In this document: piece after piece, positions 1 to 64,000 of the stretch
How positions within the stretch are numbered: the stretch's first letter is position 1
Layout: each line of letters begins with the position of its first letter
Assembly: GCA_016873165.1 (NCBI GenBank)
Contig: VGXV01000001.1
Location: 1-64,000 of the forward strand
DNA: 64,000 bases
DNA from: Planctomycetota bacterium
GTDB taxonomy: Bacteria > Planctomycetota > Brocadiia > Brocadiales > Brocadiaceae
Reading direction: 5' to 3'
Translations under genes and position numbers: made by a program
Notes under the pieces: generated by a model
Told to the model about the DNA's origin: nothing
The model's input: the letters and a program-made list of their open reading frames with translations, nothing else
The model's database searches: none

Positions 1-174
1 CCCTTTTGAGACCAAACTGGATTGGTTTTGCCTGGTTTTGGCTTTATTTCCGTTCCGCTTTGGACCGATATAGGTTCTTCTTTGACGAGGTTGTTTTTTT
101 GCTTTGTCCCAGTAACTCTCAACCTTGTAGAGGTATATCTTGCCCTTTATTTTCTGTTCTATTATATAGGCCAT
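1..174 (-). CDS. IS1634-type transposase, 5' end only
   Basis: An open frame of 58 codons starts at an ATG at 174 and runs off the left edge. The peptide begins MAYIIEQKIKGKIYLYKVES and continues with a basic stretch (QPRQRRTYIGPK). From memory this is how transposases of the IS1634 group begin: an N-terminal segment restating an 'identical/similar protein, tyrosine-rich' opening before the DDE core, which would lie outside the window. I cannot tell whether the full gene is intact or where the insertion sequence ends. An AT-rich stretch without a gene separates it from nfi. Confidence 0.6.
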   Translation of the reverse strand, partial: MAYIIEQKIKGKIYLYKVESYWDKAKKQPRQRRTYIGPKRNGNKAKTRQNQSSLVSKG

Positions 175-279
175 AGTAATAGCTAGTTATTAATTAACAA
201 ATGGCCTTAATATACAGAGAATACAACGAAATTGCAAGGTTTTATTGCATAGTTACTAACTTTTTCTCCAATTTAGGTA

Positions 280-978
280 CTATATAGTTCGGGTATTTTT
301 TAGATTTTGCATTCGTAATGTATTTACCAGTAAATGAGCTTGCCGTACCGGTTCAGGGATACGATATCCTCTGCATATTTTTAAAATGAATTGAATAGCA
401 AAAGAAAGGTCTGTCTTATGTCCGACAGAAACAAACACAGGATTTGTATTTAATTTTGTTCTCAAGGCGACTCCTACAGTTTTATCATTGTAAATGAGAC
501 GGGAATTAGCCCCTACATTGTTTTCAACTTCAGAATATTCACCTACAAGGCAGCTTTTGGCACATCCGATAGCAGGTTTGTCCAGAATAACTCCTATATG
601 CGATGCAATGCCAAAAAAGCGGGGATGAGCAATCCCCTGGCCATCAAAAACAATTATGTCAGGCTCTGTTTTCAATTTTTTAAATGATTTGAGCAAGACA
701 GGCGCTTCTCTAAAAGACAAAAGGCCAGGTATGTAAGGAAACCTAGCCTTTTCAATTGCTGTCGCTTCTTCAATCTTTTCAAGTTTTTTATTAATCGCAA
801 AGACAATTACCGCTGCAAATACACGATCGCTGTGCTTATCGTATGAAACATCAGCTCCTGCTACCGTACATATTTTGCCATGGTCTTTTCTTATTATTAC
901 TGATTTACTTAATTCTTGCTGAATCTGAACGGCTTTTTTGTAATTTTTTGTCCATGAATGTATTCTTTTTATATGCAT
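280..978 (-). CDS. nfi: Endonuclease V (deoxyinosine 3' endonuclease)
   Basis: Endonuclease V cleaves DNA (and in some organisms RNA) one base 3' of deoxyinosine, starting repair of deaminated adenine. At 232 residues the protein is of normal family length. The family motifs are in order: VAGADVSYD with the catalytic Asp near residue 43, then PYIPGLLSFREAPVLL, DGQGIAHPRFFGIASHIGV and a late GYRIPEPVRQAH. The gene stands alone, separated from scpB by a stretch of palindromes, so it is probably transcribed by itself. The anammox-type habitat, rich in nitrite, would make deamination repair useful; that link is inference. Confidence 0.92.
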   Translation of the reverse strand: MHIKRIHSWTKNYKKAVQIQQELSKSVIIRKDHGKICTVAGADVSYDKHSDRVFAAVIVFAINKKLEKIEEATAIEKARFPYIPGLLSFREAPVLLKSFKKLKTEPDIIVFDGQGIAHPRFFGIASHIGVILDKPAIGCAKSCLVGEYSEVENNVGANSRLIYNDKTVGVALRTKLNTNPVFVSVGHKTDLSFAIQFILKICRGYRIPEPVRQAHLLVNTLRMQNLKNTRTI

Positions 979-1014
979 TCAAAGAATTTCCGTAACTATT
1001 CAGCGTAATTTATC

Positions 1015-1245
1015 AAACTATCTTGGGCGCAGAGCGCGACTCGTTCCCAAACTCCAGTTTGGAAACGCAACTGCACTGGAAACTCTGTTTCCCGTGAGGG
1101 TTTGACTTAACAAATTATTTAAATTACAAACTATTTGAATCAGGTAATTTTATTTCCTATCTGTCAATATACCGGCGAGAAACCGGAGTTTCTCGAACAA
1201 GTACATTCCCAAACTGGAGTTTGGGAACGAGCCGTGTAAAGAAAA
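1015..1245. repeat. Cluster of short palindromes between scpB and nfi
   Basis: This gene-free stretch holds several self-complementary units: TTCCCAAACTCCAGTTTGGAAA near 1048, GAGAAACCGGAGTTTCTC near 1178, and GTTCCCAAACTGGAGTTTGG with its complement near 1207. They are variants of one CAAACT(C/G)AGTTTG core and look like REP-type extragenic palindromes. They lie between two minus-strand genes and may fold in the mRNA. No open frame of note is present. Confidence 0.5.
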
Positions 1246-1277
1246 TAACAAACATTCGAAAAATGTTTTAAACGATT

Positions 1278-1805
1278 TTACGGAGCTTCCAATTCCTCAG
1301 CCTTTGGCAGATCCTTGATGTTTTTTAAGCCAAAATGTTCAAGAAATTGCTTTGTAGTGCCATACAACAAGGGATGGCCAAGGGATTCGTCTCTTCCTAC
1401 CACTTTGACAAGGTTTTTTTCCATCAATAGTCTGATTATTTGGCCGGATTGAACTCCGCGAATAGATTCAACATCTGCGCGTAATACGGGTTGTTTATAT
1501 GCGATGATTGCAAGCGTTTCCAGAGAAGCCTGCGAAAGCTTTGTTTCTGATGTTTTTTTGCGTAATTTGGATATCCATTCGTGGTATTCAGGCCGTGTAT
1601 ATATCTGGAAGCCGCCGGCAATTTCTTCAATCTGGAAAGACCTCGCCTGTTGATCATAATCATTTTGCAGCAAGGTGATGGCGTCTTTTATGAGATTTGC
1701 GTCTGTATCATCGACTATCGTGCATATTTTTTTAACAGAGAGAGGTTCGTCTGCAGTAAACAACAACGCTTCAACAATAGATTTTATTTCCTCAACGGTT
1801 TTCAT
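1278..1805 (-). CDS. scpB: Segregation and condensation protein B
   Basis: ScpB is the winged-helix partner of the SMC-ScpA condensin that compacts and segregates the chromosome. The 175-residue protein shows the two winged-helix domains: the opening VEEIKSIVEALLFTADEPLS, and the conserved second domain with LETLAIIAYKQPVLRADVES followed by IRGVQSGQIIRLLMEKNLVK and GHPLLYGTTKQFLEHFGLK. It sits 37 bp downstream of rnfG on the same strand and is probably the last gene of the rnf transcript. No scpA is visible in the window. Confidence 0.93.
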   Translation of the reverse strand: MKTVEEIKSIVEALLFTADEPLSVKKICTIVDDTDANLIKDAITLLQNDYDQQARSFQIEEIAGGFQIYTRPEYHEWISKLRKKTSETKLSQASLETLAIIAYKQPVLRADVESIRGVQSGQIIRLLMEKNLVKVVGRDESLGHPLLYGTTKQFLEHFGLKNIKDLPKAEELEAP

Positions 1806-1842
1806 AGCGAAATGAATATCGTCTCAATTTCTGCACACTGAA

Positions 1843-2574
1843 TCATTTAATTTGCCAGGTATGTTCCTGCAGTTGACTTTTCATTTTTTCAATTGCATTT
1901 TGCACCGCTTTTACTGCGGCATTTGTAGATATGGTTGCTCCCGTAATAGCCGTTATTTTTTCTTTATCTTCAACTTTGGAAACTACCAGTTGATAATATG
2001 ATTTATTCTTAAATTGTTCCTGAAAGCGCGGACGCAATTCCTCTGTCTTTCCATTCTTCGAATTATCACCTTCATTTTCCCGATTCAGCGTAAATTCAGG
2101 CAATTGTTTCTTTTCCCCATGTTTAACATCTGAAGATTTTCCAAAAACGCTCATTAAAACGCTCAACAATGTATCGGAACTTTCTATTTCGGTCATTTTT
2201 GTGCCAAGGCCGGGTGTCTCCATCTGATAAATGATATCGATTCCGAGAATTTTTTCAAGATGTGAATCAACCCCTACCATAACCTTTATTTTGCTGGAAT
2301 AACCCTGAGCCGCACCGCTTGAAGCATACCCGATCAATTCTCCTTTGCTATTTATGCCTTTATATATCTTGTCCAGTTCATTCGTGTCCGGCGGGGTAAT
2401 TTCTTCCGGTGTTTTATCAATGCCGGGAAGCACCGTATAAAGAGCTTTCGTGCGTATTTCCAACTCTTTTACCTTGATTTTTTCCTTCGTGACAAGATAC
2501 GTAGAGGAAACACCAACAGATGCCAAAAGAGAGACAATCGTAAGAATTATGGTATATTGCAACTTTTTTTTCAT
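1843..2574 (-). CDS. rnfG: Rnf complex subunit G (FMN-binding)
   Basis: RnfG carries a covalently bound FMN on the outer face of the membrane and relays electrons in the ferredoxin:NAD+ oxidoreductase (Rnf) ion pump. The protein has one N-terminal membrane anchor (about residues 7-28) and the FMN-binding domain. Near the C-terminus it has ITAITGATISTNAAVKAV, in which the Thr of the TGAT motif is the expected flavinylation site. A charged insert around residues 135-175 (GDNSKNGKTEELRPRFQEQF) sits before the domain end. The start lies 3 bp after the rnfD stop, so the two are translationally linked. Confidence 0.92.
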   Translation of the reverse strand: MKKKLQYTIILTIVSLLASVGVSSTYLVTKEKIKVKELEIRTKALYTVLPGIDKTPEEITPPDTNELDKIYKGINSKGELIGYASSGAAQGYSSKIKVMVGVDSHLEKILGIDIIYQMETPGLGTKMTEIESSDTLLSVLMSVFGKSSDVKHGEKKQLPEFTLNRENEGDNSKNGKTEELRPRFQEQFKNKSYYQLVVSKVEDKEKITAITGATISTNAAVKAVQNAIEKMKSQLQEHTWQIK

Positions 2575-2577
2575 AGT

Positions 2578-3609
2578 TTATTTTTTTAGCTTTGAGCCAT
2601 ACAAGCGTGGTTTTGTAAACCGGTCAATAAGGGGAGTCGCAGTGTTCATGATTAAAATGGAATAACATACGCCTTCCGGATACCCCGAGTAAAACCGAAT
2701 CAAAATAGTCAGTAATCCTGCCCCAACGGAAAAAATAATCATACCTTTCTTCGTCAACGGGGTAGTCACCATATCCGTTGCCATAAAAAAAGCGCCCAAA
2801 AAGAGACCTCCGGCAAATAAATGATAGAAAGGATTATTTGCCCAGGGAGTCATAGTGCGGGGAGGCAGAAAAATTGAAAAGATAAAAACGGTTGCAAGAT
2901 ACGTAACGGGCACATACCATTTAATACATTTCTTATAGATAAGATATAAACCTCCCGCAAGCAGTGCAATCACGGAAGTCTCTCCGATACAGCCGGGCAC
3001 ACTGCCAATCAATAACTGGTATAATGTGTATATCTCTGTCCCTGATTCCTTTGCAAGAGGGGTTGCTTTGGTTACCGCATCGAGGAGCAAACCATTTTCA
3101 CCGATTCTCGTGATATTTTTCATTACATTCATCGCTCCGGCATCAGTGAAAAAACGCCAATCGGAGTTTATAGCGACCGGATATGCCACTTGCAGAAAAG
3201 CGCGTGCAGCGAGCGCCGGATTCCATATATTATTCCCCAACCCGCCAAAAGCGTGTTTAACGATAGCGATTGCAAAAAAAGACCCCACCACGGGAACATA
3301 CCACACAACTCCCGGTGGCAGAGTATAGGCAAGTAAAATAGCGGTAACAAAAGCGCTGCCATCTTTTATCATTTCAAATGCAGGCTGCTTTTTTAAAATT
3401 GAAATAACTGCTTCCGTAAGAACCGCGGTTAAACAGCATAGTCCGATAACAAAAAGCGTATAATAGCCAAATATAAAAACAGCAGCAAATCCCGCCGGAA
3501 GTAGAGAGAGATTAACAGTCCACATAATGCGGGGTATACTATCACCGTCCCTTATATGAGGTGAAGCGCTGACAATTAAAGGTGTGCCGCTCTGAGTATT
3601 ATTTACCAT
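2578..3609 (-). CDS. rnfD: Rnf complex subunit D (membrane, FMN)
   Basis: RnfD is a polytopic membrane subunit of the Rnf ion-translocating oxidoreductase. The 343-residue protein has many hydrophobic segments and family stretches such as MIKDGSAFVTAILLAYTLPP, FGGLGNNIWNPALAARAFL and a late GVCYSILIMNTATPLIDRF. The segment LLLDAVTKATPLA resembles the site where RnfD/NqrB carry covalent FMN on Thr, with TKAT in place of the commoner S/TGAT. It lies between rnfC and rnfG in the usual C-D-G order. Confidence 0.92.
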   Translation of the reverse strand: MVNNTQSGTPLIVSASPHIRDGDSIPRIMWTVNLSLLPAGFAAVFIFGYYTLFVIGLCCLTAVLTEAVISILKKQPAFEMIKDGSAFVTAILLAYTLPPGVVWYVPVVGSFFAIAIVKHAFGGLGNNIWNPALAARAFLQVAYPVAINSDWRFFTDAGAMNVMKNITRIGENGLLLDAVTKATPLAKESGTEIYTLYQLLIGSVPGCIGETSVIALLAGGLYLIYKKCIKWYVPVTYLATVFIFSIFLPPRTMTPWANNPFYHLFAGGLFLGAFFMATDMVTTPLTKKGMIIFSVGAGLLTILIRFYSGYPEGVCYSILIMNTATPLIDRFTKPRLYGSKLKK

Positions 3610-3656
3610 GGTTTTTGCTTATTATGAATCATTTTTATTTTAAAAATAAAACGAGA

Positions 3657-4997
3657 CTATTTCTTTGTTTTTTGCTTTGCGATAAGGGCTTTTGCAAATT
3701 TAATATGGTGCACGATGGGTCGTTTTGCAGGACAAATATAACTGCAGCAACCACACTCTTTGCACTCAAGGACGTTATTTTCCAATGCAAGGGAAACATT
3801 CCTGGATTCACCGATAATACTTAACTCGCTGGGATTAAGCCCGTACGGACAACTACTCACACACCGGCCGCACCGTATACATGCGTGAGATGTATATTGC
3901 GGCTGGTTTTTAAGAGCAAGTATTCCGCCCGTCCCTTTTACCGTCACTGCATTATCAACATTTCCCTGTGCAATGCCCATCATAGGCCCGCCAAAAATGA
4001 TTTTATTGATATCGGCAGAAGGCTCTGCTATTTCCAATAGATCACGAACGGGAGTTCCAATGCGCACAAGCAGATTTTGAGGTTTATTTACCCCATTTCC
4101 CGTAACAGTGACAATTCTTTCGATCAAAGGACGGTTGAATTTCACCGCATTATAGATTGCTACCGCGGTTGCGACATTTATAACAACAACACCAACTTCC
4201 ATGGGAAGCTGAGTAGGTTTGAATTCACGATTTAATAATGCTTTAATAAGCTGGTGTTCCGCGCCCTGAGGGTATTTTACCTCAAGTAAGTCAATTTTTA
4301 TGGCATGATCATTTGCCAGGATATTTTTAAATGTAGTGTAAACGTCTTGTTTATTTGACTCAATGCCGATATGCGCTTTTTTGCACCCGATGCATTTCAT
4401 AACAAGCCGCAACCCCTGAAGAACTTCGTTTGTATTGCTGCGCATAACGTGATGATCACAGGTAAGGTATGGTTCGCATTCCGCCCCGTTCATCACTATG
4501 GTATCGATTATTTTATCTTTTGGGGGAGTCAATTTTACGTGAGTGGGAAATGTAGCGCCGCCAAGCCCTACAATACCCGCAGACAAAACTCTTTGTTTGA
4601 TTTCTTCAGGCGTGATATTCTCAATATCCTGTTCAACATTTAACGCTTCAGCCCATCCTTCATCACCGGAATTTTCAATAACTACTGCCTGAGATTTTAT
4701 TCCCGTTACAGGATGCGGATAGGGTGACACATCAACGACTTTACCACCAACAGAAGCATGTACATTAGAGGAAATGAACCCTTGTGCCTCTCCGATAATC
4801 TGTCCAATTTTTACCACGTCTCCTTTGTTTACTATTGGTTTTGCCGGAGCGCCAATGTGCTGGTTCATAAGCAAATATACTTTTTTGGGAATCGGGGCAA
4901 TTACTTCTTTCATCCCGGAAGTAAGTATTTTCCCGTCATCTTTGGGATGAATTCCTCCTAAAAAAGAATTAAACTTCGATTTCATTGATGCGTACAT
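3657..4997 (-). CDS. rnfC: Rnf complex subunit C (NADH/flavin, two 4Fe-4S)
   Basis: RnfC is the cytoplasmic peripheral subunit that binds NADH and FMN and passes electrons to the membrane part. The 446-residue protein shows MNGAECEPYLTCDHHVM of the NuoF-like fold, EVGVVVINVATAVAIYNAV, and two ferredoxin clusters near the C-terminus: CIRCGRCVSSCPYGLNP and CKECGCCSYICPAKRP. It begins at an ATG at 4997; a second in-frame ATG four codons later is also possible. It heads a rnfC-rnfD-rnfG-scpB run and is preceded by about 290 bp without a gene that must carry the promoter. Confidence 0.93.
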   Translation of the reverse strand: MYASMKSKFNSFLGGIHPKDDGKILTSGMKEVIAPIPKKVYLLMNQHIGAPAKPIVNKGDVVKIGQIIGEAQGFISSNVHASVGGKVVDVSPYPHPVTGIKSQAVVIENSGDEGWAEALNVEQDIENITPEEIKQRVLSAGIVGLGGATFPTHVKLTPPKDKIIDTIVMNGAECEPYLTCDHHVMRSNTNEVLQGLRLVMKCIGCKKAHIGIESNKQDVYTTFKNILANDHAIKIDLLEVKYPQGAEHQLIKALLNREFKPTQLPMEVGVVVINVATAVAIYNAVKFNRPLIERIVTVTGNGVNKPQNLLVRIGTPVRDLLEIAEPSADINKIIFGGPMMGIAQGNVDNAVTVKGTGGILALKNQPQYTSHACIRCGRCVSSCPYGLNPSELSIIGESRNVSLALENNVLECKECGCCSYICPAKRPIVHHIKFAKALIAKQKTKK

Positions 4998-5286
4998 TCC
5001 ACATTTCTTGTCTAATATTATTTCGGTATAATAAAAAACTACTCTACTTTAACTTCCAATTCTGCAAAATCAAATGAGAAAATGCAAAAAATGAAATTGT
5101 CCATATTCAGATAGAATGGCCCAAAAATGTGAATAAACTTCACTTTTGTTCAATAGCACATGGGGGCGTGAGATACCAACAGGAAAACGACTATATAGGG
5201 GATTCTCATTTATTTTATAATAAGAAAATTGCGACCTCTCGATAAATGGATAGAGAGAAATGTAAACAAATAACGAATGCTATTAT
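4998..5286. other. Gene-free stretch upstream of rnfC
   Basis: About 290 bp of AT-rich sequence between the rnfC start and the stop of the upstream chaperone gene, both on the minus strand. I see no open frame with a ribosome-binding site. A short inverted repeat, GTGAATAAACTTCAC, lies near 5128. The stretch probably holds the rnfC promoter, but no convincing -35/-10 pair stood out. Confidence 0.3.
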
Positions 5287-6255
5287 TTAATCCAGATTTA
5301 TATTTTTTGTAATGGAAGCGTTTTCTATAAGGCTAATAAGCCATGGCCTTAATCTTTCTCTATATTTCTTCTCTCGCACTAATTTATCCAAATCTTCTTT
5401 AACACTGTTAAAATCCTTACCATTTCCGGCTTTTTTTTCTATTATTTTAATTATGTGATAACCGTAATCGGTACTTATAATATCGCTTAGTTCTCCAGGT
5501 TTCAAATGTGCCACTGATTTGCCTATGTCATCCTGCGGACTAAATGGCAGCATCTTTCCGTCTCTTGACGCTGAAGCCCGGTCAATCGACTGGGTCTTTG
5601 CAATTTTGGCAAAATCAGCCCCCAAACGCAGTTTTTCAAGGACTTCTTCCGCCTCTCTTTTCGTTTTTAAAACAACTTGCTGAGCCTCGATTTTTTCTCC
5701 GTAAACACTATTATACGCCTCGTGCAAATCTTCTTCCGATACGGTGATTGATTTCAATACCACCTTTTCAGCCCGTAATTCAATCTCTGCCTGTTTTTGT
5801 TTTCTTAATTTCTTTGCTACTTTATCCCTGAATTCCTTTAAACTTGCGCCAATTTTTTCCAGTTCTTTTTCAAGATCACTTTCTTTTTCTATTTTGTATG
5901 ATTGCATTAACGCGTTTACTTCCCGCTGAACCAGAGTATTTAACCTGTTTTCAACCTCTTCGCTGGTAATGGAAATACCGTGCTTTCTTGCCTCCTGGTT
6001 AATGAGGGTTCTTCTGATAAGAACGTCAAGCGCATCGTTTCCGTATGTGCTTAATAATATTTCATACAATTCATTGTTGGTAATCTTTTGCCCGTTAACA
6101 ATAGCAACAACATCCTTGTCTTCATTTTTTGATTCTTTGCTTATCAGCACAATATCGCTTTCAGGATCGGCTTTTGCATACACGTAATGGTTTACAACAA
6201 AACTACCGGAAAAAAACACTAACGTTACGAAGGAAAAGAGGTATTTTGTATTCAT
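5287..6255 (-). CDS. Periplasmic peptidyl-prolyl isomerase, SurA/PrsA type
   Basis: A 322-residue exported parvulin-type foldase. The N-terminus (MNTKYLFSFVTLVFFSGSFV, then HYVYA) is a signal peptide. Residues 45-170 form a SurA-N-like helical chaperone domain (VAIVNGQKITNNELYEIL, RRTLINQEARKHGI). Residues about 185-280 are the rotamase domain (IEAQQVVLKTKREAEEVLEK, GADFAKIAKTQSID, GKMLPFSPQDDI, DYGYHIIKI). It probably helps fold envelope proteins. It is divergent from mobA, 110 bp away, so the two share a promoter region. Confidence 0.88.
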   Translation of the reverse strand: MNTKYLFSFVTLVFFSGSFVVNHYVYAKADPESDIVLISKESKNEDKDVVAIVNGQKITNNELYEILLSTYGNDALDVLIRRTLINQEARKHGISITSEEVENRLNTLVQREVNALMQSYKIEKESDLEKELEKIGASLKEFRDKVAKKLRKQKQAEIELRAEKVVLKSITVSEEDLHEAYNSVYGEKIEAQQVVLKTKREAEEVLEKLRLGADFAKIAKTQSIDRASASRDGKMLPFSPQDDIGKSVAHLKPGELSDIISTDYGYHIIKIIEKKAGNGKDFNSVKEDLDKLVREKKYRERLRPWLISLIENASITKNINLD

Positions 6256-6365
6256 AAATATTATTTTTTGCAGAATAAAAATTAATTACTTAAAATAGCA
6301 GATAAAATTGAGGTAGAATTATAACACAGTTAAAATTGACGTGTCAATGCTTTTAAATCGGCAAA

Positions 6366-6956
6366 ATGGAGATTTGTCAGGTGACTGCAATTATATTGGC
6401 GGGCGGGAAAAGCATCAGGATGGGAACGAATAAAGCGTTCCTTACATACAGGAACATTCCATTCATCGAAATTCAAATAGAAACATTAAAGCGCTTATTC
6501 CGTGATATTATTATTTCCGCAAATGATGCATCTTTCTATGAACATTTGAAACTGCCGATCGTACCGGATGTATTTCCCGGAAAAGGCCCTATCAGCGGTA
6601 TTTGTGCGGGATTGATGCATTCGAAACATTCATACGCATTTGTAATCGCCTGTGATATGCCATTTATCAACAAAGATGTAATAGTATACATGAAAGGACT
6701 TGTCAAAAGTGACGATTATGATGTAATTGTGCCGCATACCGTACGCGGACCGGAACCGCTTCATGCATTTTATTCAAAAAAATGCATTGCGACCATGCAG
6801 CAATGTCTTGAAGAAGGAAATTTGCGAATGACTGATTTCCTGAAAAAAGTAAATGTGCGCCACGTTAATGTTGAGGAACTTATGAAATCGGGCGCAGATA
6901 TAAAATCTTTTATTAATCTCAACACGTATCAGGAATATGAAAAGTATTGTTCGTAA
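6366..6956 (+). CDS. mobA: Molybdenum cofactor guanylyltransferase
   Basis: MobA attaches GMP to molybdopterin to make the bis-MGD cofactor used by formate dehydrogenases and nitrite/nitrate oxidoreductases. The 196-residue protein has the nucleotidyltransferase opening ILAGGKSIRMGTNKAFL, then PVIPDV-like LPIVPDVFPGKGPISGICAG and the metal-binding VIACDMPFI. The annotated ATG has no clear Shine-Dalgarno; a GTG five codons in (6381) is preceded by GGAG at good spacing and is a credible alternative. The gene runs 28 bp ahead of hutI and is probably cotranscribed with it. Confidence 0.9.
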   Translation: MEICQVTAIILAGGKSIRMGTNKAFLTYRNIPFIEIQIETLKRLFRDIIISANDASFYEHLKLPIVPDVFPGKGPISGICAGLMHSKHSYAFVIACDMPFINKDVIVYMKGLVKSDDYDVIVPHTVRGPEPLHAFYSKKCIATMQQCLEEGNLRMTDFLKKVNVRHVNVEELMKSGADIKSFINLNTYQEYEKYCS

Positions 6957-6984
6957 TTAAACTACATCATTTTCTAAAGAACAC

Positions 6985-8256
6985 ATGGAGAACAAACCGG
7001 ATATCATCATTTACCATATTGGCCAATTGCTTACCATTCGGGGAGCGACGCAAAAACCAAAAATTTCGGGGCAAATGGATGATTTGGGAATCATTGAGGA
7101 TGGCGCTGTCGCAATAAAAGATGGCAATTTCATCCATGTATCTACTACGGAAGAAATGAGAAATCGCTACGAATTCGGCATAACAAAGACATTAGACGCT
7201 TCAGGAAAGGTGGCATTGCCCGGGTTTATCGATTGCCATACCCATGCAATTTTCGGAGGAAATCGTACCGCTGAATTTGTTGAGCGTATAAAGGGAACCA
7301 CTTACCATGAGATTTTAAAAAAAGGCGGCGGGATACTAAATACCGTGAACAGTACCCGCAAATTAACCTCAGAAGAACTTACCATATTAACTAAAAACCA
7401 TCTTGATACTATGCTGCTGCACGGCACTACCACCGTTGAAATCAAAAGCGGATACGGACTCGACTTAATGAACGAAATAAAAATCCTTAAATCAATTCAA
7501 AAGCTTAAGAAGACGCATTGCATGGATATCGTTCCTACTTTTTTAGGCGCCCACACAATCCCTGTTGAGTATAAGTATGATCCCGATGTCTATGTTAACC
7601 TTGTTTGTAATATGCTGCCATTTGCCAGGGAATATGCGGTATTTTGCGATGTTTTCTGCGATGAAGGCGCATTCAACGCACAACAAACGGAAAAGGTTTT
7701 GCAAACTGCAAAAAACCTGGGTTTTCAATTAAAATTACATTCCAATGAATTCAAGAATATTGGAGGAGTACAAATTGCAGTAAAATACGACGCCGTATCG
7801 GTAGAACACCTCGACCACATTACTTCGCAGGAAATAGATACATTATCCGGCAGCGCCGTCGTTTGTGTATTGCTGCCTGGCGTACCGTTATTTCTTATGA
7901 ACAATACATATGCTCCGGCAAAAGAAATGCTCGATAACGGATTAGCCATTGCCTTGGCGACTGATTTTAACCCCGGAACATGTCCATGTCTTAATATGCA
8001 AATAATGATTACGCTGGCAAGTCTTACAATGTCGATGACTCCCTCTCAGTCTATTAACGCCGCAACAATAAACGCCGCACACGCCCTCTCTATGGCGCAC
8101 CTGATCGGAAGTATTGAGGAGGGAAAACAAGCGGATATGATTATTCTGGATATAGACGATTATCAGCAATTATCATATTATTTCGGCATAAATCACGTGC
8201 AAACCGTTATAAAAAAAGGCAAGCTTGTTGTTGATAATAAAATTCCTGTAAAATGA
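6985..8256 (+). CDS. hutI: Imidazolonepropionase
   Basis: HutI opens the ring of imidazolone-5-propionate to N-formimino-glutamate in histidine breakdown. The 423-residue protein has the metal-binding HTH of LPGFIDCHTHAIFGGNRTAEF, KSGYGLDLMNEIKIL, the ligand His of LKLHSNEFKNIGGV, and ALATDFNPGTCPCLNM with the catalytic Asp. It follows mobA closely. No hutH or hutU is near. A cyclodeaminase-like gene that could act on a formimino group carried by folate is present at 59195-59836, far away on the other strand. Confidence 0.92.
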   Translation: MENKPDIIIYHIGQLLTIRGATQKPKISGQMDDLGIIEDGAVAIKDGNFIHVSTTEEMRNRYEFGITKTLDASGKVALPGFIDCHTHAIFGGNRTAEFVERIKGTTYHEILKKGGGILNTVNSTRKLTSEELTILTKNHLDTMLLHGTTTVEIKSGYGLDLMNEIKILKSIQKLKKTHCMDIVPTFLGAHTIPVEYKYDPDVYVNLVCNMLPFAREYAVFCDVFCDEGAFNAQQTEKVLQTAKNLGFQLKLHSNEFKNIGGVQIAVKYDAVSVEHLDHITSQEIDTLSGSAVVCVLLPGVPLFLMNNTYAPAKEMLDNGLAIALATDFNPGTCPCLNMQIMITLASLTMSMTPSQSINAATINAAHALSMAHLIGSIEEGKQADMIILDIDDYQQLSYYFGINHVQTVIKKGKLVVDNKIPVK

Positions 8257-8348
8257 GAACATAACAAAATACATACTGCTGCTACTTTTATCACTTCTTA
8301 ATACTTTTCTGCCAAATGAAATCGGCGATACTTTGCCATCATGGTATA

Positions 8349-8777
8349 CTACGATGAATTTTTTGCCGCTGACTTGTTCCTTTTACCTAATCGTTGAATG
8401 ATATTTTTAAGTGATTCTTCAATAGACATTAACCCGTTCCGAACAACATCGGATTTCATATAATCGTTTGCCTCAAAATCAAATTCTATGCCATATCGAT
8501 ATTGTCCGTCCTGCACTCTCTTTGTATTTTTTACGACGCCGATTATATCCTCGATAATCTCCTGTTTTACATCATCAATCGTCAACATAATGCACAGCTT
8601 GTTTCCCAGATTAAATTTAAGATTGGTGACAAACGCTATTCCGTTCCGGCAGAAATCCATCCAGTTGACTATTTGCGGTTTTTGCACAAATCCTGAAAGT
8701 CCCGTACGTTTGACGACCACGCACAGATTTCCGTGTGAATATCGAACTGATTTGCGACGCATGTTCTGATTAACCAT
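8349..8777 (-). CDS. PilZ domain protein
   Basis: A 142-residue single-domain PilZ protein, a candidate receptor for cyclic di-GMP. The binding motifs are recognisable: the RxxxR element in NMRRKSVRYSH at the N-terminus and the D/NxSxxG element as NWMDFCRNGIAF (Cys in place of Ser) around residue 45. The C-terminal tail is basic (RLGKRNKSAAKNSS). It is a lone gene convergent with hutI. Its output target cannot be read from the context. Confidence 0.75.
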   Translation of the reverse strand: MVNQNMRRKSVRYSHGNLCVVVKRTGLSGFVQKPQIVNWMDFCRNGIAFVTNLKFNLGNKLCIMLTIDDVKQEIIEDIIGVVKNTKRVQDGQYRYGIEFDFEANDYMKSDVVRNGLMSIEESLKNIIQRLGKRNKSAAKNSS

Positions 8778-8831
8778 AGCTTAATTGTAGTATCTGATTT
8801 TTTAAATAATTATACGAAAACGGTTCATGAT

Positions 8832-10328
8832 CTAAAAAAACCCCAATGGTTTCTTGTCATAGGAAATCAATATGTTTTTTGTATGACGGTAATGGTTAAG
8901 CATCATTTTGTGTGTTTCCCGCCCGATGCCCGATTTCTTATAGCCGCCAAATGAAGCGTGTGCGGGATAAAGATGATAGCAATTTACCCACACGCGCCCT
9001 GCTTTAATCTGTCTCGAAACCGTTTGTATCTGATGTATATCTCTCGACCATATGCCTGCCCCCAACCCATAGATAGTGTCATTGGCGAGATCAACGGCTT
9101 CCGCTTCATTTTTAAATGTGGCAACGCTCACCACCGGCCCGAATATCTCTTCCTGAAATATCCGCATCTTGTTATTGCCTTTAAACACGGTTGGTTGTAT
9201 AAAATACCCATCCGGATATTCTTTTACCGATGCAGCCGATCCCCCTGCCAGCACTTCGGCCCCTTCTTTTTTGCCAATATCGAGATAATTTTTGATCTTT
9301 TCGTATTGATCTTTTGAGGCTTGAGCGCCCATCATTGTTTCACTATCAAGAGGATTTCCCACTTTTATTTTCGCTACCCTTTCAAGCGCCCTTTTGATGA
9401 ATTTATCGTAGATAGATTCTTGTATTAATGCCCTCGATGGACACGTACAAACTTCTCCCTGATTCAGCGCAAACATCACAAAACCTTCTATTGCTTTATC
9501 AAAAAATTCGTCATCTTTCTCCAGCACACTTTCAAAAAAAATATTGGGAGATTTTCCCCCCAGTTCCAATGTAACAGGAATGATATTTTCCGACGCATAT
9601 TGCAAAATGAGCCGTCCTGTGGTTGTTTCACCGGTAAAAGCGACCTTTTTCACTCTTGGAGAAGATGCCAGAGGTTTACCGGCTTCGGGCCCGAATCCAT
9701 TAACGATATTTATGACTCCATCCGGAATGAGGTCTTCAATGAGTTCCATGAAAACCAATATAGAAGCAGGGGTTTGTTCCGCTGGTTTCAATACAACACA
9801 ATTCCCCGCGGCAAGCGCAGGCGCCAGTTTCCATGCCGCCATTAAAACAGGAAAATTCCACGGAATAATTTGCGCGACAACACCGAGAGGTTCATGCACC
9901 TCCATTGAAACGGTATTTGCGTCTAAATCTGTAATCTCCCCGGTCTCCGCCCGTATAATACCGGCAAAATAGCGAAAATGATCGATAACGAGCGGCAAAT
10001 CCGCCGCCATAGATTCACGGATACTCTTGCCATTTTCCCATGTTTCCGTTCTTGCCAGCAGCTCACTGTTTTGTTCCACACGGTCGGCAATTTTTAACAA
10101 AAGATTGCTTCTTTCCGCAACAGATGTTCTTCCCCATGCCGGAGCCGCTTTTTCAGCAGCGTCAATAGCAAGATTTATATCCTCCACTGTCGAACGAGGC
10201 ACCCTGGTAAATGCCTTGCCGTCAATGGGAGAAACATTATCAAAATATTTCCCATTCAGCGGCGGCGCCCACTTCCCGCCGATATAGTTTTCATACCGTG
10301 ATTTAAAAGAAGGTTTTTCGTATAACAT
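8832..10328 (-). CDS. NAD-dependent aldehyde dehydrogenase (AcoD/AldB-like)
   Basis: The enzyme oxidises an aldehyde, probably acetaldehyde or a similar short aldehyde, to the acid with NAD. The NAD-fold and catalytic motifs are present: [50 protein letters not shown] with the general-base Glu, [13 protein letters not shown] with the nucleophilic Cys, and [13 protein letters not shown] place the start at the ATG at 10328 (MLYEKPSF), because AGGAAG lies seven bases ahead of it. An ATG six codons upstream (10346) has no ribosome-binding site. It matches the acetaldehyde-dehydrogenase-II branch by its [12 protein letters not shown] opening. Confidence 0.92.
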
Positions 10329-10402
10329 CTCCGTGCTTCCTTTCATTAACTGAGTGGTTTAAAAAAACTTTCACTGATGACATTCCATGCATATTTATAT
10401 TC

Positions 10403-10431
10403 AGAGACGCACGGCAGTGCGTCTCTACAGT
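10403..10431. repeat. REP palindrome downstream of the REP transposase gene
   Basis: A hairpin AGAGACGCACGGC/AGTGCGTCTCT belonging to the GTAGAGAC...GTCTCTAC family. It and a decayed copy at about 10461-10490 sit at the 3' side of the REP-associated transposase. Further copies are at 10723, 10794, 11110, 11169 and 35480. Confidence 0.75.
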
Positions 10432-10484
10432 GGTTGTGGTGCCCCCTGTGTTTTTTGCAGGTACAGACGCGTGACAGCGTGTGT

Positions 10485-11108
10485 TTACATGTATAAATTT
10501 TCAGGTTTATTCTTGTCTAACTCCCATTTTAAGGGGTTGTTTAGAATATATTCCCGGATTTTGTTTAAAGATTTTTCGTTACGGATAATATGATCATAAA
10601 AACGTCTTTGCCATGAAAAATTACGTTTTATTCTTCGGATACGACCAGTTGTAGCAGATTTAAATCCGCGGATAATGGATGACAAATTATTTCTCTGCGG
10701 ACCAAATTTGTTTTTGTACGGTGGTAGAGACGCATTGCCATGCGCCTTTGTCATTGCATTGTCATGCATCGCTATATTGGAAGACGCAAAATTGAGAGAC
10801 GCACGGCAGTGCGTCTCTACACCATCATCATTTTTGATAATGATAATACCGTGTAGATGGTTTGGCATAACAACCCATCTATCCAGCAATACATTATTGC
10901 GTATTGTTTCTGCTTTTACCCACTCTTCAGACACAATTTTACCAATGGAGGATAAATGCATCTGATCTCCTATCACTTCTCCGAATGCACATTCTCCCTG
11001 TAAGGTACAGATAGTCACAAAATAATATCCTGCCTTAGAATAATCCCATTCCGCCAGACGAACAGATTCAGTGCGATATTTATCCTTATATAACGTCATA
11101 CTATTCAC
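10485..11108 (-). CDS. REP-associated tyrosine transposase (RAYT, Y1/IS200-like)
   Basis: RAYTs are HUH-family single-strand nucleases that recognise REP palindromes. The 207-residue protein has the opening RLAEWDYSKAGYYFVTICT, the HUH pair in VVMPNHLHGIIII, and the tyrosine helix region SWQRRFYDHIIRNEKSLNKI with IREYILNNPLKWELDK. REP hairpins flank the gene on both sides. Between the HUH motif and GPQRNNLSSIIRGFKSATTG there is an in-frame insert of about 40 residues, encoded by two REP-like hairpins (10723-10748 and 10794-10820). The core motifs remain, so the protein may still be active. Confidence 0.88.
   Translation of the reverse strand: MNSMTLYKDKYRTESVRLAEWDYSKAGYYFVTICTLQGECAFGEVIGDQMHLSSIGKIVSEEWVKAETIRNNVLLDRWVVMPNHLHGIIIIKNDDGVETHCRASLNFASSNIAMHDNAMTKAHGNASLPPYKNKFGPQRNNLSSIIRGFKSATTGRIRRIKRNFSWQRRFYDHIIRNEKSLNKIREYILNNPLKWELDKNKPENLYM
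10723..10820. repeat. Two REP palindromes inside the RAYT reading frame
   Basis: GTAGAGACGCATTGCCATGC near 10723 and GAGAGACGCACGGCAGTGCG followed by TCTCTAC near 10794 are REP-family hairpins lying within the coding sequence of the REP-associated transposase. The intervening DNA keeps the frame open. The encoded residues (VETHCRASLN..., KAHGNASLPP) have no counterpart in my picture of the family. Confidence 0.7.
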
Positions 11109-11109
11109 C

Positions 11110-11194
11110 GTAGAGACGCATTTCCATGCGTCTCAATAATCAATCGCATCATTTTGCACGCCACATCGGGAGACGCACGGCAGTGCGCCTCTAC
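11110..11194. repeat. Two REP palindromes upstream of the RAYT gene
   Basis: GTAGAGACGCATTTCCATGC at 11110 and GGAGACGCACGGCAGTGCGC ending in CTCTAC at 11169 are hairpins of the same family as those inside and downstream of the RAYT gene. The paired layout on both sides of the gene is the usual arrangement of a REPtron. Confidence 0.75.
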
Positions 11195-11237
11195 CTACCG
11201 CATTTCCAATTCGGGAATTCTCCATGGATATAAAAAA

Positions 11238-12320
11238 TTACACCAGGTTATAATATAAATCGCGCTGCTTTGCCAGGAAGCCGGCATCGTTAATCAGGAA
11301 TTCAATTTCTTCTTTTTCCATGGTATAGCTCACTCCCGCAGCCTTAACAACATTTTCTTCAATCATTGTGCTCCCCATGTCATTCGCGCCGAATTTTAAA
11401 GAGAGTTGCGCAATTTTAGCGCCTTGGGTCACCCATGATGCCTGTATATTCATTATGTTATCCAGATACAATCTGGCAATGGCAAGGGTTTTTAAATAAT
11501 CATAACTTCCGAGCAACGCATTTTCCAATTGGGTGTTTTTCGGCTGAAACGTCCATGCAATAAAGGCGGTAAACCCATTCGTTTTATCCTGAAGCTGCCG
11601 GATTTTTTCAAAATGTTCAATGCGTTCATCCGTCGTCTCGATATGGCCAAACATCATAGTTGCGGTTGTTTTCATGCCCTGTTCATGTGCTGATTGCATC
11701 ACATTCAGCCATTCCTGCGCGGAACATTTGTTTGGGCTGATGAGTTGTCTGCAGCGGTCTGTTAATATCTCGGCTCCGCCGCCAGGAATGGAATCAAGGC
11801 CTGCATCTTTCAGAATGCGGATTATCTCCGGCATCGGAATGGTGTTTAAAAGGGAAAAATGCATTATTTCCGGGGGAGAAAAGGCATGGATGTGTATATC
11901 AAATTTAGCTTTTATGGAACGCAATAATTCTGTATAAAAATCCATTTTCAGAGTCGGATGCAACCCCCCTTGCATGAGTATTTGTCTTCCGCCTAATTCG
12001 ATGGTTTCTTCTATTTTTTTGTAAAGTTCCTCTTTCGGGATTATATAACCGTCGCTATGTTCAATGTTTTTATAAAATGCGCAAAATTTACATCCCGATG
12101 TGCAAATATTCGTATAATTTATATTTCTGTCAATGATATATGTGCGATAATCCTCAGGATGCTTTCTCCTGCAAACCCCATCTGCGGCAATCCCCATTAT
12201 TAGAAGCTCTTTATAATCAAAGAGCCGCGAACCTTCCTCCGCCGTTATTCTTTTATTCTGTGTTGGTTTACTCAGTGTTTCTTTCAGATTTTTATCTCCC
12301 GGGCAAACATCATACGTCAT
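11238..12320 (-). CDS. mqnC: Cyclic dehypoxanthine futalosine synthase (radical SAM)
   Basis: MqnC cyclises dehypoxanthine futalosine in the futalosine route to menaquinone. The 360-residue radical SAM protein has the cluster motif CTSGCKFCAFY (Cys 73, 77, 80) preceded by DRNINYTNIC. Further family signatures are GGRQILMQGGLHPTLKMDFY, HIHAFSPPEIMHFS, PGGGAEILTDRCRQLI and TTATMMFGHIETTDERIEH. It overlaps the upstream mqnA by 11 bp, so the pair is one operon. The presence of both genes says this organism makes menaquinone by the futalosine path. Confidence 0.93.
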   Translation of the reverse strand: MTYDVCPGDKNLKETLSKPTQNKRITAEEGSRLFDYKELLIMGIAADGVCRRKHPEDYRTYIIDRNINYTNICTSGCKFCAFYKNIEHSDGYIIPKEELYKKIEETIELGGRQILMQGGLHPTLKMDFYTELLRSIKAKFDIHIHAFSPPEIMHFSLLNTIPMPEIIRILKDAGLDSIPGGGAEILTDRCRQLISPNKCSAQEWLNVMQSAHEQGMKTTATMMFGHIETTDERIEHFEKIRQLQDKTNGFTAFIAWTFQPKNTQLENALLGSYDYLKTLAIARLYLDNIMNIQASWVTQGAKIAQLSLKFGANDMGSTMIEENVVKAAGVSYTMEKEEIEFLINDAGFLAKQRDLYYNLV

Positions 12321-13104
12321 TAAATATCACCCTTTCTCCTTTGGGCGCCAATTCCATTGACACAGCACACTGATAAAATTTTTTGAGACCTCTGATCTCC
12401 TCCTTGCCTAAATCATATTGAATTGCTTTGGTGAGATAATGCAAGCATGTATCGTAGGGCAGATTCAGTCGTTTTGCTTCGGACAAGGCAATTTCCTTTA
12501 CGTGTTGAATGCCCGTTTTTTTTGAATTCAACAGCATTTCGTTTACTCCGGGAATCCGTCTGCCTCTTTTTACCACCCATACGGCATATACAAAGGGCAA
12601 TTTTGTGTATTCATACCATGCCTGTCCAAGGTCTATAGTAACATATCCGTTATCTGCCACTTTGATGGCATTATCTCCGATAATCAATACCGCATCGGCA
12701 TCTGTTGCGGAAATATTATATTGATCATTGCATTGAGTGTACCTGGGGGTAATGTGGTATTGACCGCGTAAAATAATCTTCGTAAGAGCGCGGGAAGTTA
12801 ATGAACTTTTATCCAATGCCGCTGTTTGAATATCCGGAATCGGAACTTTGGAAAATATCTTGACGCTTTCCACCATTCCATGCGATGCAATAGCCACATC
12901 AGGCACAATTGCAAAGTTTCCGTTCCGGAAATATTCGATGGAGGGAATAAGCGCAACATCAATAAGATCATTATTCAGCATATCAGGTAAAAGAGCAGGC
13001 ACTTCAAGCAGCAATTCAACAGAACTTTTTTGCTGTTCCAACCCATATACCAAAGGTTTCGCGTTCATATAAGGAACGACACCTATTTTAATCTTTTCCG
13101 TCAT
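12310..13104 (-). CDS. mqnA: Chorismate dehydratase
   Basis: MqnA makes 3-enolpyruvyl-benzoate from chorismate, the first step of the futalosine menaquinone route. The protein opens IGVVPYMNAKPLVYGLEQ and has the periplasmic-binding-like fold typical of MqnA/MqnD, with DVALIPSIEYFRNG, LTSRALTKIIL, DADAVLIIGDNAI and LPFVYAVWVVKRG. I take the ATG at 13104 (MTEKIKIG), which has AAGGGT just upstream. An in-frame GTG at 13125 is the longer alternative. The 3' end overlaps mqnC by 11 bp. Confidence 0.9.
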   Translation of the reverse strand: MTEKIKIGVVPYMNAKPLVYGLEQQKSSVELLLEVPALLPDMLNNDLIDVALIPSIEYFRNGNFAIVPDVAIASHGMVESVKIFSKVPIPDIQTAALDKSSLTSRALTKIILRGQYHITPRYTQCNDQYNISATDADAVLIIGDNAIKVADNGYVTIDLGQAWYEYTKLPFVYAVWVVKRGRRIPGVNEMLLNSKKTGIQHVKEIALSEAKRLNLPYDTCLHYLTKAIQYDLGKEEIRGLKKFYQCAVSMELAPKGERVIFNDV

Positions 13105-13262
13105 ATTACCCTTGCCTAAATCCACATTCTTGGATAAACTGTTTTTGTATGGTATTCGAGGAATTCTGAATACTTTTCATGAAAATTATTTTATATGACT
13201 CTTATATTTTCTTCAATAGAGAATTGCGTTAACGCTGTTTTTAAAAGGAGCCCCCATAACCC

Positions 13263-14012
13263 ATGAGTAAAACACATAGTATTACCCCGAAGATCAAACA
13301 ATTCTTTTTTTGTTTTGTAATGCTGATTCCCTTATTCAAGGTACTTTATTGCAATTCAGCATTTGCGGAAGGACAAACGAAATTTTCTCAGGATTTTTTT
13401 AATACGGCCGAACCGATTACCCTTAAAGACCCGTTGGCAGTTTTGCTTGGCGCAATGGATAATGAGGGAGTTTTTGTTTTTACGTATGCCGATGCAGTCA
13501 AATTTGCCGGACACTCCTGTCCTGCCGTTGCCGGAGCTTATAAATCCACGCAACTGGCATTAAAGAAATTGTATGGAAACGAAACGCCGGTAAGGGGAAA
13601 TATCCATGTTACCGTTATGGGCAGCATCGATTCGAATGTAAACGGGCCTGTTTCGCAGATTGTGACTATGATTACCGGTGCAGCGGCGGATAGCGGTTTT
13701 AAAGGATTCGGCCCTGCCGGGAAATACGGACGATACAATTTGATGTCTTTTGCTCCCGAACAAAAAACAGTCCCCCAAACTACGTGCACACTGCTGTTTC
13801 AGCGGCAAGACACGGGGAAAAAAGTTGAAATCACTTACAATGCGGCAATAGCCCATTCGGATGAACGCATGGAAAAACTGATGCCTTTGGCGCTTTCCGG
13901 CAAGGCGACAGAGGAGCAGGCAAAATTATTCGGCAATTTAATGCAGGAACGGGTAAAGATTATTCTTTTACAACCGCCGGAAGGCACGTTTGCCATCAGG
14001 GAACCACAGTAA
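13263..14012 (+). CDS. Exported FmdE-like domain protein
   Basis: A 249-residue protein with an N-terminal signal peptide (hydrophobic residues 14-35, ending CNSAFAEG) and a domain resembling FmdE. The key stretch is AVKFAGHSCPAVAGAYKSTQ, with the GHSCP motif in which His and Cys would bind a metal, followed by NIHVTVMGSIDSNVNGPVSQ and ITGAAADSGFKGFGP. FmdE proteins are associated with formylmethanofuran dehydrogenase in methanogens, but exported relatives occur in many bacteria without known function. A good Shine-Dalgarno (AAAGGAG) lies before the ATG. It is a lone gene. Confidence 0.6.
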   Translation: MSKTHSITPKIKQFFFCFVMLIPLFKVLYCNSAFAEGQTKFSQDFFNTAEPITLKDPLAVLLGAMDNEGVFVFTYADAVKFAGHSCPAVAGAYKSTQLALKKLYGNETPVRGNIHVTVMGSIDSNVNGPVSQIVTMITGAAADSGFKGFGPAGKYGRYNLMSFAPEQKTVPQTTCTLLFQRQDTGKKVEITYNAAIAHSDERMEKLMPLALSGKATEEQAKLFGNLMQERVKIILLQPPEGTFAIREPQ

Positions 14013-14093
14013 ACGTTTGCCGGAATTTGCACAAACGATTCATTTATTTTGCCATGAAATTGATTTGTTTAAACTGACTACAGAACAGGTTGT

Positions 14094-15962
14094 TTAAGAA
14101 GATTTCATCAGGCTATGGAAAAAAGAGTCGATAAATTGAATGCTTTTTACATCATGAAATAAGAGATGTTTATTCATCTTTATTTTATCAACAACTTTGT
14201 TTTTAAAGCCTCTTTCTGTGGCAAGTTTTACTGCAATATCAATATAGTCGTTTAACGTTTTTGCAATTAACTCTTCTGCTCCTATCCTCTTTAACATTGC
14301 GGAACTATGCTTTCCTCTCATAAACGTTCCTGAAATAGTTACAACAGGACAGTTCATATATAATGACCTTATAGTGGTATATCCTCCATTCCAGCCTATG
14401 GAATCAAGATTCACATCAATCCGTTCAAATAAAAGCATGAAATCGTTTTCACTCATTCTCGGAAGGAATTTTACATAATCTTCAACATTAAGACCGGTGG
14501 TATGAAAAATATGTTTCAGCCTTGCTTTGAAAATATCTGTTCCGCAATTCTGCATCCCCTGAATGAACAAAAAAAACGCATTTTTATCTTTTTTTGCAAT
14601 TTCGGGGAATACAAAATCGTACTCGGGAAGATACTTAAACAGGGACTGTACCGATCCATAAATATTTCTCTTTCCCGGTATTCCGGACGCAGAAACAGGT
14701 GAGGTTGTCTTTAAAATGACCGTGGGAATTTCATAATATATGCCGATATTCGGCAATCTGATTAATTTTTCTGAATAATGGGTATCGGACTGTTCGGACT
14801 CCATCAATTCACAGCTTAAGTAGTAATCAATATTTTTAGACCCCGAAGTAACGGGATGTCCCAAACCTGTGCATTGAAATCTTGCGAGTCTGTATAAACA
14901 TAGTATTCTGCTTGTTGCCGTCATTCCGATATCCGGAATGATCAGAATATCTAAGTTGTCATTTCTGATAATTTCTAATGAAGATAGAAATGTTGTTTCT
15001 GTGAATGGCAACCATCGGTATGTGCCCAATTCGGCAAATTTAGCAGTCATCCTGTCTGTTTTGCCATTTAGTGAATATGAATAAAATTCATAGTTCTCTT
15101 TTGGCAGGTTGGCAACCATTTCATACGCCCAAATTGCTCCGTTATGGTTTTTAAGAAGTTCAGACGCAATACCAATCCGTATCTTTGATGAACGTCCTGA
15201 TGAATGTGGCCTTTCAAACATATCCGTTTTCAGGATATGGCTGAAAAGATTCGAATACCTCACCATAAAGTCCCTGTCATTTTTTTGCTGATAAGCAAGA
15301 TAAAAGGGAACAATCCGAAATAATGTCCAGATCAATGCTTCACATCGGGAAACGTCAATATTTTTCATTTTCTGTTCGAAGTGTTTTATTGCTTCATCCA
15401 AACATTTTTCCACATGCAACCGGAAATCATCTATTTCTGAGGAGTTTGCGTATATTTCAGGTATTTTCTCAAGTTCAAGGAGAAGTTTTGCAAGATACAG
15501 AATGTTTTCCGGCTCTTTTTCTTTGTCAGATATTTTTAATTTCAGCAATTTGTGATAAACAGCGATCGCTTCATCCGCTTTTCCTTGTTTTTGAAGAATG
15601 CTTCCCAGATTGCTGTATGCAACCATATGGCAAGGATTCAATTCAATCGCCCTACGATAGCTTTTTATGGCGCCATCAATTTTGCCTTGTTCCTCAAAAG
15701 CAATGCCAAAGTTGTTATAGGCTTCGGGATATCGCGGATTAATTTTTAACGCTTTTCTTAAAAATTCCACCGCCTCCTGCCTTCTGTTAGTTAAAAGGCA
15801 GATTGCGGCTAAATTCCCGTATACAACATGATCGTTTATTTTCTGCGCAATAAGACTTCTGTAGCCCTTTTCTGCTCCTTCAAGGTTACCCGACAAATGA
15901 AGCGTGATCGCTGCGTTAATTTGATCGTTTGGATTATGAATAGTATCTATCGGCAATACCAT
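14094..15962 (-). CDS. TPR protein with O-GlcNAc-transferase-like (GT41) domain
   Basis: The N-terminal 150 residues are TPR repeats (RRQEAVEFLRKALKINPRYP, EAYNNFGIAFEEQGKIDGAI, VAYSNLGSILQKQGKADEAI). Residues about 250-620 resemble the SPINDLY/OGT glycosyltransferase fold. The signatures are TGLGHPVTSGSKNIDYYLSC, SEKLIRLPNIGIYYEIP, YGSVQSLFKYLPEYDFVFPE and DSIGWNGGYTTIRSLYMNCP followed by VVTISGTFMRGKHSSAML. It may glycosylate cytoplasmic proteins, or assemble a glycan. At 622 residues it is complete. No nucleotide-sugar genes are adjacent, so the acceptor is unknown. Confidence 0.82.
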   Translation of the reverse strand: MVLPIDTIHNPNDQINAAITLHLSGNLEGAEKGYRSLIAQKINDHVVYGNLAAICLLTNRRQEAVEFLRKALKINPRYPEAYNNFGIAFEEQGKIDGAIKSYRRAIELNPCHMVAYSNLGSILQKQGKADEAIAVYHKLLKLKISDKEKEPENILYLAKLLLELEKIPEIYANSSEIDDFRLHVEKCLDEAIKHFEQKMKNIDVSRCEALIWTLFRIVPFYLAYQQKNDRDFMVRYSNLFSHILKTDMFERPHSSGRSSKIRIGIASELLKNHNGAIWAYEMVANLPKENYEFYSYSLNGKTDRMTAKFAELGTYRWLPFTETTFLSSLEIIRNDNLDILIIPDIGMTATSRILCLYRLARFQCTGLGHPVTSGSKNIDYYLSCELMESEQSDTHYSEKLIRLPNIGIYYEIPTVILKTTSPVSASGIPGKRNIYGSVQSLFKYLPEYDFVFPEIAKKDKNAFFLFIQGMQNCGTDIFKARLKHIFHTTGLNVEDYVKFLPRMSENDFMLLFERIDVNLDSIGWNGGYTTIRSLYMNCPVVTISGTFMRGKHSSAMLKRIGAEELIAKTLNDYIDIAVKLATERGFKNKVVDKIKMNKHLLFHDVKSIQFIDSFFHSLMKSS

Positions 15963-16361
15963 ATTAAAATCGGCCTTTTTACATTCCTCTTATTTATTAC
16001 AATCAATTATTTAAAATATTTCCAGAAATGCGTGCAAAGCGCGTAAAAAATTACCTCTTTCTTTTAAAAATATCAAGTGTAATTTGCACAAAAATAGAGT
16101 CAAAACAAATCTTGTTTTCGATTAGCCTCTTAATGCTTCGACTCCGCTCAGCATGACAAATCTGTCACCCTGAGCACATTCGCACACTCAGTGGAAACTC
16201 CGTTGAAGGGGTGTTCCTGAGTAAAGCTTATTTGATATTTCGAAAACCAGCTTTGTTTGACTATACATTAATTGCTTGAATTCACATGGGTTAGGATTAT
16301 AATTTCTGTTACTGAAAACACGATAGTATGCTCTTAACAATTTCATCAGGGAGAAACAATA
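15963..16361. other. Gene-free stretch with a MITE-like element
   Basis: Divergent intergenic region between the TPR/OGT gene and the amidohydrolase gene. About 16095-16265 is bounded by imperfect inverted ends: TAGAGTCAAAACAAATCTTG on the left, and the complement of CAGCTTTGTTTGACTATA on the right. Inside is CCTCTTAATGCTTCGACTCC followed by GCTCAGC, a common genomic repeat. A half-copy of the right end recurs at 23172-23200. The amidohydrolase promoter and a Shine-Dalgarno (AGGGAGAAAC) lie at the right side. Confidence 0.45.
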
Positions 16362-17540
16362 ATGCTCTCAATTAAAGGTACTGTGATTTATACAGGCAAA
16401 AAGATCATAAATGATGCCTTTATCAATTTTAACCACAAAGAAATAGTGAACGTATCTAATACCAGTCAGGGGGAAATTCTTGGAGAATATCCCGTAATCA
16501 CTCCCGCCTTTATTGATCCCCATTGCCATATTGGCATGTGCAGGGCCGGAGAACCTTCAAGTGAAGAAGAAACAAATGAAAAAATGGATAACTTTCTGGC
16601 GCTTGCCAATGCCCTTGATTCCGTTCAGATGGATGATGTTTCTTTCCAGGATTCAATAGAAGCGGGCATTCTTTATTCATGCGCTTTGCCCGGCAGCGGA
16701 AATACCCTTGGGGGAGGATCTGCGGTTATTCGTAATTACGGAAACACCACTTCAGACGCTCTCATTGAAGAAGCGCCCTTAAGCATAAAGGTTGCTCTGG
16801 GATATAATCCCATGTCAACGCGCGAATGGAAGGGAAAACGCCCCTATACACGAATGGGAGCCCTGGCGCTTTTCAGGGAAAAATTATATGCTGTAATCAA
16901 AAAAATGGAAAAGCTGGCAAAAGATGCTGAAAATAAAGAGGTGGATTTTACCCGCGAGGATGAAATACTGCGTGATATTCTTCAGGGAAGAATAGTATTG
17001 AGGGTGCATGTGCATAAGATCGACGACATTGAATCCTTTCTGCGATTTGTGGATGAATTCAGGGCAGTTCACACTGATTATGCCATTAAGTTTACCATTG
17101 ATCACGCCTGCGATGTTCACAAAGCAGACGTATTCATTAAATTAAAGGAAAGGAATATATCTGTCATTTACGGACCTATGGATTCGCTGGCATATAAGGT
17201 GGAGCTAAAACACGAAAACTGGAAAAACGTGCGATATCTTTTGGAATCAAACGTATCGTTTGGACTCATGTCAGACCATCCCGTACTGTTGCAGAGAATG
17301 CTTTTGTTGCAGCTACGATGGTTTATTCGTTACGGACTCAGCAAACAACAGGCAATAGAAATAATTACCGCTCGAAATGCTAAAATTTTGGGAATTGATG
17401 CAATCCTGGGCACTCTGGAACCAAACAAATGGGCGTCATTTGTCTGCTGGAATGGCGATCCTTTTGATATGACCAGCTATCCTGTTACGGTTTACGGAGA
17501 AGGACGACTGCTTCATTCATTGCCGGAGCTCACTCAGTAA
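16362..17540 (+). CDS. Amidohydrolase of the imidazolonepropionase-like superfamily
   Basis: A 392-residue cytoplasmic metal-dependent hydrolase. The metal-binding elements are in order: HCH in FIDPHCHIGMCRAGEP (about residue 59), HVH in LRVHVHKIDDIES, the His of TIDHACDVHKADV, and the catalytic Asp in FGLMSDHPVLLQ. The C-terminal signature EIITARNAKILGIDAILGTL plus PNKWASFVCWNGDPF is typical of dihydroorotase/imidazolonepropionase-type enzymes. The substrate cannot be told. The start ATG follows a good AGGGAG motif. It stands alone. Confidence 0.82.
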   Translation: MLSIKGTVIYTGKKIINDAFINFNHKEIVNVSNTSQGEILGEYPVITPAFIDPHCHIGMCRAGEPSSEEETNEKMDNFLALANALDSVQMDDVSFQDSIEAGILYSCALPGSGNTLGGGSAVIRNYGNTTSDALIEEAPLSIKVALGYNPMSTREWKGKRPYTRMGALALFREKLYAVIKKMEKLAKDAENKEVDFTREDEILRDILQGRIVLRVHVHKIDDIESFLRFVDEFRAVHTDYAIKFTIDHACDVHKADVFIKLKERNISVIYGPMDSLAYKVELKHENWKNVRYLLESNVSFGLMSDHPVLLQRMLLLQLRWFIRYGLSKQQAIEIITARNAKILGIDAILGTLEPNKWASFVCWNGDPFDMTSYPVTVYGEGRLLHSLPELTQ

Positions 17541-17559
17541 TAATCCGGCACGATAGTAG

Positions 17560-17692
17560 GAGGGTGTACCTGCGGTATATTTGACATTATCGGAGAATCA
17601 GATGTACCGCGGTACACCCTGTTGGGATATGGAACGACGTTAATAATACCCCGAAATCGGAATTTTGCAATACCCACTTTTGGGGGTATGAA
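17560..17692. promoter_or_regulatory. Inverted repeats between the amidohydrolase and PilZ genes
   Basis: AGGGTGTACCTGCGGTATA near 17571 pairs with TGTACCGCGGTACACCCT near 17603. Further on, ATACCCACTTTTGGGGGTAT at 17670-17689 is a near-perfect palindrome. A similar site, TATACACCCTTTTGGGTATA, lies at 18190-18210 upstream of the PilZ gene. The second type looks like a possible operator; the first could act as a terminator for either gene. Function is inference. Confidence 0.35.
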
Positions 17693-17704
17693 TTACTTTC
17701 TCTC

Positions 17705-18076
17705 TCACGTATCAGATACTTCTTCATTGAGATACTGTTTTAATATGTTGCTTTCAAAAGGCAACAGGTTCTCAAAATAAATGGCAATCTTGTATATTTT
17801 TCTCTCTTTCAAATTAAGGCATGCTTCTTTAACACGAATGACCACTCCATTAAACATCAAATATTCAAATTCATTTTGTTTGTTCGGCAGTTTAAATGAC
17901 AGTTGAACTTTCGTGTTGCATGGAAAGTGAACATATGAGTCGCAATGTATTCCTGTGCAACACAGGTTCGTTCCTATGACTTTAATACGAGTGTCAGATG
18001 TTTTGATGATAATGGGAAGGTCTGTGTTTACACGGGTATGTAGTCTTTTTTCCGCAAAAGAGTTTTTTTGTTTCAT
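17705..18076 (-). CDS. PilZ domain protein
   Basis: A 123-residue single-domain PilZ protein, candidate cyclic di-GMP receptor. It has the RxxxR element in AEKRLHTRVNTDLPI and the N-x-S-x-x-G element as GTNLCCTGIHCDSY (Cys in place of Ser), followed by the beta barrel (VQLSFKLPNKQNEFEYLMFN, GVVIRVKEACLN). It is distinct in sequence from the PilZ protein at 8349-8777. A palindrome with GGGTATA arms lies 115 bp upstream and may be a regulatory site. Confidence 0.75.
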   Translation of the reverse strand: MKQKNSFAEKRLHTRVNTDLPIIIKTSDTRIKVIGTNLCCTGIHCDSYVHFPCNTKVQLSFKLPNKQNEFEYLMFNGVVIRVKEACLNLKERKIYKIAIYFENLLPFESNILKQYLNEEVSDT

Positions 18077-18248
18077 TCGGTAAATCAGAGTATTAAAAAG
18101 ATTCTAATTAATTAAAAATGGAAAAATCCTGCTATTCGCATCCTCTGATCAAGAACTATCAATAATTATACATCAATTTCATTTTCAATCTATACACCCT
18201 TTTGGGTATATGACAAAACCCGTCTTCCGAAAATATTTCTTTATCAAT

Positions 18249-18280
18249 AAAAAAGGACACAAAATGTGTCCTTTTTTTTA
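18249..18280 (-). terminator. Rho-independent terminator
   Basis: GGACACAAAATGTGTCC forms a six-pair stem with A-run on one side and T-run on the other, so it can terminate both strands. It lies about 60 bp past the stop of the minus-strand gene at 18339-19358, which it probably serves. Confidence 0.75.
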
Positions 18281-18338
18281 TTTTTGTCATTGGAGCATAA
18301 ATATTCAATTATTATCCCGTGTCTTCATTTTTACCTTC

Positions 18339-19358
18339 TCAATCTTTATCTTCATTTAAAAGTAAATCCAGTACCTCCTGATATGCCTTTGGTTTTTGCT
18401 CTTTTTGTTTCAGATACGTAATCAGCATTTTTTTAGCATCTTCAATCCTGTTTTTCTCTTCCGGTTTATGGGGCATTTCTTCTTTTTCATAGTCCGCTCT
18501 TTTTTCTTTATGCGCCTCTTTCTCCCCGGCAGACAACAATTCAAGCTCTTCGCGATACACACCTTCCCTGCACTTTAACTGTTCCAGATAGGCCATCAGT
18601 GCGTTTTTTGCTTCTTCTCTGCAATCATCCGCTTCGCTCCGGAGGTGTTCGATTTCTTTTCTCCGTTCTTCCGTCTCTTTCACCTGCTCATCGCCGGATA
18701 ATGTAGCTAACTCACCTTTATACGACGCTCTGCCCGTTTTGGCCAAATAATCGCTTAACGTCTTCACCGCGCCTTCATAATTTCCCTTGCCGACCTGAAT
18801 AGCGCTGCGAAGATAATATTCATCGGGTGAGAGATCTCTCCCTAATGACATGAATTTTTCAAAACAGGCATCCGCCTTGTTATAATCGCCATTTTCCAGA
18901 TACTTTTTTGCGTTTGAAAGATATTCGTTTGCCAGTATCTCTTTTTGCCAGCCGGTGTTTGCCGCAGCGTTTATTTCCGGTTGTTTATTTGATTCTTCAT
19001 TCAAACCGGCAGATGTTTGCGTTTCAATACGTCTCCAGAATTCGATTCTTTCTTTTATCTTTTTCCGTATCAAATCGTCCTCATCCGAATGTGGGTTATC
19101 AATCCGCACTGCATCTGAATTCAGAAAATTTTCCCAACCCGTTATTTTATCGCTGCTTGGTATATCACTCGTATCCATAGCTTCTAAACGGGTATATACG
19201 TCCTTTATTTGGAGCAGCAATTGGTCCCATTGCTGACCTGCCGGATCATTTTTTACTTCCGTGCCCATGCTTATATTTTCCTGCGAATACCATAAGACAC
19301 CGGAACAAATGAGAGGGATAAATAATCTGCCAATAGTTTTTATTGCTGTATGGAGCAT
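18339..19358 (-). CDS. Exported protein with TPR-like and coiled-coil repeats
   Basis: I do not recognise a family. The 339-residue protein has an N-terminal signal sequence (TIGRLFIPLICSGVLWYS). A TPR-like stretch lies at about 135-200 (YLSNAKKYLENGDYNKADAC, YYLRSAIQVGKGNYEGAVKT). A highly charged helical second half follows. Three related segments recur: VKTLSDYLAKTGRASYKGEL, NALMAYLEQLKCREGVYREE and KKMLITYLKQKEQKPKAYQE, each followed by a short ELxLLS-like motif and an acidic patch. This suggests tandem internal duplication. Probable periplasmic scaffold; role unknown. Confidence 0.6.
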   Translation of the reverse strand: MLHTAIKTIGRLFIPLICSGVLWYSQENISMGTEVKNDPAGQQWDQLLLQIKDVYTRLEAMDTSDIPSSDKITGWENFLNSDAVRIDNPHSDEDDLIRKKIKERIEFWRRIETQTSAGLNEESNKQPEINAAANTGWQKEILANEYLSNAKKYLENGDYNKADACFEKFMSLGRDLSPDEYYLRSAIQVGKGNYEGAVKTLSDYLAKTGRASYKGELATLSGDEQVKETEERRKEIEHLRSEADDCREEAKNALMAYLEQLKCREGVYREELELLSAGEKEAHKEKRADYEKEEMPHKPEEKNRIEDAKKMLITYLKQKEQKPKAYQEVLDLLLNEDKD

Positions 19359-19535
19359 AATTCTTTAAGTGTAAACAAAGTGATGAGTTCTATAATCTAA
19401 TCAATCAGAATCAATTATTATGCCAGGATTCAAATAGTAATATCGGCTTTACAGTGAAAAAAAACAGTATTTACTACGAATTTATTCACAAAAATATTCC
19501 ATAAATCCAACATTCGGACAGCATGATAATGGAAG

Positions 19536-19733
19536 TTACGGCGTTTCCGCTTCCAGTTCAGGTTTCTTGTATTCATCACTTGCAGCCGGTGTTTCCTTTG
19601 GTTCTGTGCTTTTTTTGCCATAAATTGAATATTTATGGTTTCCAAATAAAACGTACCACATAATAAGCATAATAAGACCCGCTAATAATTTATTCCAACC
19701 CTTTCTTTTTTTTAAATCAGTGATTAATGCCAT
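19536..19733 (-). CDS. Small single-span membrane protein
   Basis: A 65-residue protein: a basic N-terminus (DLKKRKGWNK), one membrane helix (LLAGLIMLIMWYVLFG), then a polar, Glu/Pro/Lys-rich tail. The ATG is preceded by GGAGGA at ideal spacing, which is why I accept this small frame over the overlapping longer one in another frame. It lies between the TPR-like exported protein and the rlmI-like gene on the same strand. No function can be assigned. Confidence 0.6.
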   Translation of the reverse strand: MALITDLKKRKGWNKLLAGLIMLIMWYVLFGNHKYSIYGKKSTEPKETPAASDEYKKPELEAETP

Positions 19734-19795
19734 ACTTTTTATCCTCCTTCATTAAGCAGACTGCTTTTTCGAAATACGGATTGATAAAAACAATT

Positions 19796-21013
19796 TCAAT
19801 CTTCTAAAAAATTTTGAAGAGATAGTTTCCTTCCCGAGTACGGGAAAACCCTTGCAAACACCGCCTTGAGATACCTTCCTTCGGGGAATATGGTGCTGAA
19901 CGGGTGATCCGGCGCAGCCCCGGTAATTTTAAATATCTGCAATACCACGCCGGCTTCGGCGGCTGAACGGGTAAGTATCGAGAGAAAATCCTTTTCTGAA
20001 ATAAGGCCGGAACATGAACATGTCAGCAATATCCCCCCCGGCCTGATCACCTGCATGCCGAGTCTGTTGATATCGCCATACGTTCTTTGCGCTCTTTTTA
20101 TTTCTGCCGCGCATCCGGCAAGTTTTGCGGGATCAAGTATCACCACATCCGCCCGTGTTCCGTTTGTATGCATTTTTCTTAAGAAATCAAACACATCAAT
20201 ATGAACATATGAGATAGTAACGGCATTCAGCCGTGCGTTTTCCTGTGCGGTTTCCAAAGCTGTTTCGTCAAGGTCAGCGCCGGTTACAGACCTTGCGCCT
20301 GCCAGCATTGCCGCTATTCCAAACCCTCCCGTGTAACAGAAACAATCGAGCACTTCTTTGTCCCGGCATAAACGTGACAAATCAAAACGGTTCTCCCTTT
20401 GATCGAGAAAAAAGCCTGTTTTGTGCCCTGATCTGAAATTTATCTTCATCCGCAAATTGTTTTCACAGACAGTCACCGAATCCGGACACGGGTAATCCTT
20501 TGCCACTTTTGAGAAATCCACCCCTTCTTTTTCCGCATTCCGGGCATCGGGCCGTACTGCCACATTGCTGCCGGGATAAAGAATCTGTAATGAAGAAACT
20601 ATCCAGTTCATAATGTCAATATAACCGGCGGAATAGGGTTCCACTACGATCACGCTGGCAAATTTATCAATAATCAGACCGGATAGCCCGTCAGCTTCTC
20701 CATGAACGAGCCTGTAGCAATCTGAAGTCTTATGTATCCCCAGAATATCTTCACGCAGTGATTTGGCTTGTTCCAGTTTCCTGAAAATAAATTCCCGGCA
20801 CAGGGGTTCCGATGCATTTTCGGTCAAAAGGCGGATGCCGATATTGCTCTTTTTATTGTAAATGCCCCTTCCGATAAACTCACCTTCTTTGGACAACACC
20901 TCAACCAATGCCCCCGGTTTTACAGGTTTTTGTGGGTGACGAATCATCCGGTTGAATATCCAGGGATGAAGGGAATTCCTTTTTGCTTTAAGTGAAATAA
21001 CGGGAAGCTTCAT
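19796..21013 (-). CDS. rlmI: RlmI-like 23S rRNA m5C methyltransferase
   Basis: A SAM-dependent methyltransferase of the RlmI/YccW type, which in E. coli methylates C1962 of 23S rRNA. The N-terminal PUA domain is clear (residues 1-75, SLHPWIFNRMIRHP... GEFIGRGIYNKKSNIGIRLL). It is followed by the RSGHKTGFFLDQRENRFDLS motif, the SAM site VLDCFCYTGGFGIAAMLAGA, and DVVILDPAKLAG. The length of 405 residues fits. Orthology to rlmI rather than a paralogous C5 methylase is likely but not certain. Confidence 0.82.
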   Translation of the reverse strand: MKLPVISLKAKRNSLHPWIFNRMIRHPQKPVKPGALVEVLSKEGEFIGRGIYNKKSNIGIRLLTENASEPLCREFIFRKLEQAKSLREDILGIHKTSDCYRLVHGEADGLSGLIIDKFASVIVVEPYSAGYIDIMNWIVSSLQILYPGSNVAVRPDARNAEKEGVDFSKVAKDYPCPDSVTVCENNLRMKINFRSGHKTGFFLDQRENRFDLSRLCRDKEVLDCFCYTGGFGIAAMLAGARSVTGADLDETALETAQENARLNAVTISYVHIDVFDFLRKMHTNGTRADVVILDPAKLAGCAAEIKRAQRTYGDINRLGMQVIRPGGILLTCSCSGLISEKDFLSILTRSAAEAGVVLQIFKITGAAPDHPFSTIFPEGRYLKAVFARVFPYSGRKLSLQNFLED

Positions 21014-21049
21014 AATAATTGTTATTTAGTATCTATTCAGAGAAATTTA

Positions 21050-21160
21050 CCATATTCCCCCTTAATAAATGGGGTTAGGGGGTTGTCTTACATTTTAATG
21101 TTTTATTACAACCCCCTGTGAGTCCCCCTTTTTTAAGGGGGATTCAGTCGATGATTATTT
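21050..21160. repeat. G/C-run inverted repeat
   Basis: CCCCCTTAATAAATGGGGTT and GTCCCCCTTTTTTAAGGGGG frame a 100-bp segment with internal GGGGGTTG/CAACCCCC arms. The layout is that of a short palindromic insertion unit between the rlmI-like gene and the nuclease gene. No open frame. Confidence 0.45.
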
Positions 21161-21175
21161 CGCTAAATAGATATG

Positions 21176-21703
21176 TTATTTACTATCCTCCGCCGGACTC
21201 CATAATCCTTTTTTATTTTTCCTTGCCTCGGTAAATGCCTGCAGGAATCTTTTTTTGTATTTGACATTGAGACGCGACGATGAAGGGCTTGCGAAACCCT
21301 CCCTGACCAGTTCTTCGTTGAGCATCCTCCCATCCTCAAGATACACGTATCCAAGATACTTGCCGTCCTTATCTAAAAACTGCACGTCAAACTCTATGGA
21401 TATTTTGTCGTTGGGCTTTACCAGGCTTTTCGTATATTCCATAGCGCGTTTTCCCATGAGTAAGATATCACTAACCGTTTTCTCATATTTTTCTGCATTG
21501 GCTCTCACCGCATCGGTCATCTTTGTTTCAGGCGTATCTATTCCTGCCAGCCTGAATCTTTCTTCGTTGTTTTTGTAAATTACTTTTAATATATCGCCGT
21601 CAGTTACGGACTCCACAATTGCCTTGTCCAATGCAAAAAGACCCGATGAAAATATCACATTTAATATGAATACAAATAGAACAGATTCGAAAATTCGTTT
21701 CAT
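21176..21703 (-). CDS. Secreted thermonuclease-family (SNase) protein
   Basis: A nuclease of the staphylococcal-nuclease fold that would cut DNA/RNA outside the cytoplasm. I use the ATG at 21703 (MKRIFESVLFVFILNVIFSS), which gives a good signal peptide; the upstream in-frame ATG overlaps the GGAGG ribosome site. Active-site stretches are present: VTDGDILKV, FRLAGIDTPETK with the catalytic Arg and Asp, then KLSEFDVQ-like ISIEFDVQFLDKDGKYLGYV and GFASPSSSRLN. The 176 residues are full length. Confidence 0.85.
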   Translation of the reverse strand: MKRIFESVLFVFILNVIFSSGLFALDKAIVESVTDGDILKVIYKNNEERFRLAGIDTPETKMTDAVRANAEKYEKTVSDILLMGKRAMEYTKSLVKPNDKISIEFDVQFLDKDGKYLGYVYLEDGRMLNEELVREGFASPSSSRLNVKYKKRFLQAFTEARKNKKGLWSPAEDSK

Positions 21704-21741
21704 TATATGAAGCGCCTCCATTTAAAAAATCATAGTAAAAC

Positions 21742-22119
21742 TTATTGGTTGTTTTGCTGCGGACAGGGATATGCGGCTTTTAAGGCATCGACAATCAACA
21801 CAACCGCCGGCTCATTCCATCTCTCAGGATGTTCCTTCAGATATTTTGAGACAACCGCCGTTATTTCTCCCTGGGTGGGTTCCGAGGGACTTGCGCAAAA
21901 AAAAGCCCCGTCACACGCATCATAAACACCCCCGACAAAACCGATATAAAGACCTGTTTTCAGCCAATCGACCTCCTTCTGCCCTGCCACTGCCTTGTCA
22001 TTTTCCTTCATATGATCCACCAGCTCATTGCCGGAAGTAAAGGGAGCAGATTCCACATTCATCGTGGAGAAAAAACCGGAACATACCAACACTATACCAC
22101 AAACAAGATGCCACCTCAT
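21742..22119 (-). CDS. Rap1a/Tai-domain periplasmic protein
   Basis: A 125-residue exported protein with a signal peptide (MRWHLVCGIVLVCSGFFS) and the Rap1a/Tai domain. The conserved helix-rich core is visible: TGLYIGFVGGVYDAC, FCASPSEPTQGEITAVV, SKYLKEHPERWNEPAVVLIV and DALKAAYPCP with paired cysteines. Rap1a and Tai members are immunity proteins to type VI amidase effectors, but many standalone members have no known effector. A good AAGGAGA site precedes the ATG. No effector gene is adjacent. Confidence 0.72.
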   Translation of the reverse strand: MRWHLVCGIVLVCSGFFSTMNVESAPFTSGNELVDHMKENDKAVAGQKEVDWLKTGLYIGFVGGVYDACDGAFFCASPSEPTQGEITAVVSKYLKEHPERWNEPAVVLIVDALKAAYPCPQQNNQ

Positions 22120-22156
22120 ATATTTTCTCCTTAATGCAACAATACTCTGAAAAATT

Positions 22157-22510
22157 TCAATAATTCCACGATCCGTCTTTATTCCACCGTGGGGAAACCT
22201 CTTTCAATATGCCAATCCTTTCCAGCAATAATCCTGCCAGCGATCTGCCCTTCTGAAGAAACTCCCCCGATTTCTCACAATTCTTTTCCGGAACATACCC
22301 TAACGACAGCGCCTCCCGGATAGTGATCAACCGTAATGGTTGAACATCCCTGACACAGTTCGGGGCATAATACTCCTTGTCTTTATCATTAACATACACC
22401 AAAGCATTCCCCGGCATTGTTTTCGAAACATTTACCGCCAGCCCGGCAATGACGAGTAAAAGCAAAAGACTACTTATCCCGATAAAGATAAAACGTTTTG
22501 TATCATACAT
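22157..22510 (-). CDS. Hypothetical membrane-anchored protein
   Basis: Not recognised. A 117-residue protein with an N-terminal hydrophobic anchor (residues 7-27, FIFIGISSLLLLLVIAGLAV) and a polar domain on the far side. The domain has VYVNDKDKEYYAPNCV, a tract LRLITIREALSLGYVPEKNC, and a C-terminal RSLAGLLLERIGILKEVSPR. The two Cys (in APNC and EKNC) may form a disulfide. It lies 37 bp upstream of the Rap1a-type gene and could be cotranscribed with it. Confidence 0.45.
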   Translation of the reverse strand: MYDTKRFIFIGISSLLLLLVIAGLAVNVSKTMPGNALVYVNDKDKEYYAPNCVRDVQPLRLITIREALSLGYVPEKNCEKSGEFLQKGRSLAGLLLERIGILKEVSPRWNKDGSWNY

Positions 22511-23214
22511 CGAAAAACCACTCCCTCCCCCCCCATACCATGATCAAATAAAATTTCCTGGCAATTTATGCCCAACGGGTTCATAATTCACCCGTCATTC
22601 CTCTCCCTTCCTCCATCGCTCAATATTTCTCGCCCTTTCGTTTCATAAACATCGGGAGAAAACCTTAACCGTTATCCGTGACCGTTATCCGTGACCGTGA
22701 ACAACGCAACTACGGACACGGTTAACGATTACCTCCATCAGTGGATTAAGCGGAGCGAATCCACCATTCATGCGATAATCGTTGGTGGATACGGCGCAAA
22801 AACCAGCGCCTTTATCCACCCTACCCACACTACTTTTTACAAAACCAAATTACCTCTAAATTTGTAACACTTTAGTTTTTTGAAAAAGACTTCGATTTCC
22901 CTTATTTTATAATGCACCTCTAATATTGGCGCATGGAACAAATTTCACATCCATTAACTCCGCACTTTAGTGCGGAGATATCCACAATAAATACACCGGC
23001 TTTGGTAGAGACAGGTTTGAAACCTGTCTCTACAACCTGGTATAGTGAAAGATATCGGGCTAACTTTACATCAGGGCTAAAGCCCATGATTATTTCTTCC
23101 CTTAACCCCATGCTGAAGCATGGGGTTAAGACATAGACAGTTTTTCAAAAAACTAAAGTGTTACCTAAATTTCAAAAACCAGATTTGTTTGGCTCTGTAG
23201 TAAAAATCGTAAAA
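22511..23214. other. Repeat-rich gene-free stretch
   Basis: No plausible gene. From left to right it holds: a decayed copy of the palindromic element found in the CRISPR arrays (about 22668-22735, TTATCCGTGACCGTTATCCG...), a GTGGATTAAGCGGAGCGAAT repeat with its partner GTTGGTGGATACGGCG (22740-22830), and a complete MITE (22864-23164). Downstream of the MITE is a remnant (23172-23200) matching the right end of the element near 16245. Confidence 0.6.
22864..23164. mobile_element. MITE, 301 bp, 24-bp inverted ends, 8-bp target duplication
   Basis: The ends are perfect 24-bp inverted repeats beginning GTAACACTTTAGTTTTTTGA. Directly outside them CTAAATTT is repeated at 22856-22863 and 23165-23172, an 8-bp target duplication. 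Inside are smaller palindromes, including CTCCGCACTTTAGTGCGGAG, CCCATGCTGAAGCATGGG, and a REP-type hairpin GTAGAGACAGG...CCTGTCTCTAC at about 23006. No coding capacity, so it must have been moved by a transposase elsewhere. A related copy in opposite orientation is at 39132-39413. Confidence 0.85.
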
Positions 23215-23416
23215 TTACTCCTTTCCTGCGGTAAAAGATTTTGCGGCATCAAATAACTCATCAATGCTCTTATCTTTCCATAGACCGCGCTGCCATTCTG
23301 TGTAATCAAAGCCTTCTCTGAGTATGAGACAGATAAACCGTTCCGCCTCTACAAATGCCCGGTTTCTCGCGAAGGGCTTTCATACCCTCATATCGTATCA
23401 TGGTATCTGTTTTCAT
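23215..23416 (-). pseudogene. Frameshifted antitoxin-like gene
   Basis: The frame starts at ATG 23416 (KTDTMIRYEGMKALREK) and hits a stop after 36 codons. The downstream part reads on in another frame as AFVEAERFICLILREGFDYT, then EWQRGLWKDKSIDELFDAAK, ending at a TAA at 23215. Joined by one frameshift the two halves form a 65-residue protein. I recall this type next to PIN-domain genes, where it serves as the partner. It overlaps the upstream PIN gene by ATGA. The frameshift makes it non-functional unless the sequence has an error. Confidence 0.6.
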
Positions 23417-23598
23417 TTTTCCTCCCAAAGTAAAATAAAATCTACAGGATTTATGACCGAGATTTCTTTTAACCGTGATGCTTTTTTCACTTGGACATAA
23501 AGCTTTGCTTCGGCTTCAAGGCTGATTGCCTTGAGCGACTGATTATCGTACGGACGGTTATAACAACAGTTGTCCAGGTATATTCGTGCCTTAATCAT
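23413..23598 (-). pseudogene. Internally deleted PIN-domain toxin-like gene
   Basis: The 61-residue product opens with the PIN signature ARIYLDNCCYNRPYDNQSLK and ends with KEISVINPVDFILLWEEK, which resembles the normal C-terminus of such proteins. The roughly 80-100 middle residues with the other acidic catalytic residues are missing. It is fused in frame at about residue 37. With the frameshifted partner directly after it, this is a dead toxin-antitoxin module. Confidence 0.55.
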
Positions 23599-23663
23599 CT
23601 CAATAATTCCTCGTTAACTCCCAAACTCCTAAACTCTAAAACTCAGAACTATACGGACACGGT

Positions 23664-23987
23664 TCACGGAAGCGCAATCCTCGTTCCCGTCCTCTTTATT
23701 TCTTCAGCAAGCGTTTCTCCGTTATCAAAATCTTCCGGCCTGAACGGTATCGGTTCGATTCTGTTGTCTATTTTTCTTCTCAGAGGAACAATCCGCCTTC
23801 GGTCATCAAACCTGTCGCCGGTAAAAGCAGGTGATACAAGCGCAACGTCAATATCACTCCATTCCTGGGCAGCACCCTTTGTATGTGACCCGAAAATTAT
23901 TGCATCTCGAATCGTAATGTGGTTCTTTTCCAGTTCCACTACATACCTTTTCACTATCTTTATAATTTCATTTGGAGTAGTAGCCAT
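23664..23987 (-). CDS. MNT-type nucleotidyltransferase domain protein
   Basis: A 107-residue minimal nucleotidyltransferase with the signature AIIFGSHTKGAAQEWSDIDV, giving the GSx10DxD catalytic triad, and a second acidic strand in NRIEPIPFRPEDF. Such MNT proteins pair with HEPN RNases as toxin-antitoxin modules, where MNT can AMPylate the HEPN toxin. Here the HEPN gene just upstream is cut short (24000-24119), so the antitoxin is orphaned. The MNT frame itself looks intact. Confidence 0.78.
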   Translation of the reverse strand: MATTPNEIIKIVKRYVVELEKNHITIRDAIIFGSHTKGAAQEWSDIDVALVSPAFTGDRFDDRRRIVPLRRKIDNRIEPIPFRPEDFDNGETLAEEIKRTGTRIALP

Positions 23988-23999
23988 ATTCTTAATTCC

Positions 24000-24119
24000 T
24001 TAATCTTTAAAATATAACAACGAGTAGGAATAGTCGCCTTTCTCAAAGAGATGGTTTGCTACCTTCCAATCATCTTCGGAAGACTCCATCCAGTAGAGAA
24101 TTTTTGACTTCTTATCCAC
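24000..24119 (-). pseudogene. HEPN-domain gene remnant
   Basis: A GTG-initiated frame of 39 residues, DKKSKILYWMESSEDDWKVA then NHLFEKGDYSYSLLYFKD and a stop. The first 35 residues match the opening helix pair of HEPN proteins (YW...A..D...A..L...G.Y). HEPN proteins are normally about 130 residues with an Rx4-6H active site, all missing here. It ends 13 bp before the MNT gene start. Not in a detectable full-length frame. Confidence 0.55.
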
Positions 24120-24181
24120 GACTCCTCCTACGTACTTCCCTCTCAGTAACTATTCTTCATAATGTAACACGGAACTCAACT

Positions 24182-24272
24182 CCGGGAACCATGTCCGTTA
24201 TCCGTGACCGTGAACAAACAATTCTCCGTCTTCCTACGGACACGCTCAACGGACACGCCTCACGGTTACCAC
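24182..24272. repeat. CRISPR-nested palindromic element, copy E1
   Basis: Leader-distal edge of array 1. Starts CCGGGAACCATGTCCGTTAT and ends CACGGTTACCAC, immediately followed by a half-repeat ATCCCTTATTCATCAGG. The left end is truncated relative to the other copies. The arms pair imperfectly: GTGTCCGTT and GTAACCGTG motifs on one side against AACGGACAC and CACGGTTAC on the other. Confidence 0.8.
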
Positions 24273-24656
24273 ATCCCTTATTCATCAGGTCAATTATTCC
24301 AACTGACACTGGCTTTATTCTTCTTATGGCCGCCATTTGAGTCGCAATCCCTTATTCATCAGGTCAATTATTCCAACGTTCTGGCAGGGTATTACTCTGA
24401 ATGTAGTTTATGTACGTCGCAATCCCTTATTCATCAGGTCAATTATTCCAACTCCCCTCCGGGAGGATACAAAGGAACGGGGTCGCCTGGTCGCAATCCC
24501 TTATTCATCAGGTCAATTATTCCAACAAATTCTTACAAAATTGGCAGGCAAATGTTATTAACGTCGCAATCCCTTATTCATCAGGTCAATTATTCCAACC
24601 TTCAAATGCTGTAAAATTGGGAACCATTACTGTGTCGCAATCCCTTATTCATCAGG

Positions 24657-24754
24657 GGAAGCCGTTGTCCGTGACCGTTATCCGTGTCCGTGAATGAATA
24701 ATTCTACACCTTTTTACGGTCACGCCAAACGGACACGTCGCACGATTTTTTCAC
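24657..24754. repeat. CRISPR-nested palindromic element, copy E2 (variant)
   Basis: 98 bp between a type-A half-repeat (left) and a type-B half-repeat (right). This copy and E7 form a second subtype, with CCGTGAATGAATAATTCTAC in the loop region and GCACGATTTTTTCAC at the right end. The different repeat types on its two sides mark a recombination junction. Confidence 0.85.
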
Positions 24755-24847
24755 ATCCCTTCTACATCAGGTCAATGATTTCCACAATTATCGGCCACTC
24801 AATGGGTGGATTGATCGCCCAAGTGTCTCAATCCCTTCTACATCAGG

Positions 24848-25171
24848 GGAAACCGGGAACCGTGTCCGTTATCCGTGACCGTGAACAAACAATTCTCCGT
24901 CTTTTTACGGACACGCTCAACGGACACGCCTCACGGTTACCACATCCCTTCTACATCAGGGGAAATCCGTGAACCGTGCCCGTTATCCGTGACCGTGAAC
25001 AACGCAATTCTCCGTCTTCCTACGGACACGCTCAACGGACACGTCTCACGGTTACCACATCCCTTATTCATCAGGGGAAACCGGGAACCGTGTCCGTTAT
25101 CCGTGACCGTGAACAAACAATTCTCCGTCTTCCTACGGACACGCTCAACGGACACGTCTCACGGTTACCAC
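24848..25171. repeat. Three tandem palindromic elements (E3-E5) separated by 17-bp half-repeats
   Basis: E3 24848-24943 (96 bp), E4 24961-25058 (98 bp) and E5 25076-25171 (96 bp) are joined by ATCCCTTCTACATCAGG (24944) and ATCCCTTATTCATCAGG (25059), with no spacer in between. Each begins GGAAA, contains GTTATCCGTGACCGTGAAC and TACGGACACGCTCAACGGAC, and ends ACGGTTACCAC. They occupy the leader-proximal end of array 1, where new spacers should be. Confidence 0.9.
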
Positions 25172-25202
25172 ATCCCTTATTCATCAGGTCAATGTTTCCT
25201 AC

Positions 25203-25563
25203 GGCACCCCTTTTAACCTATTCATGCACAACCACGTGCAAGGCCATTTCCTGTAACCTATCCAATCGGTAATCATTTCACCTCCAATCTTTTCTCAAAA
25301 TTCCAAAATAATACACGCAACTACAAACATGCACAAATCTTATGATTTTCCTGTAACCTCCCCCCTTTTTTGCCTCTTTTCTAAGCTCCGCTAACCTATT
25401 GAAATATAAATGCTTACCTACGCATTTGCCACATTTCTGTACTTTTCAATACTATCTTCTCATTTTTACACCTCTGTGGTCTCTGAGACCTCTGTGGTTG
25501 ATGTTTTCAGGCCGTGTTTTATTGTATTTTGTTCAGCCAATTTTGTCCATCTGAAAATAGGGA
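25203..25563 (-). promoter_or_regulatory. Leader region of CRISPR array 1
   Basis: Gene-free stretch between the last repeat and cas2. The first 60 bp (GCACCCCTTTTAACC... AAGGCCATTTCCTGT) closely match the sequence beside array 2 (28021-28080), so both are leaders. The array promoter should lie here and fire on the minus strand. The terminal repeat is degenerate (ends GTTTCCTAC). Confidence 0.7.
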
Positions 25564-25839
25564 TTACACGATATAGACATCCTCGTTTTTTGTCACTTTT
25601 CCCTGACCGATAACCCTGATAATCCCCTCACATTTTGCGCAGAGCGCATAGATACGCACACTATCCTCATCTGCGGAAATAATTTTGTTTATCCTGGCTA
25701 TCATTTTATCAAGAAGGTCGCCGTCCAGTATGCATTCAAATACACTGTATTGCACCCTGTCGCCAAAATCCTCCAGCGTCTTTGCCAGCCTGGTTCTCCG
25801 CTTCGTATCCGGTATATCATAAGAGACGAGATACAACAT
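25564..25839 (-). CDS. cas2: CRISPR-associated Cas2
   Basis: Cas2 is the dimeric bridge of the Cas1-Cas2 spacer integrase. The 91-residue protein has the ferredoxin-like start MLYLVSYDIPDTKRRTRLAK, with the conserved Asp, then FGDRVQYSVFECILDGDLLD and VRIYALCAKCEGIIRVIGQG. It is full length. The gene it normally follows, cas1, is reduced to a 3' fragment directly upstream, so spacer uptake by this locus alone is not possible. Confidence 0.95.
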   Translation of the reverse strand: MLYLVSYDIPDTKRRTRLAKTLEDFGDRVQYSVFECILDGDLLDKMIARINKIISADEDSVRIYALCAKCEGIIRVIGQGKVTKNEDVYIV

Positions 25840-25855
25840 ACGCTATAGTTCCGGT

Positions 25856-25990
25856 TCAAAAGGGGACGTACGGACTGTCATCCTGAAGGGTTGCGGCAAG
25901 TTTTTCCGCCTGTAAACGAAAGCACTTCCTGTAGGTGGTTTTTTCCTTTATTTCCGGGTGAATAAACTCATTATTCAGCGCGCCTTGTTT
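25856..25990 (-). pseudogene. cas1: 3' remnant of cas1
   Basis: A 44-codon frame after a stop codon, ending 16 bp before cas2. It reads KQGALNNEFIHPEIKEKTTY, then RKCFRLQAEKLAATLQDDSP and YVPF. This matches the normal Cas1 C-terminus (tyrosine-Arg helix, then a final Y-x-P-F), in the position where cas1 should be. The catalytic Glu/His/Asp residues all lie in the missing part. The break point is at about 25991, next to a truncated rhuM gene, so a deletion or insertion joined the two. Confidence 0.75.
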
Positions 25991-26067
25991 TCAGGGCGAT
26001 AATTTCAGTTTCAAAGATTATCTCCGGATGGTTGTATGAAAATTGCCGTATTACCTGAAGACCGTTC

Positions 26068-26547
26068 TTAATCTTCCCGGATGAGGCCTTTTGCCTCATC
26101 AGAAACGCCTTTGAAATGAATGACATTGCCTAAAAGTTTCAATGTCTTCTGTAATTCCAGATACTTGTGCGCCGCAGATTTGAGCCGGTTTTCATTAATG
26201 GTGTATCCATCAACCAGATGTTTTCGCAAGACATTCGTTGCCCAGATACGGAATTGCGTTCCCTGCTTTGAATTAACTCTGTATCCAACGGATATGATGG
26301 CATCTAAATTGTAAAACAAAACCGGCTTGTCAGAATGAGCAAGGTGCATTTTTTGCACATTGCTTTTTTCTTCTAGCTCTTTTGATTCAAAGATATTGCG
26401 CAGGTGCTTGGTAATAACACTCCTTTCCGTGTCAAAGAGTTCCGCCATCTGCTTCTGGGTAAGCCAAACAGTTTCCTTCTCTAGTCTGACTTCCACGGTA
26501 TTTTTATAAACGATAACCTGTCCCTTTGATAGATTATCCGGGTTCAT
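26068..26547 (-). pseudogene. Truncated RhuM-family protein gene
   Basis: A 159-residue N-terminal part of a RhuM (virulence-associated, KilA-N/Bro-like) protein: VEVRLEKETVWLTQKQMAEL, FDTERSVITKHLRNIFESKE, VLFYNLDAIISVGYRVNSKQ and GTQFRIWATNVLRKHLVDGY. Members are normally about 330 residues; this one stops at KGLIRED. Its function in full form is unclear. A decayed CRISPR repeat (ATCTCAATCCCTTTGCAG) begins at its start codon, so it abuts the distal end of array 2. Confidence 0.7.
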
Positions 26548-26701
26548 ATCTCAATCCCTTTGCAGATTCAAACGCCAACTTACAGACTTCTAAATCTCTC
26601 ACGCGATTTATCCTTCTCGATTCTCATCCTTCGGCCCCCCTCCTTTCTCCCCCCTTGTCCATCTTCTTTCATCCTTCGTCTCTCGTCCCTTATGCATCAG
26701 G

Positions 26702-26799
26702 GGGAAACCGGGAACCGTGTCCGTTACCCGTGACCGTGAACAAACAATTCTCCGTCTTTTTACGGACACGCTCAACGGACACGCCTCACGGCCTCTCCC
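26702..26799. repeat. CRISPR-nested palindromic element, copy E6
   Basis: 98 bp, preceded by a decayed half-repeat (TCCCTTATGCATCAGG) and followed directly by a full repeat at 26800. Its right end differs from the array-1 copies: CACGGCCTCTCCC instead of CACGGTTACCAC. It marks the leader-distal end of array 2. Confidence 0.85.
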
Positions 26800-27035
26800 G
26801 TCTCAATCCCTTCTACATCAGGTCAATGATTTCCACTTTTTTGATCTTTAAATCCATTAAACTTTTTCAGGTCTCAATCCCTTCTACATCAGGTCAATGA
26901 TTTCCACGACGGCGAATAGCTTAGGTACGGATGGTAAGCTGTCGCAATCCCTTCTACATCAGGTCAATGATTACTACTCGAAAGCCAAACAAAACGCGAC
27001 GGAGCTTGTTCAGTCTCAATCCCTTCTACATCAGG

Positions 27036-27133
27036 GGAAACCGGGAATCGTGCCCGTTATCCGTGTCCGTGAATGAATAATTCTACACCTTTTTACGGTC
27101 ACGCCAAACGGACACGTCGCACGATTTTTTCAC
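27036..27133. repeat. CRISPR-nested palindromic element, copy E7 (variant)
   Basis: 98 bp of the E2 subtype (loop TGAATGAATAATTCTACACC, right end ACGATTTTTTCAC). Both flanks are type-B half-repeats, so here a single repeat appears split with the inner 17 bp (ATCCCTTCTACATCAGG) present on both sides. Confidence 0.88.
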
Positions 27134-27224
27134 ATCCCTTCTACATCAGGTCAATGATTACTACATGCCTGGCTGGAAAAAATAGTAGCCAAAGGTATCG
27201 AGTCTCAATCCCTTCTACATCAGG

Positions 27225-27321
27225 GGAAACCGGGAACCGTGACCGTTATCCGTGACCGTGAACAAACAATTCTCCGTCTTTTTACGGACACGCTCAACGG
27301 ACACGCCTCACGGCCTCTCCC
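27225..27321. repeat. CRISPR-nested palindromic element, copy E8
   Basis: 97 bp of the E6 type (right end CACGGCCTCTCCC). The left neighbour is a repeat cut after CATCAGG; the right neighbour is a complete repeat at 27322, so 23 bp rather than 17 bp are shared by the two sides. Confidence 0.88.
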
Positions 27322-28020
27322 GTCTCAATCCCTTCTACATCAGGTCAATGATTTCCACGGCAATAAAAAAGTTCATTCTTGGCATGCCGGAAAGTACCGG
27401 TGTCTCAATCCCTTCTACATCAGGTCAATGATTTCCACATTATTGAAGATAATGTGTCATGTAGTGATATTGTTACAGTCTCAATCCCTTCTACATCAGG
27501 TCAATGATTTCCACAAAGACAGCGGGTGCTACTCAATCTTAGTTTGCCCGGTCTCAATCCCTTCTACATCAGGTCAATGATTTCCACGTTTTTGATGAAA
27601 GTCAGATTAATCCAAAATGCGAAATTATGTCTCAATCCCTTCTACATCAGGTCAATGATTTCCACTACAATAACAGGCGACCTGCGTAAACTTACATCAG
27701 TCTCAATCCCTTCTACATCAGGTCAATGATTTCCACAAAGCTGCACCTACAAATAAAGATAGAGGAATTGTCTCAATCCCTTCTACATCAGGTCAATGAT
27801 TTCCACAAGAATCCGAAGAAATATGAAATTGATGGGAGACTGTCTCAATCCCTTCTACATCAGGTCAATGATTTCCACCAGCCAGTCTTTTATCCGATAC
27901 CTTGCCTGCTTTGTCTCAATCCCTTCTACATCAGGTCAATGATTTCCACATATATTTGTCGATTTTGAGATTTTCAATAACGGGTCTCAATCCCTTCTAC
28001 ATCAGGTCAATGATTTCCAC

Positions 28021-28352
28021 AGCACCCTTTGCAACCAGCCCATACACAAGCACTTACAAGGCCATTTCCTGTTATCCCATTTTTTAGGCATCAATTTTTA
28101 TTATCACCCCCTTAAAAACTTTAGAAAAAAAGTTGTATGATTTGAATCACAAGCCACTTACAATTTTCCGCGAACCGCCTTTTTTCTCTGTTCGCCCTAA
28201 CATATTACCGCATCATTTGTTACGTAGCATTTTACCCCTTTTGGGCACACATGATCACCACCTTCGCGCAATGTACGCAACCGCTCTCTTTATAGGTCAA
28301 CGATTTATCTCCTGGCAAACCTTTGTGCAATATATTCAAACTGCGATAGATT
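28021..28352 (-). promoter_or_regulatory. Leader region of CRISPR array 2
   Basis: Gene-free stretch between the newest repeat and the TIR-like gene. The 60 bp next to the repeat match the array 1 leader (GCACCC... CACAAGCACTTACAAGGCC, ATTTCCTGT). Further right is AT-rich sequence. It must hold the array promoter and probably the terminator of the cas operon. Confidence 0.7.
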
Positions 28353-29309
28353 CTAGTTTCTTTTTAGCACTTGTGGAATTTTTACTTTCAATTGTTCTTC
28401 AAGATCTTTGTAGTCTCTATAGAATATGGTTTCTGTACGAATTAAATCAGAAGGTAATTCTTCACCACACTCCATGATTATAATTGTTTTCTTCCCAAAA
28501 GCTAAAGACATACCAAGTTCTAACATTACATTTGGATTTGGTTGGCAATGTTTTTTAAATAATATTTTTATAAATATATTTTTGCAATCCCTCGAAAGAT
28601 CATAAATCCCAAACCTTGCAGATTGTATTTTTCTGCATATTTTGCAAAAGAAGTCGCCTCCTGGCATATCAAGGTCTGCATAATAAGGTTTGCATTCTTT
28701 ATCAAATACTAATATGGCATTATTTATATGAGGTCGCATTTTATCTTTCTTTTTCCTGGAAAAGCAATGCCCTATGAAAACAGAATTTTCCGGAATAACA
28801 TCTTCTGCACATGATGGATGTCCTGTAGGGCATTTATTTTTTAGTTTAAGTAAAATTGTTTTTAATATGGGGGGTTCCTCAAAACAACTAACAACATCTG
28901 ACAAAAGTTCAAATTTTCTTCCAGAAATACTCTCAATAGACTCATAAAAGAAATCTTTTATTTCGTCCAGTTGCTCTGAACCTTTAAGAACTGCTATTAT
29001 TTGTAATTGAATGTCATTAATGTCTTCTTTAAGAAGGCATTTTGTTAAAATCAAAAGACTTTCCCTATTATTTAACTCCTTTAAGAATTCTATAGCATAT
29101 TCTTTTAAAGATAATTCAAAGTTCTTCCAGGCATGCTCTATTTGATCTAAGCAGTCTTTTATGAGATTAAAGGCATGTGTTCGAAGGAATGGGCTTATAT
29201 CACCTTCCGGTGTATCAGGCAAAAAATGATACTCTTTTAAAAGAGAAATAATATCTTTTTCTCTTTTAAGACGATTTAGAGTTTCTACTTTCTCATCTTC
29301 CAGTGACAT
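28353..29309 (-). CDS. TIR/deoxyribosyltransferase-like effector candidate, last gene of the type III operon
   Basis: A 318-residue protein. Residues 1-170 are helical and charged, perhaps HEAT-like (YAIEFLKELNNRESLLILTK). Residues about 175-318 form a Rossmann-like domain of the TIR/nucleoside 2-deoxyribosyltransferase kind: SVFIGHCFS, a basic run, YYADLDMPGGDFFCKICRKI, FGIYDLSRDCKN, and PNVMLELGMSLAFGKKTIII with Glu264 at the usual catalytic position, then LPSDLIRTETIFYRDY. Proteins of this kind hydrolyse NAD or related nucleotides in defence. It starts 3 bp after the cas7 stop, so it is cotranscribed. No CARF or SAVED sensor domain is seen. Activity is inference. Confidence 0.65.
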   Translation of the reverse strand: MSLEDEKVETLNRLKREKDIISLLKEYHFLPDTPEGDISPFLRTHAFNLIKDCLDQIEHAWKNFELSLKEYAIEFLKELNNRESLLILTKCLLKEDINDIQLQIIAVLKGSEQLDEIKDFFYESIESISGRKFELLSDVVSCFEEPPILKTILLKLKNKCPTGHPSCAEDVIPENSVFIGHCFSRKKKDKMRPHINNAILVFDKECKPYYADLDMPGGDFFCKICRKIQSARFGIYDLSRDCKNIFIKILFKKHCQPNPNVMLELGMSLAFGKKTIIIMECGEELPSDLIRTETIFYRDYKDLEEQLKVKIPQVLKRN

Positions 29310-29312
29310 TTG

Positions 29313-30083
29313 TTATCCTTGTTTGATTTCATCCTTCTTAATATTAATTTCTACTTTTCCGCATCCTCTCGATTTAAACCCTCCGAGTAATTTAATAGCT
29401 TTCAATCTTTTTATAATAAATTCGTCTATGATTGTATCCGCATTCCAAGTTCCATTTTTAAGCCATGAATCATTAGCTCCTATTCCCAATTTTTCATCAA
29501 TAACTCTGGACTGGCCGAGTATCCACCCCTTAACAATATCTTTTTCTATAATCTCCAGTGTTCCTTTAAATTCGATACCATCTGCTATTATTTGAAAGTC
29601 TCTATTTGTTTTATCTGATACTACACCTGTTGCCCTATCTATTCTTACAGCATACATTTCTTCGGGCGTGGCATCGGCATAAAGATAAGGCACCCTGACA
29701 AATCCGACCAATCCTTGAGCACCAAGAAGATAACATGCAGGGCAGATACTTTCGGATCTATGTCTGGGATTAGGAGAATAAGAACACCCTCCGCCATCGA
29801 GAAATTTACCTTGTTCAATTAATTTTTTTTCATCAGATGAAAGTGTATTGTAAGCGCTAGGAATGCATGGTTTCATAGCAGAATTACCAGCAAATATGCT
29901 TATTAGATATTCCTCAATACTAGCTCTCAAAGCGCCTTTAAGACTCGAACCTTGTATAACAGCCCTTCCACCAACGGTTGTTATTGGATTATCAATACCG
30001 GACATAATATTTTGTTTGGCACCTATCCTGAAAGGTTCTTTTGTAACTAATGTAACGTTAAAAGCTCTGATTATTTTACTCAT
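29313..30083 (-). CDS. csm3: Csm3-like Cas7 backbone subunit
   Basis: The repeated backbone RAMP of a type III effector complex, which binds crRNA and cleaves target RNA every six bases. The 256-residue protein has IGAKQNIMSGIDNPI with Asp31 at the Csm3 cleavage position, VIQGSSLKGALRASIEEYL, the zinc-binding CPACYLLGAQGLVGFVRV, RIDRATGVVSDKTNRDFQI, and the C-terminal glycine loop LLGGFKSRGCGKVEI. All RNA-cleavage features look intact. It overlaps the preceding small-subunit gene by 8 bp. Confidence 0.9.
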   Translation of the reverse strand: MSKIIRAFNVTLVTKEPFRIGAKQNIMSGIDNPITTVGGRAVIQGSSLKGALRASIEEYLISIFAGNSAMKPCIPSAYNTLSSDEKKLIEQGKFLDGGGCSYSPNPRHRSESICPACYLLGAQGLVGFVRVPYLYADATPEEMYAVRIDRATGVVSDKTNRDFQIIADGIEFKGTLEIIEKDIVKGWILGQSRVIDEKLGIGANDSWLKNGTWNADTIIDEFIIKRLKAIKLLGGFKSRGCGKVEINIKKDEIKQG

Positions 30084-30459
30084 TTTTCTTCTCCTTTTTT
30101 AAAGACTCATCTATAATCGAATTTAGTTTTCCCAATATATAAGAGCAGATCATTACATCCAAATCGCTATTTCCCAGGGTATTTAAAATATCAAGCAAGG
30201 TTTCGTTTCTTACGATCTCCCATCTTGCGAATTCTTGTCTCTTGTCCCGCTTCTCAACCTTTCCCATTTGAAATGTTTTCGCGGTTTGATAGCCTTCTCT
30301 TTCCAATAATTGCCTTAAATTATCTAATTGATTGTTCGCAAACCATTGTTCTCGCCTATCTTTTTCTAATCGCTTTCGCTTCACGATTTCGACAATTTTT
30401 TGAATTGTGTTATTTATTAAGGTATCCCTTTCAAAAAGTGCTTTAGGTCCTTTCATCAT
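30076..30459 (-). CDS. Cas11-like small subunit of the type III complex
   Basis: A 127-residue, all-helical, charged protein with no catalytic motif (DNLRQLLEREGYQTAKTFQM, RQEFARWEIVRNETLLDILN, VMICSYILGKLNSIIDESLK). Size, composition and place between the Cas5-like and Cas7-like genes fit the Csm2/Cas11 small subunit, which binds the inner face of the complex. I cannot match it to a named family by sequence. It overlaps both neighbours (4 bp and 8 bp). Confidence 0.6.
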   Translation of the reverse strand: MMKGPKALFERDTLINNTIQKIVEIVKRKRLEKDRREQWFANNQLDNLRQLLEREGYQTAKTFQMGKVEKRDKRQEFARWEIVRNETLLDILNTLGNSDLDVMICSYILGKLNSIIDESLKKEKKNE

Positions 30460-31094
30460 TTATCCTCCTCGAGTAAAAATTCACAGCCTTCTATCACACT
30501 ACCTTCAAACAACGATTTAATATACTTTCCTGAAATTTTTGTAGTGGGCTCAAAAAGATAACCATAAACATATTTCTTTATACTTTTAATTCCAAAGTAT
30601 TCCATACAATTGGCCGTTTCCGGTATGCGAGACTGTAATGTCCCTAATTTGATTTCTGGATTTTCTATAATCTCAGTAAAATGAAGATGACACTTACCAA
30701 AACCTTTAGACTTAAATGCCCCCATTGTTATATCAAAATTCTGATTTTCTTTCTTTTCAATAAAATGTTCTGGCATCATGTCCTTTAGAAAAACATAAAC
30801 CAGTGCTTTAACGTCCGTAATAAATTCTATTTGCAACGGAACTTTAGAAACATCTTCAAAAACATATCTTGGGGAATAAATATGAATTTGTCTGTATTGA
30901 TCAATATTTTTTAGGTAATCCGAATCAAGCTTACCCAGTGCATAGATTCCTGGAAAGTTAAAAGTATCGCGCAAAGCACCAGTAATAGTAGAAAAGGGAA
31001 TAGTCTTAATACAAGGCTTATAAGTCCCTTTTTTAACTCTTTCTCCAATGCAAAGAATATCCGATGTCAGTTCATACTTAATATATTTTGACAT
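30456..31094 (-). CDS. Cas5-type RAMP protein (Csm4-like)
   Basis: A 212-residue RAMP. The two hallmark elements are present: a first-helix motif CIKTIPFSTITGALRDTF and a glycine-rich loop GAFKSKGFGKCHLHF. This protein would bind the crRNA 5' handle and cap the complex next to Cas10. It is shorter than most Csm4 (about 300), in line with a compact type III variant. It starts 8 bp after the cas10 stop. Confidence 0.7.
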   Translation of the reverse strand: MSKYIKYELTSDILCIGERVKKGTYKPCIKTIPFSTITGALRDTFNFPGIYALGKLDSDYLKNIDQYRQIHIYSPRYVFEDVSKVPLQIEFITDVKALVYVFLKDMMPEHFIEKKENQNFDITMGAFKSKGFGKCHLHFTEIIENPEIKLGTLQSRIPETANCMEYFGIKSIKKYVYGYLFEPTTKISGKYIKSLFEGSVIEGCEFLLEEDK

Positions 31095-31102
31095 ATCAAA
31101 CC

Positions 31103-32977
31103 TCAGTCCCGCATTATTTTGTAATAAGCTAAAGTTTCTTGAATTGATAATTCTCCAGTGGTAATTAAATGTTTTGCAAGCCCTCCTAATTCATTTTTCA
31201 TATCAAACATTGTTACTTTTACTAAAAATTGATTTTTTGTTTTCTCTTCGATCTCTGCAAGTTTGTGCAAGGCGGTACTAATCTTCTTATCTTCTATTCC
31301 GGCATCTCTAAGACATATATATTTGCCGAAGCTAATTTCCAATTTGGTATGCGGAACAGCATAGACATTTATTGCCTCTTTTGGATTATTCAAAACCTGC
31401 CAATGTTCCATAAAAGGATATTTAACATTGGAAATAGTCACTGAAAGCCTTATGGGTAAAATTGCCTTTTCTTTTTCTGTAAAACTTACAAATTTCGGGA
31501 AATAATCTTGGTATTTAAAAAGTTTTGTATATTCATTGAGCAGTGGCTTTATTTCACTATCATTCTTAATTTTTATACAGAACATATTTGGTAAAATGGA
31601 TTCGTGATTGTTTTCTCCATTGTAATCTTTATAACTAAAAACCCGTTCCCTAAAAGAATCCAAGAATTTATCATAATCGTATAAGAATTCTTTTATTATG
31701 GAAAATCCCAAATCCCCATCTAAAACATCTTTAAAATCAAATTCCTTTTTGAACATATTTTTGAGTAAACTCACCAATTCACCCATATTAAGGGTAATCT
31801 TAAAAAAGGCAACACTAACATCTTCTTCATCTTCCCATTTTGCTAATGTTTTGGCCTTATCAGCCTCTTCTCTTACCATTAGACACCCATCACATAAAAA
31901 CTCCTCCACAGGTTCGATTCCCATAACATCTGGATATCTCTCGCGCGGATATACCTTGCTTGCTGGTGCCATCTGACACATATCACATATAATAGCCCTA
32001 TGACTGGCTTCGTTATCTTCTCTTGGGATTATTTCTGTGTCTAGTTTTGGATATAAATTTTGCTGATATGGTCCAAAAAGACTATTATAAATATGGAGAA
32101 ATTCTTTGTTGCTCAAAAGTGTCTCCACAATGGTTGATTCAAAGTAATAATTTGTCCTTAGCCTCAAGACATCTTCAACTTTCCCTTTAATATCCTTGAC
32201 ATCATCTGGAATAGTAATGACTAAAATTTCTTCCGCCAATTCGTAAATAATAATTCCTTTTATTTTACCGGCGATTTCCTTCAATATTGTTGTAACGTCT
32301 TGAATAAGTTTCGTATCCCTTAGTCTCGATAACTTACCATGGGTAGTTAGTTTCAGGCGAACCATAGCGACCTTCTTTTTAGCAAACGAATTTACAACTT
32401 TTCTATATTCTTTAGATTCGTCCATCTTTTCTTGTATGCCAAGATAACTACAATTCCCCAAAAAGAAGGTATACCATAATGCCGTAAGCTCATTATGGGT
32501 ATGAAGGGAAGCGAAAGGACAATGGCCTGCATCCTCAGACCTGATTAAAAAGTCCTGTTCAAATCTTTTATAAAGCTCTTCAAGATTAGTTGATTTTTTA
32601 ACTTCCTCTATAACTCCGGGATACTGTGAAAGCGCGTCCTTCTCTTGCTTAAGGATATTATTATCTTTTATGATATCTCTCCAAATCCTGAATGTTTTGT
32701 AGGAACGATATTTAGAAGTACGGAGTTTTCTTGATATAGTGGCTGCCTTTACGTCAGCTAGATGAATGCACAACATTTCTTTATCTAAAGGAAATGGGTT
32801 GCATCCGCTCTTATGAGCACTTGTCCAATACCGACTGACGCAATGATGTTTAAGTGCCTTTTTAATGTCTGAATTTATTGAACTAAGTCCATCACAATAT
32901 TCAGGACAATAATGTATCTTACTATCTCCTGTTAACTTTAAGATGTCATGTAGTTTAGCTAATATGCTTCTGTCCAT
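31103..32977 (-). CDS. cas10: Cas10-like large subunit with HD motifs and no GGDD cyclase motif
   Basis: A 624-residue Cas10. N-terminal HD elements: LHDILKL (His10-Asp11), HHC (44-46), IHLADVKAA (His72, Asp75). Next is SLHTHNELTALWYTFF (157-172), typical of the HD/palm border. A palm-like stretch GIIIYELAEEILVITIP has LAEE (247-250) where a glycine-rich turn is expected. A zinc knuckle has CDMC (331-334) and CDGC (362-365). In the second palm, FFKITLNMGELVSLL and SILPNMFCIKI stand where DxDxLG and GGDD belong. The protein should not make cyclic oligoadenylate. Compact operons of this kind recall subtype III-F. Confidence 0.85.
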   Translation of the reverse strand: MDRSILAKLHDILKLTGDSKIHYCPEYCDGLSSINSDIKKALKHHCVSRYWTSAHKSGCNPFPLDKEMLCIHLADVKAATISRKLRTSKYRSYKTFRIWRDIIKDNNILKQEKDALSQYPGVIEEVKKSTNLEELYKRFEQDFLIRSEDAGHCPFASLHTHNELTALWYTFFLGNCSYLGIQEKMDESKEYRKVVNSFAKKKVAMVRLKLTTHGKLSRLRDTKLIQDVTTILKEIAGKIKGIIIYELAEEILVITIPDDVKDIKGKVEDVLRLRTNYYFESTIVETLLSNKEFLHIYNSLFGPYQQNLYPKLDTEIIPREDNEASHRAIICDMCQMAPASKVYPRERYPDVMGIEPVEEFLCDGCLMVREEADKAKTLAKWEDEEDVSVAFFKITLNMGELVSLLKNMFKKEFDFKDVLDGDLGFSIIKEFLYDYDKFLDSFRERVFSYKDYNGENNHESILPNMFCIKIKNDSEIKPLLNEYTKLFKYQDYFPKFVSFTEKEKAILPIRLSVTISNVKYPFMEHWQVLNNPKEAINVYAVPHTKLEISFGKYICLRDAGIEDKKISTALHKLAEIEEKTKNQFLVKVTMFDMKNELGGLAKHLITTGELSIQETLAYYKIMRD

Positions 32978-33010
32978 ACAAAATCCTTTGTAAGAATTGT
33001 TTTATACGTC

Positions 33011-33178
33011 TCACGAGAAAAATTTCTCCCTTATCCTCTTTGCCTTTTCCGGCATAGCTGTGTGAAAGAATTCCATCTGTGCTTCCAGCCACATGAGTTT
33101 TTCCCGCACAGGTTTTTTTTGATATTCTTCTATTTGCTCTTTTGTTTTGTAGTAAAGTAACGGCTGTTCAGCTTTCAT
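33011..33178 (-). CDS. Small partner protein of the nucleotidyltransferase
   Basis: A 55-residue protein, KAEQPLLYYKTKEQIEEYQK followed by KPVREKLMWLEAQMEFFHTA and MPEKAKRIREKFFS. The frame overlaps the end of the nucleotidyltransferase gene by 11 bp, and its stop is 33 bp before cas10. It is highly charged and helical. The genomic pairing suggests a toxin-antitoxin-like couple; which is which cannot be told. Confidence 0.55.
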   Translation of the reverse strand: MKAEQPLLYYKTKEQIEEYQKKPVREKLMWLEAQMEFFHTAMPEKAKRIREKFFS

Positions 33179-33671
33179 TATTCCATTCCTCCCGTATCTT
33201 CCTCAGGTAAAATACGTCTGCAATATCCTGGGGTCTGCCCGCTTTCTCTTTCATCTCAATGAGATATTGTATCGGCGCTACCGGAATGATCGTTTTTTCA
33301 GCATGGATTTCCTCCCTCGCTTCATAGACCACATCAAAATTGAAGGGCATTTCTACAAAAATATCGAGAAGGAAAAAGGGATTCTTAGGGTCAAAAAGGC
33401 TGAAAACCGTCATTCCTTTTTCTCTAATCCAGCTTTCTCTTGTTTCTTTTTTCATAAAGTCTTCAAGTCTTACTGGAATTTTTGGCTTGAAATTGAGTTC
33501 CTTCATGACTGCAATAAACCTGTTTAGGTTATTTTCTTCCAAATCCACAACGAGGTCAATATCTGCTGTGGCCCTTTCGATGCCATAGAGATTGACCGCT
33601 ATACCGCCAACTACCAAATAACGAACCTTGGCGTTATTCAGCGCAAAAAACAGACTTTCAAATTTGATCAA
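33168..33671 (-). CDS. AbiEii-like nucleotidyltransferase
   Basis: A 167-residue protein with the nucleotidyltransferase signature YLVVGGIAVNLYGIERATAD followed by IDLVVD (GG and DxD), then FLLDIFVEMP carrying the third acidic residue, and a helical C-terminus IQYLIEMKEKAGRPQDIADV. It resembles small stand-alone toxins or antitoxins of the AbiEii/DUF6036 group. It heads a run that continues through its small partner into cas10. Confidence 0.72.
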   Translation of the reverse strand: MIKFESLFFALNNAKVRYLVVGGIAVNLYGIERATADIDLVVDLEENNLNRFIAVMKELNFKPKIPVRLEDFMKKETRESWIREKGMTVFSLFDPKNPFFLLDIFVEMPFNFDVVYEAREEIHAEKTIIPVAPIQYLIEMKEKAGRPQDIADVFYLRKIREEWNNES

Positions 33672-34145
33672 AGCAAAACTCCTTTTTCTTTCACCCCTTT
33701 GGGGTTGATCCTATGTTACCTTCGCTTCCAGGGGCTTCACCCCTGGCTATATTCTTTCTGCCCTCCGGGCATTTTAAGGGAGCATTCCCGATTTTTTGTA
33801 AATAAAACAATTCTGCCGAATATGAAAAGTTCCTCATCTCACTGAGAAGCTCAACCCTTCGACGGAGTCTATCCTGAGCGGTAAATGATGAGTTACAAAA
33901 AACGGGAATGCTCCCCATTTTAACCACTTCCGCCGTGTCATTTGTGGTAAAAATAAGTGTACCGTATAGGATTTTTATTTTATTTAAGCGATTTCGAGTC
34001 CATAACCAATATGGCATGGTAAATAGTCTATGGAAAACCTCCCCTTCATCCCCTCCTTGCGAAGGAGGAACAAGGAAACCTTTTATCATTACCTCCCCTT
34101 TGTCCCCTCCTTGCGAAGGAGGGGATTGAGGGGTGGTTATAAGTT
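33672..34145. other. Repeat-rich stretch between the nucleotidyltransferase and cas6 genes
   Basis: No convincing gene. It holds a MITE (33778-33915), a GGGGCTTCACCCC hairpin near 33731, and two copies of a TCCCCTCCTTGCGAAGGAGG unit (34050 and 34107) also found, in variants, at 34569 and 38160. A 132-codon open frame here runs through the MITE and is not accepted. Confidence 0.5.
33778..33915. mobile_element. MITE, 138 bp, 8-bp target duplication
   Basis: Perfect terminal inverted repeats GGGAGCATTCCCG / CGGGAATGCTCCC, extended by a T-rich/A-rich pair (TTTTTTGTAA / TTACAAAAAA). CATTTTAA flanks both ends (33770-33777 and 33916-33923), an 8-bp target duplication. The interior includes a CAACCCTTCGACGGAGTC common repeat. 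No coding capacity. Confidence 0.85.
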
Positions 34146-35246
34146 CTATAAAATTTCATACTTCCCCAACCCAAACGACGTCCCCTTCCCCACGTGGACG
34201 TACTCGCCCAGCCGTAATAACGTTATGAAATCCGATATATCGCCTTCATAAGTAACAGCGCCGGTGACACCTCCAAGGGACATCCACTGCTCCTGTCTTG
34301 TTGAATACCGATTCCAGTCATACCACTTGATGTCCGACTCTGTTTGCTTTACCAGTTTTGCCTTTTCAATGAGACCTTTAAAGTCTGCCTGAAACCTTTC
34401 GTCACAATGAAAATACGATAAAGAAGAAATACGTCTTAAAAGATTTCTGACAAGGATATGGAATTCGATCTTATCGGTTATGTGACCGTCAAAACGAAGT
34501 CTTAAAGGGGTAACCAGTGAAATGGTTATTTTGTTATCAGGGTTATTTCCCTGAGGAGTGTCTTTTTGCAGCATGTTTTTAACCCCTCCTTTGTCCTCCC
34601 CTTCATAAAGGGCGGAAATGGCAGCAGAGGAGTGAATACCGTTTGTTGTGCCTTTCCCACCACAAGTTTTTTCTTCGTGCCCTTCGTGTGCTTCGTGGTT
34701 AAAATCTTTTCGGTTACAGCCTTGCTGCGTTATGATGGGATAGTGGTTGGCGAGGGTTTGTGTTTTATTGTCGTAAACTTGTATAGCTTCATTTCCCAAA
34801 CTAATTCCCTCAACCTGCAACAGGTCGTATTTCCCCCTCCCCTGCCCGATTCCCTGTTTTCCCAGTTCGGTAAAGGTATAGATAAAATACGGCAAATACT
34901 CTATTGCCCTGCCAATGAGAATAAGGCTGAAGGAGAATGATTCGCCGGGAGAATAAAGGAGCTTTTCGTCTGCCGGGGGTTCTATGACAAAAGGATGGGG
35001 AACTTTCGGGTAGAGGCGAAGTATTTCGGCATCTTCCGGGGGAGGGGTTTCAAAGATGTATGCGTAGATGCATTTTTGCTTCAGCATGCAGGTATCGCAT
35101 GGTTTTCCCCTTACCACACAGACGACTTTTTTGAAGGCATATCCGAACCCGCCGCGGAATACCGCTCCCTTATATGCAGGGAAGCGTATATGGTCTTTTG
35201 CACACACGGTGAATCTGAATTTTGCCAAACGAAATGAGAAGGGCAT
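34146..35246 (-). CDS. cas6: CRISPR pre-crRNA endoribonuclease Cas6
   Basis: Cas6 cuts pre-crRNA within each repeat. The C-terminal RAMP signature is unmistakable: SLGGVTGAVTYEGDISDFIT then LLRLGEYVHVGKGTSFGLGK. The N-terminus has IRFPAYKGAVFRGGFGYAFK and a CxxC-type pair in CDTCMLKQKC. I prefer the start at 35246 (MPFSFRLAKFRF); the frame is open to 35348. Residues about 170-225 are an in-frame insertion with HEAHEGHEE and SALYEGEDKGG, translated from non-coding repeats. The core looks intact either side, so the enzyme may still work. Confidence 0.88.
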   Translation of the reverse strand: MPFSFRLAKFRFTVCAKDHIRFPAYKGAVFRGGFGYAFKKVVCVVRGKPCDTCMLKQKCIYAYIFETPPPEDAEILRLYPKVPHPFVIEPPADEKLLYSPGESFSFSLILIGRAIEYLPYFIYTFTELGKQGIGQGRGKYDLLQVEGISLGNEAIQVYDNKTQTLANHYPIITQQGCNRKDFNHEAHEGHEEKTCGGKGTTNGIHSSAAISALYEGEDKGGVKNMLQKDTPQGNNPDNKITISLVTPLRLRFDGHITDKIEFHILVRNLLRRISSLSYFHCDERFQADFKGLIEKAKLVKQTESDIKWYDWNRYSTRQEQWMSLGGVTGAVTYEGDISDFITLLRLGEYVHVGKGTSFGLGKYEIL

Positions 35247-35479
35247 TAAAATTTCCAAAACTGAAAAGTCTTTTGAGAAATAAACACCACCCTCCTGATA
35301 CCTCCCCAGGCGAATCAACACTATAGAGCGAATAATATTGAAAATCAACAGGAAAATATGTTCGGTTTGAATGGTTCGGAAAGAGAAGGTCTTCTTGTTT
35401 TATCACACAAAAATTCCGGGACACAGAGGGATGATTCGTAATATACAGACAATACAACTCAAGTCCGATACGGATAAAC

Positions 35480-35506
35480 GTAGAGACGCATTGCTATGCG
35501 TCTCTA
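35480..35506. repeat. REP palindrome
   Basis: GTAGAGACGCATTGCTATGC followed by GTCTCTA, a copy of the hairpin family associated with the RAYT at 10485-11108. It lies in a gene-free stretch of about 360 bp between cas6 and the histidine kinase gene. Confidence 0.7.
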
Positions 35507-35612
35507 TAGTTCGTACCACTCTATTATCAATTTACAATTAACATTTTATAAATACCCCTCACGTATCTATTCCATTTTAATTCTTTACGCTCCCCCCTGT
35601 GTCTTTGTGTGA

Positions 35613-36896
35613 TTATGTTGTCTTCCCGGGCTGTTTCAGTGGTATGGTAAAAGTGAAGGTGCTGCCGGCCCCTGCTTTGCTTACAAAATCTATTTTACCC
35701 CCGTGCATTTCCACCAATCGTTTTGTAAGATTCAATCCAAGTCCGGTGCCTTCATATTTCCGGGAAAAGGAGCTGTCTATTTGTTTAAAAGCCTGGAAAA
35801 TTTTTGAGTAGTCTTCTTCTTTTATTCCTATTCCCGTATCGCTCACTTCCACTTTTATACAATCCATTCCCTGGTTTATCGCAGTTGTTTTGATTGAAAC
35901 GGTTCCGTTTTCAGGGGTAAATTTAATTGAATTTGACAACAAATTATAGAGGATTTGCTTGAATTTTACAGGGTCCGCGCAGATTCGTTCGTTGTGATTG
36001 TGGATGTTCGTGTTTAAAATAAGCCTCTTTTTGTCTGCAAGGGTTTTGAGCGTAACTATCACATCACTTATCAACTGCCCCATTTCAAACTCTTCATATT
36101 TTAATTCCAGCTTTCCCGATTCGATTTTTGTAAGATCAAGAATGTCATTTATCATCTGTAACAGATGTTGTCCGCTCTGGTGTATATCTTTTACAAAATC
36201 TATTTGTTCTTCGTTCAGTTCGCCACATACTTTGTCGCGCAATACTTCGGAAAAGCCGATGATGGCATTCAGCGGTGTTCTCAGTTCGTGCGACATATTA
36301 GCTAAAAATTCACTCTTTGCCCTGTTTGCGGCAATGATCTCTTTGTTTTGTTCCTCCGTAAGCCGGACTTTTTCCTGTAAGGCAGCATGGTAACTATTGA
36401 TATAGGCATCTATAGCAAGCTGCATATCGAGATTGGTAATCTTATCCAATACCAGTATATAATCCTTCATCTTATCCGGCTGTGTTACATATTTATCGAT
36501 TATGAGAGAAAAGAGCAGCCGGTGATAGAGGCAATACGCTCCGATATACCACTTTGGAAATAAATTTATCTTGTAATGAACCTTGCCGATGTTTAGTCTC
36601 TGTTCAAAATATTTTTCATCGTAATTCCCCTGAGTGAGAGTAATGAGATAGTCTTTTTGTGAGTGCACTAATCGCTGTATGATTTCTTTATCCGGCAAAA
36701 ACGCGCGTGTCCCTTTAAAACGGAGAAGATGCTGGTAAAATTTATCAACAATCTCATCGGCATGCTGCTGTATGATTTCACTGAGTTCTTTTAACAAACA
36801 AACATCATGCTCTGCAAAATCGAGATAATCCATACGAGCCTGACGTTCTTTTTCATCAAGGGTAAATTCTTCCGATGCCATTTCATCTGTATTCAT
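35613..36896 (-). CDS. Globin-coupled sensor histidine kinase
   Basis: Residues 15-165 are a protoglobin-like sensor: DFAEHDVCLLKELSEIIQQH, then a helix with LNIGKVHYKINLFPKWYIGA, giving the proximal haem ligand His107. Such domains sense O2 or NO. A short coiled coil leads to the kinase: H-box EFLANMSHELRTPLNAIIGF, N-box KFKQILYNLLSNSIKFTPEN, and the G1/G2 stretches SDTGIGIKEEDY and GTGLGLNLTKRLVEM. No membrane segment, so it is cytoplasmic. No response regulator is adjacent. In a nitrogen-cycling anaerobe an NO or O2 cue is plausible. Confidence 0.88.
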   Translation of the reverse strand: MNTDEMASEEFTLDEKERQARMDYLDFAEHDVCLLKELSEIIQQHADEIVDKFYQHLLRFKGTRAFLPDKEIIQRLVHSQKDYLITLTQGNYDEKYFEQRLNIGKVHYKINLFPKWYIGAYCLYHRLLFSLIIDKYVTQPDKMKDYILVLDKITNLDMQLAIDAYINSYHAALQEKVRLTEEQNKEIIAANRAKSEFLANMSHELRTPLNAIIGFSEVLRDKVCGELNEEQIDFVKDIHQSGQHLLQMINDILDLTKIESGKLELKYEEFEMGQLISDVIVTLKTLADKKRLILNTNIHNHNERICADPVKFKQILYNLLSNSIKFTPENGTVSIKTTAINQGMDCIKVEVSDTGIGIKEEDYSKIFQAFKQIDSSFSRKYEGTGLGLNLTKRLVEMHGGKIDFVSKAGAGSTFTFTIPLKQPGKTT

Positions 36897-36946
36897 AATG
36901 TTTTTTAACGTAAAACAGCATTATAAAAATAAATATACACCCCCTA

Positions 36947-37969
36947 TTATTCAAATAATTTTCTCAACAGCTTTTTCTCATGTGGTATTGTCATAAATAT
37001 CATTGTTACCTGACTATGGATAACAAAGTTATGAGAAGGATTATAGAGCCATCCTTCGTTTGTTTTTAATGCAAGGAGGATCGTACGGGACAGATGTTCC
37101 AGCCCTAACTCTGAAATCGGCTTCCCGGTCATTTTCTCCGGCACAATGATCTCTTCAATAACAAGAGTATCGTTTGTCTCATGCAATAAACTATCAAAAA
37201 AAGAAACGATATTGGGTTTTATCATCTCAGTGCACATGCGTATACCGCCTATAAATGCAGGTAAAATAATCGAGTCTGCTCCAGCCTTCTTCATCTTATC
37301 AACATTCTTCTGTTCGTAGCAGCGCGAAACAACCTTTATTTTAGGATTTAAGTGCTTCGCTGACATACTTATGACAAGATTCCAGTTATCATTATCCGTA
37401 GCGGCAAAAATACCAGCAGCCCTCAAAATTCCTGCCCGTAAGAGCACACTGTCGTCCGTGGCATCGTCTCTTATACATATTAATTCGGGAAATGCCCTTG
37501 CTGTTTCGTCAATAGCCTTTTCATTCGTATCGATAGCAATGTGATATTTTTGCGCAATCCGGAGCTCTTTAACAATATGAAAACCAACCCTTCCCAGACC
37601 GCAAACAATATAATGATTTTTCAAGTTTTCAATTACTTTTTCCATTTTTCGCCTCTTAAAGGTTTCTCTTATATCTCCTTCCACTATCAGGGCTGTCACA
37701 TTTGACAAAATATAGGTAATGGTGCCTATGCCAAAAAAAGCAAGAAAGATGGTAAATATTTTCCCCATAGGTTTGTCTGAAAAATCAATAACTTCTTCGA
37801 AGCCTATGGTAAATATGGTGATAACGGTCATGTATATGGAATCCAGGACAGAAATTTGCTTTCTTCCTATAAGCCAATAACCTACCGTACCAATACACAA
37901 AATAACGGAAAAACTAACTCCTGCCCAAACAAAACGTTTGTATATATGTGTTATGGGGTCCCGTATCAT
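36947..37969 (-). CDS. Potassium-channel-like protein with RCK (TrkA-N) domains
   Basis: Two membrane helices (residues 15-33 and 70-92) flank a pore loop, followed by a cytoplasmic NAD-binding RCK-N domain (HYIVCGLGRVGFHIVKELRI) and a TrkA-C-like domain (EIIVPEKMTGKPISELGLEH). The selectivity filter reads TIGFEEV (residues 54-60) where TVGYGD is usual. A TVGFREV variant occurs in other bacterial channels, so this may still conduct K+. The gene lies just past the histidine kinase gene on the same strand but 50 bp away; a link is possible. Confidence 0.85.
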   Translation of the reverse strand: MIRDPITHIYKRFVWAGVSFSVILCIGTVGYWLIGRKQISVLDSIYMTVITIFTIGFEEVIDFSDKPMGKIFTIFLAFFGIGTITYILSNVTALIVEGDIRETFKRRKMEKVIENLKNHYIVCGLGRVGFHIVKELRIAQKYHIAIDTNEKAIDETARAFPELICIRDDATDDSVLLRAGILRAAGIFAATDNDNWNLVISMSAKHLNPKIKVVSRCYEQKNVDKMKKAGADSIILPAFIGGIRMCTEMIKPNIVSFFDSLLHETNDTLVIEEIIVPEKMTGKPISELGLEHLSRTILLALKTNEGWLYNPSHNFVIHSQVTMIFMTIPHEKKLLRKLFE

Positions 37970-38461
37970 TTCATTGTGTTGAACATGAAAAGATCATGTG
38001 GTATATTTTTAGAAAAATTATCTTAGTACAGAGAAAAACAGATTCCAACTCAATGTGAGAAATTCTAGCAATTTGACAGAACATTTTAAAGGTATTTTAT
38101 TCCTATATTTATTTTTTATAAAAATTTGTTTTCTTGTAACAGTTCACCCACCCCTAAATCCCCTCCCAGGAGGGGACTGGGACTTCTTGCTTTCCTCTCC
38201 TGGAAATAGACTTCTTGTATTCCCCTCCCGGGAGGGGCTAGGGGTGGGTCATTTTCAAATACCGGGACAATCCTAAAGGGGTGAACTGTTACGTTTTCTT
38301 TTATTTATAAAAACTGCTTGAAATAAGTATATTTATTTCTTATGGTTAAAAAAAATTAAAACGGAAACCAAACAGTGTTTACTTTTGTTTTTAAACCAAT
38401 GATTTCTCTATTTCCCCCATTTTTGAAAAAAATATTAAAGAAAATAATTTTACGGAAAACG
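37970..38461. other. Gene-free stretch with a MITE
   Basis: Divergent intergenic region. It holds a complete 157-bp MITE (38136-38292) and AT-rich flanks. The region to its right carries the likely promoter of the O-methyltransferase gene. An in-frame 29-codon extension of that gene (from 38375) is hydrophobic and not accepted. Confidence 0.5.
38136..38292. mobile_element. MITE, 157 bp, 14-bp inverted ends, 8-bp target duplication
   Basis: Ends are GTAACAGTTCACCC and its complement. GTTTTCTT flanks both sides (38128-38135 and 38293-38300). Inside are CCCCTCCCAGGAGGGG and CCCCTCCCGGGAGGGG hairpins. The first five bases of the ends (GTAAC) and the 8-bp duplication are shared with the MITE at 22864-23164. 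Confidence 0.85.
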
Positions 38462-39124
38462 ATGTCAAACAGAACATTATTCCTTACCAATGAATTATAC
38501 AAATACATGATCTCATCTTCCGTGCGCGAGCCGGATGTTTTAAACCAATTACGAAGGGAAACCGCACACGACCCGATGTCCGCCATGCAGATATCGCCGG
38601 AACAGGGACAATTCATGGCATTATTGATAAAATTACTCAAGGCAACAAAGGCCATTGAAATCGGCGTATATACCGGATATAGTTCGCTTTGTATTGCTCT
38701 TGCGCTTCCCCCAAACGGAAAGTTAATTGCCTGTGATGTAAATGAAGACTGGACGTCGATTGCGCGGCGCTATTGGGGAAAAGCAGGGGTTTCAGAAAAG
38801 ATAGATCTGCATCTTGCGCCAGGGATAGAAACATTGGATCATCTCATTTTAAATGGCGGCGCAAATTCCTATGATTTTATCTTTATTGATGCTGATAAGA
38901 AAAATTACGACAGCTATTACGAACGGGCCATTAATTTACTGCGTCCGGGAGGAATTATCGTCATTGATAATGTATTTTGGCTTGGAAAGGTAACAAATCA
39001 TAAAATCATCGATGAAGATACCAATGCTATTCAATATCTCAACAAAAAACTCCATAACGATCAGAGAATTGATTTGAGCATGTTGCCTATCGGAGATGGA
39101 CTGACACTTGCGATGAAGAGATGA
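38462..39124 (+). CDS. SAM-dependent O-methyltransferase (class I, COMT-like)
   Basis: A methyltransferase of the caffeoyl-CoA/catechol O-methyltransferase kind. I start it at ATG 38462 (MSNRTLFLTNELYKYM), which gives 220 residues, the family norm. Signatures: MQISPEQGQFMALLIKLLKA, AIEIGVYTGYSSLCIALALP (SAM loop), LIACDVNEDW, FIFIDADKKNYDSYYE and RPGGIIVIDNVFWLGKV with metal-binding acidic residues. Substrate unknown. It is flanked by two MITEs, 170 bp to the left and 8 bp to the right. Confidence 0.87.
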   Translation: MSNRTLFLTNELYKYMISSSVREPDVLNQLRRETAHDPMSAMQISPEQGQFMALLIKLLKATKAIEIGVYTGYSSLCIALALPPNGKLIACDVNEDWTSIARRYWGKAGVSEKIDLHLAPGIETLDHLILNGGANSYDFIFIDADKKNYDSYYERAINLLRPGGIIVIDNVFWLGKVTNHKIIDEDTNAIQYLNKKLHNDQRIDLSMLPIGDGLTLAMKR

Positions 39125-39131
39125 ATATTTT

Positions 39132-39413
39132 GTAACAATTTAGTTTTTTGAAAAATCACCCATGTCTTAACCCCCATGCTTCAGCATGGGGCTAAGGGGG
39201 AAGTAATCATGGGCTTCAGCCCTGAGGTATATAGTTAGCCCAATATCTTTTACTGTACCAGAAGGTCATGGCTAAAGCCGGTGTATTTAGTGTGGATATC
39301 TCCACACTAAAGTGCGGAGTTAATGGATGTGAAATGTGCTCCATGCGCCAATATTAGAAGTACGTTATAAAATAAGGGAAATCGAAGTCTGTTTCAAAAA
39401 GCTAAAGTATTAC
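39132..39413. mobile_element. MITE, 282 bp, inverted copy of the 22864 element
   Basis: Ends are GTAACAATTTAGTTTTTTGA and the complement of GTAATACTTTAGCTTTTTGA. ATATTTT is repeated outside (39125-39131 and 39414-39420), so the duplication is 7 bp or a decayed 8. Body and palindromes match the MITE at 22864-23164 in reverse orientation, but the REP hairpin GTAGAGACAGG... is absent; this copy keeps what looks like the uninterrupted version of that spot. Confidence 0.82.
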
Positions 39414-39510
39414 ATATTTTGCCGTTTTGGCAATTTAAGAAATAATTTTTTACATTTTTCAGCAAAAAACATTTTTACCATGATTTTCCGGCAGGTTCAG
39501 ATTTGTAATT

Positions 39511-39545
39511 AACCCTGACAGGGTTCTGAACCCTGTCAGGGTTAA
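39511..39545. repeat. Palindrome upstream of the mgtE-like gene
   Basis: AACCCTGACAGGGTT and AACCCTGTCAGGGTT sit tandemly within 35 bp, just before the GTG start at 39559. They can fold into one long hairpin in the leader of the transporter mRNA. A common genomic repeat, not a recognised magnesium riboswitch. Confidence 0.5.
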
Positions 39546-39558
39546 AGGAGAAAAATTC

Positions 39559-40539
39559 GTGCTTTTTAGAAAAAAAACAAATAAAAATAAACTCGAATTC
39601 AAATTTAGCACCGAAATGCTCGCTGTTTCGGCAAATGATACGGCAGAGGCCGCACTTGAATTAATTCGCAACAGCAATCTTAGCGGAAATATTTTTTATT
39701 GTTATGCTACTGCTGAGAAAGGAAAACTGATAGGCGTTGTTCCTATTAGAAAGCTGATAACTGCCCGGAGGGAAACAAAAATTTCTGATATTATGGTGAA
39801 AAATCCAATCCGTTTAACCATTGATACCCCTACCGAAACCGCATTGGAATTTTTTTTGTTTTATAAATTTATTGCTTTTCCAGTTGTTGATAATAATGGA
39901 AAACTCATTGGTATTGCAAGGGCGAATGATTTTATAGAAGACAGTGTTACGATGGAAGATAAAATAAAACACGAATACGATGATTTCCTCAGAATCATCG
40001 GTATTCGATTGGAGGAATTCAGAAAACCTACGGTTTTCAAAAGCACCTTTTTAAGGTTTCCCTATCTCCTCTTTAACATTTCAAGCGGACTTATATGTGC
40101 CCTTATTACAAGGTTGTTCGACAGGACAATAGAGGAATTTATTTTTATGGCCTTTTTTATAACGATTATCCTGGGACTTGCCGAAAGTATAGGAACACAG
40201 GCTGTTGCTGTCACCCTTTCCTATATCGAAAAGACCGTTAATATGAAAAGATTCATACTTTATGAAATTCTGGTTGGGACTAAAATAGGCTTATTATGCG
40301 GCGGATTGCTCTATATTATATCCCTTTTCTGGATCGGCGACAAAAACTTCTCATTAATCCTGTTTTTAACGATTTCATTAACACTTATTAATGCCTCTTT
40401 TTTCGGATGCAGCCTGCCGATCCTCTTTAAAAAGATCGGCATGAATCCAACACATGCCTCATGTCCGCTGGTATTGGCAATTGCCGATGTTGTATCATTA
40501 ACTTCGTACTTTACTCTCGGAACGTATATGCTGAAATAG
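39559..40539 (+). CDS. Short MgtE-like magnesium transporter
   Basis: A GTG start at 39559 is preceded by AAAGGAG. Residues 18-135 are a CBS pair (EMLAVSANDTAEAALELIRN, VVPIRKLITARRETKISDIM, FPVVDNNGKLIGIARANDF). Residues 155-325 are the MgtE membrane domain with five hydrophobic helices (GLAESIGTQAVAVTLSYIEK, NPTHASCPLVLAIADVVSLT). The N-domain of full MgtE is missing; shortened forms of this kind exist. It probably imports Mg2+ or another divalent ion. Confidence 0.85.
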   Translation: MLFRKKTNKNKLEFKFSTEMLAVSANDTAEAALELIRNSNLSGNIFYCYATAEKGKLIGVVPIRKLITARRETKISDIMVKNPIRLTIDTPTETALEFFLFYKFIAFPVVDNNGKLIGIARANDFIEDSVTMEDKIKHEYDDFLRIIGIRLEEFRKPTVFKSTFLRFPYLLFNISSGLICALITRLFDRTIEEFIFMAFFITIILGLAESIGTQAVAVTLSYIEKTVNMKRFILYEILVGTKIGLLCGGLLYIISLFWIGDKNFSLILFLTISLTLINASFFGCSLPILFKKIGMNPTHASCPLVLAIADVVSLTSYFTLGTYMLK

Positions 40540-40559
40540 ATTTTAAACGCACGGTGAGT

Positions 40560-43500
40560 TTATGGTTTCCATTCCGCCATATGTTTTAAAATCTTCCACC
40601 TTCTCTGAATATCCGCTTCCGCACGTTTCATCAGTTTGCTTGCCGCCTCAGGATTGCTTGCCCTTAATGCCTTATACCTGTTTTCCCGATAGGCATATTC
40701 CTCAAACGGGATTGAAGGATCTTTACTATTTATTACCAAAGGATTTTTCCCTTCTGCTTCAAGATCGGGATTGTAACGGTACAGAGGCCAATATCCGCAT
40801 GCCACAGCCTTCTTTTGCGCCTCTATTCCCTTGCTCATATCCATACCGTGGGCAATGCAGGTAGAATACGCCACAATCAGAGCAGGTCCATTATATGCAT
40901 CCGCCTCTAAAAAAGCCTTCAGCGTTTGCGCCTGATTCGCACCAAAAGCCACTTGCGCAATATATACATTGCCGTACGTGGACATAATCATACCGATATT
41001 CTTTTTCGGCGTCCTTTTTCCCCCGGCGGCAAACTGGGCAACAGCTCCCAAAGGAGTAGCTTTCGACATCTGGCCGCCGGTATTTGAATACACCTCCGTA
41101 TCTAAGATGAGAAGTTTAATATTTTCTCCAGACGCCAAAACATGATCAACCCCGCTATATCCGATATCATATCCCCATCCATCACCTCCTACAGACCATA
41201 CGGATTTTTTTACCAGATAATCCGCAAGAGAAAGCAGGTGTTTTGCTTCCGGAGAAATGTCATTTTTTAGCGTCTGTTTAAGTTTTTCAACCCGTTTTCT
41301 TTGTTCCTCAATTGTTTCCTGAGTTGATTGATCTGCATTCACCAATGAATCAAATAATTCTTTCGAACCTGCATAGGCATCTTTTTTCGAAAATTTAATA
41401 GTCAATTCAACGGCTTGTTTGTAAAAACTGTCTACGGTTTGTCTCATACCAAGACCGAATTCCGCCGTATCTTCAAATAATGAATTTGACCACGCAGGCC
41501 CTCTTCCATCGCCCCTTTTTGTGTAAGGGGTGGTTGGCAGGTTTCCACCATAGATAGAACTGCAGCCGGTGGCATTCGCAATTAATAACCGGTCACCGAA
41601 TAGCTGTGTCAGCAATTTGATATAAGGAGTTTCCCCGCAACCAACGCATGCGCCGCTATATTCAAAAAGTGGTTTTACAAACTGACTGCCTTTTACGTTC
41701 GAAACACTATACCTTGACGGGTCGGTTTCCGGCAGATTTAAAAAGAATTCATAATTCTCCGCTTCCAGGCACCGCAAAGGTTCCTGCAATTTCATATTTA
41801 TTGCCTTTACATCAGGTATTTTATTACCGTCGGCATCCTTTTTCTGACCGGGACAGTTGAACACGCAGGATGCGCAACCGGTACAATCTTCAGGAGCAAC
41901 CTGAACGGTAAATTTGAGACCCTGAAGATCTTTTCCCGTAGCATCTATGGATTTAAAAGCAGAAGGCGCATTTTTAAGCAGCGAAGGATCATATGCTTTA
42001 ATTCTGATAGACGCATGAGGACACACAAATGAGCACTGGCCGCATTGTATACAGGCATCAGGCTCCCATTCCGGAATATGAACGCCAATGTTTCTCTTCT
42101 CGTATTGTGTGGTTCCGGTTGGCCATGTTCCGTCAGCGGGAATTGCCGATACCGGCAATGAATCCCCTTTGTTTTCAAGCAATGTTGCCGTCACATTTCT
42201 GACGAATTCAGGCGCATTTTTCGGTATAGGATTAATTCTCCTTACCTTGCTCGTAGCCTTGTCAGGAACACGCACCTCCACTATATTTTGCAATGCTTTG
42301 TCAACTGCTTCGTAATTCAGCTTTACAACATCTTCACCCTTTTTATCATACGTTTTTTTGATTTCTTTTTTGATTGCCTCGATTGCTGTATCTTTTGGAA
42401 TAATTCCTGAAATAACAAAAAAGGCAGTTTGCATTATCATATTTATTCGGGCGCCAAGACCAATTTCTTCAGCAAGTGAGATGGCGTCAATTATGTAAAA
42501 TTTCATTTTTTTCTTAATGAGTTGTTCCTGAACCTCCATTGGCAAGGTATCCCAGACTTCATTCTTACCGTGTGAAGTGGTAAGAAGAAATGTCGCGCCT
42601 TGTTCCGCATTGGATAACATATCAATTTTTTCAGGGAAAGCCGGATTGTGACATGCAATAAAATTCGCTTTTGTAATAAGATATGGTTTATTAATTCTAT
42701 CCTTACCAAACCTAAGATGTGATACCGTTGTAGCGCCTGCTTTTTTCGAATCATAAACAAAATACGCCTGTGAATAATTTTCCGTCTCGTCTCCGATGAT
42801 TTTTATCGTATTCTTATTGGCTCCAACAGTACCATCAGAACCTAATCCATAGAATAATGCGCGGTATTCATGACTTTCATCAACGTTGAAGTGTTCATCA
42901 TATTCCAGGCTTGTTTTGCAGACATCATCGTTAATTCCAACTGTAAAGTGATTCTTCGGTGTTTTCTGTGAAATATTATCATATACCGCCTTTACCATTG
43001 CAGGGGTAAAATCTTTTGAACCAAGACCGTACCTTCCCCCAACAATCTTCGGATATTCTTTAAACGTTACAGTTCCTTTTTCCATCGCCTCGCCAAGCGC
43101 AGTCCTTACATCAAGATAAAGCGGTTCTCCGATAGAGCCAGGTTCTTTTGTCCTGTCAAGCACTGTGATAAACTTTACCGTTGCAGGCAATGTTTTTACA
43201 AACGCATCAATATCAAACGGCCTGAACAATCTAACCTGCACAAGCCCCAGTTTTTTCCCGCTTTTATTGAGTGCTTTAATAGTATTAGCAATTGTTTCCC
43301 CGGCAGAACCCATGACAACAATAATATTTTCCGCATCAGGCGCTCCGTAATAATCAAATAGTTTATATTTACGACCAACAACACCTGCAAACTTGTCCAT
43401 TGCTTTTTGCACAACCGACGGAGTGGCGCTGTAGTACTTGTTAACAGTTTCCCTGCCCTGAAAATAAACATCAGGATTTTGTGATGTACCCCTAATGGCA

Positions 43501-44138
43501 GGCCGGTCAGGAGAAAGCCCTCTCTGTCGGTGAGCAATAACTACGTCATCATTTATCATTGCGCGCATGTCATCAAAACTCAACTCTTCGATTTTCTGAA
43601 CTTCATGAGAGGTTCTAAAACCATCGAAGAAATGAACAAATGGAATTCTTGATTCGAGGGTCGCCGCCTGAGCTATGAGGGCAAAATCCATGGATTCCTG
43701 AACATTTTGAGAACATAACATCGCAAACCCTGTCGCCCGTGCAGCCATAACATCGGAATGGTCGCCAAATATTGATAATCCCTGACATGCCAATGAACGA
43801 GCCGTTATGTGAAAAACGGTAGGCGTCAGTTCTCCCGCTATTTTATACATATTCGGCAGGATAAGTAAGAGTCCCTGAGAAGCGGAAATAGTCGTAGCCA
43901 ATGCCCCTGTTGTTAAAGATCCATGCACAGCGCCAGCAACACCTGCTTCTGATTGCATCTCGCTGACTTTGGGAACTGTGCCCCATATGTTTACTTGTCC
44001 CTTCGCCGACTTAGCATCACAAATTTCAGCAATTGGTGAAGAAGGGGTTATTGGATAGATTGTAATTATTTCATTTGTAGCATGTACTACATGCGCACAT
44101 GCGGTACAACCATCGACTGTTACTGTCCTACGATTCAT
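40560..44138 (-). CDS. nifJ: Pyruvate:ferredoxin (flavodoxin) oxidoreductase
   Basis: A single-chain 1192-residue enzyme that links pyruvate and acetyl-CoA + CO2 to ferredoxin. Domain order is full: domain I (TVDGCTACAHVVHATNEIIT, IYPITPSSPIAEICD), the transketolase-like domain II (VVMGSAGETIANTIKALNKS), the gamma domain (FYGLGSDGTVGANKNTIKII), two 4Fe-4S motifs (CIQCGQCSFVCPHASI and CTGCASCVFNCPGQ), and the TPP domain (GGDGWGYDIGYSGVDHVLAS, NTGGQMSKATPLGAVAQFAA) with the CVGCGETPY cluster Cys. In an anammox-type bacterium it would serve CO2 fixation by acetyl-CoA reductive carboxylation. Confidence 0.96.
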   Translation of the reverse strand: MNRRTVTVDGCTACAHVVHATNEIITIYPITPSSPIAEICDAKSAKGQVNIWGTVPKVSEMQSEAGVAGAVHGSLTTGALATTISASQGLLLILPNMYKIAGELTPTVFHITARSLACQGLSIFGDHSDVMAARATGFAMLCSQNVQESMDFALIAQAATLESRIPFVHFFDGFRTSHEVQKIEELSFDDMRAMINDDVVIAHRQRGLSPDRPAIRGTSQNPDVYFQGRETVNKYYSATPSVVQKAMDKFAGVVGRKYKLFDYYGAPDAENIIVVMGSAGETIANTIKALNKSGKKLGLVQVRLFRPFDIDAFVKTLPATVKFITVLDRTKEPGSIGEPLYLDVRTALGEAMEKGTVTFKEYPKIVGGRYGLGSKDFTPAMVKAVYDNISQKTPKNHFTVGINDDVCKTSLEYDEHFNVDESHEYRALFYGLGSDGTVGANKNTIKIIGDETENYSQAYFVYDSKKAGATTVSHLRFGKDRINKPYLITKANFIACHNPAFPEKIDMLSNAEQGATFLLTTSHGKNEVWDTLPMEVQEQLIKKKMKFYIIDAISLAEEIGLGARINMIMQTAFFVISGIIPKDTAIEAIKKEIKKTYDKKGEDVVKLNYEAVDKALQNIVEVRVPDKATSKVRRINPIPKNAPEFVRNVTATLLENKGDSLPVSAIPADGTWPTGTTQYEKRNIGVHIPEWEPDACIQCGQCSFVCPHASIRIKAYDPSLLKNAPSAFKSIDATGKDLQGLKFTVQVAPEDCTGCASCVFNCPGQKKDADGNKIPDVKAINMKLQEPLRCLEAENYEFFLNLPETDPSRYSVSNVKGSQFVKPLFEYSGACVGCGETPYIKLLTQLFGDRLLIANATGCSSIYGGNLPTTPYTKRGDGRGPAWSNSLFEDTAEFGLGMRQTVDSFYKQAVELTIKFSKKDAYAGSKELFDSLVNADQSTQETIEEQRKRVEKLKQTLKNDISPEAKHLLSLADYLVKKSVWSVGGDGWGYDIGYSGVDHVLASGENIKLLILDTEVYSNTGGQMSKATPLGAVAQFAAGGKRTPKKNIGMIMSTYGNVYIAQVAFGANQAQTLKAFLEADAYNGPALIVAYSTCIAHGMDMSKGIEAQKKAVACGYWPLYRYNPDLEAEGKNPLVINSKDPSIPFEEYAYRENRYKALRASNPEAASKLMKRAEADIQRRWKILKHMAEWKP

Positions 44139-44678
44139 TCCTTTCTCCTTGCAGATATATTTATTTCCAGTTACTCAATACTTCACTGAAGTTAAAAAAG
44201 CTTCATTACCACAAAGCAGATAAAAACTTAATGTCGTGCTTACTTTTATAATAATAAAAAGAAAATAATTTTACACGCAAAAACCGGATTTTTTATAAAT
44301 TAATACTACTATGGCGCAACAAACCTGTAAACGAAGATAACCTATTTAAACCATTCGAGACTATGGCTGAAATCATCTCGAAACAAAAAAAGCCACACAA
44401 CGATTATTATTTTTCATTGTGCGGCCTATAACTTAACAGACGATATAAATATCACCCCTCTCGTTTCTGCCTCAACGTATAGTTTCGTATGCATAATATA
44501 TAAAAAATCAATGAAGTCAAGGCAAAAAAGTTACAAATACAAACATCTTCATACAAAAAATGCAATTTTACAAATCATAAGGCACACATTAATCACTATT
44601 TTCAAAAATCATTGTACAATGATCGATACCAGCTTTGTTAAATATTTCACTATTTCACGCCCGATTGACAAATATATA
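44139..44678. other. Gene-free stretch between nifJ and parA
   Basis: 540 bp, AT-rich. It includes the nifJ upstream region on the left and a hairpin terminator (44384-44425). An open frame on the plus strand antisense to parA runs through the right part and is not accepted. I see no RNA gene. Confidence 0.4.
44384..44425 (-). terminator. Rho-independent terminator on the minus strand
   Basis: Read on the minus strand, GCCGCACAATG pairs with CGTTGTGTGGC across an AT-rich loop and is followed by a T-run. It lies about 250 bp past the parA stop and is the likely end of that transcript. Confidence 0.65.
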
Positions 44679-45464
44679 TCATTCAGGTATATCTTTTTTC
44701 ATGGTTTTTTCCAATTCGAGCACTTCTTTTGCCAAATCTATATAATCTTTTGCGCCGGAACTATCCGGAGCATACAGCGTAATGGGTTTTGCAGAAATCG
44801 GACATTCTGCCAAACGTACGTTCTCACGAATTATTGTATTAAAAACCTTCTCGTGAAAACGCTCCTTAACTTGTTTATACACCTCATTGCTCAGGTTCGT
44901 CCTGCTATCAAATCTGCATGCAATAATTCCGGTGACTTCCAGTTTATGATTCAGCCGTTCCTTTACTACTTGCACTGTGTTTACAAGTGTTACGAGTCCA
45001 TTCAATGCCAGCACTTTCGTCTCTAAAGGAATAAACACTTCTTTCACAAAAGTAAGCGCATTTATCGTTATCAAACCCAATGATGGCGGACAATCCAGCA
45101 AAATATAATCATAATTATTCGCAACAGGAGAAATTCTTTTCCGTAATATAAGATCGCGTTCCTTTTCATTTGCTAAAATTCTTTCCACGCCTGCCAATGC
45201 AACATTCGAAGGCGCAAGAGTAAGATTTTTAACACAGGTCTCCTTGAGTATCTCTTCAAAATAGACCTCTTCCAGAAAAACATTGTACATGGATTTTTCC
45301 AGTGAATGTATATCTAATCCAAACCATGAACTCATGTTTCCCTGGGGATCCAAATCAACCACTAATACCTTCTTTCCCATATCTGAAAGACAGGCTCCCA
45401 GATTTACTGTTGTCGTTGTTTTGGCAACCCCGCCCTTTTGATTTGTCAGCGCAATGCTACGCAT
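44679..45464 (-). CDS. ParA/Soj-family partition ATPase
   Basis: A 261-residue Walker-type ATPase with the deviant Walker A KGGVAKTTTTVNLGACL, the switch I region DLDPQGNMSSWFGLD and the Walker B YDILLDCPPSLGLITINAL, with the conserved proline pair. This is the chromosomal ParA/Soj branch. There is no parB or parS-like palindrome next to it, so it may position another cargo or work with a ParB elsewhere. Confidence 0.88.
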   Translation of the reverse strand: MRSIALTNQKGGVAKTTTTVNLGACLSDMGKKVLVVDLDPQGNMSSWFGLDIHSLEKSMYNVFLEEVYFEEILKETCVKNLTLAPSNVALAGVERILANEKERDLILRKRISPVANNYDYILLDCPPSLGLITINALTFVKEVFIPLETKVLALNGLVTLVNTVQVVKERLNHKLEVTGIIACRFDSRTNLSNEVYKQVKERFHEKVFNTIIRENVRLAECPISAKPITLYAPDSSGAKDYIDLAKEVLELEKTMKKDIPE

Positions 45465-45697
45465 TTTTTCAGTCTAAAATATTTTCATAATACAAAACCA
45501 ATCTGAATAAAAATAGCACAATGAATACCCATAATCAAAACAAAAAACTTTCTCCATTGATTTTACCCAATCTTTTCCTGCTCTCTGGTTTTATTACAAG
45601 TTAGTCATTGACACTACTTTTTTTGCCTGATATAGTAGTCGTGTTTTATTGTTTTCGCCTTAATTTGTATATTTAGAATTTTTAGGATTATTTTTTT

Positions 45698-47467
45698 ATG
45701 AATAAGATCCGGGAAGACAGCACAGTAAAAGAAATAGCAGAAAAATTTCCGGTCACCCGAAAGATATTTGACACCTATGGAATAATGTGCGGAGGTGATT
45801 CGCTTCCCAATAAGCCTATTTCTTTTTTTGCCAAGATGCACAACGTTAATCCAGCAATATTAATTGAAGACCTTCAAAAACTTATCGATGGCAAAGAAGT
45901 AGAAAATGATGAAGTATCGTTAATTAAACCGCAAACAGAACATATCTATGAATTTTTTATAAAGACATCAATTATTATTGTGCTGACTACCGGTTGTCTG
46001 TACGGGGCTTCAATGCTGGCGTATATGGCTTACAAAAGATCGTTCCTTTCTGTTCCCTGGGTCTTATTAGAAACACACGGAGACACACAGGTCTATGGAT
46101 GGGTGGGGTTATTTATAATGGGAATTTCTTTCTTTGCGTTACCCAGGTTCTGGAATTCTATTTTATACTGCACTCAGCTTGCATATAAGTCATTTTTCCT
46201 TATGGTGGCAGGAATTACCTTATCTTTTGTTTTTAAAACACTTTCCTATTATTCAGGAGTATTTATCTTAAGGATACCTGTATTTATCGGATTGTCTCTT
46301 CAAGCGGCTTCTATCGCTATTTTTATTTATGTGCTCTGCAGAACATACTTTTCATCTGAAAAACGAGACTACGAAGTATACGAAGGTTTTATATTATCCA
46401 GTTTTCTCTGGTTTTTCTTTCAGGCATTTGCATTTGCCGTCCTCAATTTTCATTACTGTATAGTAAATAATTCAGAAATTCCCGAATATTTTAAAGACCC
46501 TATCCGGCACATTCAAATCGTGGGGTTTTCCTGTCTGGTAATAATTGGCATTTTTACTAAAACGCTTCCCATATTTCTTGGCATACAAGTTCCCAATAAA
46601 AAAAATAGCGCTTATGTGTTGTATCTGCTGAATTTCTCAATAGCATTACGAGTCATCTCCGAATTTTACACGGGCTATACCCATAGTTTTTACGGTTTCT
46701 TTACCGCAATATCCTGCATTTCCGGTCTTTTGGAAGCTTTCGGTATTTTCCTGTTTATCTATAATTTAAACTTATTCGACAAACGGAAGCTTGTTCAGAG
46801 TAAGGTTAAAATTCCAACCGGATTCAGAAAATACATACGCGCGGCATTATTCTGGTTATTTGTTTCTGAAACCTCGTTTTTAACCTTTACTATTTATGAA
46901 ACATTGGCAGGAGAGGAAGTTTCTCATGCCTTTTTCGGCGCATACCGGCATGCGATTTTTGTGGGATTCATCAGTATGATGATTATCGGATGTGCTTCTA
47001 AAATGATTCCGTTAAGCAAAGGAGTAAAACTCTATAGCCAAAAACTGCTAAACGTAACTTTTTTTCTCATTATGCTGGGATGCATTTTCAGGGTTGTCAC
47101 GCAACCGGTCTCATTCCATCTTAACCCGCAATTTTATTCCATGCTGGGGGTCAGCGGTTTTATAGAATATGCCGCAATTTTCTTTTTCAGCATCAATGTA
47201 TGGAGAACACTGAAATCGGAACGAGAGGAAAGCGCCGAACAAATAATTTCGGCATCCGCCGCCACGAATGTCTACCAATTAATCAAACAATACCCACAAA
47301 CATTAGACATTTTAATTGGATACGGCTTCAAACAGTTAAGAAATCCCGTATTAAGAAATACGCTGGCAAGAACAATTAGTTTGGGGCAAGCAGTTCAAAT
47401 TGTGCCGGTTAATCTTGAAGATTTGTTAAAGGATCTAAATGACTCAATGAAGTCAGGGATAAAATAA
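45698..47467 (+). CDS. NnrS-family membrane protein between two DUF1858-like domains
   Basis: Residues 1-65 resemble the DUF1858/ScdA-N fold: VKEIAEKFPVTRKIFDTYGI then MCGGDSLPN, with Cys in the usual spot. Residues 85-500 are a polytopic membrane domain of about twelve helices with the NnrS signature ETHGDTQVYGWVGLFIMGIS then FFALPRFWNS, a second SVHFRH-like RHIQIVGFSCLVIIGIF, and RHAIFVGFISMMIIGCASKM. Residues 515-580 look like a second DUF1858-like domain (TNVYQLIKQYPQTLDILIGY) without the Cys. NnrS proteins relate to NO handling and haem-copper. Confidence 0.78.
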   Translation: MNKIREDSTVKEIAEKFPVTRKIFDTYGIMCGGDSLPNKPISFFAKMHNVNPAILIEDLQKLIDGKEVENDEVSLIKPQTEHIYEFFIKTSIIIVLTTGCLYGASMLAYMAYKRSFLSVPWVLLETHGDTQVYGWVGLFIMGISFFALPRFWNSILYCTQLAYKSFFLMVAGITLSFVFKTLSYYSGVFILRIPVFIGLSLQAASIAIFIYVLCRTYFSSEKRDYEVYEGFILSSFLWFFFQAFAFAVLNFHYCIVNNSEIPEYFKDPIRHIQIVGFSCLVIIGIFTKTLPIFLGIQVPNKKNSAYVLYLLNFSIALRVISEFYTGYTHSFYGFFTAISCISGLLEAFGIFLFIYNLNLFDKRKLVQSKVKIPTGFRKYIRAALFWLFVSETSFLTFTIYETLAGEEVSHAFFGAYRHAIFVGFISMMIIGCASKMIPLSKGVKLYSQKLLNVTFFLIMLGCIFRVVTQPVSFHLNPQFYSMLGVSGFIEYAAIFFFSINVWRTLKSEREESAEQIISASAATNVYQLIKQYPQTLDILIGYGFKQLRNPVLRNTLARTISLGQAVQIVPVNLEDLLKDLNDSMKSGIK

Positions 47468-47469
47468 GA

Positions 47470-48036
47470 TCATCTTTCTAACAACGCGGGACTTGCTTTT
47501 ACCATATATTTTATACCGGAAACCACCGTTATAATCACCGTCAGCCATAACATTGCAACGATTATATTTCTTATACTTCCCACATGTTGCAAATAAGCGG
47601 AAAAAAGTAACATCAAACTGATTGTCAATGCCTGGATAAACATTTTGGCTTTCCCCCACATTGTAGCGCCGAATTCAATACCTCTTGCTTCCGAGTAGCT
47701 CCTTATACTGCTGACAAAAAATTCTCTGGCGACAATCACAACTACCATCCAGGGCGGGATATTTTCATGCCCATGTTTTATTAATAAGATAAAACCGCCA
47801 CAGACAATAATTTTATCCACAAAGGGATCTGCAATGCGTCCAAAATCGGTCAAAAGACCTTTCTTCCGCGCCAAATAGCCATCTAACCAATCTGTTAATG
47901 ATGCCACTAAAAATGATAAAAGGGATATTGTGTAACAATGATATGACAAGAAAATAAAAAATATAATCGCTAACAACAACCGGAACATCGTCAGGCTGTT
48001 CGGCAGGTTAAACATGGTAGACTTATGGAAGCTCAT
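47470..48036 (-). CDS. pgsA: CDP-diacylglycerol-glycerol-3-phosphate 3-phosphatidyltransferase
   Basis: PgsA makes phosphatidylglycerol phosphate, the first committed step to phosphatidylglycerol. The 188-residue membrane protein has four to five helices and the full CDP-alcohol phosphatase motif: DWLDGYLARKKGLLTDFGRI then ADPFVDKI, that is D-x2-DG-x2-AR-x8-G-x3-D-x3-D. It is convergent with the NnrS gene, two bases apart, and is the last gene of the long minus-strand housekeeping run. Confidence 0.93.
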   Translation of the reverse strand: MSFHKSTMFNLPNSLTMFRLLLAIIFFIFLSYHCYTISLLSFLVASLTDWLDGYLARKKGLLTDFGRIADPFVDKIIVCGGFILLIKHGHENIPPWMVVVIVAREFFVSSIRSYSEARGIEFGATMWGKAKMFIQALTISLMLLFSAYLQHVGSIRNIIVAMLWLTVIITVVSGIKYMVKASPALLER

Positions 48037-48085
48037 AATGAATAACTCACTCTTATATAAAATTATTTTTTGTTATTAAAAATAA

Positions 48086-49402
48086 TCACGCCACTAAATC
48101 ATAGCCGGTTACACCGGTTATAACAACCTCTCCTATTTCACCCACGTTTATTTGAGCGTTTTTAATAAATACTTTTCCATCCACTTCAGGCGCATCTCCG
48201 TACGTCCTCCCTGTTAATTCTCCGGTAACCGCATTCTTTTCATCGATAATCACGGAAATTTTCTTTCCGATGAGATTTTTGTTGTTTTCCCAGACAATAT
48301 CGCGCTGCGCCAGCATTATTTCTTTTACCCGTTGTTCTTTTACTTTTTTGTTTATCTGTTTTTTAAACTGAGCGGCAGGTGTGTTTTCTTCTTTAGAATA
48401 TGCAAATGCCCCAAGTTTTTCAAACCTGGTTTTTTTTACAAATTCCAATAATTCCTGAAACTGTTCGTCTGTTTCTCCCGGAAAACCAGCAATTACTGAA
48501 GTCCTTAGGATTACAGATGGCATTAATTTTCTTAAATTATTTATGAGCGCATCAATACTTTTACGGGAACCTCTTCTTCCCATTCTTTCAAGGATAGCAT
48601 CATTACTATGTTGTATCGGCACATCGACATATTTGCATATTTTGTCCAGTGCATTCATCGTCCTGATTAATTCCGGATAAAAATGTCCGGGATGTGTATA
48701 TAACAATCGTATCCACTGAACACCTTCAATCTCAGCAATTTTTTCCAGTAATATATGCAACATCTGTTTCCCATACACGTCTACACCATATGAAGTGGTA
48801 TCCTGCGAAATAATATTAATTTCCTTTACCCCTTCAACAGCCATTTGCCTGGCTTCTTCAACAATATTCTCAATAGTTCTGCTCATAAAATTTCCGCGTA
48901 TGCCCGGAATGGCACAATAGGTGCATCTGTTATCACAACCGTCTGAAATTCTCAAATATGAATAATGTTTTGGGGTAAGTCTGATTCTGTTTCTCCAATC
49001 ATCGCCATGATAAAAATTATTGTCATCGTGTTTCTTTTTCTTATGTCCACCCGTTAGAGTAGTTATTTTTTCAAAGTCTTTTAACCCGACAACATCATCT
49101 ATTTCAGGAATATCGCTTTTCAATTCAATAGAATAACGTTGTGCCAGACAGCCAGTCACAATCAGTTTTTTGCATCGTGCGTTTTCTTTAAGCTTTGCCA
49201 TTTTGAAAATCATATCAATCGATTCCTTTTTTGAATCGTCAATAAAACCGCAGGTATTTACAACAAGAACCTCCGCATCTTCGGGATATTGGCATATAGT
49301 GCTTCCGCCAGCCGCAATTCTGCCCAGCATTTCCTCCGCATCCACCAAATTTTTAGTGCAACCTAAATTAATTAATGCCACCGTTTTTGATTTATTATTC
49401 AT
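48086..49402 (-). CDS. rimO: Ribosomal protein S12 methylthiotransferase
   Basis: RimO adds a methylthio group to Asp89 of ribosomal protein S12. The 438-residue radical SAM enzyme has the UPF0004 domain (VALINLGCTKNLVDAEEMLG, VVNTCGFIDDSKKESID), the cluster motif RISDGCDNRCTYCAIPGIRG, then VKEINIISQDTTSYGVDVYG, the RimO-type VDVPIQHSNDAILERMGRRG, and a C-terminal TRAM domain. It overlaps ftsK by 8 bp. Confidence 0.95.
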   Translation of the reverse strand: MNNKSKTVALINLGCTKNLVDAEEMLGRIAAGGSTICQYPEDAEVLVVNTCGFIDDSKKESIDMIFKMAKLKENARCKKLIVTGCLAQRYSIELKSDIPEIDDVVGLKDFEKITTLTGGHKKKKHDDNNFYHGDDWRNRIRLTPKHYSYLRISDGCDNRCTYCAIPGIRGNFMSRTIENIVEEARQMAVEGVKEINIISQDTTSYGVDVYGKQMLHILLEKIAEIEGVQWIRLLYTHPGHFYPELIRTMNALDKICKYVDVPIQHSNDAILERMGRRGSRKSIDALINNLRKLMPSVILRTSVIAGFPGETDEQFQELLEFVKKTRFEKLGAFAYSKEENTPAAQFKKQINKKVKEQRVKEIMLAQRDIVWENNKNLIGKKISVIIDEKNAVTGELTGRTYGDAPEVDGKVFIKNAQINVGEIGEVVITGVTGYDLVA

Positions 49403-51653
49403 ATTTATCTTCTTCTCTGTCCTCGGAAGATACTTGCGAATCCCATTCTTCCAAAGTTATAAACACTTCTCTTGCCTGACTCCCTTTATATTCACCGACA
49501 ATTCCAGCCTCTGCCATAAGCTCTATCAGTCGTGCCGCACGAGAATATCCGATTTCCAATCTCCTTTGCAAAAGAGATACAGAGCCTCTTTGCGTTTCTA
49601 ATACAATTCTCACTGCTTCATTAAATAACGAGTCTTTGCCTCCATTTTCATTATCCGACACATCTTTCCATTTTTTTAGTTCTTTGTTAAATTTTGGTTC
49701 GGCACACTTTTTAAGATAGTCAACGACATTTTTAACGTCTTCTTCACTCACATATGCTCCCTGAACACGAACTAATTTTGAAGTTCCCGGTGGCGAAAAG
49801 AGCATGTCGCCGCTTCCCAAAAGCTTTTCGGCGCCATTTTGATCTAATATGGTCCTGGAATCAACTTTTGAAGCCACATAAAATGATATCCTTGAAGGAA
49901 GATTTGATTTAATCAGCCCTGTAATAACATCCACAGAAGGTCTTTGTGTGGCAAGGATAAGATGTATTCCAACAGCACGCGATTTCTGTGAAAGGCGTAT
50001 CACTGAAGATTCCACCTCTTTTGACGCAACCATCATTAAATCTGCCAATTCATCTACGACAATAACAATATGAGGAAGATGAATAGGAACATCATCTAAT
50101 TTAACATCTTCTTCAACATCTAATCGTCTTTTTATTTCTGATGAGGATAACTTGTTGTATCCGTTAATATTCTTAACGCCAACACTGGCAAGCAGTGCAT
50201 ATCGTTCTTCCATCTTATTCACCGCCCACTCAAGAACCGCCGCAGCCTTTTTCATATCAGTCACAACAGGGCTTATAAGATGCGGTATTTCTGAAAATAA
50301 TGAAAATTCTACCATTTTAGGATCAACCAGCAGTAGTTGAACATCGGTGGGAAATCGGGTATACAGAATACTTAAAATTATGGAATTCAGGCATATTGAT
50401 TTTCCCGATCCTGTCGTGCCGGCTATGAGTAAATGAGGCATTGCCGCCAAATCTGCAATAAGGGGTTTACCCGCAACATCTTTGCCTATTAAAAGCGGAA
50501 TAGCCATCTTTTTTTTCATTTCTTCAGAAGTTTCCAGCAATTCCCTTAACGATACCATCTTTCTCTGCGCATTCGGAACTTCAATGCCAATAGAAGACTT
50601 TCCTTCCAATGGCGCAACGATCCTTACGCTCGGCGCCTTCAAAGCGATTGCAAGGTCGTCAGAGAGTCCTATCACCTTTCCGACTTTTGTGCCGGGAGCC
50701 AGTTCAATTTCATACATTGTAACAACAGGTCCTCTCTGTATATCAACAATTTCAGAATTTACATTAAATTGCACGAGAGTGTCACGTAATACATGAGATC
50801 CCTGGGTAATTTGATCCAAATCATCCTTATAATGCCTTTCGGCAGGTTTTGTCAGAAACTCAATGGAAGGTAATCTGTAATAACCTTCATCTTCTTTTTT
50901 TACAGGAGTATTGCTCTCTGTTTCATCGTTTTCTTTATATGCTTCATCATCATCTGCCTCACTTATGTTAGCACGTTTATATTCCTGATGCTCCGATTCA
51001 TTCTTTTCTTCCTTCGTTATCTCCATAACATTTTCAAAATTTTTCTCAACTTTTTTTGATGATACTGTTACGGGAGAATTCTTATTCTTCCCCTTCTGCA
51101 AGGATGGATTCTTTTCATTTTCGTGTTTTGTTTTTGAGGAATGTATGAACGGGGAAAAAGGGGTTCGATTTATCAAAAGCATTATAGAAATTGCCATACC
51201 GGATGCTAACACAACAATAGTGCCCGTAACGTTAAAGTAAGTGCACAATCTTGATGTTATTACAAGACCGAACATCCCCCCCAAATTCATGGATAAAAAA
51301 GATTGTTTATACGTATATACCGCGATTGTCACTAATGGCGATACCGTAAAAAGCAAAAGAAACGCCCCCAACAATTTTACAAATAAATATTTTATCGTTC
51401 CGGTGAAAAGATATTGTATGCCAAACCATCCCAAAATAATCACCATTACATATGACGTCTTGCCCAGTATTTCCATTGCGTAACCAGATATCTGAGCGCC
51501 AACTAAACCACAGATATTTGCAATTGGAATATTAGGAGGATAGTCAGCAAACGGCGGGTCATTATGGGAATAACTAAGAAAACTTAATAAGATGAATAAC
51601 GTCGAGGCTAAAAAGGAAATCGCAATGATGCGATGCAAGCAGATAGAAAGCAT
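49395..51653 (-). CDS. ftsK: DNA translocase FtsK/SpoIIIE
   Basis: FtsK pumps DNA at the division septum and coordinates dimer resolution. Four N-terminal membrane helices (residues 8-175) are followed by a charged linker (about 180-270). The motor has FNVNSEIVDIQRGPVVTMYE, the Walker A LLIAGTTGSGKSICLNSII near residue 415 and IVIVVDELADLMMV. The C-terminal gamma winged helix (about 690-745, RGSVSLLQRRLEIGYSRAAR) would read KOPS-like sequences. The 752 residues are complete. It lies upstream of rimO and downstream of dut. Confidence 0.95.
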   Translation of the reverse strand: MLSICLHRIIAISFLASTLFILLSFLSYSHNDPPFADYPPNIPIANICGLVGAQISGYAMEILGKTSYVMVIILGWFGIQYLFTGTIKYLFVKLLGAFLLLFTVSPLVTIAVYTYKQSFLSMNLGGMFGLVITSRLCTYFNVTGTIVVLASGMAISIMLLINRTPFSPFIHSSKTKHENEKNPSLQKGKNKNSPVTVSSKKVEKNFENVMEITKEEKNESEHQEYKRANISEADDDEAYKENDETESNTPVKKEDEGYYRLPSIEFLTKPAERHYKDDLDQITQGSHVLRDTLVQFNVNSEIVDIQRGPVVTMYEIELAPGTKVGKVIGLSDDLAIALKAPSVRIVAPLEGKSSIGIEVPNAQRKMVSLRELLETSEEMKKKMAIPLLIGKDVAGKPLIADLAAMPHLLIAGTTGSGKSICLNSIILSILYTRFPTDVQLLLVDPKMVEFSLFSEIPHLISPVVTDMKKAAAVLEWAVNKMEERYALLASVGVKNINGYNKLSSSEIKRRLDVEEDVKLDDVPIHLPHIVIVVDELADLMMVASKEVESSVIRLSQKSRAVGIHLILATQRPSVDVITGLIKSNLPSRISFYVASKVDSRTILDQNGAEKLLGSGDMLFSPPGTSKLVRVQGAYVSEEDVKNVVDYLKKCAEPKFNKELKKWKDVSDNENGGKDSLFNEAVRIVLETQRGSVSLLQRRLEIGYSRAARLIELMAEAGIVGEYKGSQAREVFITLEEWDSQVSSEDREEDKYE

Positions 51654-51728
51654 TGTATTACCATGATTATTATTTTTTGATATCTGATAATTCAGGAAAT
51701 TCTTTCATTACTAAAAATGTCTCAAAGA

Positions 51729-52178
51729 CTAATGCCCCGTATGGCCGAAACCCCCTTCACCACGACATGATTCTTCTAACTGGTTGACTACTACCAACTC
51801 AGCTCTCACTACAGGTTGAATTACCATCTGAGCAATCCGTAAACCGCGTTTTACAATAAACTGCTCTTTTCCAAAATTACACAATATGATTCCTACTTCA
51901 CCACGGTAATCACTATCTATTGTGCCGGGAGTATTTAAAAGCGTCAGACCATGTTTCAATGCCAAACCGCTTCTTGGTCTTACTTGCGCCTCGTATCCAA
52001 AAGGTATTTCAATATATAACCCGGTAGGAACAAGTTTAATTTCGTTATGCTTTAATATTACATCATTTTCCACCGCGGCGTAAAGATCCATGCCGCTTGC
52101 AGCGTCACTCATGTATTGAGGCAATGGCAAATCATCTGTTCCTTCTTTTTTCTTTATTTTTACCTTGACCGTTTTCAT
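51729..52178 (-). CDS. dut: dUTP diphosphatase
   Basis: Trimeric dUTPase, which hydrolyses dUTP to dUMP to keep uracil out of DNA and supply thymidylate synthesis. The five motifs are present in 149 residues: [52 protein letters not shown], and the C-terminal arm [13 protein letters not shown] (GGFGxTG). It overlaps the coaC stop and is part of the minus-strand run. Confidence 0.95.
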
Positions 52179-52726
52179 AGTTTTTTATTTTTTCCCAGTG
52201 TTTCTGATATTACAGAAACAATTACTTCGTTCGAAGCAAGCCTCCCCTTCCCAATTTTCCCTGTACACAATCTCCCTTCTTCGGGTTCAATTATTACGTA
52301 ACCGTAATCCTTTAATTTTTTAATATTCTGCTGTACTATCGGGTTTGAATACATGCTGTCATTCATTGCCGGAGCAATAATCACGGGAACTTTCGCAGCC
52401 ATAACGGTACAGGTTAAGGCGTCATCTGATATTCCCGAAGCTACTTTTCCTATAAAATTCGCGGTAGCCGGCGCTATTACTATTAAATCCGCTTTTTCCG
52501 CCAAAGACACATGATTCGGATCATAATTTTCATTTTCAACAAATAGATCTGTAATAACTCTGTTATGGGAAATAGAGCTAAAAGTTACCGGATGAACAAA
52601 ACGTTGCGCATTTGCCGTCATTATCACCAGCACGCTATTGCCTTTTTTAACCAGACCCGATACGATTTCAACAGCCTTGTAAACAGCTATACTGCCAGTT
52701 ACCCCAACAACAATACATTTCTGCAT
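52175..52726 (-). CDS. coaC: Phosphopantothenoylcysteine decarboxylase domain (CoaC) alone
   Basis: A flavoprotein decarboxylase of coenzyme A synthesis. The 183 residues cover only the CoaC half ([80 protein letters not shown]). The CoaB synthetase half usually fused to it in bacteria is missing and not encoded next door, so CoaB must be separate. It lies directly after gmk, in a position where many genomes have coaBC. Confidence 0.9.
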
Positions 52727-52728
52727 AA

Positions 52729-53277
52729 TTATGCCAAGTTTAGTATTTTACGAATTGTATTTACCGTAGCATCCAAATCGTCGTTAACGACGCAATAATC
52801 ATATTTATCTTTATATTCCAGCTCTTTTTCTGCTATTTTTAAGCGATTTGCCATGTCCTGTTCTTTATTGGCATTCCTGTTAATCAGGCGCTGGCTTAAC
52901 GTTAATCGATTTGGTGGCAATAAAAAAACTGAAATAGCGTCGGGAAATTTTTCTTTAATTTGCATAGCCCCCTGCACATCAATTTCAAGAATATAAAAAA
53001 CTTCTCTTTTTATCGCATCTTTCAGCGCTTTTAAAGGTGTGCCGTAATAATAACCACAATATTCAGCATATTCGGCAAATTCTCCGTTCTTAATCATTTC
53101 CTTAAATCTGGCGTCAGAAACGAAATGATATGATTCACCATCCTTTTCATTTATTCTGGGTGAGCGTGTTGTTACAGAAATTGATTCTTCAATATTGGAA
53201 TGTTGCTTTAATAATTTACAAACTGTTGTCTTGCCAGATCCTGAAGGTCCTGAAATAATTACAATTTTCCCCATCAA
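52729..53277 (-). CDS. gmk: Guanylate kinase
   Basis: Phosphorylates GMP to GDP. The 182-residue protein shows the P-loop IISGPSGSGKTTVCKLLKQH, the GMP-binding VTTRSPRINEKDGESYHFVS, and FYILEIDVQGAMQIKEKFPD, all at expected places. It sits between yicC and coaC, a widespread order, although the usual rpoZ is not present between gmk and coaC. Confidence 0.95.
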   Translation of the reverse strand: MMGKIVIISGPSGSGKTTVCKLLKQHSNIEESISVTTRSPRINEKDGESYHFVSDARFKEMIKNGEFAEYAEYCGYYYGTPLKALKDAIKREVFYILEIDVQGAMQIKEKFPDAISVFLLPPNRLTLSQRLINRNANKEQDMANRLKIAEKELEYKDKYDYCVVNDDLDATVNTIRKILNLA

Positions 53278-53301
53278 AATATAATTTGACCGTTAAAACA
53301 T

Positions 53302-54186
53302 TTATTCAATATTAAATGATTGTTCACGAATTTTTTCAATTTCCATTTTAATATCTATTAAGTCTTTCAGTAATATAGTATCGTTTGCCTTGGAACACAT
53401 CGTATTCGTCTCGCGAAACATTTCCTGAATTATAAAATCAAGTTTCCGCCCAATAGGTTCATTTGAATCCATTGTTTCCTGCAGTTGATGTATATGACTT
53501 TTAAGTCTGTTTATTTCTTCTGCAATATCGCTTCTTTCGGCAAATATGGCAACTTCACGGCACAAATTGCTGTCAGTCAACTCAGCATCAGTTTCGGAAA
53601 GCAACATTGTCACTCTGTTATGCAGCCGTTTCGCATATTCCTGAATTATTACGGGCATTCGCACCTCGAATTTATCCATCATTGACATTATAAAATCTTT
53701 TCTTTGCAGTATATCATTTTTAATGTGGACACCTTCGTTTATTCGCATTTCCGTTAATTTTTCCAAAGCTTCATCAATGAGAGTATGGCAAATGCTCAAC
53801 AATGATTCTCTTCCATTCTCGCCATTCTTGTTTTTCTGCAAAACACCGGGTAATAATACCAGTGAATTGATGGAAATTTCATCTACGCTGCCAATTTCTC
53901 TTTTTACTTCGTTTAGTAAATGATAATACTCTTTTATTCTATCCGTGCTCAGCGTAAATTCATTTTCTTGCTGAAGTGATTTATAATTCAGAGACAAAAC
54001 AACGGAACCGCGAACAATCTTTTTTCTTATCGCACGATCAAACTCACTTTCAAAAGACTGAAATTGTTCCGGCAAACGTGTGATTATTTTTAAAAATTTG
54101 TTATTCTCGGAACGAATCTCTGCCCGTATTGAAACCTCATCATCTGTATATTCGGCCATCCCAAATCCTGTCATACTCTTAAGCAT
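53302..54186 (-). CDS. yicC: YicC-family endoribonuclease
   Basis: YicC-family proteins are RNases; E. coli YicC promotes decay of the small RNA RyhB. The 294-residue protein has the conserved opening LKSMTGFGMAEYTDDEVSIR, then AEIRSENNKFLKIITRLPEQ, a middle coiled region, and the signature C-terminus RLKSHIHQLQETMDSNEPIG, RKLDFIIQEMFRETNTMCSK and IKMEIEKIREQSFNIE. The order yicC-gmk is typical. Confidence 0.93.
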   Translation of the reverse strand: MLKSMTGFGMAEYTDDEVSIRAEIRSENNKFLKIITRLPEQFQSFESEFDRAIRKKIVRGSVVLSLNYKSLQQENEFTLSTDRIKEYYHLLNEVKREIGSVDEISINSLVLLPGVLQKNKNGENGRESLLSICHTLIDEALEKLTEMRINEGVHIKNDILQRKDFIMSMMDKFEVRMPVIIQEYAKRLHNRVTMLLSETDAELTDSNLCREVAIFAERSDIAEEINRLKSHIHQLQETMDSNEPIGRKLDFIIQEMFRETNTMCSKANDTILLKDLIDIKMEIEKIREQSFNIE

Positions 54187-54229
54187 AATAAGGCTCCATC
54201 ATTTGTAAAAAAAAGAAGCAACCGATAAA

Positions 54230-54850
54230 TCATTGCTTGTTTGCGCCTGGATTTGTTCCTTTATCTTCAACTGTCTGAGCATTCGCTGTTTGCTCTGTTT
54301 TCTCAACGGAATTCATGCCCGTTGTGTTACTATGCGATGACTGGACATTGCTTGCTTCACTATGACCATGTGTTTGTCCTTTTTGAGATACTCCCGTCAC
54401 TTCTTTCAATCCGACATTTTTGACATTGCTACTGTCTTTATCCGTATGTGAGCTATGGTCATGATCGTGATCGCACTCTTCCCCATGTTCATGATGTGCA
54501 TGTTCATGATGTTCATGAGTAATCATTGTATTTAAGTCTCTTGCAGGGGAAGAAAGTTTAAACAGGAAAATTGTAGCTACAATAAAGGCGGCTCCGATTA
54601 AATAGGTTACTTGTGTAAGAAAAGAACTTGTTCTCGTGCCAAATGCAGCCTGGTCTCCTAATCCTCCAATAGCAGCCAATCCTCCCCCTTTGCCAGACTG
54701 TAATAATATCGCTCCAATTAGAAACACGCATAAAATCGGCAATATTATCTTAAATGCGACTGCCCAATTTAAAAAAAAGAATGCATTCAGAATGCCAAAG
54801 ATAACAACAATAGCAATTCCCCATTTAAACGCTTTTTCAGCCTTAACCAT
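54230..54850 (-). CDS. secG: Preprotein translocase subunit SecG with a His-rich tail
   Basis: The N-terminal 105 residues are a SecG: two helices (VFLIGAILLQSGKGGGLAAI, the GAFGTRTSSFLTQVTYLI motif) with the conserved GGLGDQAAFGTRTSS. There is an extra hydrophobic segment ahead of it (residues 12-40). The remaining 100 residues are unusual: a dense His/Asp cluster (HEHHEHAHHEHGEECDHDHD) then a Ser/Thr/Asn/Gln-rich low-complexity tail. The tail probably lies in the cytoplasm or periplasm depending on topology and could bind Ni, Zn or Cu. Total 206 residues against the usual 75-110. Confidence 0.88.
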   Translation of the reverse strand: MVKAEKAFKWGIAIVVIFGILNAFFFLNWAVAFKIILPILCVFLIGAILLQSGKGGGLAAIGGLGDQAAFGTRTSSFLTQVTYLIGAAFIVATIFLFKLSSPARDLNTMITHEHHEHAHHEHGEECDHDHDHSSHTDKDSSNVKNVGLKEVTGVSQKGQTHGHSEASNVQSSHSNTTGMNSVEKTEQTANAQTVEDKGTNPGANKQ

Positions 54851-54898
54851 CTAACTCTCCCACCTATTCATAATAAAATCACCCTATCAAACTAAAAA

Positions 54899-55678
54899 TC
54901 AACAACCTGCAACTACTTCAATAATTTTTAAAAAAGATTCCAGTTCGAGGCTTGCACCACCAACCAGAAGACCATTAATTTCCGACTGATTTATTAATGC
55001 ACCGGTATTATCTGCTTTTACACTTCCTCCATATAAAATACTTAATTTCTTTGCAATATCGTCGCCATAGTCTCCAGACAAGATTGTTCTTATAAACGAA
55101 TGAACTTCATTCGCCTGTGCAGGAGATGCTGTTTTTCCTGTGCCAATAGCCCAAACCGGTTCATAGGCAATAACAACCTCCTTCACCATTTCAGTATTTA
55201 CAGCATGCAATCCATTTTTCAGTTGCCGCAAAACAACATCTTTCGTTCTCCCGGTTTCTCTTTCTTCTAACGTTTCACCAACACAAAGTACCGGAGTCAA
55301 TCCGCAGGACAAAGCTTTTTTAACTTTTCCATTTATAAAAAAATCGTCTTCTCCAAAAATGTGCCTTCTCTCTGAATGGCCAACAAGTACGTGAGAACAC
55401 CCTACTTCCTTCAACATCGGGGCGGCAACTTCTCCTGTAAATGCTCCACAATTTTCACTGTGCATATTTTGTGCAGCAACACAAATCGTACTTCCTTCCA
55501 AAACAACACAAATATCCTTTAAAAAAACATAAGGCGGACAGATGCCACACAAAACCTCATTTTTCCCATCCAGAACAGTTTTCAAAGACCGGGCATACTG
55601 CACCCCGTCTTTTAACGATTTGTTCATTTTCCAATTTCCGAGAATAATAGGCCTGTTCTTCTTACCGTTTGAATTCAA
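54899..55678 (-). CDS. tpiA: Triosephosphate isomerase
   Basis: Interconverts dihydroxyacetone phosphate and glyceraldehyde 3-phosphate. The active-site motifs are all present: ILGNWKMN, HVLVGHSERRHIFGEDD, VVIAYEPVWAIGTGKTASPA and LYGGSVKADN with the phosphate-binding loop. The length of 259 residues is normal. It begins 6 bp after the pheA stop, so the two are cotranscribed. Confidence 0.96.
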   Translation of the reverse strand: MNSNGKKNRPIILGNWKMNKSLKDGVQYARSLKTVLDGKNEVLCGICPPYVFLKDICVVLEGSTICVAAQNMHSENCGAFTGEVAAPMLKEVGCSHVLVGHSERRHIFGEDDFFINGKVKKALSCGLTPVLCVGETLEERETGRTKDVVLRQLKNGLHAVNTEMVKEVVIAYEPVWAIGTGKTASPAQANEVHSFIRTILSGDYGDDIAKKLSILYGGSVKADNTGALINQSEINGLLVGGASLELESFLKIIEVVAGC

Positions 55679-55684
55679 TGCCTC

Positions 55685-56764
55685 TTAATCTCCCTTGGGA
55701 AAAGATCCGAGAATTTTTACATCAAAACATTTTTTTGATATATCTTCAAGCGCCTTTTGCACATTTTTGTCTGATACATGTCCCTCAAAATCCAAATAAA
55801 AGCAGTATTCCCATGCCTTTTTTCGTGTAGGCAAGGATTCAATATTTGTAAGATTAATATCGTACGTTTTAAAAGGCTCTAAAATCTCAAATAATGCCCC
55901 CGGACGATTTTTCACATAACACATTATCGCCGTTTTGTCTTTCCCACTGGGACCACTATACTCTTTCCCAAGAATAAAAAACCGTGTGGTATTATTCGGC
56001 TCGTCTTCAATATTTTCAAAAAGAATTTTTAAGCCGTACTTATGAGAAATTTCAGCATTGCCAATCACGGCAAAATGTTGGCCTGTATTCGATTTCTGTG
56101 CATCCTCAACAATTCTCGCAGCCTCAGCGCTACTACTCATTTCAACAAGTTCAACACAAGGAAGGTTCTTTGCCAGCCAATTTTTACATTGTGTCAGGAT
56201 TTGTGGTTTAGAAAATACCTTTTTTATTTCCTCTTTTTTGCAGTTTGCCATCAAAAAGTGATGGATGGGCAGAATTATCTCAGAACAGACCTTTACCTCA
56301 TATTCAACAAACATATTTAATGTTTCACGAATGCCACCCTCAATAGTATTCTCAACGGGTACAATGCCATAATCGCTTCTGTTGCCGGCTACATCCCTAA
56401 ATACACCATCAATTCCTCTGGCAGGCACGTACTCAACAGATGAACCAAATTTCCGTTTTGCTGCAAAGTAACTAAATGTTCCTTCCGGACCAAGATAAGA
56501 AACTTTAATTGCTTTCTCCAGCACCAATGAACCTGCCATCAGCTCACGGTATACTGCCTTTAAACATTCATTTGATAAAGGCCCTTTATTTTTCGATGTT
56601 ATTCGTAAGTAAACTTCCTGCTCTCTCTTGGGAACGTAAACCTGCGCACGATTCTGTTGTTTAATTTCACCGATCTTTAAAACAAATTTTGCCCTTTCGT
56701 TGAGTAAATCCACAATCTTATCATCAATTCTGTCAATTTCATTCCTTAAATCATCTATGTTCAT
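55685..56764 (-). CDS. pheA: Chorismate mutase/prephenate dehydratase (P-protein)
   Basis: A bifunctional enzyme of phenylalanine synthesis. Residues 1-85 form the AroQ chorismate mutase (DDLRNEIDRIDDKIVDLLNE, GEIKQQNRAQVYVPKRE). Residues 90-270 form prephenate dehydratase (SYLGPEGTFSYFAAKRKFGS, GIVPVENTIEGGIRETLNMF, NNTTRFFILGKE). Residues 280-355 form the ACT domain for Phe feedback (CYVKNRPGALFEILEPFKTY, LTNIESLPTRKKAWEYCFYL). The gene heads the long minus-strand run that ends at pgsA. Confidence 0.96.
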   Translation of the reverse strand: MNIDDLRNEIDRIDDKIVDLLNERAKFVLKIGEIKQQNRAQVYVPKREQEVYLRITSKNKGPLSNECLKAVYRELMAGSLVLEKAIKVSYLGPEGTFSYFAAKRKFGSSVEYVPARGIDGVFRDVAGNRSDYGIVPVENTIEGGIRETLNMFVEYEVKVCSEIILPIHHFLMANCKKEEIKKVFSKPQILTQCKNWLAKNLPCVELVEMSSSAEAARIVEDAQKSNTGQHFAVIGNAEISHKYGLKILFENIEDEPNNTTRFFILGKEYSGPSGKDKTAIMCYVKNRPGALFEILEPFKTYDINLTNIESLPTRKKAWEYCFYLDFEGHVSDKNVQKALEDISKKCFDVKILGSFPKGD

Positions 56765-57139
56765 GTTTATTTTAACTGATTAACCACATTGCTTATTTAA
56801 TGGTTAGTTATTGATTACAAAGCATTTATAGGTAAAATTTTATGTAAATTTATCACAATTCTTCGTGAGAGTCAATAAAATTAAGTTATTTCCATTTTTT
56901 TAATTGACTGTAGACAAAACATTGTTAAAATCAGTGAAATAAAAATAAGGTATAGCTCTAATATTTTGCATTAAGGCATGTTATGATTTAAATTGTAACA
57001 ATGCCATTGTTCTTTGGAATATTATTTTTATGATTGATTTATTATTTTCCTGCCCAATTTTTACTATTGGTATTTGTATTTTTTAAGTATTTGTATTATA
57101 TGAATTTATATTAAAAAGTTCAGAAAGGATTGTATATTT
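56765..57139. other. Divergent promoter region between pheA and the NYN gene
   Basis: 375 bp of strongly AT-rich sequence with no open frame, no palindrome of note and no recognisable RNA. It must contain divergent promoters. A Shine-Dalgarno-like AGAAAGGA lies at 57121 for the NYN gene. I see nothing else. Confidence 0.35.
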
Positions 57140-57673
57140 ATGGTAGGAGGGAAAATAAGAAACTCTCAACAAAGGATTGGAATATTTGTTGATGTTCAAA
57201 ATATGTTTTATTCTGCAAAGGCGTTACATCAGTCTAAGATTGACTATAGTAAACTTCTTATAGAAATAGTTGCAGGGAGAATTTTAGTTCGGGCAATAGC
57301 ATACATCGTACAAAAACCAGACGTTGATCAATCCAGCTTTACAGATGCGTTGTGCCGATTAGGTTATGAAATTAAAACAAAGGAATTGCGATTAAGGCCC
57401 GATGGCACTGCGAAAGGTGATTGGGATATGGGCATAGCAATTGATACCATATCGATTGCATGCAAATTAGATACGGTTGTATTAGTTACCGGGGACGGGG
57501 ATTTTGTACCTCTGGTAGAATTATTGAAATATCACGGTTGCAGGGTTGAAACCGTTTCATTCAGACGCAGCACTGCTATTGAACTCATAAATGCTTCTAC
57601 GAAATATACTGCTATTGAAGAATCTATGTTATTCAAAGAAAAAAAGTTTCAGAAAAATGATTCTACAAACTAA
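57140..57673 (+). CDS. NYN-domain (LabA/DUF88) PIN-like RNase
   Basis: A 177-residue protein of the LabA/DUF88 family. The PIN-like acidic residues are visible: IGIFVDVQNMFYS (first Asp), GDWDMGIAIDTI and VVLVTGDGDFVPLVELLKYH (the DGDF motif), followed by GCRVETVSFRRSTAIELINA. Such proteins are probable RNases. It overlaps rnc by 17 bp, so the pair is translationally coupled and may act together in RNA processing. Confidence 0.85.
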   Translation: MVGGKIRNSQQRIGIFVDVQNMFYSAKALHQSKIDYSKLLIEIVAGRILVRAIAYIVQKPDVDQSSFTDALCRLGYEIKTKELRLRPDGTAKGDWDMGIAIDTISIACKLDTVVLVTGDGDFVPLVELLKYHGCRVETVSFRRSTAIELINASTKYTAIEESMLFKEKKFQKNDSTN

Positions 57674-58385
57674 CCCGCATATACAGCCGGAAAAACTTAT
57701 TGCGTGTCAGAACGTTATTGGCTACTCTTTTAAAAAAACAGTATTACTCGAAAAGGCATTAACGCATACCTCGTGCAGGGTTGAAAATAATTTTTCAAAC
57801 GAGCGATTAGAATTCCTGGGCGATGCGGTGCTTGGAATGATCATTTCAGACTATCTTTACAAAACAATGCCCCATTACACCGAAGGAGAACTCACGAATG
57901 TAAAGTCCGTTGTCGTAAGTCAATCAACGCTTGCAAAAGTTGGTATGGAGGCTGGTTTAAAAGAATTTCTATCGGTAGGAAGAGGACTCAATGTCAAAGA
58001 CATTTTTCCGGAATCATTACTTGCCAATGTTTTTGAGGCGTTAATTGCCGCAATTTACCTTGATAGCGGAATAGATGCCGCAGGTGAATTTACCTTAAAA
58101 TTTTTAAAGAAGGAAATTGATCTCGTCTGTAAAAACCAGCACAAGAAAAATTATAAATCAATATTGCAGCAATACAGCCAGAAAGAATATGGCATTACGC
58201 CGAATTACCGGTTATTGCAACAAATAGGGCCTGATCACGGCAAATCTTTCGAAATAGTGGTGTCAATTAAGGGTAACGAATACGGCAGGGGATGGGGAAA
58301 AAGTAAAAAAGAAGCAGAACAATCTGCAGCAAAAGAGGCATTGAAAATCCTAACACCCGATTCATTTTTCTGCATGAACACGTAA
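57657..58385 (+). CDS. rnc: Ribonuclease III
   Basis: Double-strand RNA endonuclease for rRNA and mRNA processing. I start it at ATG 57657, within the end of the NYN gene, giving 242 residues. The catalytic signature NERLEFLGDAVLGMIISDYL is present, with EGELTNVKSVVVSQSTLA and ANVFEALIAAIYLDSG carrying the second acidic cluster. The C-terminal double-stranded-RNA-binding domain (YKSILQQYSQKEYGITPNYR, GRGWGKSKKEAEQSAAKEAL) is complete. Confidence 0.94.
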   Translation: MILQTNPHIQPEKLIACQNVIGYSFKKTVLLEKALTHTSCRVENNFSNERLEFLGDAVLGMIISDYLYKTMPHYTEGELTNVKSVVVSQSTLAKVGMEAGLKEFLSVGRGLNVKDIFPESLLANVFEALIAAIYLDSGIDAAGEFTLKFLKKEIDLVCKNQHKKNYKSILQQYSQKEYGITPNYRLLQQIGPDHGKSFEIVVSIKGNEYGRGWGKSKKEAEQSAAKEALKILTPDSFFCMNT

Positions 58386-58420
58386 TTCTTTTTGTTATAA
58401 ACGATTAAAGGAGACAATTT

Positions 58421-58654
58421 ATGGTGAGACAATTGAATAAAAAGAAAATAGTTGGCATTTGTCCCGTAGGAATTAAAAAAGCAATATGTCCGAGCATTAA
58501 AAAAACAAGGCAACTACATACGCAATTAATGATTGCGCAAAGGCAGAAGAATGCCGATCCCGTACAAATTGAAAATCTCAGAAATTCCCTAAAGGCAAGA
58601 AGAACTCAGGGTATAGCGGCTGAATGCGAAACCTGTATCTATAACACTCGTTAA
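58421..58654 (+). CDS. Small Cys-containing hypothetical protein
   Basis: A 77-residue basic protein following rnc by 35 bp, with AAAGGAGAC before the ATG, so it is likely translated. Cysteines occur in ICPVGIKKAICPSIKK near the N-terminus and in AECETCIYNTR at the C-terminus, a possible metal site. The middle is a helical hairpin (QLHTQLMIAQRQKNADPVQI). I do not recognise the family. Confidence 0.55.
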   Translation: MVRQLNKKKIVGICPVGIKKAICPSIKKTRQLHTQLMIAQRQKNADPVQIENLRNSLKARRTQGIAAECETCIYNTR

Positions 58655-58673
58655 TTTCCAGGCTGTTGATGCG

Positions 58674-59189
58674 TTATGCATTATTTAACATGCCGTGTTC
58701 CATATAGGGATATTCAAGAAGTTGTGACATCTCGGAAGTGAGTGATTCGATTTCCGCTTCGTTGATATTCGGGTTAAAAACAAAATATTCTTTGTTTTCT
58801 TTCGGATATTGAACAACGATACATTCTGCGCCTTCCTGTTTTTGCAGGTCTTTGAATTTAAATATCTTTTTCCTCATCAGATACAATGCTAAAACATATC
58901 GCAGATTTTTTTTGTGGGTCTCTTCGCTCCCTTCCAACCGGCAAAATATATCCAGAATCACACTGATATTAACAAGTCTTTGAACCGGTTTGTCTTGTCT
59001 GAGCACCCTTGTTTTCCAGAAAGAAAAAAGATGAGCAAGGGCGTCCTTTTTCCAGCAGACAGCGCAAAAATCTTTTCGAGAAAAGCTTTCGTTTTCATCA
59101 AAAAGGGCTGAATAATACTCCTCTTCTTCCTCGAATTTTTTTTCACAAGCGCTACATTCGGTATTTCCTTTACTTATTTTCCATTCCAT
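58674..59189 (-). CDS. Zinc-ribbon hypothetical protein
   Basis: A 171-residue cytoplasmic protein. The N-terminus has a likely zinc site, CSACEKKFEEEEEYYSALFD followed by FCAVCWKK (two CxxC pairs 26 residues apart). The rest is helical with RVLRQDKPVQRLVNISVILD, IFCRLEGSEETHKKNLRYVL and a terminal YLMRKKIFKFKDLQKQEGAE. It resembles uncharacterised planctomycete proteins of this layout, from memory. It starts 5 bp after the cyclodeaminase-like gene, so it is in that operon. Confidence 0.55.
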   Translation of the reverse strand: MEWKISKGNTECSACEKKFEEEEEYYSALFDENESFSRKDFCAVCWKKDALAHLFSFWKTRVLRQDKPVQRLVNISVILDIFCRLEGSEETHKKNLRYVLALYLMRKKIFKFKDLQKQEGAECIVVQYPKENKEYFVFNPNINEAEIESLTSEMSQLLEYPYMEHGMLNNA

Positions 59190-59194
59190 AGCCG

Positions 59195-59836
59195 TTATGG
59201 GTTTTTCCCCTTATATAATTTTTTTTGTACGACACTATAAATATCATCATAATACTCTTTAGCTTTTTTGTCAGCACGATGCATCTCATTTTGCACCTTT
59301 TGAACAATTTCCCGATTCTTAATATGCGAAAGATTAATATCAACATTTACCTTTCCGCTTTTAAACGCTGCATCCGCGAGTATTGCGGCCACACACACTT
59401 CAGATATAAGGCTTGGATTGGCAATATCCGCCAGTTCATGAGTCAGCCTTAACACATAAAGAGATGCCATTGCAGTTTTTAACGGAACTATCATCGCAAA
59501 TATCGTTGCCCTTCTAATGGATTCAGATCTCAGTTTTTTTTCGCTATCACTAAAGTTCGGCATTCGAAGCGCCTTATCAACTTCATTGAAAACATTAACA
59601 TCTTCCTGTATCAATGATGCTAATACCTCTTTGCTCTTTTTACATTCATTCAGCAGTTCCTTTAACCGGGCAGTGTTTTCCCCAAATCCTTCTTTTCCAG
59701 CAGTAAAATTAATTGACATCAATGCCATTGCTGAAGCCAATGCGCCAACCAAAGCGGACACACTTCCCCCTCCGGGAGCGGGAATATCTGCGGCAGAATC
59801 ATTTAAATACTTTTCAACGGACTCACGCAGGTACAT
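59195..59836 (-). CDS. Cyclodeaminase/cyclohydrolase-like folate enzyme
   Basis: A 213-residue member of the FTCD-C/FchA family, which deaminates formimino-tetrahydrofolate or hydrolyses methenyl-tetrahydrofolate. Signatures: SAADIPAPGGGSVSALVGAL then ASAMALMSINFTAGKEG, LIQEDVNVFNEVDKALRMPN, and ANPSLISEVCVAAILADAAF then KSGKVNVDINLSHIKN. It may act in one-carbon metabolism. The two-base gap to the upstream L,D-transpeptidase gene shows cotranscription. Confidence 0.88.
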   Translation of the reverse strand: MYLRESVEKYLNDSAADIPAPGGGSVSALVGALASAMALMSINFTAGKEGFGENTARLKELLNECKKSKEVLASLIQEDVNVFNEVDKALRMPNFSDSEKKLRSESIRRATIFAMIVPLKTAMASLYVLRLTHELADIANPSLISEVCVAAILADAAFKSGKVNVDINLSHIKNREIVQKVQNEMHRADKKAKEYYDDIYSVVQKKLYKGKNP

Positions 59837-59842
59837 AGAATA

Positions 59843-60796
59843 TTATTTCTGAATGACGATTTCTGTATCAGATGTGACAAAATCATACATTTCTTCAACG
59901 TCTTCATTTTTCATCCGGACACAACCATCTGAAGATGCAGTGCCAATCGTCTCCGGCAAGGTTGTGCCATGTATTCCGAATCCGACAAGATTCTCTTTTT
60001 CCTTAAAACCGATCCATCGAGTTCCCAATATATTATTCTCGTCTCCGTAAGGATAAACACCTCCCTGGGGTGAATACCATGTTGGGTTTGCCATTTTATT
60101 TTTTACTTCAAACACGCCTTCCGGCGTTTTATCATTCTTGCCGGTGCCAATGCGATATTGTTTTACATAATGATCATCCATTAACACCGTTAAGGTAAAT
60201 TCATTTTTGCTCACCAAAACCTTTGTTTTGCCTTTTAAAATTTTGAGGTTTTCCCCGATATTCAACCGTGCATCAGATTTTTTGTTTATTCGCATAATAA
60301 GTTCATAATTTGTATTAAATTGCTTTGCAATCCGCGTCAATGTATCCCCTGCCTGAACGGCATACATTACTGCATCTTCTGAAGGTTTTGAAGAAAATAT
60401 CAGTTCTCTGTTTAATTCATCCAGTAATTCTTTTATTTCATTCTGTTTTTCGGGAATTTTTTTATTCAGAAAAATTTCTGAAAGATAATTTCTGACCTCG
60501 TAATTCTTCCCCTCTTTTAAATATTCTTCAATTATGCCAATATTAAGTTTATTGTTTTTCCCCTTTACATGCTCATTGCTCAGCGCCGTTTCTTTTTTGT
60601 TATTTTTCAGATCATCAGAACTTATGATTATATCTTTTTTAAACAATATAATATCATCTTTTCCTGCTAACAAAACGGGTGCATCATACTCCCATTCAGC
60701 ATAAATACAAGTGTTGCCATACGAAAATAATCCACTATGTAAAGGAATTAATAAAAAGGAAAACAATACTGTTTTGTTCAAAGCAATTTTTTTCAT
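59843..60796 (-). CDS. LysM and L,D-transpeptidase (YkuD) envelope protein
   Basis: An exported peptidoglycan cross-linking enzyme. I start it at ATG 60796 (MKKIALNKTVLFSFLLIPLH), which gives a good signal peptide; the frame is open to 60856. A LysM repeat lies in the middle (YAVQAGDTLTRIAKQFNTNY, IMRINKKSDARLNIGENLKI). The C-terminal YkuD domain has IGFKEKENLVGFGIHGTT and the catalytic motif IGTASSDGCVRMKNEDVEEM with its Cys. It points to a peptidoglycan-type wall; in the motA-motB transcript. Confidence 0.9.
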   Translation of the reverse strand: MKKIALNKTVLFSFLLIPLHSGLFSYGNTCIYAEWEYDAPVLLAGKDDIILFKKDIIISSDDLKNNKKETALSNEHVKGKNNKLNIGIIEEYLKEGKNYEVRNYLSEIFLNKKIPEKQNEIKELLDELNRELIFSSKPSEDAVMYAVQAGDTLTRIAKQFNTNYELIMRINKKSDARLNIGENLKILKGKTKVLVSKNEFTLTVLMDDHYVKQYRIGTGKNDKTPEGVFEVKNKMANPTWYSPQGGVYPYGDENNILGTRWIGFKEKENLVGFGIHGTTLPETIGTASSDGCVRMKNEDVEEMYDFVTSDTEIVIQK

Positions 60797-60880
60797 AAAT
60801 GACGGATTAATAACCCTCCTCCCTTGTAATATCATCAAACCGGTTGAAAAAAACACTTAAAAATATTGTAACTTTCACTT

Positions 60881-61561
60881 TCATCTCAATCTATTGATAA
60901 CAATAGATACTCTGTCGTTGTATCTGTCACCGCCGGGACTTTTCACAAAAGAACTATTATTGCCGTGTCCCACAGTTATTAATCTTTTATGTGAAATATT
61001 CCCCTGTTCATGCAAATACTCGGCAACGGTTTTTGCCCTTAATACGGACAATTTCCAGCTTGAATCGTATTTTTTAGAAGATTGGAAATCGGTTCTTGTA
61101 TGTCCCTCTATTGTCAGCAAAACCGGTCTGTCTATAACCAAATCAACCAGATTATTTAATGAATTCATTCCCTCCAGCGATAACGTGGCGTCATTCTCTT
61201 CAAAATATATTACTACCGCGGCAGGGATATAATCTGCCTCATCTTCCATTTTATCTATTTCTTTATCCCCTGTTTTTGCCGGAACATTATCGGTATCTTC
61301 ATCAGAGATATACTTTAGATCATGTATTCTTTTGCTCTCTTCAATACTGTTGCCTGAAAATAGTCCACCCATACCCAATGTTGCCACATTTTCATTATAT
61401 GCCTTCTGAAACGATTCCATTAATTTCTTGTTTTTTTCTTCAGTAAAGGTATTCAGTATAATAAAAAAAGCCAACAGCAATGTCGCCAATGCCCCATAAC
61501 TAAGCAAAAACATGTCCGGCGGCTTTACAGGGGGAAAAGATTTTCTTCTTTTGGAAGACAT
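60881..61561 (-). CDS. MotB-like protein without the channel Asp
   Basis: A 226-residue MotB homologue. The single N-terminal helix reads LSYGALATLLLAFFIILNTF, with Ala24 where functional MotB has the proton-binding Asp. The C-terminal OmpA/peptidoglycan-binding domain is well kept: VLLTIEGHTRTDFQ, SWKLSVLRAKTVAEYLHEQG, RLITVGHGNNSS and YNDRVSIVINRL. It may anchor a stator with the neighbouring MotB, or bind peptidoglycan in another role. It follows the other motB-like gene by 32 bp. Confidence 0.8.
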   Translation of the reverse strand: MSSKRRKSFPPVKPPDMFLLSYGALATLLLAFFIILNTFTEEKNKKLMESFQKAYNENVATLGMGGLFSGNSIEESKRIHDLKYISDEDTDNVPAKTGDKEIDKMEDEADYIPAAVVIYFEENDATLSLEGMNSLNNLVDLVIDRPVLLTIEGHTRTDFQSSKKYDSSWKLSVLRAKTVAEYLHEQGNISHKRLITVGHGNNSSFVKSPGGDRYNDRVSIVINRLR

Positions 61562-61593
61562 TTAAGCATATTCTCCGTAAATTTTTAAAAATA

Positions 61594-62316
61594 TTACAGC
61601 GTTCTTTTTAATACAATAATTGCAATTTTATCTGCATCTTTCGTTTCGATCATACGCCTGCCTGATATTGCAATTCTTGAAGGATTGATATCTTCAAAGG
61701 ACAATAAATAATTACAAATGCTCTCTGCCCTATCAATGAGCAAATCTCTTTGTGCTATAATCCTTTGCCATTCTACGCCGTCAACATTCGTATCTACAAT
61801 AATCTTTCCACGCACCTTTCCCATAGCATAGCACAGTTTTTTAAAAATATTATCTCCTTCCCATGTCAAAACAGACTCGCCCCTCTCAAAACAAATATCC
61901 ATTGGTATTTTCATCACATAACCTATTTTAATTTCTTCAATATCAATATATTTTTTTAATTCTTTTTTGGTAATAAAGTCATTTAAATAATGGTACCATT
62001 CCGCATCATTATCAAATTTTTCCGTTTCAATCTGTTCCTGCATCTTTATCGGAGGAATTTGCATTTCATTAATATTGATATTTGGTTTGATATCAGCATC
62101 AAATGGTTTCTTCGTGCCTTCTAATACCTGTTCTCCACCTCTCCCTTTACCCGCACTTTCCCTGATTTTTTTTGCAGCATCCTTATGTTTGTCAACATTA
62201 ATAGTAGAAAGGCTTATTAACATTACAAAAAACGTGACCAATAGTGTCACCATGTCGCCGTATGTTAGTAACCATGCAGGACATTCATATCCCTTTGGTG
62301 GTGCTTCATCAGCCAT
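61594..62316 (-). CDS. motB: MotB-like stator protein with the channel Asp
   Basis: A 240-residue stator B subunit. PAWLLTYGDMVTLLVTFFVM contains Asp21, the proton-binding residue of MotB. The C-terminal OmpA-like domain has decayed: IIVDTNVDGVEWQRIIAQRD, LLIDRAESICNYLLSFEDIN and DADKIAIIVLK stand where EGHTD...LSxxRA...NRRV are expected. It overlaps motA by one base (TAATG-type), so A and B are coupled. It may depend on the other MotB-like protein for wall contact. Confidence 0.85.
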   Translation of the reverse strand: MADEAPPKGYECPAWLLTYGDMVTLLVTFFVMLISLSTINVDKHKDAAKKIRESAGKGRGGEQVLEGTKKPFDADIKPNININEMQIPPIKMQEQIETEKFDNDAEWYHYLNDFITKKELKKYIDIEEIKIGYVMKIPMDICFERGESVLTWEGDNIFKKLCYAMGKVRGKIIVDTNVDGVEWQRIIAQRDLLIDRAESICNYLLSFEDINPSRIAISGRRMIETKDADKIAIIVLKRTL

Positions 62317-63119
62317 TATTTCTCTTCCTTTGCTTTTTCTGTCTTTTCTTCAGATACTTTACTTGCATCCTTCGGTTGTAAAAATGCCTTTAATTTATCC
62401 TCTGTAATCATAGGGGCATCGCCTTTTTGTATTGAAATAACCCCCTGCATTATGACTTCTTTCGCTAAAATTTCTTTGCCGCTTAATGTTTCCAGCCTGC
62501 CTCCAATGGGTATAAAAATAAGGTTTGATAAAACACACCCATATAATGTGGTAATAAGCGCAACCGCCATACCTCCTCCAATTTTTGAAGGATCATCGAG
62601 ATTTTTTAACATTTGAACAAGTCCTAATAACGTTCCGATCATGCCAAACGCAGGCGCCACCATTCCTGCAAAATCAAGGATCCCTTTGCCCATTGCATGC
62701 CTTTGTTTGATTTTATCAATTTCCGTTCCGAGAATATCCCCTAATGCATCAGAGTCTGATCCATCTACCAGCAATCGCACTGCCTTCACCAGAAACGGAT
62801 CATTTATTTTCTCAACCTCTTTTTCCAATCCCAAAAGACCTTCACGGCGGCTCACTTTGCAAAATTCGACCAGCCGCTTGATTTCTTCTTCAACCGGTCC
62901 AAATTTAACAAACACTGCTTTTTTCGCCACGGCAATAGCGCTAATTACCATCGGTATCGGATATCGTACGAGAAGTGCGGCTACCGTTCCCCCCACAACA
63001 ATCATCATGGAAGGAATATCTATGTAGGCAATCACGTCCTGCACACCGCCACCCATTATAATGGACACCAACATCAACACAGCACCAATTATAATTCCTA
63101 TCAGTGCACCCGGATCCAT
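62316..63119 (-). CDS. motA: Flagellar motor stator protein A
   Basis: MotA makes the ion channel of the flagellar motor with MotB. The 267-residue protein has four membrane helices (GALIGIIIGAVLMLVSIIMG, SMMIVVGGTVAALLVRYPIP, FAGMVAPAFGMIGTLLGLVQ and MAVALITTLYGCVLSNLIFI) and the cytoplasmic loop with RREGLLGLEKEVEKINDPFL. The C-terminal Lys/Glu tail is typical. It heads a minus-strand operon continuing through two motB-like genes to the zinc-ribbon protein. Confidence 0.94.
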   Translation of the reverse strand: MDPGALIGIIIGAVLMLVSIIMGGGVQDVIAYIDIPSMMIVVGGTVAALLVRYPIPMVISAIAVAKKAVFVKFGPVEEEIKRLVEFCKVSRREGLLGLEKEVEKINDPFLVKAVRLLVDGSDSDALGDILGTEIDKIKQRHAMGKGILDFAGMVAPAFGMIGTLLGLVQMLKNLDDPSKIGGGMAVALITTLYGCVLSNLIFIPIGGRLETLSGKEILAKEVIMQGVISIQKGDAPMITEDKLKAFLQPKDASKVSEEKTEKAKEEK

Positions 63120-63354
63120 AATTCACATTCTCCCCAAAAAAAATTTTACAAACGAATTTTATTAAGCGATTTATTTTCGAATTCCAATGTTACAATCTAT
63201 TTAAAATTTACGCAAGTTCTTTTTATGCAGATGTTTGTATGGGATAACATCGTATTTATCGAAAATAATATGGCAGTATTTAATCACTATTGGATATTAT
63301 ATATGCTAATGTAGTAATTATATACGCATACATTTTACAAAAAAAGGGGTTTTT

Positions 63355-63669
63355 ATGGAGAAAAAGAAGGTTGTATTTACTCTATCATTGGGAAATCAGG
63401 ATAATATTCCCTTACCGATAAAAAATAAATTATTAAGAAAATTTGATGAATGTGACAAAAAGCCGGTTGACATCGGCTGGAATTTCGGAATGACGAATGC
63501 GGTAGACCTGAGAACAACAAAATACATTACAAAAATAACATACCAAATAGAGGGAAAAGATGAAAAAGACAGGGAAACAGAAGCAAAGAAAATTTACGAA
63601 ATGCTCGAAAAAGTATTGATCGCCCACGATCAGAATTTAAAGATTCAAAATTATAAAATACTTGATTAA
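63355..63669 (+). CDS. Small hypothetical protein
   Basis: A 104-residue protein not recognised. A long AAAAAAGGGG motif precedes the ATG, so it is likely translated. It is charged and shows alternating strand and helix pattern (KVVFTLSLGNQDNIPLPIKN, KYITKITYQIEGKDEKDRET, EAKKIYEMLEKVLIAHDQNL). It lies between motA (divergent) and a hairpin that separates it from the Cys-rich gene. Confidence 0.55.
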   Translation: MEKKKVVFTLSLGNQDNIPLPIKNKLLRKFDECDKKPVDIGWNFGMTNAVDLRTTKYITKITYQIEGKDEKDRETEAKKIYEMLEKVLIAHDQNLKIQNYKILD

Positions 63670-63705
63670 ACAGGTGGCGCCGTTAAATCCATACATAAAC
63701 ACAAA

Positions 63706-63734
63706 GGCGCTCATTTCACTATGAAATGAGCGCC
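63706..63734 (-). terminator. Hairpin between convergent genes
   Basis: GGCGCTCATTTCA and TGAAATGAGCGCC form a perfect 13-pair stem with a three-base loop. On the minus strand it is followed by TTTGTGTTT. It lies 44 bp past the stop of the Cys-rich gene and is the likely terminator of that gene. Confidence 0.65.
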
Positions 63735-63777
63735 CTGATTGAGAACTATGTTTCGCATCTAAAAAACAATGCAATGA

Positions 63778-64000
63778 TCACTGATGTTTGGCCTCTTTCC
63801 TTTTTTCACATTTTTCGTCGTTACAGTATTTGCAGGGATCTTTTTTAAATTCCGCCGCACATCCTTCACAACAAAGAGTAACTGATTTTTCTTCGCATTT
63901 TACGGTAACTGCTTTTCCCGGTTCGTTTGTTTTGCCGCACACTGCGCACTTTGCGTTAGCGATATCAGCGGCAGTAGCCTGTTTTGATCCACAGCAACTT
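63778..64000 (-). CDS. Cys-rich (TRASH/YHS-like) metal-binding protein, 3' part
   Basis: An open frame of 74 codons running off the right edge. It has SCCGSKQATAADIANAKCAV, CGKTNEPGKAVTVKCEEKSV, TLCCEGCAAEFKKDPCKYCN and DEKCEKRKEAKHQ. The pattern C-x2-C ... C ... CC-x2-C fits a TRASH/YHS-like zinc or copper site. The upstream portion is outside the window, so a signal peptide cannot be judged. The same strand as motA but separated by a plus-strand gene. Confidence 0.6.
   Translation of the reverse strand, partial: SCCGSKQATAADIANAKCAVCGKTNEPGKAVTVKCEEKSVTLCCEGCAAEFKKDPCKYCNDEKCEKRKEAKHQ

What the first reader, a model, noticed from the sequence alone, without database searches (positions are those of the whole stretch)
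24634..24785. Repeat type switches from A to B across one element: recombination between arrays
Left of element E2 the repeats are type A (CTTATTCATC, CAATTATTCC). Right of it they are type B (CTTCTACATC, CAATGATTTCC), the repeat of array 2. E2 and E7 are the same subtype, and E7 sits in array 2. A crossover between identical elements would join the two arrays exactly here. From 25059 the repeats return to type A across E4/E5. So the elements act as homology patches that shuffle spacer blocks between arrays.
Basis: seen in the sequence. Interest (0 to 1): 0.65.

Follow-up and report, generated by a model that had tools for sequence, protein, structure and literature searches.

The report
Hairpin mobile elements inside CRISPR repeats

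Summary
Array 1 has A repeats up to 24656, element E2 at 24657-24754, then B repeats from 24755; A returns at 25059 inside the E3-E4-E5 tandem. E2 and E7 (array 2) share a 106-bp identical tract that includes the B copy, but their left ends differ, so E2 looks like a mosaic. That fits recombination through elements. It is not proven: relatives mix A and B with no element at the switch, no sister strain is held, and the mosaic test is weak (p=0.11).

The larger result is what the elements are. In relatives the same kind of arms, at the same point of the CRISPR repeat (after CATCAGG, with 17-25 bp of repeat on both sides), enclose an S23 / 23S_rRNA_IVP gene, the protein of ribosomal-RNA intervening sequences. 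Full S23 genes lie inside or against such repeats in eight genomes of the family and in a Syntrophaceae MAG of another phylum. Their tree needs at least five separate origins. In the window only short hairpin derivatives (E1-E8) and one S23 remnant (26557-26693) remain. The duplicated part covers the repeat's central mini-hairpin, so neighbouring spacers probably keep a processable repeat. That functional step, and how the elements move, are inferred.

The parts
24182..24272 (+). E1, hairpin element at the leader-distal end of array 1; its left repeat copy is missing
   Evidence: 97% identity to E3 over 91 bp; followed by an A-type repeat copy at 24273
24273..24656 (-). Array 1, A-type repeats and spacers, ending in the truncated A copy 24634-24656
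   Evidence: the minus strand is taken as the crRNA strand because the leaders lie on the right
24657..24754 (+). E2, element at the A-to-B switch
   Evidence: left copy A, right copy B; 106-bp identical tract with E7; weak hairpin, z=-1.4
24755..24847 (-). B-type block: right copy of E2 plus tail, one spacer, B head 24825-24847
24848..24943 (+). E3, hairpin element, B on both sides
   Evidence: RNA fold -47.8 kcal/mol, z=-5.95
24961..25058 (+). E4, hairpin element, B on the left, A on the right
   Evidence: right half identical to E5 (0/46), left half 7/52 different
25076..25171 (+). E5, hairpin element, A on both sides, next to the leader-proximal repeat
   Evidence: left half identical to E3 (0/50)
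25172..25254 (-). Leader-proximal repeat of array 1 and start of its leader
   Evidence: 80% identical to 27990-28072 at the end of array 2
25564..25839 (-). cas2
   Evidence: Pfam PF09827 1.7e-25
25859..26081 (-). cas1 remnant (internal deletion and frame breaks); intact cas1 and an RT lie here in G020
   Evidence: tblastn of G020 Cas1, residues 290-329 and 109-144 only; G020 cas2-cas1-RT
26557..26693 (-). S23-element remnant: N-terminal S23 fragment and one arm, touching the distal repeat copy of array 2
   Evidence: 77% identical to the G010 S23 element, 2e-24; tblastn 2e-7
26685..28020 (-). Array 2, B-type repeats
26702..26799 (+). E6, hairpin element; right repeat copy starts at the repeat border (23-bp duplication)
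27036..27133 (+). E7, hairpin element, B on both sides, same right part as E2
   Evidence: z=-2.1
27225..27321 (+). E8, hairpin element, B on both sides, 23-bp duplication
   Evidence: z=-5.3

Best explanation
E1-E8 are short, gene-less derivatives of S23 elements: mobile units with hairpin-forming arms around a gene for the S23 / 23S_rRNA_IVP four-helix-bundle protein, the protein of 23S rRNA intervening sequences. Several S23 lineages have independently entered the same point of this CRISPR repeat family (after CATCAGG), leaving 17-25 bp of the repeat on both sides; internal deletion then left hairpins of about 100 bp [shown: structure, position, S23 gene in relatives, shared arms; inferred: mobility and order of events]. 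The duplicated part carries the repeat's central mini-hairpin and, in the 23-25 bp cases, the whole crRNA 5'-handle end, so Cas6 should still cut on both sides and the insert leaves as a dead spacer, much as RNase III removes intervening sequences from pre-23S rRNA [inferred]. The copies and the repeat pieces beside them then act as homology: elements become tandem (E3-E4-E5; four copies in G022) and mosaic (E2, E4, E7), and the A-to-B switch at E2 and the return at E4 are most simply the two edges of a B-type block brought in by exchange inside elements [mosaics shown, direction and partner inferred].
For: Same insertion point with different arm families in many genomes. S23 genes inside or touching repeat copies, Pfam 5.6e-35 to 2.7e-21 in the family and 1.6e-27 in a Syntrophaceae MAG. 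In G011, G022 and the Syntrophaceae MAG an S23-bearing copy sits next to short copies with the same ends. The G009 S23 element in a CRISPR repeat has the window's right arm, 94% over 33 bp. S23 remnant beside array 2 of the window. About 0.03 S23 genes expected in arrays by chance in the family, against three fully enclosed in repeat copies (G001, G009, G011), one more in G022, and others at array edges. S23 tree: nine CRISPR-located rows need at least five origins. Mosaic pattern of E2/E7 and E4/E5/E3.
Against: No full S23 element with these arms is in the assembly. Non-CRISPR S23 loci show no clear flanking duplication, so the duplication may not be made by the element's own insertion. Left and right copies differ in type in several inserts (E2, E4, own C5, G029), which a plain target duplication does not predict. 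The site-order test for recombination is not significant (p=0.11). The E2 hairpin itself is weak (z=-1.4).
Confidence: 0.62

Rival explanations
1. The A/B switch is ordinary repeat-repeat recombination or array mixing and only happens to fall on E2; the elements are passengers.
For: A and B alternate at plain spacers in G027/L148 and G001, and once in the own C5 array. Spacer loss through recombination between repeats is a known process (general knowledge; a review on array dynamics was listed but not read).
Against: In the window both switches lie on elements (2 of 6 against 0 of 19, p=0.05), and the right half of the element follows the right repeat type.
Confidence: 0.28
2. No target duplication: the element replaced the last 14 bases of one repeat plus the next spacer, so its two flanks are two neighbouring repeats that could differ in type from the start.
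For: Left and right copies differ in E2, E4, own C5 and G029; S23 loci outside CRISPR have no flanking duplication.
Against: In many inserts the right copy lacks the first 5-6 bases of the repeat; tandem elements are separated only by the 17-25 bp core.
Confidence: 0.25
3. The spacer-integration machinery (Cas1-Cas2, with the RT found at this locus in relatives) inserted the structured S23 RNA or its cDNA into the repeat.
For: In G011, G022, E6 and E8 the duplication starts exactly at the repeat border, a normal Cas1 site; RT genes lie near the arrays in G003, G006, G008, G011, G014, G020. A published survey lists 23S rRNA IVP among new associations of CRISPR adaptation modules (PMC10910872, Fig. 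6 legend).
Against: Normal integration copies the whole 37-bp repeat; here only 17-25 bp. Inserts are about 100-600 bp. They occur in G001 and G029, where no RT was found, and in G004, G007, G009, G010, G022, which have none close to the array.
Confidence: 0.15
4. Plain REP/BIME-type palindromes with no link to S23.
For: Short, palindromic, tandem, no gene in the window copies.
Against: Relatives carry S23 genes between the same kind of arms at the same site; the family does not occur elsewhere in the own genome as full copies.
Confidence: 0.06

Closest known systems
23S rRNA intervening sequences (IVS) with S23 gene, as in Coxiella and Leptospira (PMC4990558)
   Same: Hairpin-forming ends, optional S23 gene, recurrent fixed insertion points inside a processed RNA, loss of the gene in some copies
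   Different: Sits in CRISPR repeats, not rRNA; repeat sequence duplicated at both sides; removal would be by Cas6, not shown
MITEs (non-autonomous derivatives of transposons)
   Same: Short, inverted ends, no gene, larger relatives with the same ends next to them
   Different: No transposase known; duplication of 17-25 bp is long; tied to one repeat site
CRISPR-linked 23S rRNA IVP noted in a large survey (PMC10910872, Fig. 6)
   Same: Same protein family close to CRISPR loci
   Different: There listed among associations of adaptation modules; here the gene is a passenger of elements lodged inside the repeats (whether these are the same loci was not checked)
DGR accessory protein Avd
   Same: Related four-helix bundle; some CRISPR-located S23 proteins have weak bAvd hits (6.5e-4, 9.8e-4)
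   Different: No RT or template repeat in the element

Membership tests
23S rRNA intervening sequence (IVS) | Inserted in an rRNA gene | tested here: not met
   Located in CRISPR repeats
23S rRNA intervening sequence (IVS) | Complementary ends forming a stem-loop | tested here: met
   E3 and E8 z=-5.9 and -5.3; E7 -2.1; E2 only -1.4
23S rRNA intervening sequence (IVS) | S23 / PF05635 gene between the ends (in some members) | tested here: met
   In relatives, 9.6e-23 to 5.6e-35 for copies enclosed in repeats; window has short derivatives and one remnant
23S rRNA intervening sequence (IVS) | Cut out of the transcript by RNase III | not testable with these tools
   needs RNA data
MITE | Inverted ends, no gene, shares ends with a larger element | tested here: met
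   G011, G022, Syntrophaceae pairs; window right arm shared with the G009 S23 element
MITE | Short target duplication made by a transposase | tested here: inconclusive
   17-25 bp repeat copies on both sides, types differ in some; none seen at non-CRISPR S23 loci
Cas1-Cas2 acquired spacer | Whole repeat duplicated, spacer of ordinary length | tested here: not met
   Left copy lacks 14 bases; insert 96-104 bp
CRISPR type III-F effector locus (neighbouring genes) | Cas10f, Cas5f, Cas11f, Cas7f genes together | tested here: met
   PADLOC models 2.5e-47, 4.8e-47, 3.1e-10, 3.2e-53; which effector uses these arrays is not known
REP/BIME with RAYT | Mobilised by a RAYT (Y1) transposase | not tested
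   -

The most novel reading that the evidence does not exclude
S23 elements are a class of mobile elements for which a CRISPR repeat is a recurrent, position-exact insertion site, in at least two phyla. They are tolerated because the copied part of the repeat lets Cas6 trim them away like a spacer, the CRISPR counterpart of rRNA intervening sequences; once there, they drive exchange of spacer blocks between arrays.
Probability: 0.35. Interest if true: 0.82.

Novelty: new variant of a known kind. Interest (0 to 1): 0.62.

Why it matters
Intervening sequences with S23 genes are known from rRNA, where how they move has remained open. Finding the same protein gene in elements at a second, equally exact site, the CRISPR repeat, gives a repeated natural experiment on their target choice and a site where insertion can be tested without touching the ribosome. 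It also offers a concrete explanation for the reported link between 23S rRNA IVP genes and CRISPR loci (PMC10910872): at least here the gene is a passenger of elements lodged inside repeats. For CRISPR biology it shows a source of homology inside arrays that can move spacer blocks, in a locus whose own cas1 is broken.

Tried and rejected
Dispersed transposon in the own genome: rejected, all eight full copies lie in the two arrays, with further short pieces at 22656-22735 and 23652 nearby. Rfam: no hit in the window. Aberrant Cas1-Cas2 spacer: length and repeat copy do not fit. RT near the array as a requirement: inserts also occur where no RT was found. Target duplication at S23 loci outside CRISPR: none above background except quasi-repeats of the arms. 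Viral contigs: no hit to the insert pattern. Genome scan hits L145-L147 are ordinary arrays with irregular spacing. A site-order recombination test was not significant. 36 of 107 S23 loci have arms with inverted-repeat z>=4 by a strict local score; the rest have degenerate arms that this score does not catch.

Full report
Observation. The window holds two CRISPR arrays, read on the minus strand with leaders on the right (25203 onward and 28021 onward, 80% alike). Array 1 has A repeats (GTCGCAATCCCTTATTCATCAGGTCAATTATTCCAAC), array 2 has B repeats (GTCTCAATCCCTTCTACATCAGGTCAATGATTTCCAC). Eight hairpin elements sit in them at one point, directly after CATCAGG. Each complete element is followed by a second copy of the repeat starting at ATCCC (17 bp) or at the repeat border GTCTC (23 bp; E6, E8).

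Is the switch due to exchange between elements? E2 and E7 differ at 7 positions, all in the first 20 columns, then are identical for 106 bases through the right repeat copy and 9 bases more; their next spacers differ. E4 and E5 have identical right halves (and the A copy after them) but differ in 7 of 52 columns on the left; E3 and E5 have identical left halves but differ in 3 of 46 columns on the right. These are mosaic patterns. Type changes lie on 2 of 6 scorable elements and 0 of 19 plain steps in this genome (p=0.05). A permutation test on site order gives p=0.11. Relatives mix A and B with no element at the switch (G027/L148, G001), and the own C5 array has one plain switch. In the sister species G020 the orthologous array (same leader and cas2, 69-71% DNA identity) is all B and free of inserts. 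I judge exchange through elements likely but unproven.

What the elements are. Full copies occur only in these two arrays in the own assembly. In 33 genomes of the same family, 19 carry exact copies of the 17-bp repeat core, and at the same point of the repeat there are inserts with other arm texts: GGCCC..GATAAAG (G011, G022), CCATTCTC..CACTGG (own C5, G001, G006, G008, G027), CAATG..TTCATT (G003, G004, G007, G029), TCGTCCC (G010, own array 2 edge), ACCGTG (window, G009). In 12 of 26 array pieces at least one repeat is interrupted, and arm-like text abuts the leader-distal end in about 16-18 of 26 (the arm classes were read from these same sequences, two assignments are doubtful).

The S23 link. 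Between such arms and repeat copies lie genes of PF05635, 23S_rRNA_IVP: G009 (5.6e-35), G011 (6.1e-29) and G001 (9.6e-23) fully enclosed by repeat copies; G004 (9.9e-22) enclosed on one side by an exact and on the other by a degenerate copy; G010 and G007 at the distal edge; a relic array in G003; and, in another phylum, a Syntrophaceae MAG (JACAEX010000048.1, 1.6e-27). In G022 an S23 element is followed by four tandem gene-less copies, and in G011 and the Syntrophaceae MAG by one, with the same ends, all at the same repeat position. The G009 element has the window's right arm (94% over 33 bp). In the window itself 26557-26693 is an S23 remnant touching the distal repeat copy of array 2. PF05635 is found in all 33 genomes, 246 hits, 0 of 14 control genomes; chance would put about 0.03 of them in arrays (rough estimate of 15 kb of arrays in 119 Mb).

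Independent arrivals. A tree of 112 S23 domains needs at least five changes for nine CRISPR-located rows; they are also more clustered than shuffled labels (0 of 500). Groups: G011+G022 (with G001 near), G004+G003 relic, G007+G010, G009, Syntrophaceae. The alignment is short (132 columns) and some branches are long, so the exact number is soft. So the site looks like a recurrent target, not one old insertion passed on.

Mechanism. Shown: hairpin folding of the elements in the crRNA sense (E3 z=-5.95, E8 -5.3, E7 -2.1, E2 -1.4); the repeat RNA is predicted to fold a mini-hairpin CCU..AGG that lies wholly in the duplicated part, and the insertion point is at its 5' base. Inferred: Cas6 can still cut beside each spacer, so the insert is removed from the transcript as a dead spacer. 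This is what RNase III does for intervening sequences in 23S rRNA (PMC4990558). How the element inserts is open: S23 loci outside CRISPR show no flanking duplication; the own genome has a DGR with Avd and RT at contig C59, relatives have an RT beside cas1-cas2, but genomes with inserts and no detectable RT exist (G001, G029).

State of the locus. cas2 is intact, cas1 survives only as two pieces (residues 290-329 and 109-144 of the G020 protein) and the RT is gone. The only Cas1 in the assembly is on contig C36. New spacers for these arrays would need it. The neighbouring effector genes are type III-F by PADLOC models.

Relation to the literature. Held papers describe S23 genes inside rRNA, and a resemblance of PF05635 to DGR Avd (PMC4990558; PMC10053308). 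One survey lists 23S rRNA IVP among associations of CRISPR adaptation modules (PMC10910872, Fig. 6 legend). None of those found describes S23 elements inside CRISPR repeats. The library is open-access only, so this is not proof of novelty.

Names. L148 matches G027 and is a Planctomycetota groundwater MAG; the 4.4-Mb single-contig sister species fits an anammox Kuenenia, so the window is probably from the anammox family Brocadiaceae (inference).

Noticed in passing
window 25859-26081 (-): cas1 is a broken remnant next to intact cas2; intact cas1 plus RT occupy this place in sister species G020.
   Followed up: yes
window 28353-35348 (-): Type III-F effector genes (Cas10f, Cas5f, Cas11f, Cas7f), a TIR-domain protein (PF10137, 5e-7) beside them, and a Cas6-like gene.
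   Followed up: partly
window 22656-22735 and 23652-23669: Two further pieces of the same palindromic family left of array 1; the first is preceded by CATCGGGAGAAAACC, resembling a repeat copy plus element end.
   Followed up: no
window 26068-26547 (-): RhuM-family gene wedged between the cas1 remnant and the S23 remnant.
   Followed up: no
G000 contig C59, L209 4-2421: A diversity-generating retroelement: FGE-sulfatase target gene, Avd (NF033474, 1.8e-25) and reverse transcriptase.
   Followed up: partly
L189 4634-7975 (G020): cas2-cas1-RT adaptation module beside the orthologous array, with Csm-type effector genes further on.
   Followed up: partly
L027 and L029: Arms of the same palindrome text sit inside coding sequence of repeat-containing surface-protein-like genes in G031 and G006.
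   Followed up: no
L065 904-1046 (G011): One spacer occurs twice in a row, a sign of recent duplication through repeats.
   Followed up: no
L124-L135: S23 genes elsewhere in the own and sister genome are flanked by locus-specific, text-like short-period arms (such as GACCTCTGACCTCTG or GCTGATGGCTGATAGC) pointing in opposite directions.
   Followed up: partly
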